Positions 1 to 64,000 of a stretch of DNA of 64,000 nucleotides are shown here, one piece after another. Each line of letters begins with the position of its first letter. The stretch's first letter is position 1. A program made the translations under genes and the position numbers. This stretch comes from an uncultured Gallionellaceae bacterium. GTDB lineage: Bacteria > Pseudomonadota > Gammaproteobacteria > Burkholderiales > Gallionellaceae. The notes below the pieces were generated by a model. The model ran no database searches, was not told the DNA's origin, and saw only the letters and a program-made list of their open reading frames with translations. The DNA lies in contig CAINCU010000067.1 of NCBI GenBank assembly GCA_903847155.1, positions 1 through 64,000 on the forward strand, read 5' to 3'.

Positions 1-125
1 TCCTCCTTCTTTGGATGGACGGCATGTTATGAAAAGCGGCATAAAAACGGGGTAAATAGTGGGCCGTCCGGTATAAAAAACTTATCAAATTTCACGCCCG
101 GATTAAGGCCGACCTATATGAAAAA

Positions 126-149
126 AAGGGCACCAAATGGTGCCCTTAA
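126..149 (-). terminator. Rho-independent terminator downstream of the TorF-family gene
   Basis: Inverted repeat aagggcacc-aaat-ggtgccctt; the A-run at 121-127 is a U-tract on the minus strand. Confidence 0.75.
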
Positions 150-186
150 CGGCCTGGAGGAGACCCTGGTAACGCTCTGATTATTG

Positions 187-957
187 TTAGAACGTGCGGC
201 TCAAAGCCAACACTAAAGTGCTCTTGCCCAGTTTCGTGCCTTGCGCGTTGGTATAAAACGCACCTGCATTAGTGTTGCTCATTGCTGCGCTTACTCCATA
301 ACCAGTACCCAAATCCTTGGAGACGCTCAATTTATAATCGGCGTAGGAAGCGCCGCTATTGCCGGTACCGGCAACGGTTTGCTTGCCGTAGTGACCAACG
401 ACTGTATAGCCGGTTTCGCCGATTGGGTAATTCGCGCTCAGGTCGAAATAAGTCGATCCTTTAGAACCTGCCACTCCGAACAGGTCGCCCAAGCTATACG
501 ACAACTTGGCGGTGACGATGGAATAAGTCACAGCGCCGTAGATCTCGTTAGTGTCGGCTTTGGTTGCACCTGGAGCATAAGCGCCTGGATAGTTGTAGCG
601 CAGAAAGCCCACGTCATAAGACACGGCGCTGGCGGTGCCGCGGTAACCGGCATAAGTATCCAGTTCCAGACCCGCGTTGTATGCACCAGCCGCACCTGCA
701 CCAGTTGTGTATTCATCGCTCAACCAGCTGATGCTGGAACCCCAGGCGCCTGCATACAGGCCATTGCTACCGGCATAATCGAAGCCACCTTGGATGGCTG
801 GCTTGGCACCGGTTTGCGAAATACCGCGATACAGGTAATCGCTCACCAGACTAACGTTGGTGGAAAAAGGAGACGCATCGGCAGCCATGGCCAAACCGGG
901 CGCGCTCAATGCAGCCAGGATCAAGGTGTTCAATAATTTATTCTTCAGCATGTTCAT
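187..957 (-). CDS. TorF family putative porin (Gcw_chp type)
   Basis: Signal peptide, then SPFSTNVSLVSDYLYRGISQTGAKPAIQGGFDYAGSNGLYAGAWGSSISW, the typical motif of this family. Confidence 0.85.
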   Translation of the reverse strand: MNMLKNKLLNTLILAALSAPGLAMAADASPFSTNVSLVSDYLYRGISQTGAKPAIQGGFDYAGSNGLYAGAWGSSISWLSDEYTTGAGAAGAYNAGLELDTYAGYRGTASAVSYDVGFLRYNYPGAYAPGATKADTNEIYGAVTYSIVTAKLSYSLGDLFGVAGSKGSTYFDLSANYPIGETGYTVVGHYGKQTVAGTGNSGASYADYKLSVSKDLGTGYGVSAAMSNTNAGAFYTNAQGTKLGKSTLVLALSRTF

Positions 958-1025
958 TCTTTCTATTGGTTAAGGAAAACGTTTTTCAATGTCGGCGGGC
1001 ACGATTGATTGTGCCCGCTGTTCTG

Positions 1026-1598
1026 TTAGTGCATTGCATCCAGTGCCAGATTCAGTTCCAGCACATTCACCCTCGGCTCGCCCAGAATTCCGAACTGGCG
1101 ATCCTCGGTATGTTCCGCTACCAGTTTGCGCACAGAATCCGGAGTGAGGTTGCGCAGTCGCGCCACGCGAGCAAGCTGGTATTCGGCCGCTGCCGGACTG
1201 ATTTGTGGATCAAGTCCGCTGGCGGAAGCGGTCACCAGATCAACCGGAACCGGCTGCGTATTGCCCGGTTCGGCATCACGCAAGGCTTGCACGCGACCTT
1301 TCACCGCATCCATCAACGCTGGGTTGGTCGGCCCCAGATTGGAGCCGCTGGAGGCGGAGGCGTTATTGGGCATCGGGCCGGTAGCCGACGGACGACCCCA
1401 GAAATACTTGGGGTCGGAGAACGACTGGCCGATGAGGCTGGAGCCGACCGGCTTGCCGTCTTTCATAATCAGGCTGCCGTTGGCTTTGCCGGGCATGGTC
1501 ACCTGCGAGATGCCGGTCACCAGCAACGGGTAGGCAATGCCGGTCAGCAGGGTCAGCAACAGGAAACTGATTGCAGCGGGGCGGAATTCTTTAAACAT
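1026..1598 (-). CDS. kdpC: K+-transporting ATPase subunit C
   Basis: [24 protein letters not shown]...[22 protein letters not shown]; adjacent to kdpB. Confidence 0.96.
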
Positions 1599-1611
1599 GA
1601 TATTTCCTTTC

Positions 1612-3684
1612 TCAAACTAAATGAAAAGCGACAAGCATCATGTCGATCAACTTGATGCCGATGAACGGCACGATGATGCCGCCCAGCCCATACACCAGCA
1701 GGTTGTTGCGCAACAGCACGTTGGCTCCGATGGCGCGGTATTTCACGCCTTTGAGCGCCAGCGGCACGAGGGCGATGATGATGAGCGCGTTGAAGATCAC
1801 GGCGGACAAGATCGCGCTGGATGGCGTGGCCAGCCCCATCACATTGAGTGCACCCAGCGCCGGATACGTGGTGGCGAATGCCGCCGGGATGATGGCGAAA
1901 TATTTCGCTACATCGTTGGCGATGCTGAACGTGGTCAATGAACCGCGCGTCATCAGCATCTGCTTGCCGGTCTCCACGATCTCGATCAGCTTGGTCGGGT
2001 TGGAATCCAGATCGACCATGTTGCCCGCTTCCTTGGCGGCCTGCGTGCCGGTGTTCATCGCCACCGCGACATCAGCTTGCGCCAATGCCGGAGCGTCGTT
2101 TGTGCCGTCGCCGGTCATCGCCACCAAGCGGCCTTGCGCCTGATGTTCGCGGATCAGTTTCAGCTTGGCTTCCGGTGTGGCTTCGGCGAGGAAGTCATCG
2201 ACTCCCGCTTCGGCGGCAATGGCGGCGGCGGTAAGCTTGTTGTCGCCGGTAATCATAATGGTCTTGATACCCATGCGGCGCAGTTCGGCGAAGCGTTCTT
2301 TGATGCCGCCTTTGACGATGTCCTTGAGTTCGATCACGCCCAGCACTTTCGTTCCATCCGCCACCACCAGCGGCGTGCTGCCGCGTCGCGCAACGTTATC
2401 AACGATGACATTCACCTCGGCGGGAAAATGGCCGCCCAGACTGGTGACATGATCGCGGATAGAATCCGCCGCACCTTTGCGGATTTGACGCTCGCCGATG
2501 TTGACACCGCTCATGCGCGTCTGCGCACTGAATGGCACAAAGGTCGCGCCCAGCTCATGAATATTACGTTCGCGCAGGCCGAATTTTTCCTTGGCCAGCA
2601 CCACGATACTGCGGCCTTCCGGCGTTTCATCGGCCAGCGAAGCAAGCTGCGCTGCGTCGGCCAGTTCTGCTTCAGTCACGTGACTTGCATGGAGAAAATT
2701 GCTGGCCTGACGATTGCCCAAGGTGATGGTGCCGGTCTTGTCCAGCAGCAACACGTCCACATCGCCTGCCGCTTCCACCGCGCGACCGCTGGTTGCGATC
2801 ACGTTCTTCTGCAACATGCGCCCCATGCCCGCTACGCCGATGGCGGACAGCAAGCCGCCGATGGTGGTGGGAATCAAACACACCAGCAGCGCCACCAGCA
2901 CGGTGATGCTGACCGGTTGCCCTGCACCGGAAGTTTCGACGCTGTAGATGGAGAATGGCAACAGCGTGACGATGACGAACAGGAAGATCAGCGTCATTGC
3001 CACCAACAGAATGGTGAGCGCGATCTCGTTCGGCGTCTTCTGGCGCTTGGCACCTTCCACCATGGCGATCATGCGGTCGAGGAAAGTCTCGCCCGGATTG
3101 GTAGTGATGCGCACCACCAGCCAGTCGGACAACACCCGCGTACCGCCAGTCACTGAGCTAAAGTCGCCGCCGGATTGGCGGATCACCGGCGCGCTTTCGC
3201 CGGTGATGGCGCTTTCGTCCACCGAGGCCACGCCTTCGACCACTTCGCCGTCGCCGGGTATGAAATCGCCCGCCTCAACCAGCACCACGTCGTCTTTGCG
3301 TAAACTCGAACCGTCAGCCAGAACGAACTTCTCGCCGTATTGAGGACGCGTCAGTTTCTTGGCTTGTATGTCACGCTTTGCGCTACGCATGGCATTGGCC
3401 TGCGCGCGGCTGCGACCTTCGGCCACCGCTTCGGCGAAGTTGGCAAACAGCACGGTGAACCACAGCCACAGTGTGATCGCCAGAATGAAGCCGGACGGCG
3501 CTTCGCCTTGTCCGAACAGTGCCTGGAAAAACAGCGCCGTAGTCAGCACGCTGCCCACCCACACCACGAACATCACCGGGTTCTTCATTTGCTGGCGCGG
3601 ACTCAATTTCTTGAATGAGTCCACGATGGCCTGTTTGACGATTTCGCGTTCAAACAGGGAAAATGGAATTGCTTTGGTTGTCAT
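1612..3684 (-). CDS. kdpB: K+-transporting P-type ATPase subunit B
   Basis: [13 protein letters not shown] and [30 protein letters not shown]; start chosen at MTTKAIPF. Confidence 0.97.
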
Positions 3685-3694
3685 GTAAATCTCC

Positions 3695-5499
<1,805 letters not shown>

Positions 5500-5503
<4 letters not shown>

Positions 5504-5589
5504 GAGAATAGCTCCGGTTTAAGTAAGGCAATAACGAGATACACCATCAGCAGCAATGCGGCGATGGCACCTATAATGTAGAAGGTCAT
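5500..5589 (-). CDS. kdpF: K+-transporting ATPase small subunit F (29 aa)
   Basis: MTFYIIGAIAALLLMVYLVIALLKPELFS; ATGA overlap with kdpA; below the ORF-track size limit. Confidence 0.85.
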
Positions 5590-5678
5590 GGTTTACTCCT
5601 CAGTTTTTCGATGCCGCGTATCAGCAACTCGCTCAGGCCGAAGATGGCCGGAATCAACAACAAATAAAGCCAGTCCAT
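5586..5678 (-). CDS. 30-aa putative membrane micro-protein upstream of and overlapping kdpF
   Basis: MDWLYLLLIPAIFGLSELLIRGIEKLRSKP; strong RBS (AGGAG) and ATGA overlap with kdpF. Confidence 0.6.
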   Translation of the reverse strand: MDWLYLLLIPAIFGLSELLIRGIEKLRSKP

Positions 5679-5754
5679 TAGAATTCTCCTTGTGAAAACT
5701 ACAGGGTGAGCATGGTAGGAAGTTGCACATCAAAACGGTGTAAAGACTAAACCC

Positions 5755-5780
5755 GCAGGTGTAAAAATGTCGTAAAGATT
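5755..5780 (-). promoter_or_regulatory. Candidate KdpE-type direct-repeat box
   Basis: Minus strand reads CTTTACGACATTTTTACACC: two TTTAC half-sites 11 bp apart, upstream of the kdp genes; further TTTAC copies nearby. Confidence 0.4.
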
Positions 5781-5896
5781 TTGAATCAAGCGTAAAGTGC
5801 CGCCCCATTCTTGCGCCGTGGAAGATGAGTGTGGCGGCATGAGTGTTTGGAATTAAAGAATCAACATAGACTTGAACCTTGGATAGAGTGCACAAC

Positions 5897-7765
5897 ATGG
5901 ATCAAACGAAAAAAGCCAGTACCGGCGTATTAGCTCTGGCCGCGCTTGGCGTGGTGTATGGCGACATCGGTACCAGTCCGCTGTATGCCTTCAAGGAAGC
6001 CTTTGTTGGCGCGCATGGATTGGCGCCTACCGAGCCGAATGTACTGGCGACGCTATCCGCCCTGTTCTGGGCGATGATGCTCATCATCTCGATCAAATAT
6101 GTGTGGGTGATGCTGCGCTTCGACAACGAAGGTGAGGGTGGCGTGCTGGCTTTGACCGCGTTGGCAAATCGTACTGTCAAAGACGCATCCAAATGGAAGA
6201 AGCTGATCGTTACGGCAGGCATTTTCGCCGCTGCCTTATTCTACGGCGATGCGCTGATCACTCCGGCCATTTCCGTGCTTTCTGCCGTGGAAGGTATCAG
6301 TGTCGCCACACCCGCTTTCGAGCAATTCATCATTCCGATCACCGTCGGCGTGCTTGCCGGATTGTTCTTCTTTCAGCGCCACGGCACGGGCAGCATGGGC
6401 AAGCTGTTCGGCCCGATCACCTTGTTGTGGTTCGTCGCATTGGCCGTGCTCGGTGCAATCAGCATCGCGCAAAATCCGCTGGTGTTGCAGGCAATCAATC
6501 CGCTATATGCCGTGCGTTTCGCTATAGAACATCCGGCGGGCATGTTCATGCTGTTGTCGGCGGTTTTTCTGGCGCTCACCGGCGGCGAAGCGCTGTATGC
6601 CGACATGGGACATTTCGGTGCCAGACCGGTACGTCTGGCTTGGTATGTGCTCGTGTGTCCGTCGTTGCTCATCAATTATTTCGGGCAAGGCGCGCTGGTG
6701 CTGCGCTCGGCGGACGCGATCCAGAATCCGTTCTATCTGCTGGCCCCCGATTGGTTCATGTTGCCGCTGGTCGCACTGGCCACCGCCGCCACCGTGATCG
6801 CTTCGCAAGCCACTATTACCGGCGCCTATTCGATGACGCTGCAGGCCATGCGCATGGGCTATCTGCCACGTCTGTACATTCAGCACACCTCCGATTCGCA
6901 ACGCGGACAAATCTACATTCCAGCGGTGAACTGGATGATGATGATCGGCGTGATTATTCTGGTATTCCAGTTCGGTTCATCCGGTGCGCTGGCTGCGGCC
7001 TATGGCATCGCCGTCTCCGGCACCATGATCATCACCACCTTACTCACCTTCTTCGTGGCACTTACGCTGCCGGGCCGGATACGCACATTCCTGTTGCCCG
7101 CATTATTGATGTTCGTGCTGCTGGAATTGATGTTCTTTGCCTCCAACTTGACCAAGGTTTTTCACGGCGGCTGGATGCCGCTGCTGTTCGGCTTGTTCCT
7201 GTTCCTGCTGCTTTCCACCTGGAAAAAAGGTAGCACTTTGATCGCCAAGCAACGGCGCAAACTGGATATTCCGATGGAGGCGTTTGTTTCCAGCACGCAT
7301 CCCGACATACCGCGCGTTAGCGGCACCGCGATCTATCTGACCGCAGACCCCAGCTACGTCCCCAGCGCGCTGTTCCACAATCTCAAACACTTCAAAGTGC
7401 TGCACGAACAGACGCTGTTCCTGCATGTGGTCACCGCTGACGTGCCGTACATTGAGGCCGATGACCGCATGGAAGTAAGACGGATCGCTCCGGGCATGTA
7501 TGACATTGCCCTGCATTTCGGCTTCCGCCAGGAAGTGGACATCCCGTTCGCATTGAAGGGATTGGCAACGCGCGGCGTGAAACTCGAAGCGATGAATACT
7601 ACCTACTTCATCGCCCGCTCCAACATCGCCGACGGCCCCGGCGGCATGCCCGCCTGGCGCTGCGCGCTGTTCTCATGGATGACCCGCCAATCGGAAGGTG
7701 CAGCCAGCTTCTTCAATCTGCCCGCCAATCAGGTGGTCGAGCTTGGCACCAAGGTGATGCTGTAA
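5897..7765 (+). CDS. kup: Low-affinity K+ uptake transporter
   Basis: LGVVYGDIGTSPLYAFKEAF...FVLLELMFFASNLTKVFHGGWMPL; start ATGGATCAAACG. Confidence 0.96.
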   Translation: MDQTKKASTGVLALAALGVVYGDIGTSPLYAFKEAFVGAHGLAPTEPNVLATLSALFWAMMLIISIKYVWVMLRFDNEGEGGVLALTALANRTVKDASKWKKLIVTAGIFAAALFYGDALITPAISVLSAVEGISVATPAFEQFIIPITVGVLAGLFFFQRHGTGSMGKLFGPITLLWFVALAVLGAISIAQNPLVLQAINPLYAVRFAIEHPAGMFMLLSAVFLALTGGEALYADMGHFGARPVRLAWYVLVCPSLLINYFGQGALVLRSADAIQNPFYLLAPDWFMLPLVALATAATVIASQATITGAYSMTLQAMRMGYLPRLYIQHTSDSQRGQIYIPAVNWMMMIGVIILVFQFGSSGALAAAYGIAVSGTMIITTLLTFFVALTLPGRIRTFLLPALLMFVLLELMFFASNLTKVFHGGWMPLLFGLFLFLLLSTWKKGSTLIAKQRRKLDIPMEAFVSSTHPDIPRVSGTAIYLTADPSYVPSALFHNLKHFKVLHEQTLFLHVVTADVPYIEADDRMEVRRIAPGMYDIALHFGFRQEVDIPFALKGLATRGVKLEAMNTTYFIARSNIADGPGGMPAWRCALFSWMTRQSEGAASFFNLPANQVVELGTKVML

Positions 7766-7814
7766 GCACCTGCCTGGAATATTGTGCGCATTTGAAAACG
7801 TCCATTGCCCGCAA

Positions 7815-7915
7815 AACAATACCCACAGGGTACAAGTACCTCTGCGGGTAAACACGGCAATCTCCACCAAGCACATGGAACAGATTGCCTATTGACGGCC
7901 ACCTTCACGAGGTCG
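7815..7915. repeat. Copy A of the dispersed palindromic intergenic repeat (kup/rsxA gap)
   Basis: TACCCACAGGGTACAAGTACCTCTGCGGGTAAACACGGCAATCTCCAC...GATTGCCTATTGACGGCCACCTTCACGAGGT. Confidence 0.6.
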
Positions 7916-8032
7916 TGCTTTGAAATTCACACCCACTTCGCGAGGCGGGTTATATACATATCGCCCGTCTGCGGTTGAAGCTGCTCCTGTTTCAGCGGAT
8001 AATCCGCGCCTCTCTGGAAGCGAATAATTCAA

Positions 8033-8608
8033 ATGACAGAATATCTGCTTATCCTCGTCAGCACAGTGTTGGTGAACAACATCGTGATGGTGAAGATTCT
8101 CGGACTGTGCCCTTTTATGGGCGTGTCCAAAAAATTGGAAGCCGCCATCGGTATGGGTGTGGCGACGACCTTCGTATTGACGCTGGGTTCGGGTGCCAGT
8201 TATCTGATCCAGCACTATGTGCTCGGTGCCGATCTGGCTTACCTCACCACGCTGTCGTTCATCGTGGTCATCGCGGGTATCGTGCAGTTCACCGAGATGG
8301 CGATCAAGAAGACCAGCCCCGATCTTTATCAGATTCTTGGCATCTATCTGCCGCTGATCACCACCAATTGCGCGGTGCTGGGCATTCCGCTGCTCAATGT
8401 GCAAGCCAAGCATGACTTCATCGAGTCACTACTGTTCGGCTTCGGAGGCGCAATGGGCTTTACGCTAGTGATGGTGTTGTTCGCCGGCATCCGCGAACGA
8501 CTGGAAGGCGCGGACGTTCCCGGCATCTTCAAAGGTTCGGCCATTGCCATGGTCACTGCGGGATTGATGAGTCTGTCGTTCATGGGATTCTCGGGTCTGG
8601 TGAAATGA
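8033..8608 (+). CDS. rsxA: Electron transport complex subunit RsxA/RnfA
   Basis: [36 protein letters not shown]; first gene of rsxABCDGE. Confidence 0.96.
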
Positions 8609-9159
8609 TTGCTGCGTTGCTGGTGATGATCGGCATTTCCTTGCTGCTCGGCGCAGTGCTGGGATTTTCCGCGATCAAATTCCACGTCGAAGGCAATCCG
8701 CTGGTGGAGAAGATCGACGCGGTGCTGCCGCAGACACAATGCGGCCAGTGCGGCTACCCCGGCTGCAAGCCTTACGCCGAGGCCATCGCCAAGGGTGAGG
8801 CCGACATCAACTTGTGTCCGCCCGGCGGCGAGGAAGGCATACGCAAGCTGGCCGAATTGCTGGGTGTGGATTTCAAACCGTTCGGCGAAGGTGCCGGGCC
8901 CAAAGCAAAATCAGTGGCATTCATCGACGAGAATATTTGCATCGGTTGCACGCTGTGTTTGCAAGCGTGTCCTGTGGATGCCATTGTCGGCGCGGCGAAG
9001 CAAATGCACACCATTATCGCCTCCGAATGCACGGGCTGTGAATTGTGCCTCGCGCCCTGTCCGGTGGATTGCATCAGCATGCACACTATTCCCCAATACA
9101 TCGGCAACTGGAAATGGCAGTATCCGACCCATTCCATCGTCCAGGTCACAGCACGATGA
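8605..9159 (+). CDS. rsxB: Electron transport complex subunit RsxB/RnfB
   Basis: [19 protein letters not shown] plus [19 protein letters not shown] ferredoxin motifs. Confidence 0.96.
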
Positions 9160-10880
9160 GACAGCTTTTCAAATTCCACGGCGGCGTGCATGCCGAAACG
9201 CATAAAGCCGAATCGACACGCACACCGATCGCCCAGTGCGCAATCCCAAGCAAGCTGGTGATCCCATTGCATCAACACGTGGGCAACCGTGCCGTGCCTA
9301 CAGTGCAAGTTGGCGAGCGCGTGCTCAAAGGGCAGATCATCGGCAGGCCGGAAGGCCGCCTGTCCAGCGCGGTGCATGCCTCCACTTCGGGCACGGTGAG
9401 CGCCATCGACATGCAGACCGTCGCGCATTTTTCCGGTCTGCCCGATTTGTGCGTGACCATCATCCCCGACGGCAACGACGAATGGATCCCGCACAGCGGT
9501 GTGGATTACAAACAAACGCCGCATACCGAATTGCGCCATCGTTTGCGCGAGGCGGGCATTGTCGGCTTGGGCGGCGCGGTGTTCCCCAGCGACATGAAGT
9601 CGTATTCCAACAAACACAAAATCAAGACGCTGGTGCTAAACGGCGCGGAGTGCGAGCCGTACATTACCTGCGACGATCTGCTGATGCGAGAACGCGCTGC
9701 CGACATCCTGCACGGTGCGGAAGTTTTGCGCGAATTACTGTATGCGGAAGAAGTGCTGATCGGCATTGAGGACAATAAGCCCGAAGCCATCGCCGCTATG
9801 CAGCAGGCGGTCAACGACGACCGGCATGCACGCATGGAAGTAATCGCCGTGCCTACCTTGTATCCGGGCGGCGGTGCCAAGCAACTTATCCGCGTGCTCA
9901 CCGGCATTGAAGTCGCGGCAGGCGTGCGTTCCACCGAAATGGGCGTGCAGTGCTTCAACGTGGCCACCGCGTGGTGCGCATGGCGCGCGATCACCTACGG
10001 CGAGCCGCTGCTGGCGCGCATCGTCACCGTCACCGGCAACGTGGAACGCGCGCAGAATTACGAAGTGCTGCTCGGCACACCGGTGGATGAACTGGTGGTG
10101 CAAGCGGGCAGCAAGCCTGACACCTACAAGCACATCATGGGCGGCCCAATGATGGGCGTGGATTTACCGTCCGGTGCGGTGGGCGTGACCAAGGCCACCA
10201 ACTGCATCATCGAAGCCTCGCCTGCAATGTTCCCGCCGCCGCAACCCGCCATGCCGTGCATCCGCTGCGCGCGTTGCGCCGATGTGTGCCCCGCCGAGCT
10301 GCAACCGCAGGATCTGTACTGGTTCGCCAAATCAGACAATTTCGGCAAGACGCAGGAGTTCAGTCTGTTCGATTGCATCGAATGCGGCGCTTGTGCCTAT
10401 GTGTGTCCCAGCCATATTCCGCTGGTACAGTATTATCGTTACGCCAAAAACGAAATCTGGCAACGCGAAAAAGAGCAACAGGCAGCCGAGCTTGCGCGCG
10501 AACGCCACGAGTATCGCCAATTCCGCATTGAGCGCGAGAAGCAGGAAAAGGCCGAACGTCTGGCGCAGAAAGAGAAAGCCGCGTTGGCTGCGAAACCGCC
10601 AGCAGCCACGCCTCTGCCGGTTGCTGCCGATCAGAATGCCGACCCGAACAACACTTTGCAAATGCGTGTTGATACCGACATCGCCCGCTCCAACATGCAG
10701 ATGCGCATCGATGCCGCTACGGCGCGCGCCAAAGAGCAGGCTGCCGCCGCGCAACCGAAGAACACCGTCGCGCTGACACCGCAACAGCAGGCCGAGATCG
10801 CCGAGATCGAAGCTCGCCGCGCCAAATTTCACGCGAACGCGTCACATTCCGGCGCAGACGACGAGTCGTCGAAACAATAA
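9156..10880 (+). CDS. rsxC: Electron transport complex subunit RsxC/RnfC
   Basis: [14 protein letters not shown]...[17 protein letters not shown]...[19 protein letters not shown]; start moved from 9045 to the ATGA overlap at 9156. Confidence 0.95.
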
Positions 10881-10896
10881 TCAGGACAACCAAACC

Positions 10897-11925
10897 ATGT
10901 GGTCATCGCCCTTCATCACCACCCCCACCACCGTCAGCCAGATCATGCTGCGCGTGCTGATCGCGCTGTTTCCCGGCATCGCGCTGTACGTGTGGTATTT
11001 TGGCCCGGCGATTCTGGTGTCGATCACATTGGCTTCGATCACCGCTCTGGCGTGCGAAGCGGCGATGCTCAAACTACGCAACCGTCCGCTCAAGCCTTTT
11101 CTGTCCGACAACAGCGCGCTGATTACCGGCTGGTTGCTGGCGCTGTCCATTCCGTCGCTGGCACCGTGGTGGCTGGTGGTGGTCGGCACGGCCTTCGGTA
11201 TCGTGGTCGCCAAGCATCTGTACGGCGGTCTGGGCAACAATCCGTTCAATCCGGCGATGATCGGTTATGCCGTCCTCATCATTTCTTTCCCGATGCATAT
11301 GACGCACTGGATTTCCCCGCATGGGCTGGGCGGCATCGAGTTGTCGTTCGCCGAGCAATTGAACTACATCTTCAGCGGCGTGTTGCCTGGCGGTTCGACG
11401 CTGGATGCGCTGACCACAGCCACGCCGCTGGATACGCTGAAGACGCAACTGCATCTCGGCCTACCGGTGGATGCGATACGCGAGATGCCGATCTTCGGTT
11501 ACCTCGGGGGCAAGGGCGGCGAGATGGTCGCCATCGGCTTTGTCATCGGCGGCGGCTATCTGCTGCTGACGCGCGTCATCAATTGGGTCATCCCTGCCAC
11601 GTATCTCGGCACGCTGTTCGCCATCGCTGCCATCTTCCATCTGGCCGATCCTGTGCACTATGTAGCGCCGCTGTTTCACTGGTTCTCGGGCGCTGCAATG
11701 CTGGGTGCGTTCTTCATCTATACAGATCCTATCGGCAGCCCCAACTCGCATAAAGGCCAGGTGATCTATGCCGCCGGCGCGGCACTACTCACCTACCTGA
11801 TCCGAACTTTCGGCGGCTTCCCCGATGGCGTGGCATTCGCCGCGCTGTTGATGAACATCTGCGTGCCGCTGATCGACGCTTACACCCAGCCCAAAGTGTT
11901 CGGCAAGAAGGGAGGCGGCAAATGA
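10897..11925 (+). CDS. rsxD: Electron transport complex subunit RsxD/RnfD
   Basis: PGGSTLDALTTATPLDT (flavinylation-type motif) and membrane topology; operon position. Confidence 0.94.
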   Translation: MWSSPFITTPTTVSQIMLRVLIALFPGIALYVWYFGPAILVSITLASITALACEAAMLKLRNRPLKPFLSDNSALITGWLLALSIPSLAPWWLVVVGTAFGIVVAKHLYGGLGNNPFNPAMIGYAVLIISFPMHMTHWISPHGLGGIELSFAEQLNYIFSGVLPGGSTLDALTTATPLDTLKTQLHLGLPVDAIREMPIFGYLGGKGGEMVAIGFVIGGGYLLLTRVINWVIPATYLGTLFAIAAIFHLADPVHYVAPLFHWFSGAAMLGAFFIYTDPIGSPNSHKGQVIYAAGAALLTYLIRTFGGFPDGVAFAALLMNICVPLIDAYTQPKVFGKKGGGK

Positions 11926-12569
11926 AACGCATCGCCCGTTCCACCCTGCAGACCGCCGTCAATCTGGTGTTCTTCGCCGTCATCGGCACCGCGATCTTGG
12001 CTTCGGTGTTTTTCCTAACGCATGACGCGATCGTGAAAAGCGAGCAGGCGGAAAAGATGAAGCTCATCACCCAGATAGCCCCGCCCGCGTTGTTCGACAA
12101 CGACATCATTCATGACACACTGAACATCCCCACCGATCCGCTGCTGAATAACGATGGCACCACGACTGCCTACCGCGCCCGCCTCAAGGGCGAACCTTCG
12201 GCAGTGGTGCTGGAAGCCATCGCGCCTGACGGTTACAGCGGCAAGATATTTTTGATTCTGGCGGTGCGCGCCAACGGCGAACTGGCCGGGGTGCGCGTGG
12301 TCGCGCACAAGGAAACGCCGGGCTTGGGCGATTACATCGACATACTAAAAAGCCCGTGGATCAAGGGCTTCGACGGCAAGTCGCGCGAGACTTATACTGA
12401 TGCCGACTGGAAAGTGAAGAAGGACGGCGGCAAGTTCGATTACATGGCCGGGGCGACCATCACTCCGCGTGCCGTGGTCAAAGCGGTGAACAAGGCGCTG
12501 CAATATTTTGCGGCGAACCGTGACAAGTTATTCACAGAGAATGCGGCGAGAACGGAGGAAAAGAAATGA
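11922..12569 (+). CDS. rsxG: Electron transport complex subunit RsxG/RnfG
   Basis: [12 protein letters not shown]... and [19 protein letters not shown]-attachment region. Confidence 0.94.
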
Positions 12570-13276
12570 GCCTTCAAGAATACAAAGACATCATCCACAA
12601 CGGCCTGTGGAAACAGAATCCCGGCGTGGTGCAACTGCTGGGCATGTGTCCGTTGCTGGCAGTGAGCAGCACGGTGGTGAACGGCGTCAGCCTCGGCCTC
12701 GCCACCGCCGTGGTGATGGCCTTGAGCGGCGCAGCCGTCGCGCCCATCCGCAGCTATGTGCCGAACGAGATCCGCATCCCGGTGTTTATTCTCATCATCG
12801 CGGTGCTGGTCACCGTGGTGCAATACATGATGAACGCTTATATGTACGGCCTGTTCGTGGTGCTGGGCATCTTCATTCCGCTGATCGTCACTAACTGCAT
12901 CGTGCTGGCGCGCGTGGAAGCGTTCGCCGCCAAGAATGACGCGCTGTCTTCCGCGCTGGATGGTTTGTCCATGGGGCTGGGGCTGACCGCCGTGCTCGCT
13001 GTGCTCGGCGCGATGCGCGAACTGATCGGCAAGGGCACCTTGTTTTCGGGTATCGACCTGGCTTTGGGCGACGCAGCCAAAGGCTGGGTGTTACATATCA
13101 TTCCCAATTACCACGGCTTCCTGATTGCCATCCTGCCGCCCGGCGCGTTCATCGGCTTGGGCTGTCTCATTGCGGGCAAGAACTGGCTCAACTTGCGCTC
13201 CGCGCAAAAACGCAAAGGTGCTGATGCCACACCGACTCCGATAGAAGGCGGCTGTTCGCCAGCGATGCATCATTGA
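12566..13276 (+). CDS. rsxE: Electron transport complex subunit RsxE/RnfE
   Basis: [25 protein letters not shown]. Confidence 0.95.
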
Positions 13277-13283
13277 GCCAGCG

Positions 13284-13919
13284 ATGAATGCCGCCAAACG
13301 CCGCGAGATTTTTTTACGGCTGCAAGCGGCCAACCCACACCCCACCACCGAACTGCTGCATTCCTCGCCGTTCGAACTGCTGGTGGCGGTGATCCTCTCG
13401 GCGCAGGCCACCGACAAGAGCGTCAACCTCGCCACGCGCGAACTGTTCCCGGTTGCCAACACGCCGCAAAAAATTCTCGACCTCGGCGAAGCGAATCTGC
13501 GCGAATACGTGCAGCGCATCGGCCTTTATCAAACCAAAAGCAAACACATCATGCAGATGTGCCGCATGCTGCTGGAGCTGCACGGCGGCCAAGTGCCGCA
13601 TACGCGCGAAGCGCTGGAAGCCTTGCCCGGCGTGGGACGCAAGACCGCCAACGTGATGCTCAACACCGCCTTCGGCCAGCCCACCATCGCCGTCGATACC
13701 CACATCTTCCGCATCAGCAACCGTATCGGATTAGCTCCCGGCAAGGATGTAGCCGAAGTGGAAAAGAAGCTAATGAAGGTCGTGCCGGACGAATTCAAAC
13801 TCGACGCGCACCATTGGCTGATCCTGCACGGACGCTATGTGTGCGTGGCGCGCAAGCCCAAGTGCCGCGAATGCGTGATTCAAGACCTGTGCGAATTCCG
13901 CGAGAAAAACTTCGACTGA
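13284..13919 (+). CDS. nth: Endonuclease III
   Basis: LPGVGRKTANVMLNTAFGQPTIAVDTHIFRISNR and C-terminal FeS cysteines CVARKPKCRECVIQDLC. Confidence 0.97.
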   Translation: MNAAKRREIFLRLQAANPHPTTELLHSSPFELLVAVILSAQATDKSVNLATRELFPVANTPQKILDLGEANLREYVQRIGLYQTKSKHIMQMCRMLLELHGGQVPHTREALEALPGVGRKTANVMLNTAFGQPTIAVDTHIFRISNRIGLAPGKDVAEVEKKLMKVVPDEFKLDAHHWLILHGRYVCVARKPKCRECVIQDLCEFREKNFD

Positions 13920-13961
13920 TGCTTGAAGAACCTGCAACGTAAACACCCTGATGCAAGACTA

Positions 13962-13992
13962 GATAATAGTTGACAATAATAGTCTACTATAA
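13962..13992 (+). promoter_or_regulatory. AT-rich putative operator upstream of the DsrC-like cassette
   Basis: GATAATAGTTGACAATAATAGTCTACTATAA; its reverse complement resembles the element at 22137-22162. Confidence 0.3.
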
Positions 13993-14069
13993 GACAATTC
14001 ATAAACGATACGGCACCCGCCGTCCCGTTCGATGACGGGATGCCCCTCGAAAATTACGAGGAGTAGATC

Positions 14070-14480
14070 ATGAAAAATCTCAATGTCTTTCAACCGCTTT
14101 CTGGCGGAAGTTGTATCTCTCGTTTCAATGCTGCAAGGGTAATGGCCAAATCACTGGCCGAGTCCGATCCCGACCTTATTGAGCCTGAATTGATTGCTTG
14201 GCATGATAGTTCCACTGCCATGGCGTCACCCGTTCTGGAAGGTTGTTCTGGCGCGGATGGCTGGCACGATTACGGCGTTTCCCACAATGGGCGTCTTGAA
14301 GTGAATGTCGACGGCTTGGTTTCATTTATTTTCACCGACGCGAGTTCTTTCGATTCCTACCAGCACTTCGGGCCCGGACCATTCATAAACATTCGCGACG
14401 CGCAAGGTCAAGAAATGATCTGCCGGGTTGGCGGTAAAGCTTGCGTGCCCTTGGACGAGTGGAGCAGCAAACTCACATGA
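14070..14480 (+). CDS. Conserved hypothetical protein, possibly AF1514/DUF5619-like
   Basis: 136 aa with RBS (gaggag); WHDYGVSHNGRLEVNVDG...FIFTDASSFDS; family assignment from memory. Confidence 0.45.
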   Translation: MKNLNVFQPLSGGSCISRFNAARVMAKSLAESDPDLIEPELIAWHDSSTAMASPVLEGCSGADGWHDYGVSHNGRLEVNVDGLVSFIFTDASSFDSYQHFGPGPFINIRDAQGQEMICRVGGKACVPLDEWSSKLT

Positions 14481-14519
14481 ACATCTTTCAATGGTTTTTT
14501 TGCGAGGAAGGAGATCGCC

Positions 14520-14885
14520 GTGTTAAATATCAATCGCAGCGTTAATGACACAGGGAAAAACGATTTTGATCCAGAAGGTTATATGTACGATCTGGAGCAC
14601 TGGTCACCGCAATCAGCAGAACAAATGGCGCGGGAAGAAGGAATCAAGGAGCTCACCGGCGCTCACTGGCATGTGATCTACGCGATGCGCGATCTTTATC
14701 GTAAAAAAGGAAGTTCTGCGAATGCCCGAGAAGCGATGCATATGCTGGAGGAGGAATTTGCAATCGAAGGCGGGCGTCTCTACCTCTACGAGTTGTTTCC
14801 GAAAGGGCCGGTTAGTCAGGGTTCGCGCTTAGGTGGAGTGCCGGTTCCACCCTATGCCAGCGATGCTTCAGACTGGACTGGCTGA
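14520..14885 (+). CDS. DsrC/TusE-superfamily protein lacking all cysteines (RspA-like)
   Basis: FDPEGYMYDLEHWSPQSAEQMAREEGI-ELTGAHWHVIYAMRDLY...YLYELFPKGPVSQGSRLGGVPVPPYASD; GTG start with AGGAAGGAG RBS. Confidence 0.8.
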   Translation: MLNINRSVNDTGKNDFDPEGYMYDLEHWSPQSAEQMAREEGIKELTGAHWHVIYAMRDLYRKKGSSANAREAMHMLEEEFAIEGGRLYLYELFPKGPVSQGSRLGGVPVPPYASDASDWTG

Positions 14886-14976
14886 AAGAAGTGTGGATTG
14901 GCGAAGCATTGCAGTCGTCATCGAACGCTGTAGTCTGATTTTTTCATTTATTTATCTGCAAATGAAGGAGAACATC

Positions 14977-15207
14977 ATGAACAAAGCTGATATGTTGATT
15001 TATATACACCCCGATCTGGATGCGAAAAAGATCACTGAACTGGAAATAACAGTTGCGTCGCGCAGCGGGGTTGATTGTGCCGCATTCGACACGCATTCGC
15101 ATCACCATGCCTTGATGGTGCAATACGACCCGGACAGGATCGAAGGCATGGAGATTCTGGATATGGTGCGCAATACCGATCCGGTAGCGTCAATAGTGGG
15201 ACTTTAG
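14977..15207 (+). CDS. Small HMA/ferredoxin-fold-like protein (76 aa)
   Basis: RBS aaggag before ATG at 14977; MNKADMLIYIHPDLDAKKITELEITVASRSGVDCAAFDTHSHHHALMVQYDPDRIEGMEILDMVR. Confidence 0.6.
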   Translation: MNKADMLIYIHPDLDAKKITELEITVASRSGVDCAAFDTHSHHHALMVQYDPDRIEGMEILDMVRNTDPVASIVGL

Positions 15208-15244
15208 ACCCGAGTGAAAAGCCAGACCACCGTTTGACCGCAAG

Positions 15245-15325
15245 GCCGTACCCGCAGGGTGCAAGAACCTTCTGCGAGGTAAATACAGGTATCTTCACTT
15301 GATACAGGTTTGCCTGTTGAAGGGA
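15245..15325. repeat. Diverged copy E related to copy A
   Basis: TACCCGCAGGGTGCAAGAACCTTCTGCGAGGTAAATACAGGTATCTTCAC aligns with the left half of copy A. Confidence 0.5.
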
Positions 15326-15374
15326 TTAGCGAATGTGGTCTTGAACTCTTGAAAGATAAAGGTGCCAACTATCG

Positions 15375-16979
15375 CTAGTGATCACGAAAGTGAGCCACAA
15401 CATCGTGCAGCTTGCCAGCCGTCAGCCGCAAGTCTTGGACATCACCGCTGACCTGCGCGAAAGAGGCGCTGTTCTCCTCAATCAAGCGCGATATCTGTTC
15501 CGTATTGTGAGCAACTTCTTGCGTAGCAACGGACTGTTCCCGCGCCGATTCAGCTATTCCACTCGATTTCTCAGTGACATTCTGGCTCAACGCGGTTATC
15601 TGTATAAAGCTCTTGTGGGTCTGCTCGATAAATCCACGCCCTTGCTGAACTTGCTTGACGGCATTATCCATCGTTGCCACAGTGGCTTTGGTGGTCGTCT
15701 GGATGCTATTAACCATGCGATCAATATCGGCAGTTGTAGTCGAAGTACGCTCGGCCAGTTTGCGCACCTCGTCAGCTACCACGGCAAATCCCCGCCCCAG
15801 TTCACCGGCTCGCGCCGACTCAATAGCAGCATTAAGTGCCAACAGATTGGTCTGGTCGGCAATCTCTTTGACGATCTTCGTCATCGTCCCGATCTGATAG
15901 ATTGACTCACTTAACTTGTTTATATTTTCGCCTGATGTTTGGACTGCCACGGCAACCTGATCGGTAGCTTCGATGCTGCGCGTCATGCGTTGATTGCCCT
16001 CGTTGACGACATCCAGTGTGGTTCTAGCCGAATCAGCCGATGTTTCGGCTGTCTGAGCTACTTGTGTCACCGAAGATGATAATTTGCCCATAGCGGTGCT
16101 AACTTGGGTGATGCGCTCGGTCTGGTTACGAGAAAGCTCAGTTACGCGCCCTACCTGCTCGTCAAGATGCTCACAGCGATCTTCCAACTCCTCTGTACTT
16201 CGACGTATTTCGTCAATCATCACACTTATATGTGTCTGCGCCACCGCCAAGCCGGCAAGTACGCGGCCAACCTCATCGGGACGATTCACCGGAATCTCGT
16301 TCCCGAGGTTGCCTTGGGCAATCTGGTCGAAAAATCCAATAGCCTCTTCAAGAGGGTTGGCGACAGTGGCGGACATGAACCATAAACTGCCTACCGCCGA
16401 AATCAGGCATGTCGCGATAGTAGCGGCTGTCAGTACAGTCCAACCTTGAAGCCCAGCCAATCCGGTGGCAACTGCAAGCAGAACCATCCACGACACAAAC
16501 ATGGCATAGCGCGTATTGAAGGAAAACCCGGATATCAGATCAGCGAGCGAGAAGCTTTTTAGTCTGGACTGCTTGTTATTGACTGCCTTATAGTGATTTG
16601 ATACAGATTGTTTCTCCGCCTCCGAGGGCTCGGTGCGAACTGACATATAGCCGATAGTTTTGTTTTTTTCGCGCACCGGAACAATCAGCGCCTTGACCCA
16701 ATAGTAATCACCGTTCTTGCAACGATTTTTGACTACCCCCTGCCAAGGTAGACCCGAATTGATAGTGTTCCATAAATCTGCAAACGCCTCCGGCGGCATA
16801 TCCGGATGTCGGATAATATTGTGACTATGGCCAAGCAACTCTTCCTGAGAATACCCACTCACTTTAATGAAGGTGTCGTTCACGTAAGTGATGACTCCCT
16901 TGAGGTCCGTCTTTGAAACAATCATCTCCCCGCGGGGGAAAGAACATTCATTGTTGGTCACAGGTAGATTGATTTTCAT
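15375..16979 (-). CDS. PAS-domain methyl-accepting chemotaxis protein (Aer-like)
   Basis: N-terminal PAS ([24 protein letters not shown]), HAMP region, and hairpin [41 protein letters not shown]. Confidence 0.93.
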
Positions 16980-17420
16980 GTGATTATCTCGGAATATTTG
17001 GTTTTCTTACTCTCTGTTTTAGAACAATAATTTATTGTTACAAACACCTAGCATACGAATGCACTTGATGACACGATACCGATACTGACAGATAGTCTGC
17101 ACTTTAAAATATACCGACGTTCTCATTAGCAAAGCGAATTGAACGTGGCACTTCGATTTCAGCTTTTATTATTGCTCGCTTTTAAAATACGAAATGGCAT
17201 CAGATGTATTTCACAGTGCTAGGGTAGCAGCTTCTCTGGCTATACAAGTTATGAAAAGAGGCAATAAAATGGGCCATTTAAAGAAAAATCAGATGAATTA
17301 TGAACTTCAGTTTGGCTCGAAGAAGCTATAGCTCCCGCTCTTCTATGGCCCGACAGGGGACAGCCGCCAAGGACATGAATTGACCGAGTACCGCTCAAGC
17401 ACACTATACACCCCTGTGTT

Positions 17421-18710
17421 TCAGCTATTTGCACGCCCCCATCTAAGCGCCGCCAATCCGCCAATCACCATCAGCACTACCAATCCAAACCCTATGATGG
17501 TTATCGAAATCGGCGCGCCCGCCGCAGCCGCCCAACCATAGCCGCCCACGAACACTAGCATCGCAATGTTCTCCGCAAAATTCTGCACTGCCAATGCGCT
17601 GCCTGCACCTATGCTTTCATGTCCGCGCTCTTGTAGCAGGGCGTTGAGCGGAACGACGAAGGAGCCGCCGCAGATTCCGATGGCGACCATCATGGCGTAG
17701 GCGAGGCCGAGGTTGTGGACGAAAGCGAGTGTCATGATTACTGCTCCCAGCAGCAGGCCGCCGAACAGTGCGCGGTTTACGTTGGCCAGCGATATCCACA
17801 AGCCAGCGCCGCCCGCACCCAGCACGATACCGACGGAGACTGCCCCCATCAGATTGGAGGGGGTTTGGTTGTCGGTGATGAGCAGCACAGTGGGTACCCA
17901 GACGAATAGCATCAGGCGCAACGTGGTGCCACTGCCCCAGAACACACTGGTTCCAAGCAGGCTGAAGCGCGCGTCTGGATTTCTGAACAAGCAGGAGAGC
18001 GAGGTCACAAATTTTTTCAGCAGCATCCACGGATGAAAACTTGCGTCTGATTTTTCTGCGGCCAGCGACGGGATAAACAAATTGGCAAATGTGGCCAGGG
18101 TGTATGCCGCCACCACGCCGCTGAATGCCGCATTCAGCGAATGATCTGCCAGCCAACCGCCCAGTATCACGCCGAGCAAAATGGCGACGATGGTGGAACC
18201 TTCCATCATACCGTTGGCGCGTACCAGCGAGACCGAGCCGAACATCTGCGCGAGGATTCCGTACTTTGCTGGCGAGTACATCGCCGCGCCTATGCCGATC
18301 ATGGCGTAGGCGGTGAGCGGGTTGATGCCGGACACCATGGCGAGTGCGCCCGCGAGTTTAATCAAGTTCGCCACAAGCATCACGCGGCCTTTGGGAAAGC
18401 CGTCGGCGATTTGCCCGACGAAGGGTGCAAACAAAATGAAGGGCACAACGAAGGATTCTTGCAGCATCGGCACCAGATTTAGCAACCCCTGTGATTTCAA
18501 GATGGCGATGGCGGCAATAAGGATGGCGTTGTCGGCCAGCGCGGAAAGGAATTGCGCCACCAACACTGCTATCATACCTAATGAGAGCAGCGGCAGATTG
18601 AGGGATGTTCTTTGATTCGTCAAAACGGCGCGGATTGGGCTACTTCTGGTGGTGCGCGGGTGGGGAGCCCAACGATCTAACCAAGCTACACCGCTGAACT
18701 CGCACAGCAA
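17421..18710 (-). CDS. lplT: Lysophospholipid transporter LplT-like MFS protein
   Basis: AVLVAQFLSALADNAILIAAIAILK...FVGQIADGFPKGRVML...GGSFVVPLNALLQERGHESIGAGSALAVQNFAEN; true start is probably internal. Confidence 0.85.
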   Translation of the reverse strand: MLCEFSGVAWLDRWAPHPRTTRSSPIRAVLTNQRTSLNLPLLSLGMIAVLVAQFLSALADNAILIAAIAILKSQGLLNLVPMLQESFVVPFILFAPFVGQIADGFPKGRVMLVANLIKLAGALAMVSGINPLTAYAMIGIGAAMYSPAKYGILAQMFGSVSLVRANGMMEGSTIVAILLGVILGGWLADHSLNAAFSGVVAAYTLATFANLFIPSLAAEKSDASFHPWMLLKKFVTSLSCLFRNPDARFSLLGTSVFWGSGTTLRLMLFVWVPTVLLITDNQTPSNLMGAVSVGIVLGAGGAGLWISLANVNRALFGGLLLGAVIMTLAFVHNLGLAYAMMVAIGICGGSFVVPLNALLQERGHESIGAGSALAVQNFAENIAMLVFVGGYGWAAAAGAPISITIIGFGLVVLMVIGGLAALRWGRANS

Positions 18711-19268
18711 TTACGGATTTTGAGTTTTTCCGCCAGCTGCTGAACCAGAAGCGGCAGGCGCATCAGCTACTGGCTCAGGCTTGGTTTCAACTACGCCTGA
18801 AGTCGGCGCTCCCATCGCAGCCGGAGCAGCCATCGGTGCATCAGGTACTGACACAGGTTTGGTTTCCACTATACCTGAAGTCGGCGCTCCCACAGCAGCC
18901 GGAGCAGCCATCGGTGCAACAGTTCCTGCCATTGCTGGAGGAATATCTTTCGTTTCGATGTCATCAGCATTTTCTGCATTCTTAATTTTGTTAATCGCAG
19001 CATGGGCAAACTTGGAATGGCGACCATTGGCGTGTTCAGACAAATAAATCTCATATGCCTCGATCGTATTGATATCCTTGGCCGAGGTCCATGAGTCCAT
19101 TTCATATCTCTCGTTACCATCGGAACTTTGCGTTTTATCTTCCGCCCACGCATTCCCGCCCAACAACAGCATCGCCGCGAACAACGTAATGACATAAGTT
19201 GATTTCTTCACGACCCCCCCTTTGCTGACCACCGAACTTTTCGCAACCTGATGAATTTCAGCAACCAT
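18711..19268 (-). CDS. Secreted Ala/Pro-rich hypothetical protein with internal tandem repeats
   Basis: N-terminal signal sequence; near-repeat APMAAPAA(V/M)GAPTSG(I/V)VETKP. Confidence 0.55.
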   Translation of the reverse strand: MVAEIHQVAKSSVVSKGGVVKKSTYVITLFAAMLLLGGNAWAEDKTQSSDGNERYEMDSWTSAKDINTIEAYEIYLSEHANGRHSKFAHAAINKIKNAENADDIETKDIPPAMAGTVAPMAAPAAVGAPTSGIVETKPVSVPDAPMAAPAAMGAPTSGVVETKPEPVADAPAASGSAAGGKTQNP

Positions 19269-19376
19269 CGCAAAGTGCTAAAACCGCGAAATGAAACCCA
19301 CCCCCTTGATTTCGGGCAATTATACCTTTGATCAAAATACTATTTTTAATTTTGCTAAGTGCCAGTCTGCAAGCAC

Positions 19377-20234
19377 CTAGCTCTTTGTATCACCCACCTG
19401 CAACACTAGCGAACGTTCTGCCAACAGCGAATGCAACCTGCGACTGTCGGAGCGCAGCACGGTGAATTGCCATTCGCCGATCTGGATTTGCTCACCGCGT
19501 TTGGGCAATTGACCTGCCGCTTTGAGCACGAGGCCGCCGATGGTGTCGTAGTCTTCGTCGCTGAACTGCGTGCCTAGTGTTTCGTTGAAATCGGCGATCT
19601 CGGTATCGGCTTTGACGCGCCAATGCGCATCATCCTGGCGGATGATATTGTCCTCGTCTTCATCGAAATCGTATTCGTCCGCGATGTCGCCGACGATCTG
19701 TTCCAGCACGTCTTCGATGGTGACCATGCCGCACACGCCGCCGTATTCATCCACCACCAGCGCGATGTGGTTGCGGTTGCTGCGGAAGTCGCGCAGCAGC
19801 ACGTTGAGGCGTTTCGCTTCCGGCACGAACACTGCGGGGCGCAGCATGTCGCGCACGTTGAATTCTTCGCCCGCGTAATAACGCAACAGGTCTTTCGCCA
19901 GCAAAATGCCGATGATGTTGTCTTTGTCACCGTCGGTGACGGGAAAGCGCGAGTGCGCGGTTTCGATGACGTAGGGGATGAATTTTTCCGGCGGTTGGCT
20001 GATGTCGATGACATCCATCTGCGCGCGGGGAATCATGATCTCGCGCACCTGCTGTTCGGAAACCTGGATGACTCCTTCCATCATGGACAAGGCATCGGCA
20101 TCCAGCAGGTTGCGCTCGTAAGCGCTGTGCAACAGGGAGATTAACTGCTCGCGGTCTTCCGGCTCGCGCAATAGCAGCGTGGAGAGCCGTTCCAACAGGG
20201 TGGGTTTGTTACTGTTACTTTCCGAACCGTCCAT
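19377..20234 (-). CDS. corC: CorC/YbeX-family protein (CBS and transporter-associated domain)
   Basis: MEGVIQVSEQQVREIMIPRAQMDVID...GGVCGMVTIEDVLEQIVGDIADEYD. Confidence 0.93.
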   Translation of the reverse strand: MDGSESNSNKPTLLERLSTLLLREPEDREQLISLLHSAYERNLLDADALSMMEGVIQVSEQQVREIMIPRAQMDVIDISQPPEKFIPYVIETAHSRFPVTDGDKDNIIGILLAKDLLRYYAGEEFNVRDMLRPAVFVPEAKRLNVLLRDFRSNRNHIALVVDEYGGVCGMVTIEDVLEQIVGDIADEYDFDEDEDNIIRQDDAHWRVKADTEIADFNETLGTQFSDEDYDTIGGLVLKAAGQLPKRGEQIQIGEWQFTVLRSDSRRLHSLLAERSLVLQVGDTKS

Positions 20235-20243
20235 ACAACACTT

Positions 20244-20690
20244 TTAACTAACCAGATAAGGCGCAGGATACCGCAATTTGAGCAGCAACGCTGTCTCGCG
20301 CTCCTCCATTGCTTCGGCCTCGCGCTTCTTTTCGTGATCGTAACCTTGCAGATGCAAGGCGGCGTGAATGGTGAGATGCGCGTAGTGCGCCAGCAATTCC
20401 TTGTCTTGCTCCTTGGCCTCGCGCGCCACTACCGGCGCGCAAATGACAACATCGCCATAAAGTACATCAGTATCGTCATAGACAAAGGTCAGCACATTGG
20501 TGGCGTAATCCTTGCCGCGATAACTCAGATTCAGCGCGCGCCCTTCGACTTCATCCACGATGCGCAACGCCATTTGTACATCCTGTTCCAGCGCGACTTT
20601 TACCCAGCGCCGGAGTTGCTGTCGCGTTGGCAGAATCTTGGCGTTGCTGGCGTATTGCACCGACAGTGAAAGTTTATGTAAGTTGCTCAT
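20244..20690 (-). CDS. ybeY: Endoribonuclease YbeY
   Basis: [28 protein letters not shown] (HxxxHxxGxDH motif). Confidence 0.95.
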
Positions 20691-22090
20691 GGTTGTGTCA
20701 CCAATTCACCGCGTAACGTGTGCATGGTTCCCGACAGAATTCGCACATCCACGAAACGCCCTAACATGCCGGGTGAGCCGGCAAAGTTCACCACGCGGTT
20801 GTTTTCAGTGCGTCCAGCCAGTTCCTGCGCGTTTTTCCGCGAAATATTTTCCACCAGCACCCGCTGTACTGTGCCACCCATTGCGTCGCTGACCTGCCGT
20901 TCCAGTTCGGCGATGCGCGCTTGCACACGATGCAGGCGCGCCAGTTTGGTTTCATTTGGCGTGTCGTCAGCCATCTCCGCCGCAGGCGTACCCGGACGCG
21001 GGCTGAAGATAAAACTGAAGCTGGCGTCGAAACCGACGTCGTCGATGAGCTTCAGAGTCGCCTCAAAATCAGCCTCGGTCTCACCGGGGAAGCCAATAAT
21101 GAAATCAGAAGTTATGGAAATATCTGGCCGTGCCGCGCGCAGTTTTCGCACGACTGATTTGTATTCCAGCGCGGTGTAGCCACGCTTCATCGCCGCCAGA
21201 ATTCGATCCGAGCCGGATTGCACCGGCAGATGCAAATGTCCGGCCAACTTGGGAATGGTCGCGTACAGATCGATCAAACGCTGCGACATTTCGCGCGGAT
21301 GCGAGGTGGTGAAGCGCAGACGCTGCACACTGGGCAATGCTGCCACCGCTTGCACCAGAAACGCGAAATCCACCGTATCGCCTTCTTCCGTTTCGCCCTG
21401 ATAGGCATTTACATTCTGTCCCAGCAAGGTGATCTCGCCCACGCCCTGCGCCGTCAGACTTAGCACCTCGCGTAGCACGTCTGCCAGCGGACGCGACATC
21501 TCTTCGCCGCGCGTATAGGGCACCACACAGTAGGTGCAGTATTTGCTGCATCCTTCCATGATGGAAACAAAAGCGGTGCCGTGTGAGGTTTGCGCGGCGG
21601 GCACGTGGTCGAATTTCTCGATCTCGGGAAAACTGATGTCTACTTGCTGCTTACCGCTCGCACGCCGCTCCGCAATAAGTTGCGGCAGACGATGCAAGGT
21701 TTGCGGGCCGAACACCACATCCACATAGGGCGCACGTTTAATAATGGTGTCGCCTTCCTGACTGGCCACGCAGCCGCCCACGCCGATCAACAACTTTGGA
21801 TTCCGTTGCTTCAAGGCTCGCGCGCGTCCCAGATCGGAAAATACTTTTTCCTCTGCTTTCTCACGAATTGAACACGTGTTGAACAAGATAACATCCGCCT
21901 CTTCCACATTATCGGTCAGCACCATCCCTTGATCGGCACACAGCACATCTGCCATCTTGTCCGAGTCGTACTCGTTCATCTGGCAACCATAGGTTTTTAT
22001 ATATAACTTTGTTTGCACATTTAATACCCTGAAGACTTGCTGACAATTGAGAGTCAACAACAAAGCCATTATTTTTCTGAGCCTTAGCAA
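20687..22090 (-). CDS. miaB: tRNA-2-methylthio-N6-dimethylallyladenosine synthase
   Basis: [22 protein letters not shown]...[22 protein letters not shown]; true start is probably near 22019. Confidence 0.95.
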
Positions 22091-22136
22091 TAATATTGGA
22101 ATATCTTATAAAAATACTCATATAATTAAAAAAGCA

Positions 22137-22190
22137 TTAGTCGACTATTGTCATTATCAATGTTTAGCTAACTATTGCCATTCATTATAG
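22137..22190 (+). promoter_or_regulatory. AT-rich operator-like region, possibly Fur-box-like, upstream of the first 32-aa ORF
   Basis: ttagtcgactattgtcattatcaatgtttagctaactattgccattcattat; contains CATTATC half-site-like words. Confidence 0.3.
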
Positions 22191-22227
22191 ATGTCATCCA
22201 AAACTGGCTCAAAAAGGGGAGAGAGAT

Positions 22228-22326
22228 ATGTCATATATTGCAGACGTAGCATCCATCGGTACCGCGATATTCTCGGTAATTTTTGCAGTGTGGATCACTA
22301 TTCAGCTTTTCAGTAAAACAGAATAA
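22228..22326 (+). CDS. 32-aa single-TM micro-protein, paralogue 1
   Basis: MSYIADVASIGTAIFSVIFAVWITIQLFSKTE; RBS ggggagag; similar to the second ORF. Confidence 0.75.
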   Translation: MSYIADVASIGTAIFSVIFAVWITIQLFSKTE

Positions 22327-22521
22327 TCCACAACTAGTGGGAAGTTATTACTTGTAACGTCCCACATCAGTTCTCACTTGGCTTCCTTCTTCCCTACGGT
22401 GCATACCGTCAGGCTCTTGGTGTTATATTCAAAACTCTTGCCAATAAAATTTATTGTGCTACGATTTATTTTGTAGTTCCGTTGGTGTGTTTAATCTAAA
22501 TCCTGTAGGGAGGTGTCAAAA

Positions 22522-22620
22522 ATGTCATTTATCGCTGATATTGTAGCTCTCGGTTCGGCAGCATTTGTGGCAGTGTTTGCGTTGTGGATGTTGAAGCAAC
22601 TTTTCGCCGACAATAACTAA
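22522..22620 (+). CDS. 32-aa single-TM micro-protein, paralogue 2
   Basis: MSFIADIVALGSAAFVAVFALWMLKQLFADNN; RBS gggaggtg; 14/32 identical to the first; followed by a terminator. Confidence 0.78.
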   Translation: MSFIADIVALGSAAFVAVFALWMLKQLFADNN

Positions 22621-22636
22621 TTGCAATGCTGTTCCG

Positions 22637-22684
22637 CCCCAAATAATAAAGCTCCAGCTCATGCTGGAGCTTTATTATTTGGGG
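22637..22684. terminator. Bidirectional terminator, perfect 22-bp inverted repeat with a 4-nt loop
   Basis: CCCCAAATAATAAAGCTCCAGC-TCAT-GCTGGAGCTTTATTATTTGGGG between convergent genes. Confidence 0.88.
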
Positions 22685-22754
22685 TAGGCGCTTATTACAC
22701 GGGTTAAAGTCTACATAATCGGCTACGGATGGCTTTGCCGTTTTGAGATTCAAT

Positions 22755-24095
22755 CTACGCTGTTAGCGGCAACACAATATGCACTTCCAAACCTCCTGCC
22801 GGGTGGTTCGTCAAAATCAATTCACCGTTGTGGCGCTGCACGATATTGCGCGCGATGCTCAAACCGAGCCCAGTTCCGCCAGTTTCACGCGAACGTGAGC
22901 GTTCTATGCGAAAGAACGGAGCGAATACTTTCTCCAGCAGGTCCGGCGGAATGCCGGGGCCGTAATCTCGAATACGAATGTGGCATTGGCGCGCGTCACG
23001 GCTCAATGTAACTTCTGCGCGCTGGCCATATTTCACCGCGTTGTCCAACAGGTTGGAAAGCGCGCGGCGCAAAGTCAGCGGATACGCCTTGAGTTGCACG
23101 GGCGTATGTTCAAGGTAAGCCACTTGTTGCCCAGCTTCCGCCGCATCACTACACAAACTGTCCAGCAGCGAATCGAGATCGAGCAGTTGCTTGACTTCGC
23201 TGGTATCCAGACTACGTGCCAATTCCAATCCTTCCTGCAACATCTGCTGCATGGCCTGCATGTCGCCGACCAATTTGTTGCGCAATGTTTCGTCCGGTAG
23301 TTTTTCCAGACGCAAACGCATGCGCGTGAGCGGGGTTTGCAAATCATGGGTGATCGCGGCCAGCATGCCGGTGCGTTCGCGCACATCTTCGTAGATGCGC
23401 TTCTGCATGCGGTTAAACGCGCGCGTGGCGACACGCACTTCATTGCTTCCCTGTTCCGGCAACGCTACACCCGCGCGTGAGATGTCGAGCTGGTCGGCAG
23501 CATCGGCCAGTTGCCGCAACGGACGCGTGGCGATGCGTGCCACCAGCCAGGCCAGCAAACCGATACATAGTGCAAAAAGCAGCAGGGCACTCCACACCGG
23601 CGGCGGGGAAGACATGCCGCGCATGCGCGGCAGGGGAATAATCAGCACCAGCGGGCTGCCATCATGCAATTCGATGAAAACACGCTGACACTGCGGCGTT
23701 GCATTCAGGTGACGCGACCAGCGCATTTGCGCTTCGCCGCAGTCTGCCTTGTTTGGCAATCCAGCCTCGATTCTTAAATTGCCCAACCGCTGCCGCAGTG
23801 CATCTTCAAGTAGCTGGTCTCTGGTAATGGGCGGCGCATTGTCAAATGATAGATGTCCCTGCATGCCCATGCTGTGAGGCGAGAGCAAAAAATCGTTGCG
23901 TTGCAGCAGCGGCGTGTCTTCCAGTGTATCGATTAGGTCGGCAATTTCGCTCGACAAGTGTTGCACGCGCACGCGGTCGAATATTTCCTGCTGCCTGGCA
24001 TGGGTGAGCAACACCGTACCGGAAGCTGTCACGATCATGCCAACCAACAGAATAAGAAACAAGCGGCCATGCATGGAGCGAAAAATTGCAGTCAT
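22755..24095 (-). CDS. Sensor histidine kinase (CpxA/EnvZ-like)
   Basis: HAMP, then MLAAITHDLQTPLTRMRLRLEKL, LSNLLDNAVKYGQ, FAPFFRIERSRSRETGGTGLGLSIARNIVQRHNG. Confidence 0.92.
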   Translation of the reverse strand: MTAIFRSMHGRLFLILLVGMIVTASGTVLLTHARQQEIFDRVRVQHLSSEIADLIDTLEDTPLLQRNDFLLSPHSMGMQGHLSFDNAPPITRDQLLEDALRQRLGNLRIEAGLPNKADCGEAQMRWSRHLNATPQCQRVFIELHDGSPLVLIIPLPRMRGMSSPPPVWSALLLFALCIGLLAWLVARIATRPLRQLADAADQLDISRAGVALPEQGSNEVRVATRAFNRMQKRIYEDVRERTGMLAAITHDLQTPLTRMRLRLEKLPDETLRNKLVGDMQAMQQMLQEGLELARSLDTSEVKQLLDLDSLLDSLCSDAAEAGQQVAYLEHTPVQLKAYPLTLRRALSNLLDNAVKYGQRAEVTLSRDARQCHIRIRDYGPGIPPDLLEKVFAPFFRIERSRSRETGGTGLGLSIARNIVQRHNGELILTNHPAGGLEVHIVLPLTA

Positions 24096-24096
24096 G

Positions 24097-24825
24097 TCAT
24101 GTTCCCCTCTTTACTATGGTCGCCAACAAATAACCTTCGTTGCGTAGCGTCTTGATGAGTTTTGGTGAGCGCGCATCGTCGCCCAGTTTTTGACGCAGGC
24201 GGCTGATGTGCAGATCAATGGAACGATCCAGCGGATCGGTTTCGCGACCTTGGGTTAAGGTCAGCAACTGGTCGCGGTTAAGCGGCCGGTTGGGGCGCTC
24301 CAGCAAGGCTTTGAGCAAGCGGTATTCGCCCCCGGAAAGCATGACCACCAAGCCTTTGCTGTTTTGCAGTTGCCGCGTGCTGTCGTCCAGTGTCCAATCG
24401 GCGAAGTGCCACAATGCAGATGAGTTGGTTGAATCACTCACCGCTGTATTGCTGCGGCGCAACACGTTGCGGATGCGCACCAGCAATTCGCGCGGCTCGA
24501 ATGGTTTGCACAGATAGTCGTCCGCCCCCATCTCCAGACCCAGAATGCGATCCAGCGGCGCGCTGCGTGCGGTCAGCATGATGACCGGAATGGCAGAATG
24601 CGCGCGCAGATCGCGGCACAACGTCAGCCCATCGCTACCGGGAAGCGTAAGGTCTAGCACGATCAGATCAATCGGCGTAGTGTCCAGCATTTGCTGCATG
24701 GAAGCGCCATCCTGTGCCGTGCTGATATGCCAGCCCTGCTCGCCGAGATAGTCGGCCAGCAGGCTGCGAATATCCGCATCGTCATCTACAATCAGGATGC
24801 GCGGCGCTGTGGTGGAGATGTTCAT
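24097..24825 (-). CDS. OmpR/CpxR-family response regulator
   Basis: ILIVDDDADIRSLLADYL...LIVLDLTLPGSDGL plus winged-helix REVDPLDRSIDLHISRLRQKLGDD-type C-terminus; start trimmed to MNISTTAPR. Confidence 0.92.
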   Translation of the reverse strand: MNISTTAPRILIVDDDADIRSLLADYLGEQGWHISTAQDGASMQQMLDTTPIDLIVLDLTLPGSDGLTLCRDLRAHSAIPVIMLTARSAPLDRILGLEMGADDYLCKPFEPRELLVRIRNVLRRSNTAVSDSTNSSALWHFADWTLDDSTRQLQNSKGLVVMLSGGEYRLLKALLERPNRPLNRDQLLTLTQGRETDPLDRSIDLHISRLRQKLGDDARSPKLIKTLRNEGYLLATIVKRGT

Positions 24826-24956
24826 ATAACGGACATTACAACGAAACTCGTTATCGCGGGCGACCGATACAAATCTGTACAAAATGTTCGCTGCCTGACA
24901 TACGCCGGATACATGCGGCGGGTTAAATGGGCACCGTGCTTCACGGCACATCATTT

Positions 24957-25102
24957 TAGGCTGCTTCAAAGAATTCAAAATTCTAAGCAAGACAAGGCGC
25001 GAGCAAAAAATTGCGACGCAGCATATAAGCAATATGTAAGGAGAAATTTCTTGTGAGTAACGCAGTATTGCGACGAAGTTTGGATTCTTTGAAGTAGCCT
25101 CA
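24957..25102. repeat. MITE-like palindromic element between the response-regulator gene and the Spy-like gene
   Basis: Terminal inverted repeat GGCTGCTTCAAAGAATTCAAA / GGCTACTTCAAAGAATCCAAA about 140 bp apart. Confidence 0.65.
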
Positions 25103-25123
25103 ACTTAACAATGGAGAACGATC

Positions 25124-25582
25124 ATGAACAAGTCAGTGAAGATGATTATGGCGGGCATGGCGATTGTCGCACTATCGGCCAGCGTGTATGCGCGCGGCAA
25201 CGAGGACTGTGATTACGGCGAACGCGGTTCGATGATGGGTAGAAATAGCGGGCGCTGGGAGAAAATGCGCGAACAGCATCAGACTGCGCTGCATGACAAG
25301 CTGAAACTGACCGTACAGCAGGAAACCGCTTGGAAGAAATTCGTGTCGGTCAAACCGGTAATGGATCCGGCGACGCGTCCAGATCCCGCAGAGATGGCCA
25401 AGCTGAACGCACCGCAGCGTCTGGAAAAAGGCCTGGAACATATGCATGCAATGGAGGCCCGACTGACCGAACATCTGGCAGCTCTGAAAGACTTCTATGC
25501 GGTGTTGACGCCGGAACAGCAAAAAATCTTTGACGATCAAATGCCCACTCCGGGCAAACGGGGCCCTGGGCGCGGCAGATAA
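25124..25582 (+). CDS. Spy/CpxP-family (LTxxQ) periplasmic protein
   Basis: KLKLTVQQETAWKKF...LKDFYAVLTPEQQKIFDDQMP; signal peptide. Confidence 0.82.
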   Translation: MNKSVKMIMAGMAIVALSASVYARGNEDCDYGERGSMMGRNSGRWEKMREQHQTALHDKLKLTVQQETAWKKFVSVKPVMDPATRPDPAEMAKLNAPQRLEKGLEHMHAMEARLTEHLAALKDFYAVLTPEQQKIFDDQMPTPGKRGPGRGR

Positions 25583-25585
25583 GCA

Positions 25586-25672
25586 TGGCCTGTGGAGATG
25601 CCCGTCATTAGGCGATCTGCATCAGGTATGTGGTGGAGATTGCCTATTGACGGGCATCTTCAGAAGGTGGGG
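25586..25672. repeat. Copy B of a dispersed palindromic intergenic repeat
   Basis: GGAGATGCCCGTCATTAGGCGATC...GATTGCCTATTGACGGGCATCTTC. Confidence 0.7.
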
Positions 25673-25791
25673 TATTTTGCTGCAGGTTGCGCAAGTCATT
25701 TTGCCCAACCTGCATTCGTATTTTCAGATACAAGATTCAAAAACAAATTGACCGCGATTTACATCTACCCTCGTTAAAATCGGGTTGACGG

Positions 25792-27273
25792 ATGCCGCGA
25801 GTTTGCACTGGCATCGACGAAAGGTTGCAAGTGAAGAGATTGCCACGCATTGTTCTATTGCTCATTCCGCTGGCCGGATGCGCGGTCGGGCCGGATTACG
25901 TCAAGCATGACCCCGCAGTGCCCGCGACCTGGGCCAACAGCGCGGGCGCGGGCAAGGTTAGCCAAGCGGGCGATGTCTCGCGCTGGTGGCAAACGCTGCA
26001 CGATCCGCTGCTGACCGAGCTGATCGACGAAGCATTGCGCAACAGTCCCGACATGCGCAGCGCACAGGCCAAGCTGCGCGAGTCGCGTTCCCGGCTCGAT
26101 TTGGCGGATGCCAATCTGTATCCCACCCTGGGCGCATCGCTCTCTGCCAGCAGAAGCAAGGGCAACGCCACCACCGGCACCGGTGCGACCGCCAATGTTT
26201 TCAACGCCGGATTCGATGCAAGCTGGGAGCCGGACATCTTCGGCGGACAGCGCCGCGCGCAGGAAGCCGCGAATGCCGACGCGGGTGCCACGCTGGCGAA
26301 TCTTTACAACACCCAGGTCTCGCTGTCTGCCGAGGTGGCGCTGAACTATGTGCAGTTACGCAGCTACCAGAAGCAACTGGACATCGCCCGCAACAATCTG
26401 GCGGCGCAACGCGAGACGCTGCAAATCACCGAATGGCGCGAACAGGCCGGACTGGTCACCATGCTGGAAGTGGAACAGGCACGCGGTAATGTGCTGCAGA
26501 CACAAGCCAGCATTCCCGCGCTTAATACCAACCTGACCAAAGCCGAAAACCGGCTGGCGATCTTGCTTGGCAAATTCCCTGCAGCGCTGCACGAAAAGCT
26601 GGCGACACCCGGCGCATTGCCCGTCTTGCCGGACAAAATTGCGCTCGGCATTCCCGCCGACACACTGCGCCAGCGTCCCGACGTGCAAGCCGCAGAAAGG
26701 CAGGTCGCTGCGGAAACCGCGCGCATCGGGCAGGATGCCGCCGCGCTGTACCCAAGCTTCACACTGAATGGCAGCCTTGGCTGGCAAGCTTTTACTGTGG
26801 GTGCGCTGGGCACCAGCAGTTCGCTGGCGCGCTCGTTCTCAGCCAGCATCGCGCAAAGTATCTTTGACGGCGGACGCCTGCGCAGCGTGCTCAAAGCGCA
26901 AAGCGCCGTACAGGAACAGGCGCTGATCGCCTACGAAAAAACCGTGCTGAGTGCACTGGAGGATGTGGAAAATTCACTGGCCGCTTACGCCAACAACCGC
27001 GAACGCGCGGCCGCCTTGCAACAGGCGGCCAGCTCCGCGCGCAACGCGGCGCAGATGGCCAGGCAGCGCTACGACAGCGGACTCATTGACTACCAGAGCG
27101 TGCTGGATACCGAACGCACCCGGCTTTCCAGCGAAGACAATCTGGCCGGTGCAGAGATGGATCAACTGACCGCGCTTATCGCACTGTACAAGGCCATGGG
27201 CGGAGGTTGGAGCGAGAACGTGACGACCATGAACACTGTGCAACCCCAACCAAATGAAAGCGGCAAATCATGA
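25792..27273 (+). CDS. Outer-membrane efflux lipoprotein (NodT/OprM family)
   Basis: GCAVGPDYVKHDPAVPATW...LGIPADTLRQRPDVQAAERQVAAETARIG. Confidence 0.92.
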   Translation: MPRVCTGIDERLQVKRLPRIVLLLIPLAGCAVGPDYVKHDPAVPATWANSAGAGKVSQAGDVSRWWQTLHDPLLTELIDEALRNSPDMRSAQAKLRESRSRLDLADANLYPTLGASLSASRSKGNATTGTGATANVFNAGFDASWEPDIFGGQRRAQEAANADAGATLANLYNTQVSLSAEVALNYVQLRSYQKQLDIARNNLAAQRETLQITEWREQAGLVTMLEVEQARGNVLQTQASIPALNTNLTKAENRLAILLGKFPAALHEKLATPGALPVLPDKIALGIPADTLRQRPDVQAAERQVAAETARIGQDAAALYPSFTLNGSLGWQAFTVGALGTSSSLARSFSASIAQSIFDGGRLRSVLKAQSAVQEQALIAYEKTVLSALEDVENSLAAYANNRERAAALQQAASSARNAAQMARQRYDSGLIDYQSVLDTERTRLSSEDNLAGAEMDQLTALIALYKAMGGGWSENVTTMNTVQPQPNESGKS

Positions 27274-28553
27274 GCAACAACGATCTTGGCTCGCGCAAGA
27301 AACAGCTTTTTGACCTCGTCAATTCCGGACGGGTCGGCAAGATTAATAAGGCACGCTGGATCGCTGCTGTGGTTGTCGCGCTCGTGCTCGGCTGGTACTT
27401 CTATCCATCCGGCAGTAGCAACGGCGTGCGCTACCTGACCGAGGAAGCAGCCAAAGGCGATCTGGTGGTGACGGTATCGGCCACCGGCAACCTGCTGCCC
27501 ACCAATCAGGTAGACGTGGGCAGCGAACTTTCCGGTATCGTCGATGCGGTGCTGGTGGACGAGAACGACATCGTCAAGCGCGGACAGCCACTGGTGCGGC
27601 TTGATCTTTCCAAGTTGAACGATCAGGTTACCAAGTCCAAAGCCGCCGTGGAGGATGCCAAGGCGCAAGTGGAACAGATGCAGGCCACGGTGAAAGAATC
27701 CAAGGCCAATCTGGCGCGCCTGAGCTGGGTGTCCGAGTTGTCGCACGGCAAGGTTCCTTCCAAAGCCGAGTTGGACACAGGTGTGGCCACGTTCTCGCGC
27801 GCCGAGGCGAATGAAGCCAGCGCGCGCGCCAACGAGGCGCAGGCGGATGCCACGTTGCGTTCGGATCAAACCAACCTGTCCAAGGCCACCATTCGTTCGC
27901 CGATTAACGGCATCGTGCTGATCCGCAAGATCGAACCGGGGCAAACGGTAGCCGCGTCGCTGCAAGCGCCGGTGCTGTTCACGCTGGCGGAAGATCTGTC
28001 GAACATGCAATTGCAAGTGAATGTGGATGAAGCCGATGTGAGTCAGGTCAAACCGGGACAACCGGCGCGCTTTACCGTCGACGCCTGGCCCGGCCGCAAA
28101 TTTCCGGCCGAGATCGTGCGCGTGGGATTTGGCGCGCAAACCACGGATGCCGTGGTGACCTACAAAACCATACTCAATGTATCCAACCGCGATTTGAGTT
28201 TGCGTCCCGGCATGACGGCCACGGCGGAAATCACCACGGCAAAACACGAGGGTGTATTGCTGGTGCCCAATGCGGCACTGCGTTTCACCCCGCCGCAAAC
28301 CGCGCCTGCCGAAAAGAAAGGCTCGTTTGTTTCAAGTTTGTTTCCGCGCGGCCCCGCGCGGCCCAAACTAGCGAAAACCGTTCCCGACAAAGCAGCCAGC
28401 ACAACCCGGAAAATCTGGTTATTGCAGGAGGACAAGCCCGTTGCCATCGAAGTCAAAATCGGACTGACCAACGGACGCTACACCGAAATTGTGAGCGGTG
28501 AATTGCAGCCCGGCATGGCCGTCATTACCGGAACACAGAAGATCGCAAAATGA
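27270..28553 (+). CDS. MacA/HlyD-type periplasmic adaptor
   Basis: VSATGNLLPTNQVDVGSELSGIVDAVLVDENDIVKRGQPLVRLD...ATIRSPINGIVLIRKIEPGQTV. Confidence 0.92.
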   Translation: MSNNDLGSRKKQLFDLVNSGRVGKINKARWIAAVVVALVLGWYFYPSGSSNGVRYLTEEAAKGDLVVTVSATGNLLPTNQVDVGSELSGIVDAVLVDENDIVKRGQPLVRLDLSKLNDQVTKSKAAVEDAKAQVEQMQATVKESKANLARLSWVSELSHGKVPSKAELDTGVATFSRAEANEASARANEAQADATLRSDQTNLSKATIRSPINGIVLIRKIEPGQTVAASLQAPVLFTLAEDLSNMQLQVNVDEADVSQVKPGQPARFTVDAWPGRKFPAEIVRVGFGAQTTDAVVTYKTILNVSNRDLSLRPGMTATAEITTAKHEGVLLVPNAALRFTPPQTAPAEKKGSFVSSLFPRGPARPKLAKTVPDKAASTTRKIWLLQEDKPVAIEVKIGLTNGRYTEIVSGELQPGMAVITGTQKIAK

Positions 28554-28632
28554 GTAACAAAAAATTTTCATTCAAGTTCGAGATCAAAGAGCCGTTCGTG
28601 GTGTACCCGCAAGGGGTAGGCCGTGGCTGTAA

Positions 28633-28706
28633 GGGGCATTCGCCCCAACAGCACACGCTCAGCTTGTCGAACCATGAATGGCCCTTCGACAAGCTCAGGG
28701 CGAACG
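28633..28706. repeat. REP-like intergenic palindromes
   Basis: GGGGC-ATTC-GCCCC and AGCTTGTCGAA...TTCGACAAGCT (CCTTCGACAAGCTCAGGGCGAACGG). Confidence 0.6.
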
Positions 28707-28722
28707 GCCTGGTGGATGTGCG

Positions 28723-29445
28723 ATGAATAACGCGACCATCCCCGCCGCAGATAGCGCGCTCATCTCCCTGTCCGCCATCACCAAAACTTACGGTCAGGGA
28801 CAAGCGGCTTTGCAAGCGCTGGGCGGTATTGACCTGTCGGTGCAACAAGGCGAGTTCGTGGCCATCATGGGGCCCAGCGGTTCGGGCAAATCGACGGCGA
28901 TGAATATCCTCGGTTGTCTGGACACGCCGACTTCCGGCGCATACGTCTTCGACGGCATGCACGTCGAACATTTGACGCGCGATCAACGCGCGCTGTTGCG
29001 CCGCAATTATCTGGGCTTCGTGTTTCAGGGCTTCAATCTGCTGGCGCGCACCTCGGCGCAGGAGAATGTAGAACTGCCGCTGCTGTATCGCGGCGAAACT
29101 GCCGAGGCACGCCACCAGATGGCCAAAGCGGCGCTTGCATCGGTCGGACTCAATGGCTGGGAACACCATACTTCCTCGGAGCTTTCCGGCGGCCAGCAGC
29201 AGCGCGTGGCTATCGCGCGCGCCATCGTGACCAACCCCAAGGTGCTGCTCGCCGACGAACCGACCGGCAATCTGGATTCCAAGCGCGGCCACGAGATCAT
29301 GGATCTGCTGGTCAGCATGAACCGCGATCACGGCATCACGATTTTGATGGTGACGCATGAGCCGGACATCGCCGCTTACGGCAAACGCACCGTGCATTTC
29401 GTCGATGGTGTCGTCGAAAGCGACAAGCTTAACGAGGTGACCTGA
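28723..29445 (+). CDS. MacB-like ABC transporter ATPase
   Basis: [23 protein letters not shown]...[33 protein letters not shown]; start moved to ATGAATAACG. Confidence 0.93.
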
Positions 29446-30650
29446 TGGGCTGGACCACCATACTGCTCGCGTTGCGCGAAATACGGCGCAACCTGATGCG
29501 TTCCTTTCTCACCGTGCTGGGCATCGTCATCGGTGTCGCGGCGGTGATCACCATGGTCACGCTGGGCAACGGTGCGACGCAATCGGTTTCGGACCAGATC
29601 ACCAGCCTGGGCAGCAATCTGGTGATGCTGCGGCCGGGTCAGCGCATGGGGCACGACAGCGGTTCGACCGCGCCCAACTTCAAGGTGGATGATGTGGAAG
29701 CGATCAAAACGCAGATCGTATCGCTCAACGCCGTGGCACCCACGGTGGGACGCAGCGCGGTACTGGTCGTGGGAACAAAAAACTGGACATCCAGCATCAC
29801 CGGAACCAACAGCGATTTCTTCGTCGCAGGCAACTGGTCGCTGGCTGAAGGACGCATTTTCAACGACAGCGAAGAACGTTCCGGCAAAGCCGTGTGCATC
29901 GTCGGCGCCACCGTGCAGCATGAACTGTTCGACCAAAACAGCCCGGTGGGCGAAGAGATTCGCATCAAGCAGTTTTCCTGCGAAGTGATCGGCCTGCTCG
30001 CCGCCAAAGGCCAGAGTGCCATGGGCCGGGATCAGGATGATGTGGTCGTCATGCCGTTGCGCACGGTACAGCGGCGACTGACCGGCAGCACGGACGTCAC
30101 CACCATTTTGATCTCGGTGAAAGATGGCGCATCGACCGATCAGGTGATTGATGATTTAACTTTGCTGATGCGCGAACGCCGCAAAATTTCGGTAGATGAA
30201 GACGATAATTTCAGCGTGCTCGATACCAAGGAGATCGCGCGCACCCTATCCGGTGCCATCGGCACCATGACCGCATTGCTGGGCGCAGTCGCCGCCGTGA
30301 GCCTACTGGTCGGCGGCATCGGCATCATGAACATCATGCTGGTATCGGTGACTGAGCGCACGCGCGAGATCGGCATCCGTCTCGCCATCGGCGCGCTGGA
30401 AAAAGAAGTGCTGATGCAGTTCCTCACCGAGGCGGTCGCGCTATCGGCCTGCGGCGGATTGATCGGCATCCTGCTCGCGGCCATTGCCTGCTACGGGCTT
30501 TCCGGCTTGCTAGAGTTGCCGTTTACCTTCGACCCCGGCATCAACCTGCTGGCCTTCGGCTTCTCCGCCGCCATCGGCGTTATCTTCGGTTTTGTTCCGG
30601 CCAGACGTGCGGCGCGGCTTGATCCGATAGATGCGCTGAGGCACGAGTAG
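29445..30650 (+). CDS. MacB/FtsX-type ABC permease
   Basis: LRSFLTVLGIVIGVAAVI-type N-terminus; GGIGIMNIMLVSVTERTREIGIRLAIGA. Confidence 0.93.
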   Translation: MGWTTILLALREIRRNLMRSFLTVLGIVIGVAAVITMVTLGNGATQSVSDQITSLGSNLVMLRPGQRMGHDSGSTAPNFKVDDVEAIKTQIVSLNAVAPTVGRSAVLVVGTKNWTSSITGTNSDFFVAGNWSLAEGRIFNDSEERSGKAVCIVGATVQHELFDQNSPVGEEIRIKQFSCEVIGLLAAKGQSAMGRDQDDVVVMPLRTVQRRLTGSTDVTTILISVKDGASTDQVIDDLTLLMRERRKISVDEDDNFSVLDTKEIARTLSGAIGTMTALLGAVAAVSLLVGGIGIMNIMLVSVTERTREIGIRLAIGALEKEVLMQFLTEAVALSACGGLIGILLAAIACYGLSGLLELPFTFDPGINLLAFGFSAAIGVIFGFVPARRAARLDPIDALRHE

Positions 30651-30675
30651 CTGGAGACACAGAAATCCGGCTTGT

Positions 30676-30804
30676 CCGTCATTCCGGCGCAGGCCGGAAT
30701 CCAGTCGAAAAATAATTACCCGCGAATGCGGTCCAACATTGCTGTTTTGTCCGCTTCGCGGAGTGTTTGTTTACTCTGGATTCCGGCCTGCGCCGGAATG
30801 ACGG
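30676..30804. repeat. Perfect 29-bp inverted repeat flanking 71 bp
   Basis: CCGTCATTCCGGCGCAGGCCGGAATCCAG at 30676-30704 and its exact reverse complement at 30776-30804. Confidence 0.85.
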
Positions 30805-30827
30805 GAAATTAATTTCAGCAGAACGAA

Positions 30828-31349
30828 TCACACACCCGCCCACCACAACCGCAATCTAAGCCCTATTCCCGTGGTGTAACCGACTTCGACGAAACTGATT
30901 TTGCCATCCGGCGCGATGATGAAGCTGGCAGGTACGGCATGCACACCCCATGCGTTCGAGATGCTGCCATCCGTGTCGTTCACCACCGGAAAACTGGTTC
31001 CCTGCTCTTTCATATACCGCACCACTTGTTGCGGATTGCCACTTTGCATGGCGATGGTCATGACATCGTGATTGCCATGCGCGAGGTCTGCGATGGAACT
31101 CTGTTCAGCACGACAGACGGGACACCACGTCGCCCAGAAATGCACCAGCACGGGATGGCCGGGATGCGCGGGCAGTTGCCAGGATTGCCCGGCGAGCGTC
31201 ACGCCTTGCAACACAGGCGCTACGCCGCTCACCATATCGCGTTGCTGCCAGAGGCGGATGCCCGCAACCACCACAACGAACAGCAGCACTTCGATGGCAA
31301 TGCTGCGCCATTTGGTAAAGCGCGATTTGGTTTTGGTTTCGGCGGTCAT
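30828..31349 (-). CDS. TlpA/ScsD-like thiol-disulfide oxidoreductase
   Basis: Membrane-anchored; VLVHFWATWCPVCRAEQSSIADL...GVHAVPASFIIAPDGKI. Confidence 0.85.
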   Translation of the reverse strand: MTAETKTKSRFTKWRSIAIEVLLFVVVVAGIRLWQQRDMVSGVAPVLQGVTLAGQSWQLPAHPGHPVLVHFWATWCPVCRAEQSSIADLAHGNHDVMTIAMQSGNPQQVVRYMKEQGTSFPVVNDTDGSISNAWGVHAVPASFIIAPDGKISFVEVGYTTGIGLRLRLWWAGV

Positions 31350-31369
31350 GTTTTATCGCAAGCTAATAA

Positions 31370-31437
31370 ACACGGGCATCTCCAGCGGGTGCAATACGTA
31401 TATCGCCTATTGACGGGAATCTCCAACAGGTGGGTTA
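31370..31437. repeat. Copy C of the dispersed palindromic intergenic repeat
   Basis: ACGGGCATCTCC...TATCGCCTATTGACGGGAATCTCCAACAGGTGG. Confidence 0.65.
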
Positions 31438-31857
31438 TTCGAAATCGCCCCACGGGTTTTTGCTGCTGCCCTTGGTGCTGGTCTCGAAACGTTCAATGTC
31501 GCGCCGATCACGCTTGGTGGGGCGGCCTTTGAAAGTCGGTAGCGGCAGGGCTTTGTTCTGTTCGGCGATCACGGCGCGGCGGGCGCGACTCTCGTCGGTT
31601 TCGCGGTAGAGTTTCTGCGCTTCCGGTGCCGGACCGCGCCGATTGGAAATGCCCAGCACTTCGATTTCAAAATGATATTGCCCGAGCCGGATCACCAGCA
31701 TGTCGCCCGCGCCGACTGTCTTGGCCGGTTTGATGCGCACTTCGTTCATCGTCACCTTGCCGCTCTCCACCGCATCGACAGCCAGACTGCGCGTCTTGAA
31801 AAATCGCGCCGCCCACAGCCATTTATCGATACGCAGTTTGTCGGCGGAGTCGGTCAT
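31435..31857 (-). CDS. hslR: S4-domain RNA-binding protein, Hsp15-like
   Basis: LRIDKWLWAARFFKTRSLAVDAVESGKVTMN...KGRPTKRDRRDIERF. Confidence 0.88.
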   Translation of the reverse strand: MTDSADKLRIDKWLWAARFFKTRSLAVDAVESGKVTMNEVRIKPAKTVGAGDMLVIRLGQYHFEIEVLGISNRRGPAPEAQKLYRETDESRARRAVIAEQNKALPLPTFKGRPTKRDRRDIERFETSTKGSSKNPWGDFE

Positions 31858-32798
31858 ATTTTTGCCTGCCTGCGGCGAAACACATACACCGCCGATTCCA
31901 ATTCTGGCGGCACCAGCATTGCGCCCAGCGCTTTGTCTTCCTCAAGGGTAAAAGCCGACTGCTGTTGATAGTCTTTCCAATTGCCGAAGGCGAACTGATG
32001 ACGACTGCCGATGACGATATAGAGTTGCACGCTGGGCGTATTGAACATGTGGCGTTCAAAATCGTTTTGCGCCGGTGGCCACGAGCAAATGACCACCTCC
32101 GGTGCGTAAGCGACCAGCGCTTCCCGCGCGCCAAGTTTTTCGACCCATGCAGGATATTGCACGGCAGTGCTCCAGCCGTGATTGTCTGTTGCGCTGAGTT
32201 GCACACCTTGCTCCTTCAGGAAGCGCGTCAAAGTTCCGTCACCTGCGCCGATCTCCAGACAGCTTTTATTGGCGATCATCCCGGCTAATGCCTTGATCAG
32301 CGCACGCGAATAGAAACAGTAGATTCCCTTGGGTTGTACCAGCGGCATGAGCCATTTTTTCTGCCAGACCAGCGGCCAAAGCAAACGAAACCAGAACAGG
32401 GAAACCGGCTTGCGCTCAAGTCCGCTGCTAAACAGTAACTTTTGCGCGATGTAGCCATTGAACATATTGAAGCGCAGCTTGCCTTTCTTGATGTTCGTAT
32501 CTGCCACCAAGGTGGACAGGCAGAGTTTTTTGACAGACTCGTGCGCCATGCGGCTGCGGACATATTGCGACAGTGCGGCGGCTTGCATGTTGGGTAGCCG
32601 TTTCCCGCTGGCAGGTTTTTCCAATGAGGACAAACGCTCCAAATATACCTTCAACTCTTCCGCCAAACCGCGCGCCACGATGGCGGAAATATCTGTTTGC
32701 ACTGTCGCCCATTCTTGCGGGTATCTGGCGCAAAGTTCGTCCAAAGAGGGATTCGTTTTGAGCCACTCCAACGCTTGCGTATAACCCTCTTGCTTCAT
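31854..32798 (-). CDS. Putative class I SAM-dependent methyltransferase
   Basis: CLEIGAGDGTLTRFLKEQGVQLSATDNHGW motif I. Confidence 0.6.
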   Translation of the reverse strand: MKQEGYTQALEWLKTNPSLDELCARYPQEWATVQTDISAIVARGLAEELKVYLERLSSLEKPASGKRLPNMQAAALSQYVRSRMAHESVKKLCLSTLVADTNIKKGKLRFNMFNGYIAQKLLFSSGLERKPVSLFWFRLLWPLVWQKKWLMPLVQPKGIYCFYSRALIKALAGMIANKSCLEIGAGDGTLTRFLKEQGVQLSATDNHGWSTAVQYPAWVEKLGAREALVAYAPEVVICSWPPAQNDFERHMFNTPSVQLYIVIGSRHQFAFGNWKDYQQQSAFTLEEDKALGAMLVPPELESAVYVFRRRQAKI

Positions 32799-32806
32799 GC
32801 AATGGC

Positions 32807-35053
32807 TTACTTCACGCAGTCCACGTAATACACGCGGTCGCCGTTGTCTTTCTCGGATACGAGACCGTGGATATCGGTCTCGAAACCGGGGAAGCGTTTG
32901 TTGAAATCGCGCGCGAACCTGAGGTAATCGACGATGGTTTTGTTGAAGCGTTCGCCCGGGATCAGCAGCGGGATGCCCGGCGGATAAGGGGTGAGCAGCA
33001 CGGCGGTGATGCGTCCTTCCAGGTCGTCGATGGACACGCGATCAATCTCGCCGTGCGCCATTTTGGCGAAGGCATCCGACGGTTTCATCGCGGGCACCAT
33101 GCTGGACAGATACATCTCGGTGGTGAGACGCGCCACGTCGTTGGCTTTGTAGATGCCGTGGATCTGGTCGCACAGATCGCGCAGGCCGATCTTTTCATAG
33201 CGCGGATTCTTGGCGATAAATTCCGGCAGCACGCGCCACAGCGGCTGGTTCTTGTCGTAGTCGTCCTTGAACTGTTGCAACTCGGTCACCATGCTGTTCC
33301 AGCGGCCCTTGGTGATGCCGATGGTGAACATGATGAAGAAGGAATACAGGCCGCATTTCTCCACCACAACGCCGTGTTCGGACAGGTATTTGGTGACGAT
33401 GCTGGCGGGGATGCCGCTGTCGGCGAAATCGCCGTCAACATCCAGTCCCGGCGTGACCACAGTGGCCTTGATCGGGTCGAGCATGTTGAAGCCTTCGGCC
33501 AGTTTGCCGAAGCCGTGCCAGCGGTCGTCACCGCGCAGCACCCAGTCGTCGCGTTCGGCCATGCCTTCTTCGGAAAGATAATCCGGCCCCCACACTTTGA
33601 ACCACCAGTCCGCGCCGAACTCGGCATCGACCTTGCGCATAGCGCGGCGGAAATCCAGCGCTTCGCAGATGCTTTCTTCCACCAGTGACGTGCCGCCCGG
33701 CGGTTCCATCATCGCGGCCGCCACGTCGCACGAGGCGATGATGGCGTATTGCGGCGAAGTGGAGGTGTGCATCAGATAGGCTTCGTTGAAACAGTCGCGG
33801 TCGAGTTTGCGCGACTCGCTGTCGCGCACTAGTATCTGTGAGGCTTGACTCAGACCTGCCAGCAATTTGTGCGTGGATTGCGTGGAGAAGATCATGGATT
33901 CCTTGGCGCGCGGACGGCCTTTGCCGATAGCGTGCATGCTCCGGTAAAAATCGTGGAACGCCGCGTGCGGCAGCCACGCCTCGTCGAAGTGCAACGCGTC
34001 GATTCTGCCGTCCAGCATCTCTTTCAGCATTTCCACGTTGTACATCACGCCGTCGTAGGTGCTCTGGGTGATGGTGAGGATGCGCGGCTTCTTGGTCTTG
34101 TCTTTGATGAACGGATTGGCGTCGATCTTCTTCTGGATATTCGCCATTTCGAATTCGGATTTCGGTATCGGGCCGATGATGCCGAAGTTGTTGCGCGTCG
34201 GCGTGAGGAACACCGGCACCGCGCCGGTCATCATGATCGCGTGCAAAATGGATTTGTGGCAATTCCTATCCACCACCACGATGTCGTCCGGTGCCACCAT
34301 GGAGTGCCACACGATCTTGTTGGAAGTCGAAGTACCGTTGGTGACAAAGAACAAATGATCGGCGTTGAAGATGCGCGCCGCGTTGCGCTCGGAAGCCGCC
34401 ACCGGGCCGGTGTGGTCGAGCAATTGGCCCAGCTCGTCCACCGCATTGCACACGTCGGCGCGCAGCATGTTCTCGCCGAAGAACTGGTGGAACATGCGGC
34501 CCACCGGCGACTTCAAAAACGCCACACCGCCGGAGTGCCCGGGGCAATGCCATGAGTAAGAACCGTCCTGCGCATAACCCACCAGCGCGCGGAAGAACGG
34601 CGGCGCCAGCGAATCCAGATAGGTGCGCGCCTCGCGGATGATGTGGCGCGCCACGAACTCCGGCGTGTCCTCGTGCATGTGAATGAAGCCGTGCAACTCG
34701 CGCAGGATGTCGTTCGGAATGTGGCGCGAAGTGCGCGTCTCACCGTACAGATAGATCGGGATGTCGGAATTCTTGTAGCGAATCTCTTCCACGAATGCGC
34801 GCAAAGTGCGCAACGCCACTTCCGTCTCTTCCTCGCTGCCTGCGCCAAATTCCTCATCGTCAATGGACAACACGAACGCCGATGCGCGGCTCTGCTGCTG
34901 CGCAAACGAAGTGAGATCACCATAACTGGTCATCCCCACCACTTCGATCCCCTCTTTTACGATTGCGTCGGCAAGTGCGCGAATGCCGTGACCGCTGGCA
35001 TTCTCCGAGCGGTAATCTTCGTCGATGATGATGATAGGGAAATTGAATTTCAT
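32807..35053 (-). CDS. Orn/Lys/Arg decarboxylase (PLP)
   Basis: STQSTHKLLAGLSQASQI PLP-lysine motif; N-terminal wing domain; 748 aa. Confidence 0.93.
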   Translation of the reverse strand: MKFNFPIIIIDEDYRSENASGHGIRALADAIVKEGIEVVGMTSYGDLTSFAQQQSRASAFVLSIDDEEFGAGSEEETEVALRTLRAFVEEIRYKNSDIPIYLYGETRTSRHIPNDILRELHGFIHMHEDTPEFVARHIIREARTYLDSLAPPFFRALVGYAQDGSYSWHCPGHSGGVAFLKSPVGRMFHQFFGENMLRADVCNAVDELGQLLDHTGPVAASERNAARIFNADHLFFVTNGTSTSNKIVWHSMVAPDDIVVVDRNCHKSILHAIMMTGAVPVFLTPTRNNFGIIGPIPKSEFEMANIQKKIDANPFIKDKTKKPRILTITQSTYDGVMYNVEMLKEMLDGRIDALHFDEAWLPHAAFHDFYRSMHAIGKGRPRAKESMIFSTQSTHKLLAGLSQASQILVRDSESRKLDRDCFNEAYLMHTSTSPQYAIIASCDVAAAMMEPPGGTSLVEESICEALDFRRAMRKVDAEFGADWWFKVWGPDYLSEEGMAERDDWVLRGDDRWHGFGKLAEGFNMLDPIKATVVTPGLDVDGDFADSGIPASIVTKYLSEHGVVVEKCGLYSFFIMFTIGITKGRWNSMVTELQQFKDDYDKNQPLWRVLPEFIAKNPRYEKIGLRDLCDQIHGIYKANDVARLTTEMYLSSMVPAMKPSDAFAKMAHGEIDRVSIDDLEGRITAVLLTPYPPGIPLLIPGERFNKTIVDYLRFARDFNKRFPGFETDIHGLVSEKDNGDRVYYVDCVK

Positions 35054-35137
35054 GGGTGACTCCTGACAGCGGGTAACAAGTTAAAAGTGGCGCGGATTGT
35101 CGCAGGTTTTTCGGCGACGTGGGAAATACGAAAGACG

Positions 35138-35266
35138 CTATTCGCGTGGCGGATAGGAGCTCTTAAGATGTGCGAGCAGTTCAATAAGTTCCTGCTTATT
35201 TGCGACACAGGCGATGACCTTGCCTGCAGTGGAACGCCAGAAAACTTGTTCGACTTGCAACATCAT
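35138..35266 (-). CDS. Small hypothetical protein overlapping the dcd stop codon
   Basis: [42 protein letters not shown]; translationally coupled position. Confidence 0.4.
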
Positions 35267-35829
35267 GTCTTCGGCAGGGTAACGCCGACCTGGCCCTGGT
35301 ACTTGCCGCCACGGTCTTTGTACGAGGTCTCGCACACTTCGTCGCTCTCAAAGAACAGCACTTGCGCCACGCCTTCGTTGGCGTAGATCTTCGCGGGCAG
35401 CGGCGTGGTGTTGGAGAATTCCAGCGTTACATATCCTTCCCATTCCGGCTCGAACGGGGTGACGTTGACGATGATGCCGCAGCGCGCATAGGTCGATTTG
35501 CCCAAGCAGATGGTCAGCACGTTGCGCGGGATGCGGAAGTATTCGATGGTGCGTGCCAGCGCGAACGAGTTGGGCGGGATGATGCAGTAGTCGGCTTCCA
35601 CGTTGACGAACGAACTCGGGTCGAAGTTCTTGGGATCGACGATGGTGCTGTTGATGTTGGTGAACAGCTTGAATTCGCGCGCACAGCGTATGTCGTAGCC
35701 GTAGCTGGATGTGCCATAGGACACGATCTTCTGCCCGTTCACTTCTTTCACTTGCTGCGGCTCGAACGGCTCGATCATGCCGGTTTGTTCCGCCATGCGG
35801 CGTATCCACTTGTCTGACTTGATGCTCAT
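35263..35829 (-). CDS. dcd: dCTP deaminase
   Basis: [22 protein letters not shown]...[18 protein letters not shown]. Confidence 0.96.
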
Positions 35830-35930
35830 CTTGCTTCCTTGGCTGGGTTTATGCGGGCGCGATTTTACCCAATTCCGCTGGGGCGCGTGGGTTTTGCTAC
35901 AATCGCGCCTCGTTAAAGGAATCCTGCAAA

Positions 35931-38021
35931 ATGCCCCGTAAAATCCTCGTCACCTCCGCCCTGCCTTATGCCAATGGCAGTATCCACTTAGGCCATCTTG
36001 TCGAATACATCCAGACCGACATCTGGGTGCGCTTCCAGAAGATGCGCGGCAACACTTGCCACTACGTGTGCGCCGACGATACCCACGGCACGCCGATCAT
36101 GCTGCGCGCCGAGAAGGAAGGCATTACCCCCGAACAACTGATCGCCCGCGTATGGCAGGAACACTACGATGACTTCGCCGCGTTCCACATCGAGTTCGAC
36201 AACTACGGCTCTACCAACTCCGCCGAAAACAAGGAGTGCGCGCAAAGCATCTACCGCACGCTGAAAGCCAACGGCCTGATCGAAGTACGCTCCATCGAGC
36301 AGTATTACGACCCGGTGAAAAACATGTTCCTGCCGGATCGCTTCATCAAGGGCGAATGTCCCAAGTGCCACGCCAAAGACCAATACGGTGACAACTGCGA
36401 AGTGTGCGGCGCAGCCTACGCCCCCACCGATCTGATCAACCCGTTCTCCGCCGTGTCGGGCGCAGCACCCGTGTTGCGCAATTCCGACCATTACTTCTTC
36501 AAGCTCTCCTCACCCAGTTGCCAAAAGTTTTTGCGCGAATGGACAGTTGGGAAACTAACTAAAGAGCCGCCACTTCAAATAGAAGCCGCCAACAAGATGC
36601 AGGAATGGTTAGGCACGGAAGGATGGACAGACTCGGATGAGCACAAACTCTCCGACTGGGACATCTCGCGCGACGCGCCGTATTTCGGTTTCGAGATTCC
36701 CGATGCACCGGGCAAATATTTCTATGTGTGGCTGGATGCGCCGGTAGGTTACATGGGCAGCTTCAAGCAACTGTGCGCGAAAACCGGCATCAGTTTCGAC
36801 GACTACTGGAAGCAAGGCTCCGATACCGAGCTATACCACTTCATCGGCAAGGACATCCTCTATTTCCACGCGTTGTTCTGGCCGGCCATGCTGCAACACG
36901 CCGGCTTCCGCACGCCGACCAAACTGTTCGCGCACGGCTTCCTCACCGTGAACGGCGAGAAGATGAGCAAATCGCGCGGCACCTTCATCACCGCGCGCAG
37001 CTATGTCGATCACATTAAGAACACCGAATACCTGCGCTACTACTACGCCGCAAAACTCAACGGCAGTATGGAAGACCTCGACCTGAACCTTGAGGATTTT
37101 GTGGCGAAGGTGAATAGCGACTTGATCGGGAAGTACATCAATATTGCGAGCCGGTGCGCTGGGTTTCTCACCAAATTTTTTGATGGGAAGTTGATTTTTC
37201 CCAACTCGAAACGTCTGCATGACGGCGCAATCTCAAGCGGTCAATTGGTATCCGAATCGTTTGAAGCCAGAGACTATGCTCGTGCGCTTCGCGATATCAT
37301 GGCGATCGCTGACAGAATCAATGTCGAAATTGCTGCCACCGCACCATGGACTCTGGCCAAGGACGAAGCGCAACGCGAAGCGTTGCACGACATTTGCTCG
37401 CGCGCACTGCATGGCTTCTATGTGCTTTCGATCCTGTTGCGCCCGGTGCTGCCCGCGCTGACTTCACGCGTGGCACGCGAGCTGTTCGATATGTCCCGCG
37501 ACTTCACATGGGACGATCTTGCTGCATTGCCAACGCACATCAACTCCTATCAACATTTGGCGACCCGCCTCGATCCCAAGCTGATCGAAGCGATGGTCGC
37601 CGCCAACCAGGAAAGTTTAAAACCCATGACCGAATCGCATTCCGAAACCCGACACGCCGAGCACCAGCAACACGCGATTTCACCCATCGCCGAAACCATC
37701 AGCATCGACGATTTCAGCAAGATCGACCTGCGCGTAGCGCACATCGTCAACGCCGAGCACGTGGAAGGTGCGGAGAAGTTGTTGAAGCTGACGCTGGACA
37801 TCGGCGAGGAAAAACCGCGCACGGTGTTCGCGGGCATCAAGTCGGCTTACGATCCCGAAAAACTCAAAGGCCGCATGACGGTGATGGTCGCCAATCTCGC
37901 GCCGCGCAAGATGAAGTTCGGCCTGTCGGAAGGCATGGTGTTGGCGGCTTCGGGCGAAGCGCCGGGGTTGTTTGTTTTGTCGCCGGACGACGGCGCACAG
38001 CCGGGGATGCGCATCAAGTAA
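35931..38021 (+). CDS. metG: Methionyl-tRNA synthetase
   Basis: [32 protein letters not shown]-terminal tRNA-binding domain. Confidence 0.97.
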
Positions 38022-38035
38022 GCACGTTCAAAGCT

Positions 38036-38117
38036 CCTTGTGAAGATGCCTGTCAATAGGCGCTCTTCACGCACAGCATGATGCGGATCGCCTATTGACG
38101 GGAATCTTCATGATGTT
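38036..38117. repeat. Copy D of the dispersed palindromic intergenic repeat
   Basis: GTGAAGATGCCTGTCAATAGGCGCTCTTC...GATCGCCTATTGACGGGAATCTTCATGATG. Confidence 0.72.
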
Positions 38118-38306
38118 TGGTTTAGTCCCTCGCCCGCAGGCGGGAGAGAGGAGTAAATGCGCTGAGCCGTAGGTTGTTTCTTTCCCATGCCACGCCTTGC
38201 ATATGCAGGGCTTACTTTGCTCACCATAACCGCAAATTAGTTTCATGGATTATTTGTGAGCATTGGAATATTCTGTTCCAACTACTTCCACACACCGGAG
38301 CATGCC

Positions 38307-39698
38307 ATGGACTACGACGTTCTCATCATCGGTTCCGGCCCCGCCGGACAACACGCGGCTTGGCAGGCTGCACGCATGGGCAAGCGGGCGGCGATCATCG
38401 AGCGCAAGCCGAAGATAGGCGGCGCGGGTTTGCAGACCGGCACGATTCCCAGCAAGGCGATGCGCGAGGTGGCTTATCAGCTTTCGCGTTCCGGCGGCAT
38501 GCGTCAGGCATTCTCGCCCGACAGTCGCGTGCGTTACGGTTTGCTGGCGGATGCGGTACGGCGCAAGGAAGGCGTGATCGCGCAGCAGGAATCGGTTCTG
38601 CTGCAACGCATTTTGCGTCACGGCGTGGCGCTGATTCCGGGCGAGGCTTCGTTCGTGGATGCGCACACCATGCAGGTAGTCGATGCGACAGGCAAGATGC
38701 GCAACATCTCGGCAGAGGTCATCGTGCTGGCCAGCGGCTCGCGTCCGCGCCGCCCCGCCGCGATTCCGTTCGATAAAAAAACCGTGCTTGATTCCACTTC
38801 TATCCTGAACTTGCGCCAGATGCCTAACAGTCTGCTGGTGGTCGGCGGCGGCGTGATTGCGTGCGAATTCGTGTCCATTTTCGCGTCGCTCGGCGTGCAG
38901 GTGAGCGTGGTGGATAGCCATGCGCAATTGCTGGAATATCTGAGCGAGGACGTGGTGGACGTGTTGTGCGACAGCTTCAGCGGCATGGGCGTGACGCTGC
39001 ACATGCAGCAGCGCGTCGCGGAGATTCGCCGCGAAGAAAGCGGCACGCTCACCGTGCTGGAAAGCGGCAAGCAGATACGCACCGATGCCGTGCTTTTCGC
39101 GCAAGGCCGCGAGCCGAACAGCGAAGGCTTGCAGGTTGCTAATGCGGGCATCGACATCAAGGACGGCTGGATCAGCGTCGATCAACATTTCCAGACTAAC
39201 GTGCCGCACATCTTCGCTGTGGGCGATCTGATCGGTCGCCCTGCGCTCGCCTCCACCGGCATGGAACAGGGACGCGCAGCGGTGCTGTATGCCTTTGGCG
39301 GCGGCAAGCAGGAAATGGCGGAGAACCTGCCGATGGCGGTCTATACCATCCCGGAGATTTCCTACGTCGGCAAAACCGAAAAAGAAGTGCAAAAGGAGAA
39401 CATTCCTTACATCATCGGACGCGCTTATTTCAAAGATAGCGCGCGCGGCCAGATCATCGGCGACGCACAAGGCATGCTGAAACTGATTGTGGATACGCGC
39501 AATGAGAAAATACTAGGTGTACATATTGTCGGCGAACAAGCCAGCGAACTGGTGCACATTGGGCAACTGGTGATGAACCTCAACGGCACGGTGCGCGACC
39601 TGGTCAGCAATGTCTTCAATTACCCAACACTGGCGGAATGCTACAAACTCGCAGCGGTGGATTGCACGCATCAGTTGGAGCAGCGCAAGGTTTCCTGA
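38307..39698 (+). CDS. sthA: Soluble pyridine nucleotide transhydrogenase
   Basis: YDVLIIGSGPAGQHAAWQAARMGKRAAIIE...LQTGTIPSKAMREV; start chosen at MDYDVLI. Confidence 0.9.
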   Translation: MDYDVLIIGSGPAGQHAAWQAARMGKRAAIIERKPKIGGAGLQTGTIPSKAMREVAYQLSRSGGMRQAFSPDSRVRYGLLADAVRRKEGVIAQQESVLLQRILRHGVALIPGEASFVDAHTMQVVDATGKMRNISAEVIVLASGSRPRRPAAIPFDKKTVLDSTSILNLRQMPNSLLVVGGGVIACEFVSIFASLGVQVSVVDSHAQLLEYLSEDVVDVLCDSFSGMGVTLHMQQRVAEIRREESGTLTVLESGKQIRTDAVLFAQGREPNSEGLQVANAGIDIKDGWISVDQHFQTNVPHIFAVGDLIGRPALASTGMEQGRAAVLYAFGGGKQEMAENLPMAVYTIPEISYVGKTEKEVQKENIPYIIGRAYFKDSARGQIIGDAQGMLKLIVDTRNEKILGVHIVGEQASELVHIGQLVMNLNGTVRDLVSNVFNYPTLAECYKLAAVDCTHQLEQRKVS

Positions 39699-39706
39699 CT
39701 GCCAAC

Positions 39707-39734
39707 AAAAAGCCCTGCGATGCCGGGCTTTTTG
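39707..39734 (+). terminator. Rho-independent terminator after sthA
   Basis: AAAAAGCCC-tgcgatgcc-GGGCTTTTT. Confidence 0.85.
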
Positions 39735-39876
39735 TTTTGGAGATGTCCTTACACAACCCATTGGAAATAATTGAAACAATAATCGATCTCTGTTGTCTAC
39801 TGTTTAGAAATATAGGTGGTATTAACCATAATGTTCAGCAATGGCGATACCCCTAGGAATTTGTGAGGAGTTTCTT

Positions 39877-40752
39877 ATGCTTACCAACTTAGAGATGAGC
39901 AGTCCGGGGTTCGCTCATTCATCATCAAATGGAAGAGGCACAGTTTTTGTATATTCAACCCGATTACGGGTTGATGATTTTGTGCATGCAGAGGCGCCAA
40001 ACAAGCAGCAACATCAAGGAGGAAGGGGCGAGGCTGAATCGGCAACACGGACGAAAATGATCGCTGCAGCCAAATTTCGAGATGAAGAAATGCGCAAGGA
40101 GGACAAACTTAAGGTCGCATTGTTTGATGATAATCACTTGTTTCGTAGTGGACTATGCGAGTTGCTCACTCACTGCTACGATTTCAATGTGATCGGCGCA
40201 GTCGGTTCTATCGAAGAAATGCGCACTTTGATTATGGAGCAGCCTGATTTATTGGTCATGGATATCCGCATGAAACCGGTGGACGGGCTTACCGCGCTGA
40301 GCCAATTGCGCAAAGCAGGATGCTACACTCCAGCAGTCATTTTGACCATGAGCGATTCTGAATTGGATTTTGGAATGGCGTTACGCGCTGGAGTTCGCGG
40401 CTATCTGCTCAAGGATATGGAACCGGACGAATTGGTGGATGCGATCAGGCGCATCGCAGCGGGCGAATTTGTGGTCGCACCACCCATGACAGAGAAGATG
40501 ATCGAAGTGATGCGAGACGATCAGCACGGTGAAGAACCAAAGAATTTGCTTTCACTACTAACCGGACGTGAACTCGAAATCATGAAATTGTTATCTCGCG
40601 GAGACAGCAACAAATCGATCGCGCAAACCTTATCGATCAGTGCTGAAACAGTGAAACAGCATGTGCATCACATCTTCACCAAGCTCAATATGTCGTCAAG
40701 GGTAAAGGCCGCAATACTGTTCGCCAAGGAGCTTGAAAAGAACGAACAGTGA
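39877..40752 (+). CDS. NarL/LuxR-family response regulator with N-terminal extension
   Basis: KVALFDDNHLFRSGLCELL...LTGRELEIMKLLSRGDSNKSIAQTLSISAETVKQHVHHIFTKLNMSSRVKAA; RBS gaggag before ATG at 39877. Confidence 0.88.
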   Translation: MLTNLEMSSPGFAHSSSNGRGTVFVYSTRLRVDDFVHAEAPNKQQHQGGRGEAESATRTKMIAAAKFRDEEMRKEDKLKVALFDDNHLFRSGLCELLTHCYDFNVIGAVGSIEEMRTLIMEQPDLLVMDIRMKPVDGLTALSQLRKAGCYTPAVILTMSDSELDFGMALRAGVRGYLLKDMEPDELVDAIRRIAAGEFVVAPPMTEKMIEVMRDDQHGEEPKNLLSLLTGRELEIMKLLSRGDSNKSIAQTLSISAETVKQHVHHIFTKLNMSSRVKAAILFAKELEKNEQ

Positions 40753-40825
40753 TGAATCGACACCAAACCTTTGAAACGCAGCACCTGATTGAGAAACTGA
40801 GTTCATTGCGTAACGCGCCTAGACG

Positions 40826-41782
40826 TTAGTGCGATGATGCCCGGCGCGTTTTACCCAGCAACAGCTCTCGTGCAGCCAGTGCCTGGATAGCGGCAGTTTT
40901 AAGCCGGTGAAGATTCCATGCCTGACGCAGAGCATCGGTGCGCAGTTCATAGTTGACCCACTGTAGTTGAAGCAGGCTTTGCACTTGCGCCTCATTGATG
41001 GCTAGCAACACCGTCGATTTGTCCGGATAGTTGTTAATCAGAATGCTGGCCACGTCCGGGAGTTTCTGCCGAACATTACTCAGTAACTGAATACCTTCCA
41101 TATCGGACAAATTTTGTGAGGCAATGACAAGGTCGCAATGGTTCTTTTCAATATGCGCAAGAGCAGCTTGTGCTGTTGTAAAGCTTTCCACTATGCATTT
41201 GAATTTCCGAGTCGGAATACCCTGATTTATTTCCTGTTGAATCACGTCGCATAGAGCATCATGCCCGCTTTCATCAGATAGCTCGCTGGAAATTAGAGTT
41301 AGCAGATGCTCGTCGCTTTCAACCAATACGATACGAAATGGGGCATCATCTTGATGCGTTTGTTCGGCGGAATGGCTATCGCGGGAAACAGCTGCTTGCG
41401 CCCGGCTTTTCAGGATTGCATCGTGATAAGCCAGGGCTTGCCCGATACTGGACAACAACTCATTTTGATCCCATGGCTTGGCGAGAAAGCGATAGATATG
41501 TGTTTCGTTAATGATGCGGATCAGTGAATTGATGTCGACTTCACCACTTAACAGCAAGCGTGGTGCATCAGGCTGCAGTTGTCCGAAATCTTTAAGAAAT
41601 TCGAGACCGTTAATATCCGGCATCTTGTAATCCGCGACCACCAGATCGAACTGAGTTTCCCGACAACGCGCTAGCGCCTTCAGCGGATTGTCAAACGTCT
41701 CGATTTCGTAGTAGGATTTCAGCTCGCGCCGAAGCGCATTGAGTACGTTTTGTTCGTCGTCAACCAGCAATATCTTTTTCAT
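40826..41782 (-). CDS. Two-receiver response regulator with a degenerate second receiver
   Basis: REC1 MKKILLVDDEQNVLNAL...FDLVVADYKMPDINGLEF...RFLAKPWDQ; REC2 RIVLVESDEHLLTLI...CDLVIASQNLSDMEGIQLL. Confidence 0.85.
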   Translation of the reverse strand: MKKILLVDDEQNVLNALRRELKSYYEIETFDNPLKALARCRETQFDLVVADYKMPDINGLEFLKDFGQLQPDAPRLLLSGEVDINSLIRIINETHIYRFLAKPWDQNELLSSIGQALAYHDAILKSRAQAAVSRDSHSAEQTHQDDAPFRIVLVESDEHLLTLISSELSDESGHDALCDVIQQEINQGIPTRKFKCIVESFTTAQAALAHIEKNHCDLVIASQNLSDMEGIQLLSNVRQKLPDVASILINNYPDKSTVLLAINEAQVQSLLQLQWVNYELRTDALRQAWNLHRLKTAAIQALAARELLLGKTRRASSH

Positions 41783-41965
41783 GATGCTCTCCCGCATGGC
41801 AACTTGATACAGGAAATCAGAACCGAAAAATATTTTCGGACAAACCGCAGTCGGTGGGCATGATTTGCTTGTTTTGCCCGGCGCATAAAGCAATGAACAT
41901 CTGCATCATATTCCCATAGAACTCCGATGCAAAGGCTTGCGGGACGGCAGGGTGTTGCAATTACG

Positions 41966-42478
41966 TTATTTCTTCGCGCTGATGGCGGTAAGGATGCCTT
42001 GCAGAATAGCGGTGGGCGTGGGCGGGCAGCCACTCACCACGACATCGACGGGGATGACGTTGGAAATTTTGCCGCAAGTGGCGTAACTCTCGCCGAAGAT
42101 GCCGCCGTCGCATCCGCAATCGCCGATGGCGACCACCAGTTTGGGTTCGGGCGTGGCATCGTAGGTGCGCTTGAGTGCAATTTCCATATTGCGCGTTACC
42201 GGGCCAGTGACCAGCAGCAGGTCGGCATGGCGCGGACTGGCGACGAATTTGATGCCGAGACCTTCGATGTTGTAGTAGGCGTTGTTAACCGCGTGTATCT
42301 CCAGCTCGCAGCCGTTGCAGGAGCCGGCATCCACCATGCGAATCGCCAGTGCGCCATCGAACACGTCCAGTATCGCCAGCTGCAAACGCTGGTTATCAAC
42401 GCGCATTGACTCGTCCGCCTGCGGCGGTGTTTCGGTCTTGATGCCCGTTTTGATGATCTGTTTGAGTATCTGGTACAT
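41966..42478 (-). CDS. Hydrogenase-4/NuoB-like 20-kDa FeS subunit (HyfI-like)
   Basis: VDAGSCNGCELEIHAV...GDCGCDGGIF...VVSGCPPTPTAILQGI. Confidence 0.9.
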   Translation of the reverse strand: MYQILKQIIKTGIKTETPPQADESMRVDNQRLQLAILDVFDGALAIRMVDAGSCNGCELEIHAVNNAYYNIEGLGIKFVASPRHADLLLVTGPVTRNMEIALKRTYDATPEPKLVVAIGDCGCDGGIFGESYATCGKISNVIPVDVVVSGCPPTPTAILQGILTAISAKK

Positions 42479-44028
42479 CAGAGGTCCTGCCCTGAATAAC
42501 TGAGGTTGAACGATTTATTGATGAGCGGAAAATCCGGCACGATATTATCGATGATGGCGTGTTCCAGCAGCGGCCAGTTTTGCCATGACGGATCGTGCGG
42601 GTGTACGCGCGTGAGGTTACCTTCGGCATCGGTATGAATTGCCACCATCACTTCGCCGCGCCAGCCTTCCACCATGCCGATACCGAAACCGTTGGCGGGC
42701 AGTTTATCTAGCGTGGTTGGCGCTTCATCTTCGTAGATCAGGTTGGCCAGTATCTCGCGTTGCAAGCGCAGCGACTCGAACAATTCTTCGAAGCGCACGA
42801 TGGCGCGCGCCGCCACATCACCGTTGGGATAGGCCGCCATGCGCACGTCCAGCTTGTCGTAAGGCGCACAGGCGAACTGCACGCGCGCATCCCAAGCCTG
42901 CGCGCTGGCGCGTCCGGCCATGCCGCACAGGCCGAGCTGGTCGGCCAGTTTCGGCGTGACGGTGCCGGTGGTCATGAAGCGATCCTGCACGCCCGCATGT
43001 TCGTCGTAAATGCTGCGCAGCAAAGTCACTTCGCGTTGCAGCATGTCGCACTCTGCTTCGATGATGCGCTTGCCCTCGGAATTGATGTTCACGTTGACAC
43101 CGCCTGGAACGATCTTGTCCATCAGGTAACGGTGGCCGAACAGTGTGGCGTTGTTGCGCAGCACTTGTTCCTTGAGGATCCAGAACTGGGCGAAGCCGAA
43201 TGCCAGTGCCACGTCGTTGCCCAGATAGCCGAGGTCGCCCAAATGATTAGCGACGCGCTCGCGTTCCAGCAGCAAGGCGCGCAGCCACAGCGCGCGTTTG
43301 GTCGGTGTGACATTGGCGATGCTTTCTGCCGCCATCGCATAAGCCCACGCGTAGGCCACGGTGCTGTCGCCGCTGACGCGTCCGGCCAGTTTTGCTCCTT
43401 GCTGCAAACTCATGCTCTCGAAGCGTTTCTCGATGCCCTTGTGTACATAACCCAGACGCTCTTCCAGCCTCAACACGCGTTCGCCGATGATGGAGAAGCG
43501 AAAATGTCCCGGCTCGATGATGCCCGCATGTACCGGCCCGACCGGGATCTCGTGCACGCCTTGGCCTTCCACTTGCACGAAGGGATAGGCATCCTGTTCT
43601 GTGGTATTACTCGCCGCCGCATCGAAATCCTTGCGCAACGGAAAGCTGCCGCTGCGCCATGCGCCGTGGCGCAGCCATTTGCGATGGTCGTGACCTTCCT
43701 GCGCGTAGATGCCGAGCATGTCGTAAGCCGCGCGCTGCATGCGGTTGGCTGCGGGAAAGATGCGGCTGATGTCGGGATATACCGGTTGTTCTTCCGACAG
43801 TTTTATATTCAGGCAGACCAAGCCGTTTCCGGTCATCAGCGTCACGTGCAGCATGAAACCATTTCCTTGCTGGCGCGCATCGCTGCCCCACAGTGCCACC
43901 AACCTGCCGCCACCTTCGCGCACTTGCTGGCAGATGGTACGCAGATCATGCGGCGCGATCTCGCCCGACCATGCCGGAACGGCGTCGGTCATGCGGGTCA
44001 ATTGCAGGTTGGGATGTTGGATCGGCAT
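42478..44028 (-). CDS. HyfG/HycE-like large subunit without NiFe-ligand cysteines
   Basis: PVGPVHAGIIEPGHFRFSIIGERVLRLEERLGYVHKGIEKR; RVSGDST in place of RxCGxC; no DPCxxC at the C-terminus. Confidence 0.9.
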   Translation of the reverse strand: MPIQHPNLQLTRMTDAVPAWSGEIAPHDLRTICQQVREGGGRLVALWGSDARQQGNGFMLHVTLMTGNGLVCLNIKLSEEQPVYPDISRIFPAANRMQRAAYDMLGIYAQEGHDHRKWLRHGAWRSGSFPLRKDFDAAASNTTEQDAYPFVQVEGQGVHEIPVGPVHAGIIEPGHFRFSIIGERVLRLEERLGYVHKGIEKRFESMSLQQGAKLAGRVSGDSTVAYAWAYAMAAESIANVTPTKRALWLRALLLERERVANHLGDLGYLGNDVALAFGFAQFWILKEQVLRNNATLFGHRYLMDKIVPGGVNVNINSEGKRIIEAECDMLQREVTLLRSIYDEHAGVQDRFMTTGTVTPKLADQLGLCGMAGRASAQAWDARVQFACAPYDKLDVRMAAYPNGDVAARAIVRFEELFESLRLQREILANLIYEDEAPTTLDKLPANGFGIGMVEGWRGEVMVAIHTDAEGNLTRVHPHDPSWQNWPLLEHAIIDNIVPDFPLINKSFNLSYSGQDL

Positions 44029-44034
44029 ATTCTT

Positions 44035-45492
44035 TTACCCCAGTAAAGCCGCCGCCTGGCGATACCAGTCGGCCAGATAGGGAGGCATATACAAACCGAG
44101 CATCAGCACCAGCAACAAGTGGGCGAATACCGGGATCAGCGCAGGCGAATGCGGCAGTGGTTTGGCTGTTGTCTCGCCGAACACCACGGGCTGAATCTTG
44201 CCGAAGATGGCGGCGAACGCGACGCCCAGCGAGATCAGCAGGAACGGCGTCGCCCACGGATAGGAGTGCATGGCAGTGGTGATGATGAGAAATTCGCTGG
44301 AGAACACGCCGAACGGCGGCATGCCGAGAATGGCGACCGTGCCCAGCATCAGTCCCCAGCCGACGGTCGGGCTGACTTGCAGCAGGCCGCGGATGTTTTC
44401 CATCAATTGGGTTCCAGTCTGTTGCACCGCATGGCCGACCGCGAAGAAGATCGCCGACTTGGTCAGCGAGTGAACCGTCATGTGCAACATGCCGGCGAAA
44501 GTAGCCACCGGACCGCCCATGCCGAAGGCAAACGTGATCAGTCCCATGTGTTCGATGGAGGAGTAGGCGAACATTCGTTTGATGTCTCTTTGCCTGAACA
44601 ACGAGTACGAAGCCACCGTAACCGACAACAGTCCGAAGCCCATCATCAGGTTGCCCGCGAAGTGCGTGCCCAGCGAACCATCGACCAGCACCTTGCTGCG
44701 TACCACCGCGCAAAACGCCACGTTGAGCAGCAGGCCGGACAGAACGGCGGAAACCGGTGTCGGGCCTTCCGCATGCGCATCCGGCAGCCAGCTATGCAAC
44801 GGCACCAGACCGACTTTGGTGCCATAACCAACCAGCAAAAATACGAAGGCCAACTTGAGAACGGTCGGTTCCAGACCGCCCTTGACCTGATTCAAATGCG
44901 TCCATAACAGTGCTGTGCCGCCTTCGCCCAGCACGCGCTCGGCGGCGAAATACAGCAGGATGGTGCCAAACAGTGCCAGCGCGATGCCCACGCCGCACAG
45001 GATGAAATATTTCCAAGCAGCTTCCAAGCTGGCCGGAGTGCGATACAGACTAACCAGCAATACTGTAGTCAGCGTTGCCGCTTCCATGGCCACCCAAACA
45101 ATGCCCATGTTGTTGGTGGTCAGTGCGACCAGCATGGCGAAGGTGAACAGTTGGTACATGCTGTAGTACAGATGCAACATGCCGACGGAGAGCTTGCCGT
45201 GATGCTGTTCGATGCGCATGTAGGGGCGCGAGAACAGCGAGGTGGTAAAAGCGACGAAAGCGGTGAGTGCCACAAGATATACATTGAACTGATCTATGAA
45301 GAACTGTTCGTGGAATGCGACTTGCGGCCCGGAGTCGATCACTCGCACGGTCAGCATAACCGCTGCAATGAAGGTAAAGAAACTCATCAGTGAATTGAGT
45401 TCCGCCGCCCACTGGCGCGAGCCGAACAAAGCTAGCAGCACACCGCCCAGCAGCGGGGTGAGCAACAGCACTAAGAGTTGCGTATCAATCAT
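44035..45492 (-). CDS. HyfF-like antiporter-type membrane subunit
   Basis: LVGYGTKVGLVPLHSWLPDAHAEGPTPVSAVLSGLLLNVA. Confidence 0.92.
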   Translation of the reverse strand: MIDTQLLVLLLTPLLGGVLLALFGSRQWAAELNSLMSFFTFIAAVMLTVRVIDSGPQVAFHEQFFIDQFNVYLVALTAFVAFTTSLFSRPYMRIEQHHGKLSVGMLHLYYSMYQLFTFAMLVALTTNNMGIVWVAMEAATLTTVLLVSLYRTPASLEAAWKYFILCGVGIALALFGTILLYFAAERVLGEGGTALLWTHLNQVKGGLEPTVLKLAFVFLLVGYGTKVGLVPLHSWLPDAHAEGPTPVSAVLSGLLLNVAFCAVVRSKVLVDGSLGTHFAGNLMMGFGLLSVTVASYSLFRQRDIKRMFAYSSIEHMGLITFAFGMGGPVATFAGMLHMTVHSLTKSAIFFAVGHAVQQTGTQLMENIRGLLQVSPTVGWGLMLGTVAILGMPPFGVFSSEFLIITTAMHSYPWATPFLLISLGVAFAAIFGKIQPVVFGETTAKPLPHSPALIPVFAHLLLVLMLGLYMPPYLADWYRQAAALLG

Positions 45493-46147
45493 CCTTCAAC
45501 TTCTCCATGTTGGTGATGTCCAGGCTGTCGAAGGTCTCGCGGATCTGGAAGAAGAAGATACCGAAAATAAAGGTGGCGACCAGCACGTCCAGCGCGATGC
45601 CAAGTTCCACTACCAGCGGCATGCCTTGCGTGGCGCTGGTGGCGGCGAAGAACAGGCCGTTCTCTAACGACAGGAAGGCCACCACTTGTGACACCGCTTT
45701 GCGCCGCGTGAGCATCATCAACAAGGACAGCAGCACGCTGGCCAGCGCGATGCCGATCAAGCCGCGCGTGATGCCTTCGGACATTTGCGAAATGGGCGCT
45801 GCCAGATTGAAAGCGAAGATCACCAACGCGATACCGACCAGCATGGTGGTGGGAATATTGATCATCGTTTCCACATCCCAACGCACGTTCAGCTTGCGGA
45901 TCAGGCGGTGCAGCAACCACGGCAGCAGCAACACTTTGAGCAACAGCGTCAGCCCCGCCGAGTAATACAGATGATGCTGATCAGTGGAATAGGCCACGAT
46001 AAACGTGCTGAGCGCCAATAGCGCACCCTGCCATGCGAACAAGTTGATCAGTGACAGAATGCGGCGTTGCGCCAGCATGGCAAAAGCGATCAGCAGCAGC
46101 AGCGCGGCTAGCAGGTTGATGAATTGCAGGGTGAGTGGAATATGCAT
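45485..46147 (-). CDS. HyfE-like membrane subunit
   Basis: MHIPLTLQFINLLAALLLLIAFAMLAQRRI...; the longer ORF-track start (46414) overlaps the next gene. Confidence 0.88.
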   Translation of the reverse strand: MHIPLTLQFINLLAALLLLIAFAMLAQRRILSLINLFAWQGALLALSTFIVAYSTDQHHLYYSAGLTLLLKVLLLPWLLHRLIRKLNVRWDVETMINIPTTMLVGIALVIFAFNLAAPISQMSEGITRGLIGIALASVLLSLLMMLTRRKAVSQVVAFLSLENGLFFAATSATQGMPLVVELGIALDVLVATFIFGIFFFQIRETFDSLDITNMEKLKDD

Positions 46148-47109
46148 TACACCCCCAACAGGAAGTGAATCAACAAACCCAGCACCGCGAGCAGGAAGGC
46201 CGTACCCAGAAACTCCGGCGCGCGAAAGATGCGCATCTTGGCGGTAACGGTTTCCAGTACGGCCAGACTCGCGCCTGCTAGCAGCAATTTCATCAGCAGC
46301 CAGATAATCGCCAGCGGCAGTCCCGCCCAGTTGCCTACTTCGGCGATACCATAAGGACAGAACAATGCAATACCCAAGGCAATATAGGCAAACAGCTTCA
46401 GGCTGCTGGCCCATTCAATAAGTGCCAAATGGCGCGCCGAATATTCCAGGATCATCGCCTCGTGGATCATGGTTAGTTCCAGATGGGTACTGGGATTGTC
46501 CACCGGAATACGCGCGTTCTCGGCCAGCAACACGATCACAAAGGCCAGCGCGGCAAAGGCCAGACTTGGATAGAGTACGAACTGATGATGTGCCAGAGTA
46601 TCAACAATGTTAGGCAATTGGGTGGAGTGGCTGATCATCGAGGCGGTGAACAGCACCATCAGCAGTGCCGGTTCGGCCAGAAAGGAAACCAGCATCTCGC
46701 GCCTTGCGCCCAACGTGCCGAACGACGTGCCGATGTCCATCGCAGCGAGCGCGATGAACACCCGCGCCAGCGCGAACACGCCGACCAGCGCGATCACGTC
46801 GGCGGCTTGCGAGAACGGCAAATCCATCGCGATGATCGGGATGATCGCCGCCGCCAGCCACATGCAACCGAACACGATGTAGGGCGTGACGCGGAACAGC
46901 GGCGAAGCGTTGTACGCAATGACTGCATCCTTGTTGAGCAATTTGCGCAGCACGCGGTAAGGCTGCAATACACCCGCACCGGAACGGTTCTGCAACCAGG
47001 CCTGACACTGGTTGACCCAGCCGGTCAGCAAGGGTGCTGCCAATACCACCAGCAGCAGTTGCGCCAGTTGGAACAGGATGGCAAAAATGAGTTCGAGGTT
47101 CAGGCTCAT
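46147..47109 (-). CDS. HyfC/HycD/NuoH-like membrane subunit
   Basis: LLTGWVNQCQAWLQNRSGAGVLQPYRVLRKLLNKDAV...RIPVDNPSTHLELTMIHEAMILEYS. Confidence 0.92.
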   Translation of the reverse strand: MSLNLELIFAILFQLAQLLLVVLAAPLLTGWVNQCQAWLQNRSGAGVLQPYRVLRKLLNKDAVIAYNASPLFRVTPYIVFGCMWLAAAIIPIIAMDLPFSQAADVIALVGVFALARVFIALAAMDIGTSFGTLGARREMLVSFLAEPALLMVLFTASMISHSTQLPNIVDTLAHHQFVLYPSLAFAALAFVIVLLAENARIPVDNPSTHLELTMIHEAMILEYSARHLALIEWASSLKLFAYIALGIALFCPYGIAEVGNWAGLPLAIIWLLMKLLLAGASLAVLETVTAKMRIFRAPEFLGTAFLLAVLGLLIHFLLGV

Positions 47110-49115
47110 ACGAACACCAGCAAAACGATCAAAGTGACAAATGTGTAAGTCAGGTACAAATGGATGCGCCCGTGCTGCAACAGCCCGGCCAATGATGCCA
47201 GCTTTTCAGTGATGTGTTTGATCGGCAGATACAGGATGTACCACAGCCTATCATCGCTTTGCCCGTGGTAGCGCGGATGCGTGTCGAACGGGCTGGGCAC
47301 TTCGCGTTCGATCTGGAAGAACGGTTCGAAAATGCGGCGGATCGGATTTCCGAAACCTTCGGCGGTATCCTGCATGCGCGGAGTCTGCGCGGGGAAACCG
47401 CAATCCCACGGCGGGCTGCGGCGCAGGCGGCCATGGTACAAACGACGCACGGCGATTGAAGTCAGCAACCACACGCCCAGTACCGCCAGCAGGAAATACA
47501 GTGGGCTATAGCTGGCACGTTCGGTATCCACCGGTGCCAGGAACACCCAATCGGTCGCGGCATTGCCCAGATGTGTACCCAGCACCATCTGCGTCACCAT
47601 ATCAAGCTGATGCACCACGAACACCGGCGCCAAGCCCAGCACCACGCAAGCCAGTGCCAGCCAGCCCATGCCGATGCGCTCCCAGGTGCCGGCATCATGC
47701 GCGTGTTCCAGCGCTTTCTCACGCGGCTGGCCGAGGAAGATCACGCCGTAGAATTTCACCATTACATATGCGGCCAGTGCCGCTGCCAGCGCGATCACCG
47801 CTGCCGCTACCGGCACCAGCATGTTGATGTAGTTGTTGGGCAATCCCGGCGACAACAGGAAAGCTTGTAACAGCAACCATTCCGAAACGAAACCGTTCAA
47901 CGGCGGCAAGCCTGCAATCGCCAGCACACCGATCAGCATTAACACCGCCGCCCACGGCATGCGGTGAATCAATCCGCCCAATCGTCCCATGTTGCGCTCT
48001 CCGGTGGCATGCAGAATGGAGCCGGTACCAATGAACAGCAGGCTCTTGAACATGGCGTGGTTCAGGCTGTGATACAGGGTTGCGGTAAGCGCCAGCGCCG
48101 CCAGCGTATTTTTGCCGTACACGTGAAAAATGATGGTGAGGCCAATGCCAACCAGCAACAGGCCGATATTCTCGATGGAGGAATAAGCCAGCAGCCTCTT
48201 CATGTCGCCCTGCACGGCGGCGAACATCACGCCGAACACCGCAGTAATCAGTCCAAGCGCCAATGCCAGCACACCCCACCACCACAGTTGCGTGCCCAAC
48301 AGATCGAAAGTTACGCGCAGAATGCCGTAGATCGCTGTCTTCAGCATTATACCGCTCATCAGCGCGGATACCGGCGAAGGCGCGGCGGGATGCGCTTCGG
48401 GCAACCACACATGCATCGGCAACACACCTGCCTTTGCTCCGAAACCGAACAGCGCCAGCAGGAAGGCCGCCGATGACCAGAACTGGGTCAGATGTCCAGC
48501 GCGCATCGCGTCGAACGTGTATGCACCAATACCCAATCCGGCCTGCATCACACCGAAGCTCAACAGGATGGAAATGGCACCGACATGCGCGATCAGCAGA
48601 TAGAGATAGCCCGCTTTGCGGATATCGGGAACGCTGTGATCGGTGGTGACCAGAAAGTAGGAAGACAGCGCCATGGTTTCCCATGCCACCATGAACATGT
48701 AAGCATCATTCGCCAGCAACACCAGTGCCATGCCGACGAGGAACAAGTGATATTCGAGACACAACAGACCGAGCGTGCCGCCCGCCATGGTCTTGAAATA
48801 ACCGGCGCTGAATATGGATATGCCCAACGACGCGCCGCCCAGCAGGATCAAAAAGAAAGCGGAAAGTTGATCGAGGCGCAGATGGAAAGGCAGATCGGGC
48901 AAACCGAGCGGCAACACCATGATGTTGGGAGAAGAGGCGAGCGCCCACATACCCGCGACCGCCAACAGCAGCGATACCATCGCGCTCAGCGGAAAAATGA
49001 CGTTATTGATGAACTGCGGTTTGCGTTGCAGAAACAACCCGGCAACCCCGAGCGCTATCCAGAACTGAACCAGCCAACCAACTACATCCAACGGTAATAT
49101 CCCAACGTCACCCAT
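47106..49115 (-). CDS. HyfB-like antiporter-type membrane subunit
   Basis: GFGAKAGVLPMHVWLPEAHPAAPSPVSALMSGIMLKTAIYGI; 669 aa. Confidence 0.92.
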   Translation of the reverse strand: MGDVGILPLDVVGWLVQFWIALGVAGLFLQRKPQFINNVIFPLSAMVSLLLAVAGMWALASSPNIMVLPLGLPDLPFHLRLDQLSAFFLILLGGASLGISIFSAGYFKTMAGGTLGLLCLEYHLFLVGMALVLLANDAYMFMVAWETMALSSYFLVTTDHSVPDIRKAGYLYLLIAHVGAISILLSFGVMQAGLGIGAYTFDAMRAGHLTQFWSSAAFLLALFGFGAKAGVLPMHVWLPEAHPAAPSPVSALMSGIMLKTAIYGILRVTFDLLGTQLWWWGVLALALGLITAVFGVMFAAVQGDMKRLLAYSSIENIGLLLVGIGLTIIFHVYGKNTLAALALTATLYHSLNHAMFKSLLFIGTGSILHATGERNMGRLGGLIHRMPWAAVLMLIGVLAIAGLPPLNGFVSEWLLLQAFLLSPGLPNNYINMLVPVAAAVIALAAALAAYVMVKFYGVIFLGQPREKALEHAHDAGTWERIGMGWLALACVVLGLAPVFVVHQLDMVTQMVLGTHLGNAATDWVFLAPVDTERASYSPLYFLLAVLGVWLLTSIAVRRLYHGRLRRSPPWDCGFPAQTPRMQDTAEGFGNPIRRIFEPFFQIEREVPSPFDTHPRYHGQSDDRLWYILYLPIKHITEKLASLAGLLQHGRIHLYLTYTFVTLIVLLVFV

Positions 49116-49433
49116 CTGGCGTTACTTGTGTCCCTATAATTAAATCTCTACAGGCTCAATTCTCCATCCCTTAGGACGAAAGCTGGTTGAAAACCAGCGC
49201 ATTGAAGTTCGCATCTGATAGCTCGCTAGTTTGCTGTGTGGTGCTTTATTTTGCAACAATATTTTAAGTTTACTACCTTGTTCGAATGCAGTTCAAGAAA
49301 CAAATCAATAAATTAGACTTAATACCCCAACAGCGTAACCCGAACGAGTTATTTGCTACGACTTTGACTCCTAATTATAGACACGGCACGAATTATCCGC
49401 GAACTTTATCGTGATTGAATTGCCGTATTTTGT

Positions 49434-49863
49434 ATGAAAAAAGAAGACGCAAGAACACAAACAAGGGAGATACTTCACAAAAGGCGCAAGCAAGTCATTC
49501 ACTTGCACTGAAGGGGATGTCAGTCATGCAAATTTTGAGCACAGCGGACTCAGTTGGTACGCCGTGAACACAGCGATCACGCGATATTCGGCAGCTGGGG
49601 TTGCCGCACTCAAGCCTGAAGGGCGAGAAAAGAAGCAATGCAGCGGACGAGTGCTGAACGAAGTACAAGAAACGGCAATTCGGCAAATCATCTGCGACAA
49701 GCGGCAGGAACAACTGAAGATGGAATTTGCGCTGTGGAATCGAGCTGCTGGCATGCAGTTGATTGAGCGCGAATGCGGAATCAAGCTCTCAGTGCGCGGA
49801 GTGGGGAAACTACTTCAAGCGCTGGGCATCGCGTTCCTGTTTTCTGCGCGTTCGCAGAGTTAA
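49434..49863 (+). pseudogene. Degraded IS630-family transposase remnant
   Basis: MKKEDARTQTREILHKRRKQVIHLH*, then KGMSVMQI in another frame, then RQIICDKRQEQLKMEFALWNRAAGMQLIERECGIKLSVRGVGK; at least two frame breaks, truncated C-terminus. Confidence 0.72.
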
Positions 49864-49993
49864 GCTCGCATTGTCATGCCACAGAACCTTGCAATTTTTC
49901 CGTGTGCATATCGCGCTGCTCAAAGATTCGTCTATGCTGCCAAACAGATTCGGGGAATACCCAATGCTTGCTTCCATACTTTGGTTTTAATCA

Positions 49994-50656
49994 ATGCCCA
50001 CTATTCATCAAATCGTCCGTATTCACCCGCGCCTGCTTACCTCGATAGCCGCAGGAATTTTTATCGGACTGACTATCCCTGCGCAATGGAGTCCGCTTAC
50101 ACGGGCGCTGATCGGCTGGAATGTCACGGTGTGGTCTTATCTGTGTTTGATGGCATGGCTGATGATGCGCGCAAGCCATGCCAGAGTGCGCATGCTCGCC
50201 GAGCAGGAGGACAAGAGTTCGATCAGTGTTCTGGCAATCATGTCGCTGGCTGCGGTGGTCAGTCTGGCAGCGATTGTCTTTGAGTTATCGACAGTCAAGA
50301 CTTTGACTTTCAATAGTCGTCTGGCCCACTACGCGTTCACCGGCGCGACCGTATTCGGCTCATGGTGCCTGCTGGCAACCCTGTTCACCTTTCACTACGC
50401 ACGGGTTTTTTACAGGTCGCCGCTAGCGCAGCGCGCACTGCGTTTTCCCGACAACGAGGAGAATCCAAACTATTGGGATTTTCTTTATTTCTCGTTCACT
50501 GTCGCAGTGGCAGCGCAAACATCCGATGTCTCGGTGATGTCCCGTTCGATGCGCAAGACCGTGCTCGCGCAATCGGTACTCAGTTTTTTATTCAACGTCG
50601 CCATCATTGGCCTGTCGATCAATATTGCCGCCGGATTAGTCGGGACATTAGTCTAG
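49994..50656 (+). CDS. DUF1345-family membrane protein
   Basis: NPNYWDFLYFSFTVAVAAQTSDVSVMSRSMRKTVLAQSVLSFLFN. Confidence 0.85.
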   Translation: MPTIHQIVRIHPRLLTSIAAGIFIGLTIPAQWSPLTRALIGWNVTVWSYLCLMAWLMMRASHARVRMLAEQEDKSSISVLAIMSLAAVVSLAAIVFELSTVKTLTFNSRLAHYAFTGATVFGSWCLLATLFTFHYARVFYRSPLAQRALRFPDNEENPNYWDFLYFSFTVAVAAQTSDVSVMSRSMRKTVLAQSVLSFLFNVAIIGLSINIAAGLVGTLV

Positions 50657-50677
50657 AGTTGCTCTGAATCAGCAGCC

Positions 50678-51067
50678 TCAAGCAACCTCCCCATCCACAT
50701 AAAGCCAGCCCCCCTCTTCGCGCACGAAGCGGCTGACTTCATGCAGCCGATGCGCGCGCCCATTAACTTTGTAGCGTGCAACAAACTCGACGATGGCGTG
50801 TTCGGCATCTTGTTGTTCATGGCGTTTCACTTCCAATCCAAGCCACTTGGTATGCGTTTCTTCTGCCAGTCCCAATGCTGACGGGCGTGTCGACGGATGC
50901 CAGGTCGCCAGCATGTAGTCTTCACACAGCAATGTGTAAGCGGTGTAGCGCGAGCGCATAAGGGCTTCGGCGGTGGGGGCTGCTTCGTTATTATCCACGT
51001 AGCGTGCGCAACAAGCGATGTAAGGTTTGGTGCTGCCGCAGGGACAAAGGTTTGAATTTGATTTCAT
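50678..51067 (-). CDS. YchJ-family SEC-C protein
   Basis: SNLCPCGSTKPYIACCARY...EALMRSRYTAYTLLCEDYMLATWHPSTRP; start trimmed to MKSNSN. Confidence 0.88.
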   Translation of the reverse strand: MKSNSNLCPCGSTKPYIACCARYVDNNEAAPTAEALMRSRYTAYTLLCEDYMLATWHPSTRPSALGLAEETHTKWLGLEVKRHEQQDAEHAIVEFVARYKVNGRAHRLHEVSRFVREEGGWLYVDGEVA

Positions 51068-51128
51068 GATTGTGACAGTTGCCCGCTCATACCCTCCCAC
51101 GGCGAGAGGTGATAAGCAGCGGAGGTAT

Positions 51129-52496
<1,368 letters not shown>

Positions 52497-52563
52497 TTAT
52501 TGACGCGCAACCGCTCACTACATTGACCGTGTTACCAAACCGAATAGCCAGAGTACGCCGAGT

Positions 52564-53553
52564 TTAGTTCTGCCACAGCGGCGGTTCTTCCATCAGGGCG
52601 ATCTGTTCGCGCAATTCAAGAATGCGATTCTGCCAATAGATTTGCGTGTTGAACCACGGGAAAGCGTGTTTGAAGGCGATGTCGTCCCAGCGCCGTGCCA
52701 ACCATGCGGAATAGTGAATCAAACGCAAGGTGCGCAAGGCTTCGATGAGATGCAGTTCGCGCGCATCGAATTCATAAAAATCTTCGTAACCCGCGAGCAC
52801 ATCGCCCATCTGCCGCACGCGGTCTTCGCGTTCGCCGGACAGCAGCATCCACAGGTCTTGCACCGCTGGTCCCATGCGGCTGTCATCGAAGTCAACGAAG
52901 TGCGGGCCGTCGTCCGTCCACAGCACGTTGCCCGCATGGCAATCGCCATGCAAACGCAGTTGCTTCACTTCACCTGCCCTATCGAAACAATGCCGCACGC
53001 CATCCAGCGCTTGCTGCACCACGCTGCGATAAGCCGCGTCGATGTCCGCCGGAATGAAATTATTCGCCAGCAGAAAAGCGCGCGGTTCGATGCCGAAGGT
53101 ATCGATGTTCAACGTGGGCCGATGCTGATAATCCTTGATCGCGCCGACGGCGTGGATACGTCCGAGAAAACGCCCCAGCCATTCCAGCGTGTCGCGGTTT
53201 TCCAGTTCCGGCGCGCGTCCGCCGTGTTTGGAGAAAACGGAAAAACGGAAGCCGTCGAACAGATGCAAAGTTGTACCATCGACCGCCAAGGCAGGAACGA
53301 CGGGTATCTCGCGCTCGACCAATTCCTGCACGAAGGCATGTTCTTCGAGGATGGCTGCGTCCGTCCAGCGTGCCGGTCGATAGAACTTGGCGACCAGCGG
53401 CGTGCTGTCTTCGATACCGACTTGATACACACGGTTCTCGTAGCTGTTGAGCGCCAGCAAGCGACCGTCGCAACGCAGACCGATGCTTTCCAGCGCGTTT
53501 AAAACGCAGTCGGGGGTAAGCAGCGAATAGCTTGGTGTCGTCATGACCAACAC
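52564..53553 (-). CDS. srkA: Stress response kinase A (YihE/SrkA)
   Basis: LNSYENRVYQVGIED...LHGDCHAGNVLWTDDGPHFVDFDDSRMGPAVQDLWMLL. Confidence 0.93.
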   Translation of the reverse strand: MLVMTTPSYSLLTPDCVLNALESIGLRCDGRLLALNSYENRVYQVGIEDSTPLVAKFYRPARWTDAAILEEHAFVQELVEREIPVVPALAVDGTTLHLFDGFRFSVFSKHGGRAPELENRDTLEWLGRFLGRIHAVGAIKDYQHRPTLNIDTFGIEPRAFLLANNFIPADIDAAYRSVVQQALDGVRHCFDRAGEVKQLRLHGDCHAGNVLWTDDGPHFVDFDDSRMGPAVQDLWMLLSGEREDRVRQMGDVLAGYEDFYEFDARELHLIEALRTLRLIHYSAWLARRWDDIAFKHAFPWFNTQIYWQNRILELREQIALMEEPPLWQN

Positions 53554-53559
53554 CCTACT

Positions 53560-54132
53560 TCATTTTTTGAAATTCTGCACTTCAGCCAGCCCCAACGCAT
53601 TCCAGCCTTCATGCCCCAGCTTGCGCATGGTCGCGATGTTCTTTTCGAAGATCGTTTCCGCTTCCGGGAATGCGGCCACTGCCTCGTCGATACTGGCTTC
53701 GCGGATCAGATGCAAAGTCGGGTACGGCGAGCGATTGGTGTAGTTGGTGATGTCGTCGAACTCGGTGTCGGCGAATTGATATTGCGGATGCATGCTGGCG
53801 ACTTGCAGTTCGCCCGCCAGATCGATATCTTCCAGTGATGCATCCACCACTGCCAGAAAGTCGTTGTAGTCGAGGAAGTCGGTCAACACGTGCGGATGGA
53901 TCAGCAGTATGGTGTCGATGTTGTCGCGGCTGGCTTCGGCCAGCACTTCCAGTTCGCGCAGCACATCGACCAATAATTCCTCCGGCGTTTGCGCCGCACT
54001 CACGAAGTAGCGGATCTGGTTCTTGACGTGGACGCCCTTGGCGAACGGGCACAGGTTAAGACCGATCACCGCGCGCTCCAGCCAGAGTTTGGTGGCAGCG
54101 ATGGCCTCTTCGTTGCTAACTGTGTCGCTCAT
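53560..54132 (-). CDS. DUF1415 family protein
   Basis: TKLWLERAVIGLNLCPFAKGVHVKNQIRYFVS...HPQYQFADTEFDDITNYTNRSPYPTLHLIREASID. Confidence 0.88.
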   Translation of the reverse strand: MSDTVSNEEAIAATKLWLERAVIGLNLCPFAKGVHVKNQIRYFVSAAQTPEELLVDVLRELEVLAEASRDNIDTILLIHPHVLTDFLDYNDFLAVVDASLEDIDLAGELQVASMHPQYQFADTEFDDITNYTNRSPYPTLHLIREASIDEAVAAFPEAETIFEKNIATMRKLGHEGWNALGLAEVQNFKK

Positions 54133-55505
54133 TAACGACCGCGTCCGCCGGAACGATGCTGCGCCGAAGCGGGAGCTGCGCCACGTCCTGCGCCGCCCGC
54201 CGGTTTGCCGCCTGTGCCAGTACGCGGTGCGCCACCGCTACGTGCTTGCCCGCCGCCTGTGCGCGCTTGTCCGCCAGCCGCGCGCGGTGCGGATTGGCTG
54301 CGTCCTTGTCCCTGTCCGCGTCCGCCCTGACCACGGTTTTGTCCGTTCAAGATCGGTTCGGCTTTGATGCGCGGATCGGGTTCGAAGCCGGGCACTTGCA
54401 CCACGGGAATCTCGCGCTTGATGAGGCGTTCGATGTCGCTCAGCAATTTCTTTTCGTCGATGCACACCAGCGAACTGGCTTCGCCGTTGCTGCCCGCGCG
54501 TCCGGTGCGTCCGATGCGGTGCACGTAATCTTCCGGCACGTTGGGCAATTCAAAATTCACCACGTGCGGCAGTTCGACAATGTCGATGCCGCGCGCGGCG
54601 ATGTCGGTTGCCACCAGCACTTGCAGCTTGGCGGTTTTGAATTCAGCCAGTGCGCGCGTGCGCGCCGCCTGACTCTTGTTGCCGTGGATCGCCAGCGAAG
54701 GGATGCCTTCCTTGTTCAGATGATCCGCGAGGTTGTTCGCGCCATGCTTGGTGCGGGTGAACACCAGTACCTGGAACCAGTTGTGTTCCTTGATGAGATG
54801 CGTAAGCAGCGTGCGTTTTTTCTCACGGTCCACCGGATACACGCGTTGCTCGATCAACTCGGCAGTCGCATTGCGGCGCGCCACTTCGATCAGCACCGGA
54901 TTATTGAGCAGGCCGTCGGCCAGCAGTTTGATCTCGTCGGAGAAGGTGGCGGAGAACAGCAGGTTCTGGCGTTTCTTGGGCAGCACGGCAAGCACGCGCT
55001 TGATGTCGCGGATGAAGCCCATGTCCAGCATGCGGTCGGCTTCGTCCAGCACCAGTATTTCGACGTGCGACAGATCAACGGTTTTTTGATGCAAGTGGTC
55101 GAGCAAACGTCCCGGTGTCGCCACCAGAATATCCACGCGGCCATGCAGTTGTTTGATCTGTGGATTGATGTTCACGCCGCCGAACATCATCATGGATTTC
55201 AGCGGCAAGTGTTTGCCGTAGATGCGCACGCTTTCTTCCACTTGTGCGGCGAGTTCACGCGTGGGCGTAAGCACCAGTGCGCGGATGTGACCTTTGCCGA
55301 TCACTTGTTTATCAGCGAGAAGCTGCAACAGCGGCAATGTGAAACCGGCGGTTTTGCCGGTGCCGGTCTGCGCGCCGCCCATCAGATCGCCGCCTTTCAA
55401 AATTACGGGAATAGCTTGCGCCTGAATCGGCGTGGGTTCGGTATAACCGCGCTCGGTAACGGCGCGGACGAGCTCTGAGGACAAGCCGAGGGATGCGAAT
55501 GACAT
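54132..55505 (-). CDS. rhlE: DEAD-box RNA helicase RhlE-like
   Basis: [28 protein letters not shown]...[14 protein letters not shown]...[10 protein letters not shown]; Gly/Arg-rich tail. Confidence 0.95.
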
Positions 55506-55692
55506 AATGATTTTCTTTCTTGATACAAACGGCCTGTCGTTCTTGATTTGAACGCCAGTCTGAGGCTGAATGAGGTGGATATTGCGAACCGGAAACGGCG
55601 GCAACAACTAGACTGAAACGATGTCGCGGCGCGCATTGTAACAGCAAGGAGCGCCGCAAGATGCTCATTCGCTGCGTGAAATCACGAATCGC

Positions 55693-55787
55693 AACAACCA
55701 CCTTCTCTGCAAGCCAATAGATTCGGCATTCTCCATCAATCGTCAATGAAGAACGCCTAATGACGGGCGTTGCGGAGAAGGTGGTGT
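55693..55787. repeat. Copy F of the dispersed palindromic intergenic repeat
   Basis: CAACCACCTTCTCTGCAAGCC...AACGCCTAATGACGGGCGTTGCGGAGAAGGTGGTG. Confidence 0.65.
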
Positions 55788-55799
55788 TATAAAACCTTG

Positions 55800-56891
55800 C
55801 TAGACGTTAAACAGGAAATTCATCACGTCGCCGTCCTGCACTACGTATTCTTTTCCTTCGACGCGCATCTTGCCCGCTTCTTTCGCGCCGTGTTCGCCTT
55901 TGCAGGCGATGAAGTCGGCGAAGGCGATGGTCTGCGCGCGGATGAAGCCTTTTTCGAAATCGGTGTGGATGACGCCGGCGGCTTGCGGGGCGGTGTCGCC
56001 TTTGTGGATGGTCCAGGCGCGCACTTCTTTGACGCCTGCGGTGAAGTAAGTTTGCAGGCCGAGCAGATTGTAGCCGGTGCGGATCAACTTGTTCAGGCCG
56101 GGTTCGTCGAGGCCGAGGTCAGCGAGGAATTCCAGTTTGTCGGCATCGTCGAGATCGGCCAGTTCGGCCTCGATCTTGGCGCACAGCGCGACGACGGGCG
56201 CGCCCTCTTTCGCGGCGTGTGCGCGCAGCTTGTCCAGATGCGGGTTGTTCTCGAAGCCGTCTTCCAGCACGTTGCCGACATACATAGCGGGTTTGATGGT
56301 GAGCAGGCACAGCGGTTTGATGATGATCATTTCGTCATCACTCAAGTTGAAGGTGCGTGCCGGTTTGCCTTCATTCAGATGCGGCAGCAATTTCTCCAGA
56401 ATGGCGACCAGTTTCTGCGCGTCCTTGTCGCCGGACTTGGCTTTTTTGCCGTCGCGCTGGATGGTGCGTTCCACCACAGCGAGGTCGGCCAGCGCCAGTT
56501 CGGTGAGGATGACTTCGATGTCTGAAATGGGATCGACCTTGCCCGCCACGTGCACCACGTTCTCATCGTCGAAGCAGCGCACAACGTTGACGATGGCATC
56601 GGTCTCACGGATGTTGGCGAGGAACTGGTTGCCCAGACCTTCGCCCTTGGATGCACCCGCCACCAAGCCCGCGATGTCGACAAACTCGACGATGGCCGGT
56701 TGCATGCGTTGCGGTTTGACGATCTTCGCCAGTTCGTCCATGCGCGGGTCGGGCACTTCGACGATACCGACGTTAGGCTCGATGGTGCAGAAGGGGTAGT
56801 TCTCCGCCGCGATGCCCGCCTTGGTAAGCGCGTTGAACAGTGTGGATTTGCCCACGTTGGGGAGACCGACGATACCGCATTTGAGACTCAT
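55800..56891 (-). CDS. ychF: Redox-regulated ATPase YchF
   Basis: [45 protein letters not shown]. Confidence 0.97.
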
Positions 56892-56911
56892 GTAAATTCC
56901 TTAATAATCAA

Positions 56912-56956
56912 TGCACCATCAAGCCTAACGTCGGTATCGTCGAAGTGCCCGATCCG
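56912..56956 (+). repeat. 45-bp inverted copy of ychF coding sequence (43/45 identical)
   Basis: TGCACCATCAAGCCTAACGTCGGTATCGTCGAAGTGCCCGATCCG matches the reverse complement of 56745-56789. Confidence 0.9.
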
Positions 56957-57053
56957 CTAGAGGCCGCTAGTCGATGGTGAATGGTAGTTGGGACAAAAAA
57001 GCAAAATCAGGGCGTTTTTTCAACGATTTTGTATTGGTTTTGTCTTGGAGAAC

Positions 57054-57197
57054 ATGGCGATTATAACCCTCTCGGAAGCTCTACTCAAAAGGCTTTCTGC
57101 CACTGACAGCCGCATCCTACGGGACAAGGTTTTGTGCGGATTTTGTCTAAAGATCAACAAACGTAGCAGCACTTTCCTCGAAGCGACTAGTGTTTGA
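57054..57197 (+). pseudogene. Tyrosine-recombinase/phage integrase N-terminal remnant
   Basis: MAIITLSEALLKRLSATDSRILRDKVLCGFCLKINKRSSTFLEATSV*, resembling the arm-binding domain start; truncated by a stop. Confidence 0.5.
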
Positions 57198-57271
57198 GGT
57201 CAGCAGATGGCTGATGCGTCTGTGGGCTTCACGATTCAAGTTGCATTTCAGCTCATCCGGCTTGAATGCCT

Positions 57272-57302
57272 TGAAAAATAAAAACCCCCTCAAAAGAGGG
57301 GG
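57272..57302 (-). terminator. Strong intrinsic terminator
   Basis: Minus strand: CCCCCTC-TTTT-GAGGGGG-TTTTTATTTTTC. Confidence 0.85.
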
Positions 57303-57380
57303 AAAAGTCCTGCTTTTAAAAGATACCACACGGGAGACGGTGGAACTTTTAACCGTTGAGGAGGGGTGCTCCCAACTGAG
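57272..57380 (-). ncRNA. Candidate small RNA of about 105 nt
   Basis: Minus-strand TTGACA (57413-57408) with TATAAT (57392-57387, 15-bp spacer) or TAATAA (57390-57385, 17-bp spacer), structured body, intrinsic terminator, no gene. Confidence 0.45.
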
Positions 57381-57574
57381 TATATTATTATATACTTATA
57401 TTACGAGTGTCAAGAAATTTAATTCACAATGAATGCTGAACGGGTTCTTGGAAGTGGAAGAAAATTTGATTGGCCTACTGACCTTCCCCCGGTTTTTCGT
57501 CTTCCAAGAGCGTGGCACACAAGCTGTTGGAGGTTTTCTCTGTGTGCTCTGTGTCTCTGTAGCTAAAAATATTT

Positions 57575-58153
57575 TTACGCACTATGCAGCTTTAACATCG
57601 CTGCTTCCATCTTGCCTTCGATGACGAGCGGAGCGACATCTTGTGCGCGTTGCAACGCTTCATCAATCAAAATCTGCTCTTCCTTGCGCGGTGCATTCAG
57701 CACGTAATTCACCACTTCGCTGCGTTCGCCCGGATGACCAACACCAACGCGCAAGCGCCAGAACTCTTTGGTGCCCAGATGCGCGATGATGTCCTTCAGA
57801 CCGTTGTGCCCGCCATGTCCGCCGCCCAGCTTGAGCTTGGCGCTGCCCGGCGGCAGGTCGAGTTCATCATGTACCACTAATATCTGATCGGGCAATATTT
57901 TGTAAAACAATGCCAACGCAACCACGGACCGACCGCTCACGTTCATAAAGGTCTGCGGCTTGAGCAGATGCACTTCATGTCCGTGCAAATTGGCGCGTGC
58001 AACTTGGCCGTGAAACTTGCTGTCGGTTTTGAAGTTAAAACTTTGCGAACGCGCCAGTTCATCCACCCACCAGAATCCGGCGTTGTGGCGCGAGGCTTCA
58101 TATTCCCGTCCCGGATTACCCAGGCCGACAATCAGTTTGATTGGTTCGCTCAT
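57575..58153 (-). CDS. pth: Peptidyl-tRNA hydrolase
   Basis: [28 protein letters not shown]; start chosen at MSEPIKL (ATG at 58171 is an alternative). Confidence 0.96.
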
Positions 58154-58157
58154 AATG

Positions 58158-58195
58158 AAAAAACCCGCCATGCATCGTTAGATCGCATGGCGGGT
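58158..58195 (-). terminator. Intrinsic terminator between rplY and pth
   Basis: 11-bp stem ACCCGCCATGC/GCATGGCGGGT followed by TTTTTT on the minus strand, abutting the pth start. Confidence 0.75.
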
Positions 58196-58210
58196 CATAC
58201 TGTTTGCAGC

Positions 58211-58894
58211 TTATTTCTTGGCAGCAGGCTTGGCAGTCGCTGCGGCAGCAGCAGCGGCTGGAGCAGCAGCGGCCGTTGACGCGGCGGAAGCGGCAGCGGC
58301 AGCAGCTGCATCGGCAGCAGCTTCCACTGCGCCGCGCGGCACTTGCACTGTTGCCACGGCATCGCTGGCGTGGTGATGGCCTGCAACTTCCACGCCCTTG
58401 GGCAGTTTGACATCGGCCACGTGGATGGAGTGACCCAAGTCCAGGGTGACCAAATCAACTTCAATAGCTGTGGGCAGATCGGCTGGCAAGCAGACGATTT
58501 CCATTTCGTTCAGCACGTGACTGACGATGCCGCCGCCGGTCTTCACGCCGGGAGCGAGATCGGCATTGATGAAGTGCAACGGCACTCTCATGTGAATCTT
58601 CTTCTTGGCATCCACACGCTGGAAGTCAATATGTTGCACTTGTTGGCGGAACGGGTGCATATGGAAATCGCGCAGCAGCACGTCTTCCTTCTTGCCGTCC
58701 AGTTCCAGCGTCAGAATGGAAGCGTGGAACGCTTCGTTGCGCAGTGCGTAATATAGTGTGTTGTGATCGATATCAATCATGGTTGCTTCGCCCGTACCGT
58801 AAACGATGCCGGGAACTCGGTTCGTTTTACGCAGACGGCGGCTCGCACCCGTTCCTTGCGTTTTGCGTGTTGTTGCGCTGATTTCGATTGCCAT
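58211..58894 (-). CDS. rplY: 50S ribosomal protein L25/CTC
   Basis: [30 protein letters not shown]; Ala-rich tail. Confidence 0.95.
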
Positions 58895-58976
58895 TTTACT
58901 TCTCCACTTCTAGTGAAGCTCTCCGCGACCAGTGAGCTTCGGGTTGCGCATCAGCCAACATGGCTGATGCAAAAAA

Positions 58977-59930
58977 TTAATCCATAAACAGCGAGCTGAC
59001 CGACTCTTCCGCATTGATGCGGCGCATGGTTTCGGCCAGCAGTTCCGCCACACTCAACTGGCGAATGCGTGAGCAGTTGCGCGCATCTTCGCGCAACGGG
59101 ATGGTGTCGGTCACTACCAGTTCGTCAATCGCCGATTTCTCCAGACGCTCAATCGCCGGACCGGACAAAACCGGGTGCGTACAGTAAGCGATCACGCGCT
59201 CGGCTCCTTTCTCCTTCAAGGCATTCGCCGCTTCGCACAAGGTGTTTGCAGTATCCACCATATCATCCATGATGATGCAAGTACGACCTGCCACGTCGCC
59301 GATGATATTCATCACCTTGGCCACGTTCGGCTTGGGACGACGTTTATCGATAATCGCCAAGTCGGATTCCAGACGCTTCGCCAGCGCGCGTGCACGCACC
59401 ACGCCCCCCACGTCAGGTGATACCACGATCAGATTTTCGTAATGTTTCTTCCACACATCGCCCAGCAAAATCGGCGCGGCGTAGATATTATCCACCGGAA
59501 TATCGAAGAAGCCCTGTATCTGATCGGAGTGCAAATCCATGGTCAACAAGCGATCCACGCCAACACCAACCAGCATGTCAGCCACCACCCTAGCGGTGAT
59601 CGCCACGCGCGCGGAACGCGGGCGGCGATCCTGGCGGGCATAACCGAAATAGGGCATGGCGGCGGTGATACGCCCGGCTGAGGCGCGCTTCAGCGCATCC
59701 ACCATCACCATCACTTCCATCAGCGTATCGTTGGTCGGCACGCACGTGGATTGCAGGATAAACACATCCTTGCCGCGCACATGCTCAAGAATCTCGACCA
59801 TCACTTCGCCATCAGAAAAACGGCTGATCGTGGCACGACCAAGATGGATGTGCAGATGCTGCGCTACCTTTTCGGCCAGCTTGGGATTGGCATTACCGGT
59901 GAAGACCATCATGTCGCCTGACATGGTCAC
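58977..59930 (-). CDS. prs: Ribose-phosphate pyrophosphokinase
   Basis: [35 protein letters not shown]. Confidence 0.97.
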
Positions 59931-59982
59931 CTCGCAAAGTTAAAATGGGCGCGAACGCCCATCACGACCTGATTGAAGAATC

Positions 59983-60057
59983 TGGCTGGGGAGGTAGGGA
60001 TCGAACCTACGAATGACGGGATCAAAACCCGTTGCCTTACCACTTGGCGACTCCCCA
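59983..60057 (-). tRNA. tRNA-Gln (TTG anticodon)
   Basis: TGGGGAGTCGCCAAGTGGTAAGGCAACGGGTTTTGATCCCGTCATTCGTAGGTTCGATCCCTACCTCCCCAGCCA; CCA encoded. Confidence 0.95.
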
Positions 60058-60101
60058 AAAACTTGTCAGACGCTGAATAAAACTACTGCATTTGCTTCGT
60101 T

Positions 60102-60968
60102 TCAAACTGCTTCTGTTACTGCAAAATCTTTCAGCGGATGCTGTTGCAATCCACGCGCGACAAATCCGCGCATACCTTGCGGCAACTGCTGCAATACCGC
60201 CTGTGCTTCCGCTTCCGTGGCAAAACCGGCAAATACGCAGGCACCGGAGCCGGTCATCAGTACGGGCGCGAAACGCGCCAACCATGCCAGATGCTCAGCT
60301 ACTTCGGGGTATAACTTGCAAGCTACCGCTTGCAGATCATTGCCCAATTGCCAAAGATCAGAATCATGCCCCTTCGGAAGGGCGCGCATTGTCATCGAAA
60401 TCGTATTTCGTGTCAATTCTGGATGGGTGAATATTTTCACCGTTGGAACATGCACTGGCGGACACAGCACCACATACCATGTATCTGACAGGGGATACGC
60501 CTGCAACTGCTCGCCCACGCCCTCGGCAAAAGCGTTCTCGCCGAACACAAATACCGGCACATCGGCGCCCAGACTCAACCCCATCTGCATCAGGCGTTCG
60601 CGCGACAAACCCAGATACCACAAGCGATTCAGCGCCAGCAAGGTGGTCGCCGCATCCGAACTGCCGCCGCCCAATCCGCCGCCCATCGGGATGCGTTTCT
60701 CCAGTTCAATATCCACGCCCAGCTTGCAGCCGGTCTGCTGTTGCAGCAACCGCGCGGCACGCACGCATAAGTCTTGTTCCGGCGGCACGCCTTCCAACGC
60801 ATTGATGCGGTGCACTTCGCCATCTTCGCGCAAGGTGAAGTACAGGGTGTCGTTCAAATCAATAAAACGGAATAGGGTTTGCAGCAGGTGATAACCGTCG
60901 GCACGGCGACCTATCACATGCAGGAACAGATTGAGTTTGGCGGGAGCGGGACAGGTCAGCGTAGTCAT
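60102..60968 (-). CDS. ispE: 4-diphosphocytidyl-2-C-methyl-D-erythritol kinase
   Basis: CPAPAKLNLFLHVIGRRADGYHLLQTLF...KRIPMGGGLGGGSSDAATTL. Confidence 0.96.
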   Translation of the reverse strand: MTTLTCPAPAKLNLFLHVIGRRADGYHLLQTLFRFIDLNDTLYFTLREDGEVHRINALEGVPPEQDLCVRAARLLQQQTGCKLGVDIELEKRIPMGGGLGGGSSDAATTLLALNRLWYLGLSRERLMQMGLSLGADVPVFVFGENAFAEGVGEQLQAYPLSDTWYVVLCPPVHVPTVKIFTHPELTRNTISMTMRALPKGHDSDLWQLGNDLQAVACKLYPEVAEHLAWLARFAPVLMTGSGACVFAGFATEAEAQAVLQQLPQGMRGFVARGLQQHPLKDFAVTEAV

Positions 60969-61516
60969 CGAGCCTCCCAATCGTCGATCAGCAACGTTAC
61001 TTCCATACCTTCCCGCTTCAAACCCAGGCGCAACGGCAGCGCATCCTTGTTATCGGCTGCATAACGCGAGAACTGTATCTCCCAGCCCTGCTGACGCAAT
61101 ACGCTCACTTGTCCGTTCGCATTACGTTCGATTTGCGCTTCACCGTCCGGTGCGGGCAAAGCGGTGACCCAGTAACGCAGGCCAGACAGTGGCAATTGCC
61201 AGCCCAGCACTTGCTGCATCAGGGTTTGCATATCCTGCGCTGAGTAGTGTTTATCGGAGGTATCCAGCGTGGACTCATGCACATCGCGGCGGATGCGCGC
61301 CACCGTTTGACCCAGCGGGGCTAGCAGCAGAATCTCATCTTCTGCCTCACTGTGAACCCAACGCAACCCCGCACTTTCGCGCTGCTCACCCTGTTTGACG
61401 GATACCCTCCCGTTGAAGGCAAACGGCGCATCAGCCTGTAGCGGACGCTGCACCGCGACAGGCGCAGTCGCGCAGCCTGTCATAAGCACAATGAACAGCA
61501 GGATGAAACGATGCAT
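60965..61516 (-). CDS. lolB: Outer-membrane lipoprotein insertion protein LolB
   Basis: Lipobox TGCA; FNGRVSVKQGEQRESAGLRW; next to ispE. Confidence 0.87.
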   Translation of the reverse strand: MHRFILLFIVLMTGCATAPVAVQRPLQADAPFAFNGRVSVKQGEQRESAGLRWVHSEAEDEILLLAPLGQTVARIRRDVHESTLDTSDKHYSAQDMQTLMQQVLGWQLPLSGLRYWVTALPAPDGEAQIERNANGQVSVLRQQGWEIQFSRYAADNKDALPLRLGLKREGMEVTLLIDDWEAR

Positions 61517-61518
61517 AG

Positions 61519-63276
61519 CTAAGGGATAAAACGCTTCATCACCGCCTTGAGTGATTCATTGTCGGGATATTTTTTCGCGCTATCCGTCCACACTTCACGC
61601 GCGCCTTCCTGGTCGCCCTGCTTCCACATCGCTTCGCCCAGATGTGCGGCGATCTCGGGATCGGGATCAGTCTTGTAGGCACGCTGCAAAAATTCCAGAC
61701 TCTTGGCGTACTGCCCCAAGCGGTAATACCCCCAGCCCATGCTATCGATGATCGCCGCGTCGTCCGGTGCCAGCTTGTATGCCTTGCCCACCAATTCCAT
61801 CGCTTCCGGGATGCGCACGTTGCGCTCCAGCAAGCTATAGCCCAAAGCATTGTAGGCATGCGCGTTGTCAGGATCGACTTTCATCAGTTTGCGCGTCAAC
61901 TGCTCGAACACATCATGTTTGTTCAGCTTGTCGGCGATGAGCGCACTTTGGTAAAGCAATTCGGGCTGATCGGGAAAGGATTCCAATCCTCGCGCTAATA
62001 CCTTGAAACTTTCCTCGTACTGCTTCGCATCGCGCAGGAACTGCGATTCGATCATCAGCAATTGCACGCGCCCTGATTCATCCTTGGGTACAGCCTGATT
62101 GAGTACCTTGCGCGCCTCATTCAATTGACCGGATTTGTTGAGCAAATAAGCCATGCGCAAATGCGACTGGTAATCGTATTCGCCACCGCTGATCTGGCGG
62201 TAGTGTTGCAACGCAGCCGCGTCATCTTTTTTCGCCTCGCTCAATTGCCCCAGATAAAAGTGCAGTGTGTTTTCGTCCTTGTTTTTATCATCGCTCGCCA
62301 AAGCCTGACGCAATTCGCGTTCGGCTCGATCCAGCTCGCCCAGTTGCAGCGAAATCAGCGCGATAGCGAATGCCAATTCAGGGCTGCCAGGACGCTGTTG
62401 CAACAGCTTGGTGAACTCATCGCGGGCAGGAGCATATTGTTTTTGCGTCAGCAACATTCGCGCATAGATCAAACGTATCTCTTTGTTTTCGTCATGCGCT
62501 TGCAGATATTTTTTCAGCAGATCGGCCGCCTTTTGCGGCTCCGTGCGTTGCAGCAATTGCGCCTCAAGCACCACGGCCAAATCCCAATCGGGGCGCAAAG
62601 CGACTGCCTGTTGCGACTCGGTCACGGCCCTTTCATGTTTGTTGGCGGCCTCGGCCGTTTGCGCCAATACCCAATGCGCTTCTGCCACTTGCGGATAGGG
62701 TTGCGTAACCTGTGTCAGCCAGTCCAGCGCCGCGTTCTTGTCCTGCACACGATTCAGCATGCCGTAAATGCTCATCAGTGTGCGTCCGACGTTGTCCGGG
62801 TCGGATGCCAGCAACGCCACGACATGCGGGCGCACCTCCTCCAATTTGCCGCCGGTCAACAATAGGGACACCAGCATCTGCTTGGCCAGCGGTGAAGTCG
62901 GTTCCAGTTGTTGCCACAACTCGAACGCCTGTACCGACTGATCATATTGATGCGCCTCAAATGCAAGTTGTGCCGCACGCCTTGCCACACGCGGATCGCG
63001 CGTGGTCTTTGCCAGATCGAGATAAGCCTGTGCCGCCAACTCCGGCCGGCTCCGTTGCGCGGCAATGTCGCCCAGCAGGAATTCGTACATCAAACTGTCG
63101 GTCAGTTCTACATTGGGCAAATCCAGCTTGGGCGGCTCAACGATTTTTTCCAGTTGCGCCTTGCCCACGTTGGCATTCTGCTCCGGTGCGTCAACCGACG
63201 CTTGCTGCGGCACATGCGCACAAGCTGCCAGTAGTGGGAATAACAACAGGATGGAATATCGAATTGTGGGCTTCAT
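61519..63276 (-). CDS. TPR-repeat lipoprotein
   Basis: Lipobox LLAACAH; repeated TPR helices; e.g. AYNALGYSLLERNVRIPEAMELVGKAYKLAPDDAAIIDSMGWGYYRLGQ. Confidence 0.88.
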   Translation of the reverse strand: MKPTIRYSILLLFPLLAACAHVPQQASVDAPEQNANVGKAQLEKIVEPPKLDLPNVELTDSLMYEFLLGDIAAQRSRPELAAQAYLDLAKTTRDPRVARRAAQLAFEAHQYDQSVQAFELWQQLEPTSPLAKQMLVSLLLTGGKLEEVRPHVVALLASDPDNVGRTLMSIYGMLNRVQDKNAALDWLTQVTQPYPQVAEAHWVLAQTAEAANKHERAVTESQQAVALRPDWDLAVVLEAQLLQRTEPQKAADLLKKYLQAHDENKEIRLIYARMLLTQKQYAPARDEFTKLLQQRPGSPELAFAIALISLQLGELDRAERELRQALASDDKNKDENTLHFYLGQLSEAKKDDAAALQHYRQISGGEYDYQSHLRMAYLLNKSGQLNEARKVLNQAVPKDESGRVQLLMIESQFLRDAKQYEESFKVLARGLESFPDQPELLYQSALIADKLNKHDVFEQLTRKLMKVDPDNAHAYNALGYSLLERNVRIPEAMELVGKAYKLAPDDAAIIDSMGWGYYRLGQYAKSLEFLQRAYKTDPDPEIAAHLGEAMWKQGDQEGAREVWTDSAKKYPDNESLKAVMKRFIP

Positions 63277-63355
63277 TGGTTTAAGGGTATTTTGATGCGA
63301 GGCGACATATTAGGTTATATTTGCCGCAACTCAAAACCACTCGATTCCAAACTGA

Positions 63356-64000
63356 ATGCCAGCACCAATAACCCTAGCCGCATGTAACTTGACGCGCTTC
63401 CACGGAAAGCGTTGCGTGGTCAACGACGTATCGCTGGAACTGCGGCGCGGCGAGGTGTTGGGGTTGCTGGGTCACAACGGCGCGGGCAAGAGCACCACGT
63501 TGCAAATGCTGGCCGGCTCCTTGACGCCCGGCAGCGGACAAGTCGAGGTGTGCAATTTCGATCTGGCGAAAAACCCGGAGCAAGCCAAGGCCTGTCTCGG
63601 TTTTCTGCCGGAGCAGCCACCGTTGTACCGCGACATGCGGGTGGATGATTTCCTGCTGTTTGCCGCCAGACTGCATCGTGTTGCGCCTGCAAAACTCGCC
63701 GACTACCTGCAATTGGCCAAACAACGCTGCGGCCTGCTCGATTGCGGACAGCAGCTCATCGGCAGATTATCCAAGGGCTATCAACAACGCGTCGGCATCG
63801 CGCAAGCTCTCATCCATCAACCCGCCGTGGTCATTCTGGATGAACCGACCGTCGGCCTCGACCCCACGCAAATACGCGACATCCGCAACCTCATCCGAGA
63901 ACTGGGTAACAGCAGCAGCGTGATTCTTTCCACGCACCTGATGAACGAAGTGGAAAATATCTGCGACCGCGCCATCATTTTGCAGGAAGGCAAAGTGATC
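63356..64000 (+). CDS. ABC transporter ATP-binding protein, truncated by the window edge
   Basis: LLGHNGAGKSTTLQMLAGSLTPGSG...LSKGYQQRVGIAQALIHQPAVVILDEPTVGLDP; no stop before 64000. Confidence 0.92.
   Translation, partial: MPAPITLAACNLTRFHGKRCVVNDVSLELRRGEVLGLLGHNGAGKSTTLQMLAGSLTPGSGQVEVCNFDLAKNPEQAKACLGFLPEQPPLYRDMRVDDFLLFAARLHRVAPAKLADYLQLAKQRCGLLDCGQQLIGRLSKGYQQRVGIAQALIHQPAVVILDEPTVGLDPTQIRDIRNLIRELGNSSSVILSTHLMNEVENICDRAIILQEGKVI

Follow-up and report, generated by a model that had tools for sequence, protein, structure and literature searches.

The original work on CcoM, a subunit of the cbb3 oxidase, is reportedly that of Kohlstaedt (2016). The Pseudomonas CcoM is 36 aa long with a single transmembrane (TM) segment (PMC8267372, PMC10433244). 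Similarly, the C. jejuni CcoY (Cj1485c) is a 33-aa protein with a single TM, and oxidase activity falls when it is deleted (PMC8267372). The terminal oxidase receiving electrons from Fe(II) plays a central part in neutrophilic iron oxidation, and standard annotation easily overlooks accessory subunits as small as about 30 aa.

Here, we describe two tandem microprotein genes of an uncultured Gallionellaceae bacterium, found in a window of 64,000 nucleotides (the whole stretch of DNA that was analysed). Their link to the proximal cbb3 oxidase is strong, and their products are probably a pair of isoforms of one accessory subunit of this oxidase, single-helix and lineage-specific, in the iron-oxidizing Gallionellaceae. 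The features of the locus are listed in Table 1.

Table 1. Microprotein locus and flanking features, in window positions.
Feature	Position	Strand	Description
miaB-like gene	20687..22090	-	divergent neighbour, conserved synteny marker; outside the microprotein system
Promoter of unit 1	22096..22126	+	-10 TATAAT (22121-22126) conserved, -35 TTGGAA possible; from an alignment of 31 relatives
Microprotein gene 1 (ORF1)	22228..22326	+	isoform 1, residue 25 not Lys; MSYIADVASIGTAIFSVIFAVWITIQLFSKTE; predicted single TM helix
RNA hairpin just 3′ of the gene 1 stop	22337..22365	+	conserved; followed by a C/T-rich tract
Promoter of unit 2	22438..22465	+	TTGCCA-16-TACGAT, extended -10 (TGTGCTACGAT)
Gene 2 leader	22466..22521	+	conserved, GTTGGTGTGTTTAATC ... 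AGGGAGG, including the Shine-Dalgarno sequence
Microprotein gene 2 (ORF2)	22522..22620	+	isoform 2, Lys25; MSFIADIVALGSAAFVAVFALWMLKQLFADNN; predicted single TM helix
Intrinsic terminator after gene 2	22638..22685	+	GCTCCAGC..GCTGGAGC, almost symmetrical, flanked on either side by runs of A and T

The paralogous genes and their distribution

The preliminary description had reported two paralogous 32-aa ORFs, each with a Shine-Dalgarno sequence, separated by a hairpin and followed by a strong terminator. Both ORFs are present with the sequences quoted there, a direct count gives 14/32 identical residues, the Shine-Dalgarno sequences read GGGGAG and GGGAGG, and the terminator 3′ of ORF2 was confirmed. 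The hairpin is also real, with compensatory changes in relatives beyond those seen in shuffles. The source genome contains exactly two copies; tblastn within this genome (E=1e-15 for ORF1, 1.7e-5 for ORF2) and the family profile matches place the paralogy far beyond chance. Maximum hydropathy over 19 residues is 2.2 for the gene 1 product and 2.3 for that of gene 2. Neither Pfam nor NCBIfam holds a model that the microproteins match, and searches of Pfam, NCBIfam, PHROGs and the PDB returned nothing convincing.

The family profile, run against 159 genomes from the GTDB family (E<=0.001), detects homologous short ORFs in 111 of them, as a tandem pair or a single copy. When 85,462 species genomes were searched with a narrower alignment of the family, all confident matches came from Gallionellaceae, with one weak 18-residue match elsewhere. 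Among about 750 sampled genomes (398 of the same order, including 13 Gallionellaceae, and 369 of the class), no match of comparable strength was detected outside the family. The homologues fall into 79 distinct locus types, 41 tandem pairs and 38 single copies; one of the latter (L157, Pseudoprimorskyibacter) is a chance match, leaving 37 singles in the counts below. Start-to-start distance in the 41 pairs is 261-308 bp (median 286). The distinct locus types contain 119 ORFs, of which 117 begin with ATG; every one encodes 30-33 aa. The family pattern is M[AS]xIA[DT]xxSxGTAxxAVxFS[LV]WMxKQLF. Conservation along one helical face was not significant (p=0.11).

Selection acts on the reading frame. 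Pooled in-frame pN/pS is 0.27 and 0.22, compared with 0.77-4.0 in the other two frames, and the dN/dS across orthologues that had been proposed as a check has a median of 0.17 for ORF1 and 0.14 for ORF2. The hairpin and the leader are conserved as well, as would fit chance ORFs or a conserved untranslated RNA; however, purifying selection is frame-specific, start, stop and Shine-Dalgarno sequence are kept, and the profile matches across 9 genera are at the protein level, which leaves that explanation a negligible probability. Both ORFs are genuine paralogous genes under purifying selection, as first suggested.

Promoters, isoforms and RNA elements

The two genes differ in their promoters. TATAAT lies 5′ of ORF1 in 39 of the 41 distinct pairs and 5′ of ORF2 in none, and a TGTGCTA-type extended -10 is found 5′ of ORF2 in 39 of the 41 and never 5′ of ORF1. 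The latter motif also precedes 32 of the 37 single-copy genes. Residue 25 follows the same division: Lys25 is never found in ORF1 proteins but occurs in 36/41 ORF2 proteins and 32/37 single copies. Since single copies are mostly of the ORF2 type in both residue 25 and promoter, sequence comparison indicates that this type (Lys25, TGTGCTA promoter) represents the basic gene, and ORF1 a second copy that was retained under separate control. In Sideroxydans, the microprotein is duplicated into two isoforms, each separately promoted. A simple two-gene operon is rejected, since conserved promoters of two distinct classes serve the two ORFs and a terminator is present even in the ccoN-adjacent copy described below. 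No conserved FNR/ANR site was found 5′ of the genes.

The hairpin after ORF1 shows changes on both sides at 7 of its 11 pairs in relatives, and its covariation score was reached by 0/500 shuffles. It is probably the 3′ end or a terminator element of transcript 1. The leader of ORF2-type genes (22466-22521 in the window, and the leaders of single copies) is conserved well past the Shine-Dalgarno sequence, as GTTGTGTTCAA...TTCTCTCGGGAGGAG, which suggests that post-transcriptional control may operate here; its predicted secondary structure is weak (4 pairs). The terminator motif ACTCCAGC/GCTGGAGT is kept in most of the 31 relatives, and an Rfam search gave only sub-threshold matches, to this terminator hairpin. 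A convergent tRNA-Met (CAT) lies just past the gene 2 terminator in many relatives (L003:806-882, L012:1947-2023, L022, L031, L064, L065); it is missing after 22685 in the genome of the window.

Co-occurrence and linkage with the proximal cbb3 oxidase

ccoN was profiled with TIGR00780 over the same 159 family genomes. Its classes were set by hand from these results, and distances between microgenes and ccoN were taken from the coordinates of the profile matches. The canonical ccoN, which scores E about 1e-190 to 1e-206 when complete, is taken here to be the form called "proximal" in PMC10734462 and PMC8788666. In the 95 high-quality genomes (>=90% complete, <=5% contaminated), microprotein and proximal ccoN are found together in 67 and are both absent from 26, with ccoN only in 2 and microprotein only in 0, the co-occurrence looked for in an accessory protein of the cbb3 oxidase. 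The two are 98% concordant, with Fisher p=2.5e-21, a statistic that ignores shared ancestry; the co-losses may go back to a handful of events (in genus g12 and in parts of g6 and g2). Within genus g6 alone, the counts are 35 both, 8 neither, 1 ccoN only and 0 microprotein only (p=5e-8). Proximal ccoN without a detectable microprotein occurs in the high-quality genomes G083 and G090; among the remaining genomes, many of the exceptions are due to incomplete MAGs. Genomes lacking the microprotein have only a divergent ccoN-like gene (E about 1e-62 to 1e-75), no ccoN, or, in three g2 genomes, a different, high-scoring ccoN type accompanied by a regular FixQ (e.g. G001, L168:5401-8637, E=1e-233). 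In the complete genome G155, which has both microprotein genes, ccoN is broken into two overlapping reading frames (C1:349393-350774), possibly through a frameshift or sequencing error.

Other respiratory complexes served as controls. The bc1 cytochrome b is 80% concordant with the microprotein, and this association disappears without genus g12 (p=0.32); the bd oxidase is 37% concordant (p=0.6), with CydA in 15 of the 67 microprotein-positive high-quality genomes. The phylogenetic profile rules out both as partners. Judging from gene content and PMC10734462, genus g12 presumably corresponds to Candidatus Nitrotoga, to which the family's nitrite oxidizers belong.

In most genomes, the pair lies divergent from miaB-ybeY-corC-like genes, 40-78 kb or more from ccoN. 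Microgenes that are not beside miaB are usually in the cbb3 cluster, by ccoN, ccoS, a DsbD_2-type protein or an SCO-like protein. The gene linkage looked for in a cbb3 accessory protein was found in 11 genomes of genera g3, g4 and g6, with the microgene <=2.5 kb from ccoN; most others are unlinked. In G010 and G007, the microgene is directly upstream of ccoN and co-directional, at 273 and 351 bp, and the G010 copy has its own promoter and terminator. In addition, an uncharacterised protein that matches nothing in Pfam, about 235 aa long and with the motif LPW.I.HPTPDTTRVFG (L165:15218-15919, minus strand; also L041, L048, L049, L052), is encoded next to ccoS in genomes resembling ES-1 and beside the single-copy microgene of genus g15. 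It is a candidate for a further cbb3 accessory protein.

The usual position beside miaB and not cco, the restriction to Gallionellaceae and the absence from g12 would all agree with a subunit or regulator of some other complex, for example a periplasmic electron-transfer module, that is merely co-inherited with the proximal cbb3 oxidase in iron oxidizers. We regard this as quite unlikely: bona fide Gallionella without proximal ccoN are also without the microprotein, yet keep bc1, and direct linkage of microgenes to cco genes recurs. An assembly or biogenesis factor would act only transiently while the proximal oxidase is built, in haem or copper insertion of the CcoG/H/I/S type. Such a role fits microgenes that often adjoin accessory genes (ccoS, DsbD_2 family, SCO-like) and lie outside ccoNOQP, and a phylogenetic profile cannot tell a subunit from an assembly factor. 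However, two paralogues under separate promoters are better suited to isoforms of a structural subunit, and one of the one-helix oxidase proteins known at about 35 aa, CcoM, is a stable subunit (PMC8267372). An assembly role is unlikely, though it deserves consideration.

Among the roles suggested in the preliminary description, the small subunit of a membrane complex is retained and narrowed to the proximal cbb3 oxidase. Strong purifying selection, conserved synteny and the strict co-occurrence with a single respiratory complex speak against a stress-induced or toxin-like peptide. As small hydrophobic paralogues in tandem, with flanks rich in hairpins, the genes do recall type I toxin-like or stress-induced peptides (Ldr/Ibs-like tandem genes), but with dN/dS of about 0.15 this reading is very improbable. 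A simple consensus scan of the opposite strand gave no sigma-70-like site over either ORF, only 22212-22184 and 22181-22153, facing miaB.

As the microproteins occur almost exactly where the proximal cbb3 oxidase does, a role as its small helper subunits is the most likely one. In Sideroxydans lithotrophicus ES-1, expression of proximal ccoN and ccoO is raised on Fe(II)-citrate, and that of their distal counterparts on thiosulfate (PMC8788666); the Fe(II)-linked oxidase is therefore probably the one that the microproteins serve. The helix of 30-33 aa would probably insert in the membrane with its Lys-bearing C-terminal end in the cytoplasm. It could pack via the conserved residues Ala5, Gly11, Thr12, Phe19, Trp22 and Gln26 against CcoN or CcoP, and the packed helix may stabilise or tune the oxidase, by analogy with CcoM in Pseudomonas or CcoY in Campylobacter. 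With isoform 1 under its own promoter, subunits could be exchanged with conditions.

If confirmed, the microproteins would be a new subunit family for cbb3 oxidases and a compact marker for the proximal oxidase that is Fe(II)-responsive in ES-1. They also illustrate that phylogenetic profiling can assign function to microproteins without a match in domain libraries.

Comparison with known oxidase subunits

The microproteins resemble CcoM in being tiny predicted single-TM proteins linked to a cbb3 oxidase, with a short N-terminal and a charged C-terminal end, and in being present beside CcoQ without replacing it. With 30-33 aa and hydropathy of 2.2-2.3, they have the size (about 35 aa) and the one TM of CcoM. 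The P. stutzeri CcoM chain was found in PDB 5djq (chain N); it was fetched with a CcoM query sequence, and the returned chain itself was used in the comparison. The family profile scores this chain at 0.5 bits, and 566 of 1959 scored shuffles do as well, so the microproteins are not CcoM and have no detectable homology to it. No short CcoM-like ORF was found in the relatives. Unlike CcoM, the microproteins are duplicated and confined to Gallionellaceae.

CcoQ/FixQ (PF05545) is likewise a small single-TM cbb3 subunit, but the microproteins have no PF05545 match and their genes are not between ccoO and ccoP. In ES-1 (L165, L166), this interval is occupied by a separate ccoQ-like gene (PF05545 E=4e-4, below the cut-off); the microproteins are therefore not CcoQ. 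A shuffle test against ES-1 CcoQ gave no homology of the microproteins. The g2-type CcoQ scores a weak 3.8 bits with the microprotein profile, matched by 13 of 1632 scored shuffles, and this is not counted as homology.

CydX and CydX-like subunits of bd oxidases are also of about 30-40 aa with a single TM and belong to a terminal oxidase, but the microprotein does not track cydA. By description, CcoY is similar in size, in its one helix and in its tie to the cbb3 oxidase; it differs in being encoded inside the ccoNOQP-ccoXYZ-ccoH cluster. Finally, it is possible, and we propose it only tentatively, that in iron-oxidizing bacteria two paralogous supernumerary subunits of one cbb3 oxidase, under separate conserved promoters, are exchanged, tuning the same catalytic core to different electron supply or oxygen levels. 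If confirmed, this would be an instance of one respiratory enzyme whose subunit isoforms may switch, a counterpart in bacteria to the isoform switching known from mitochondrial cytochrome oxidase.
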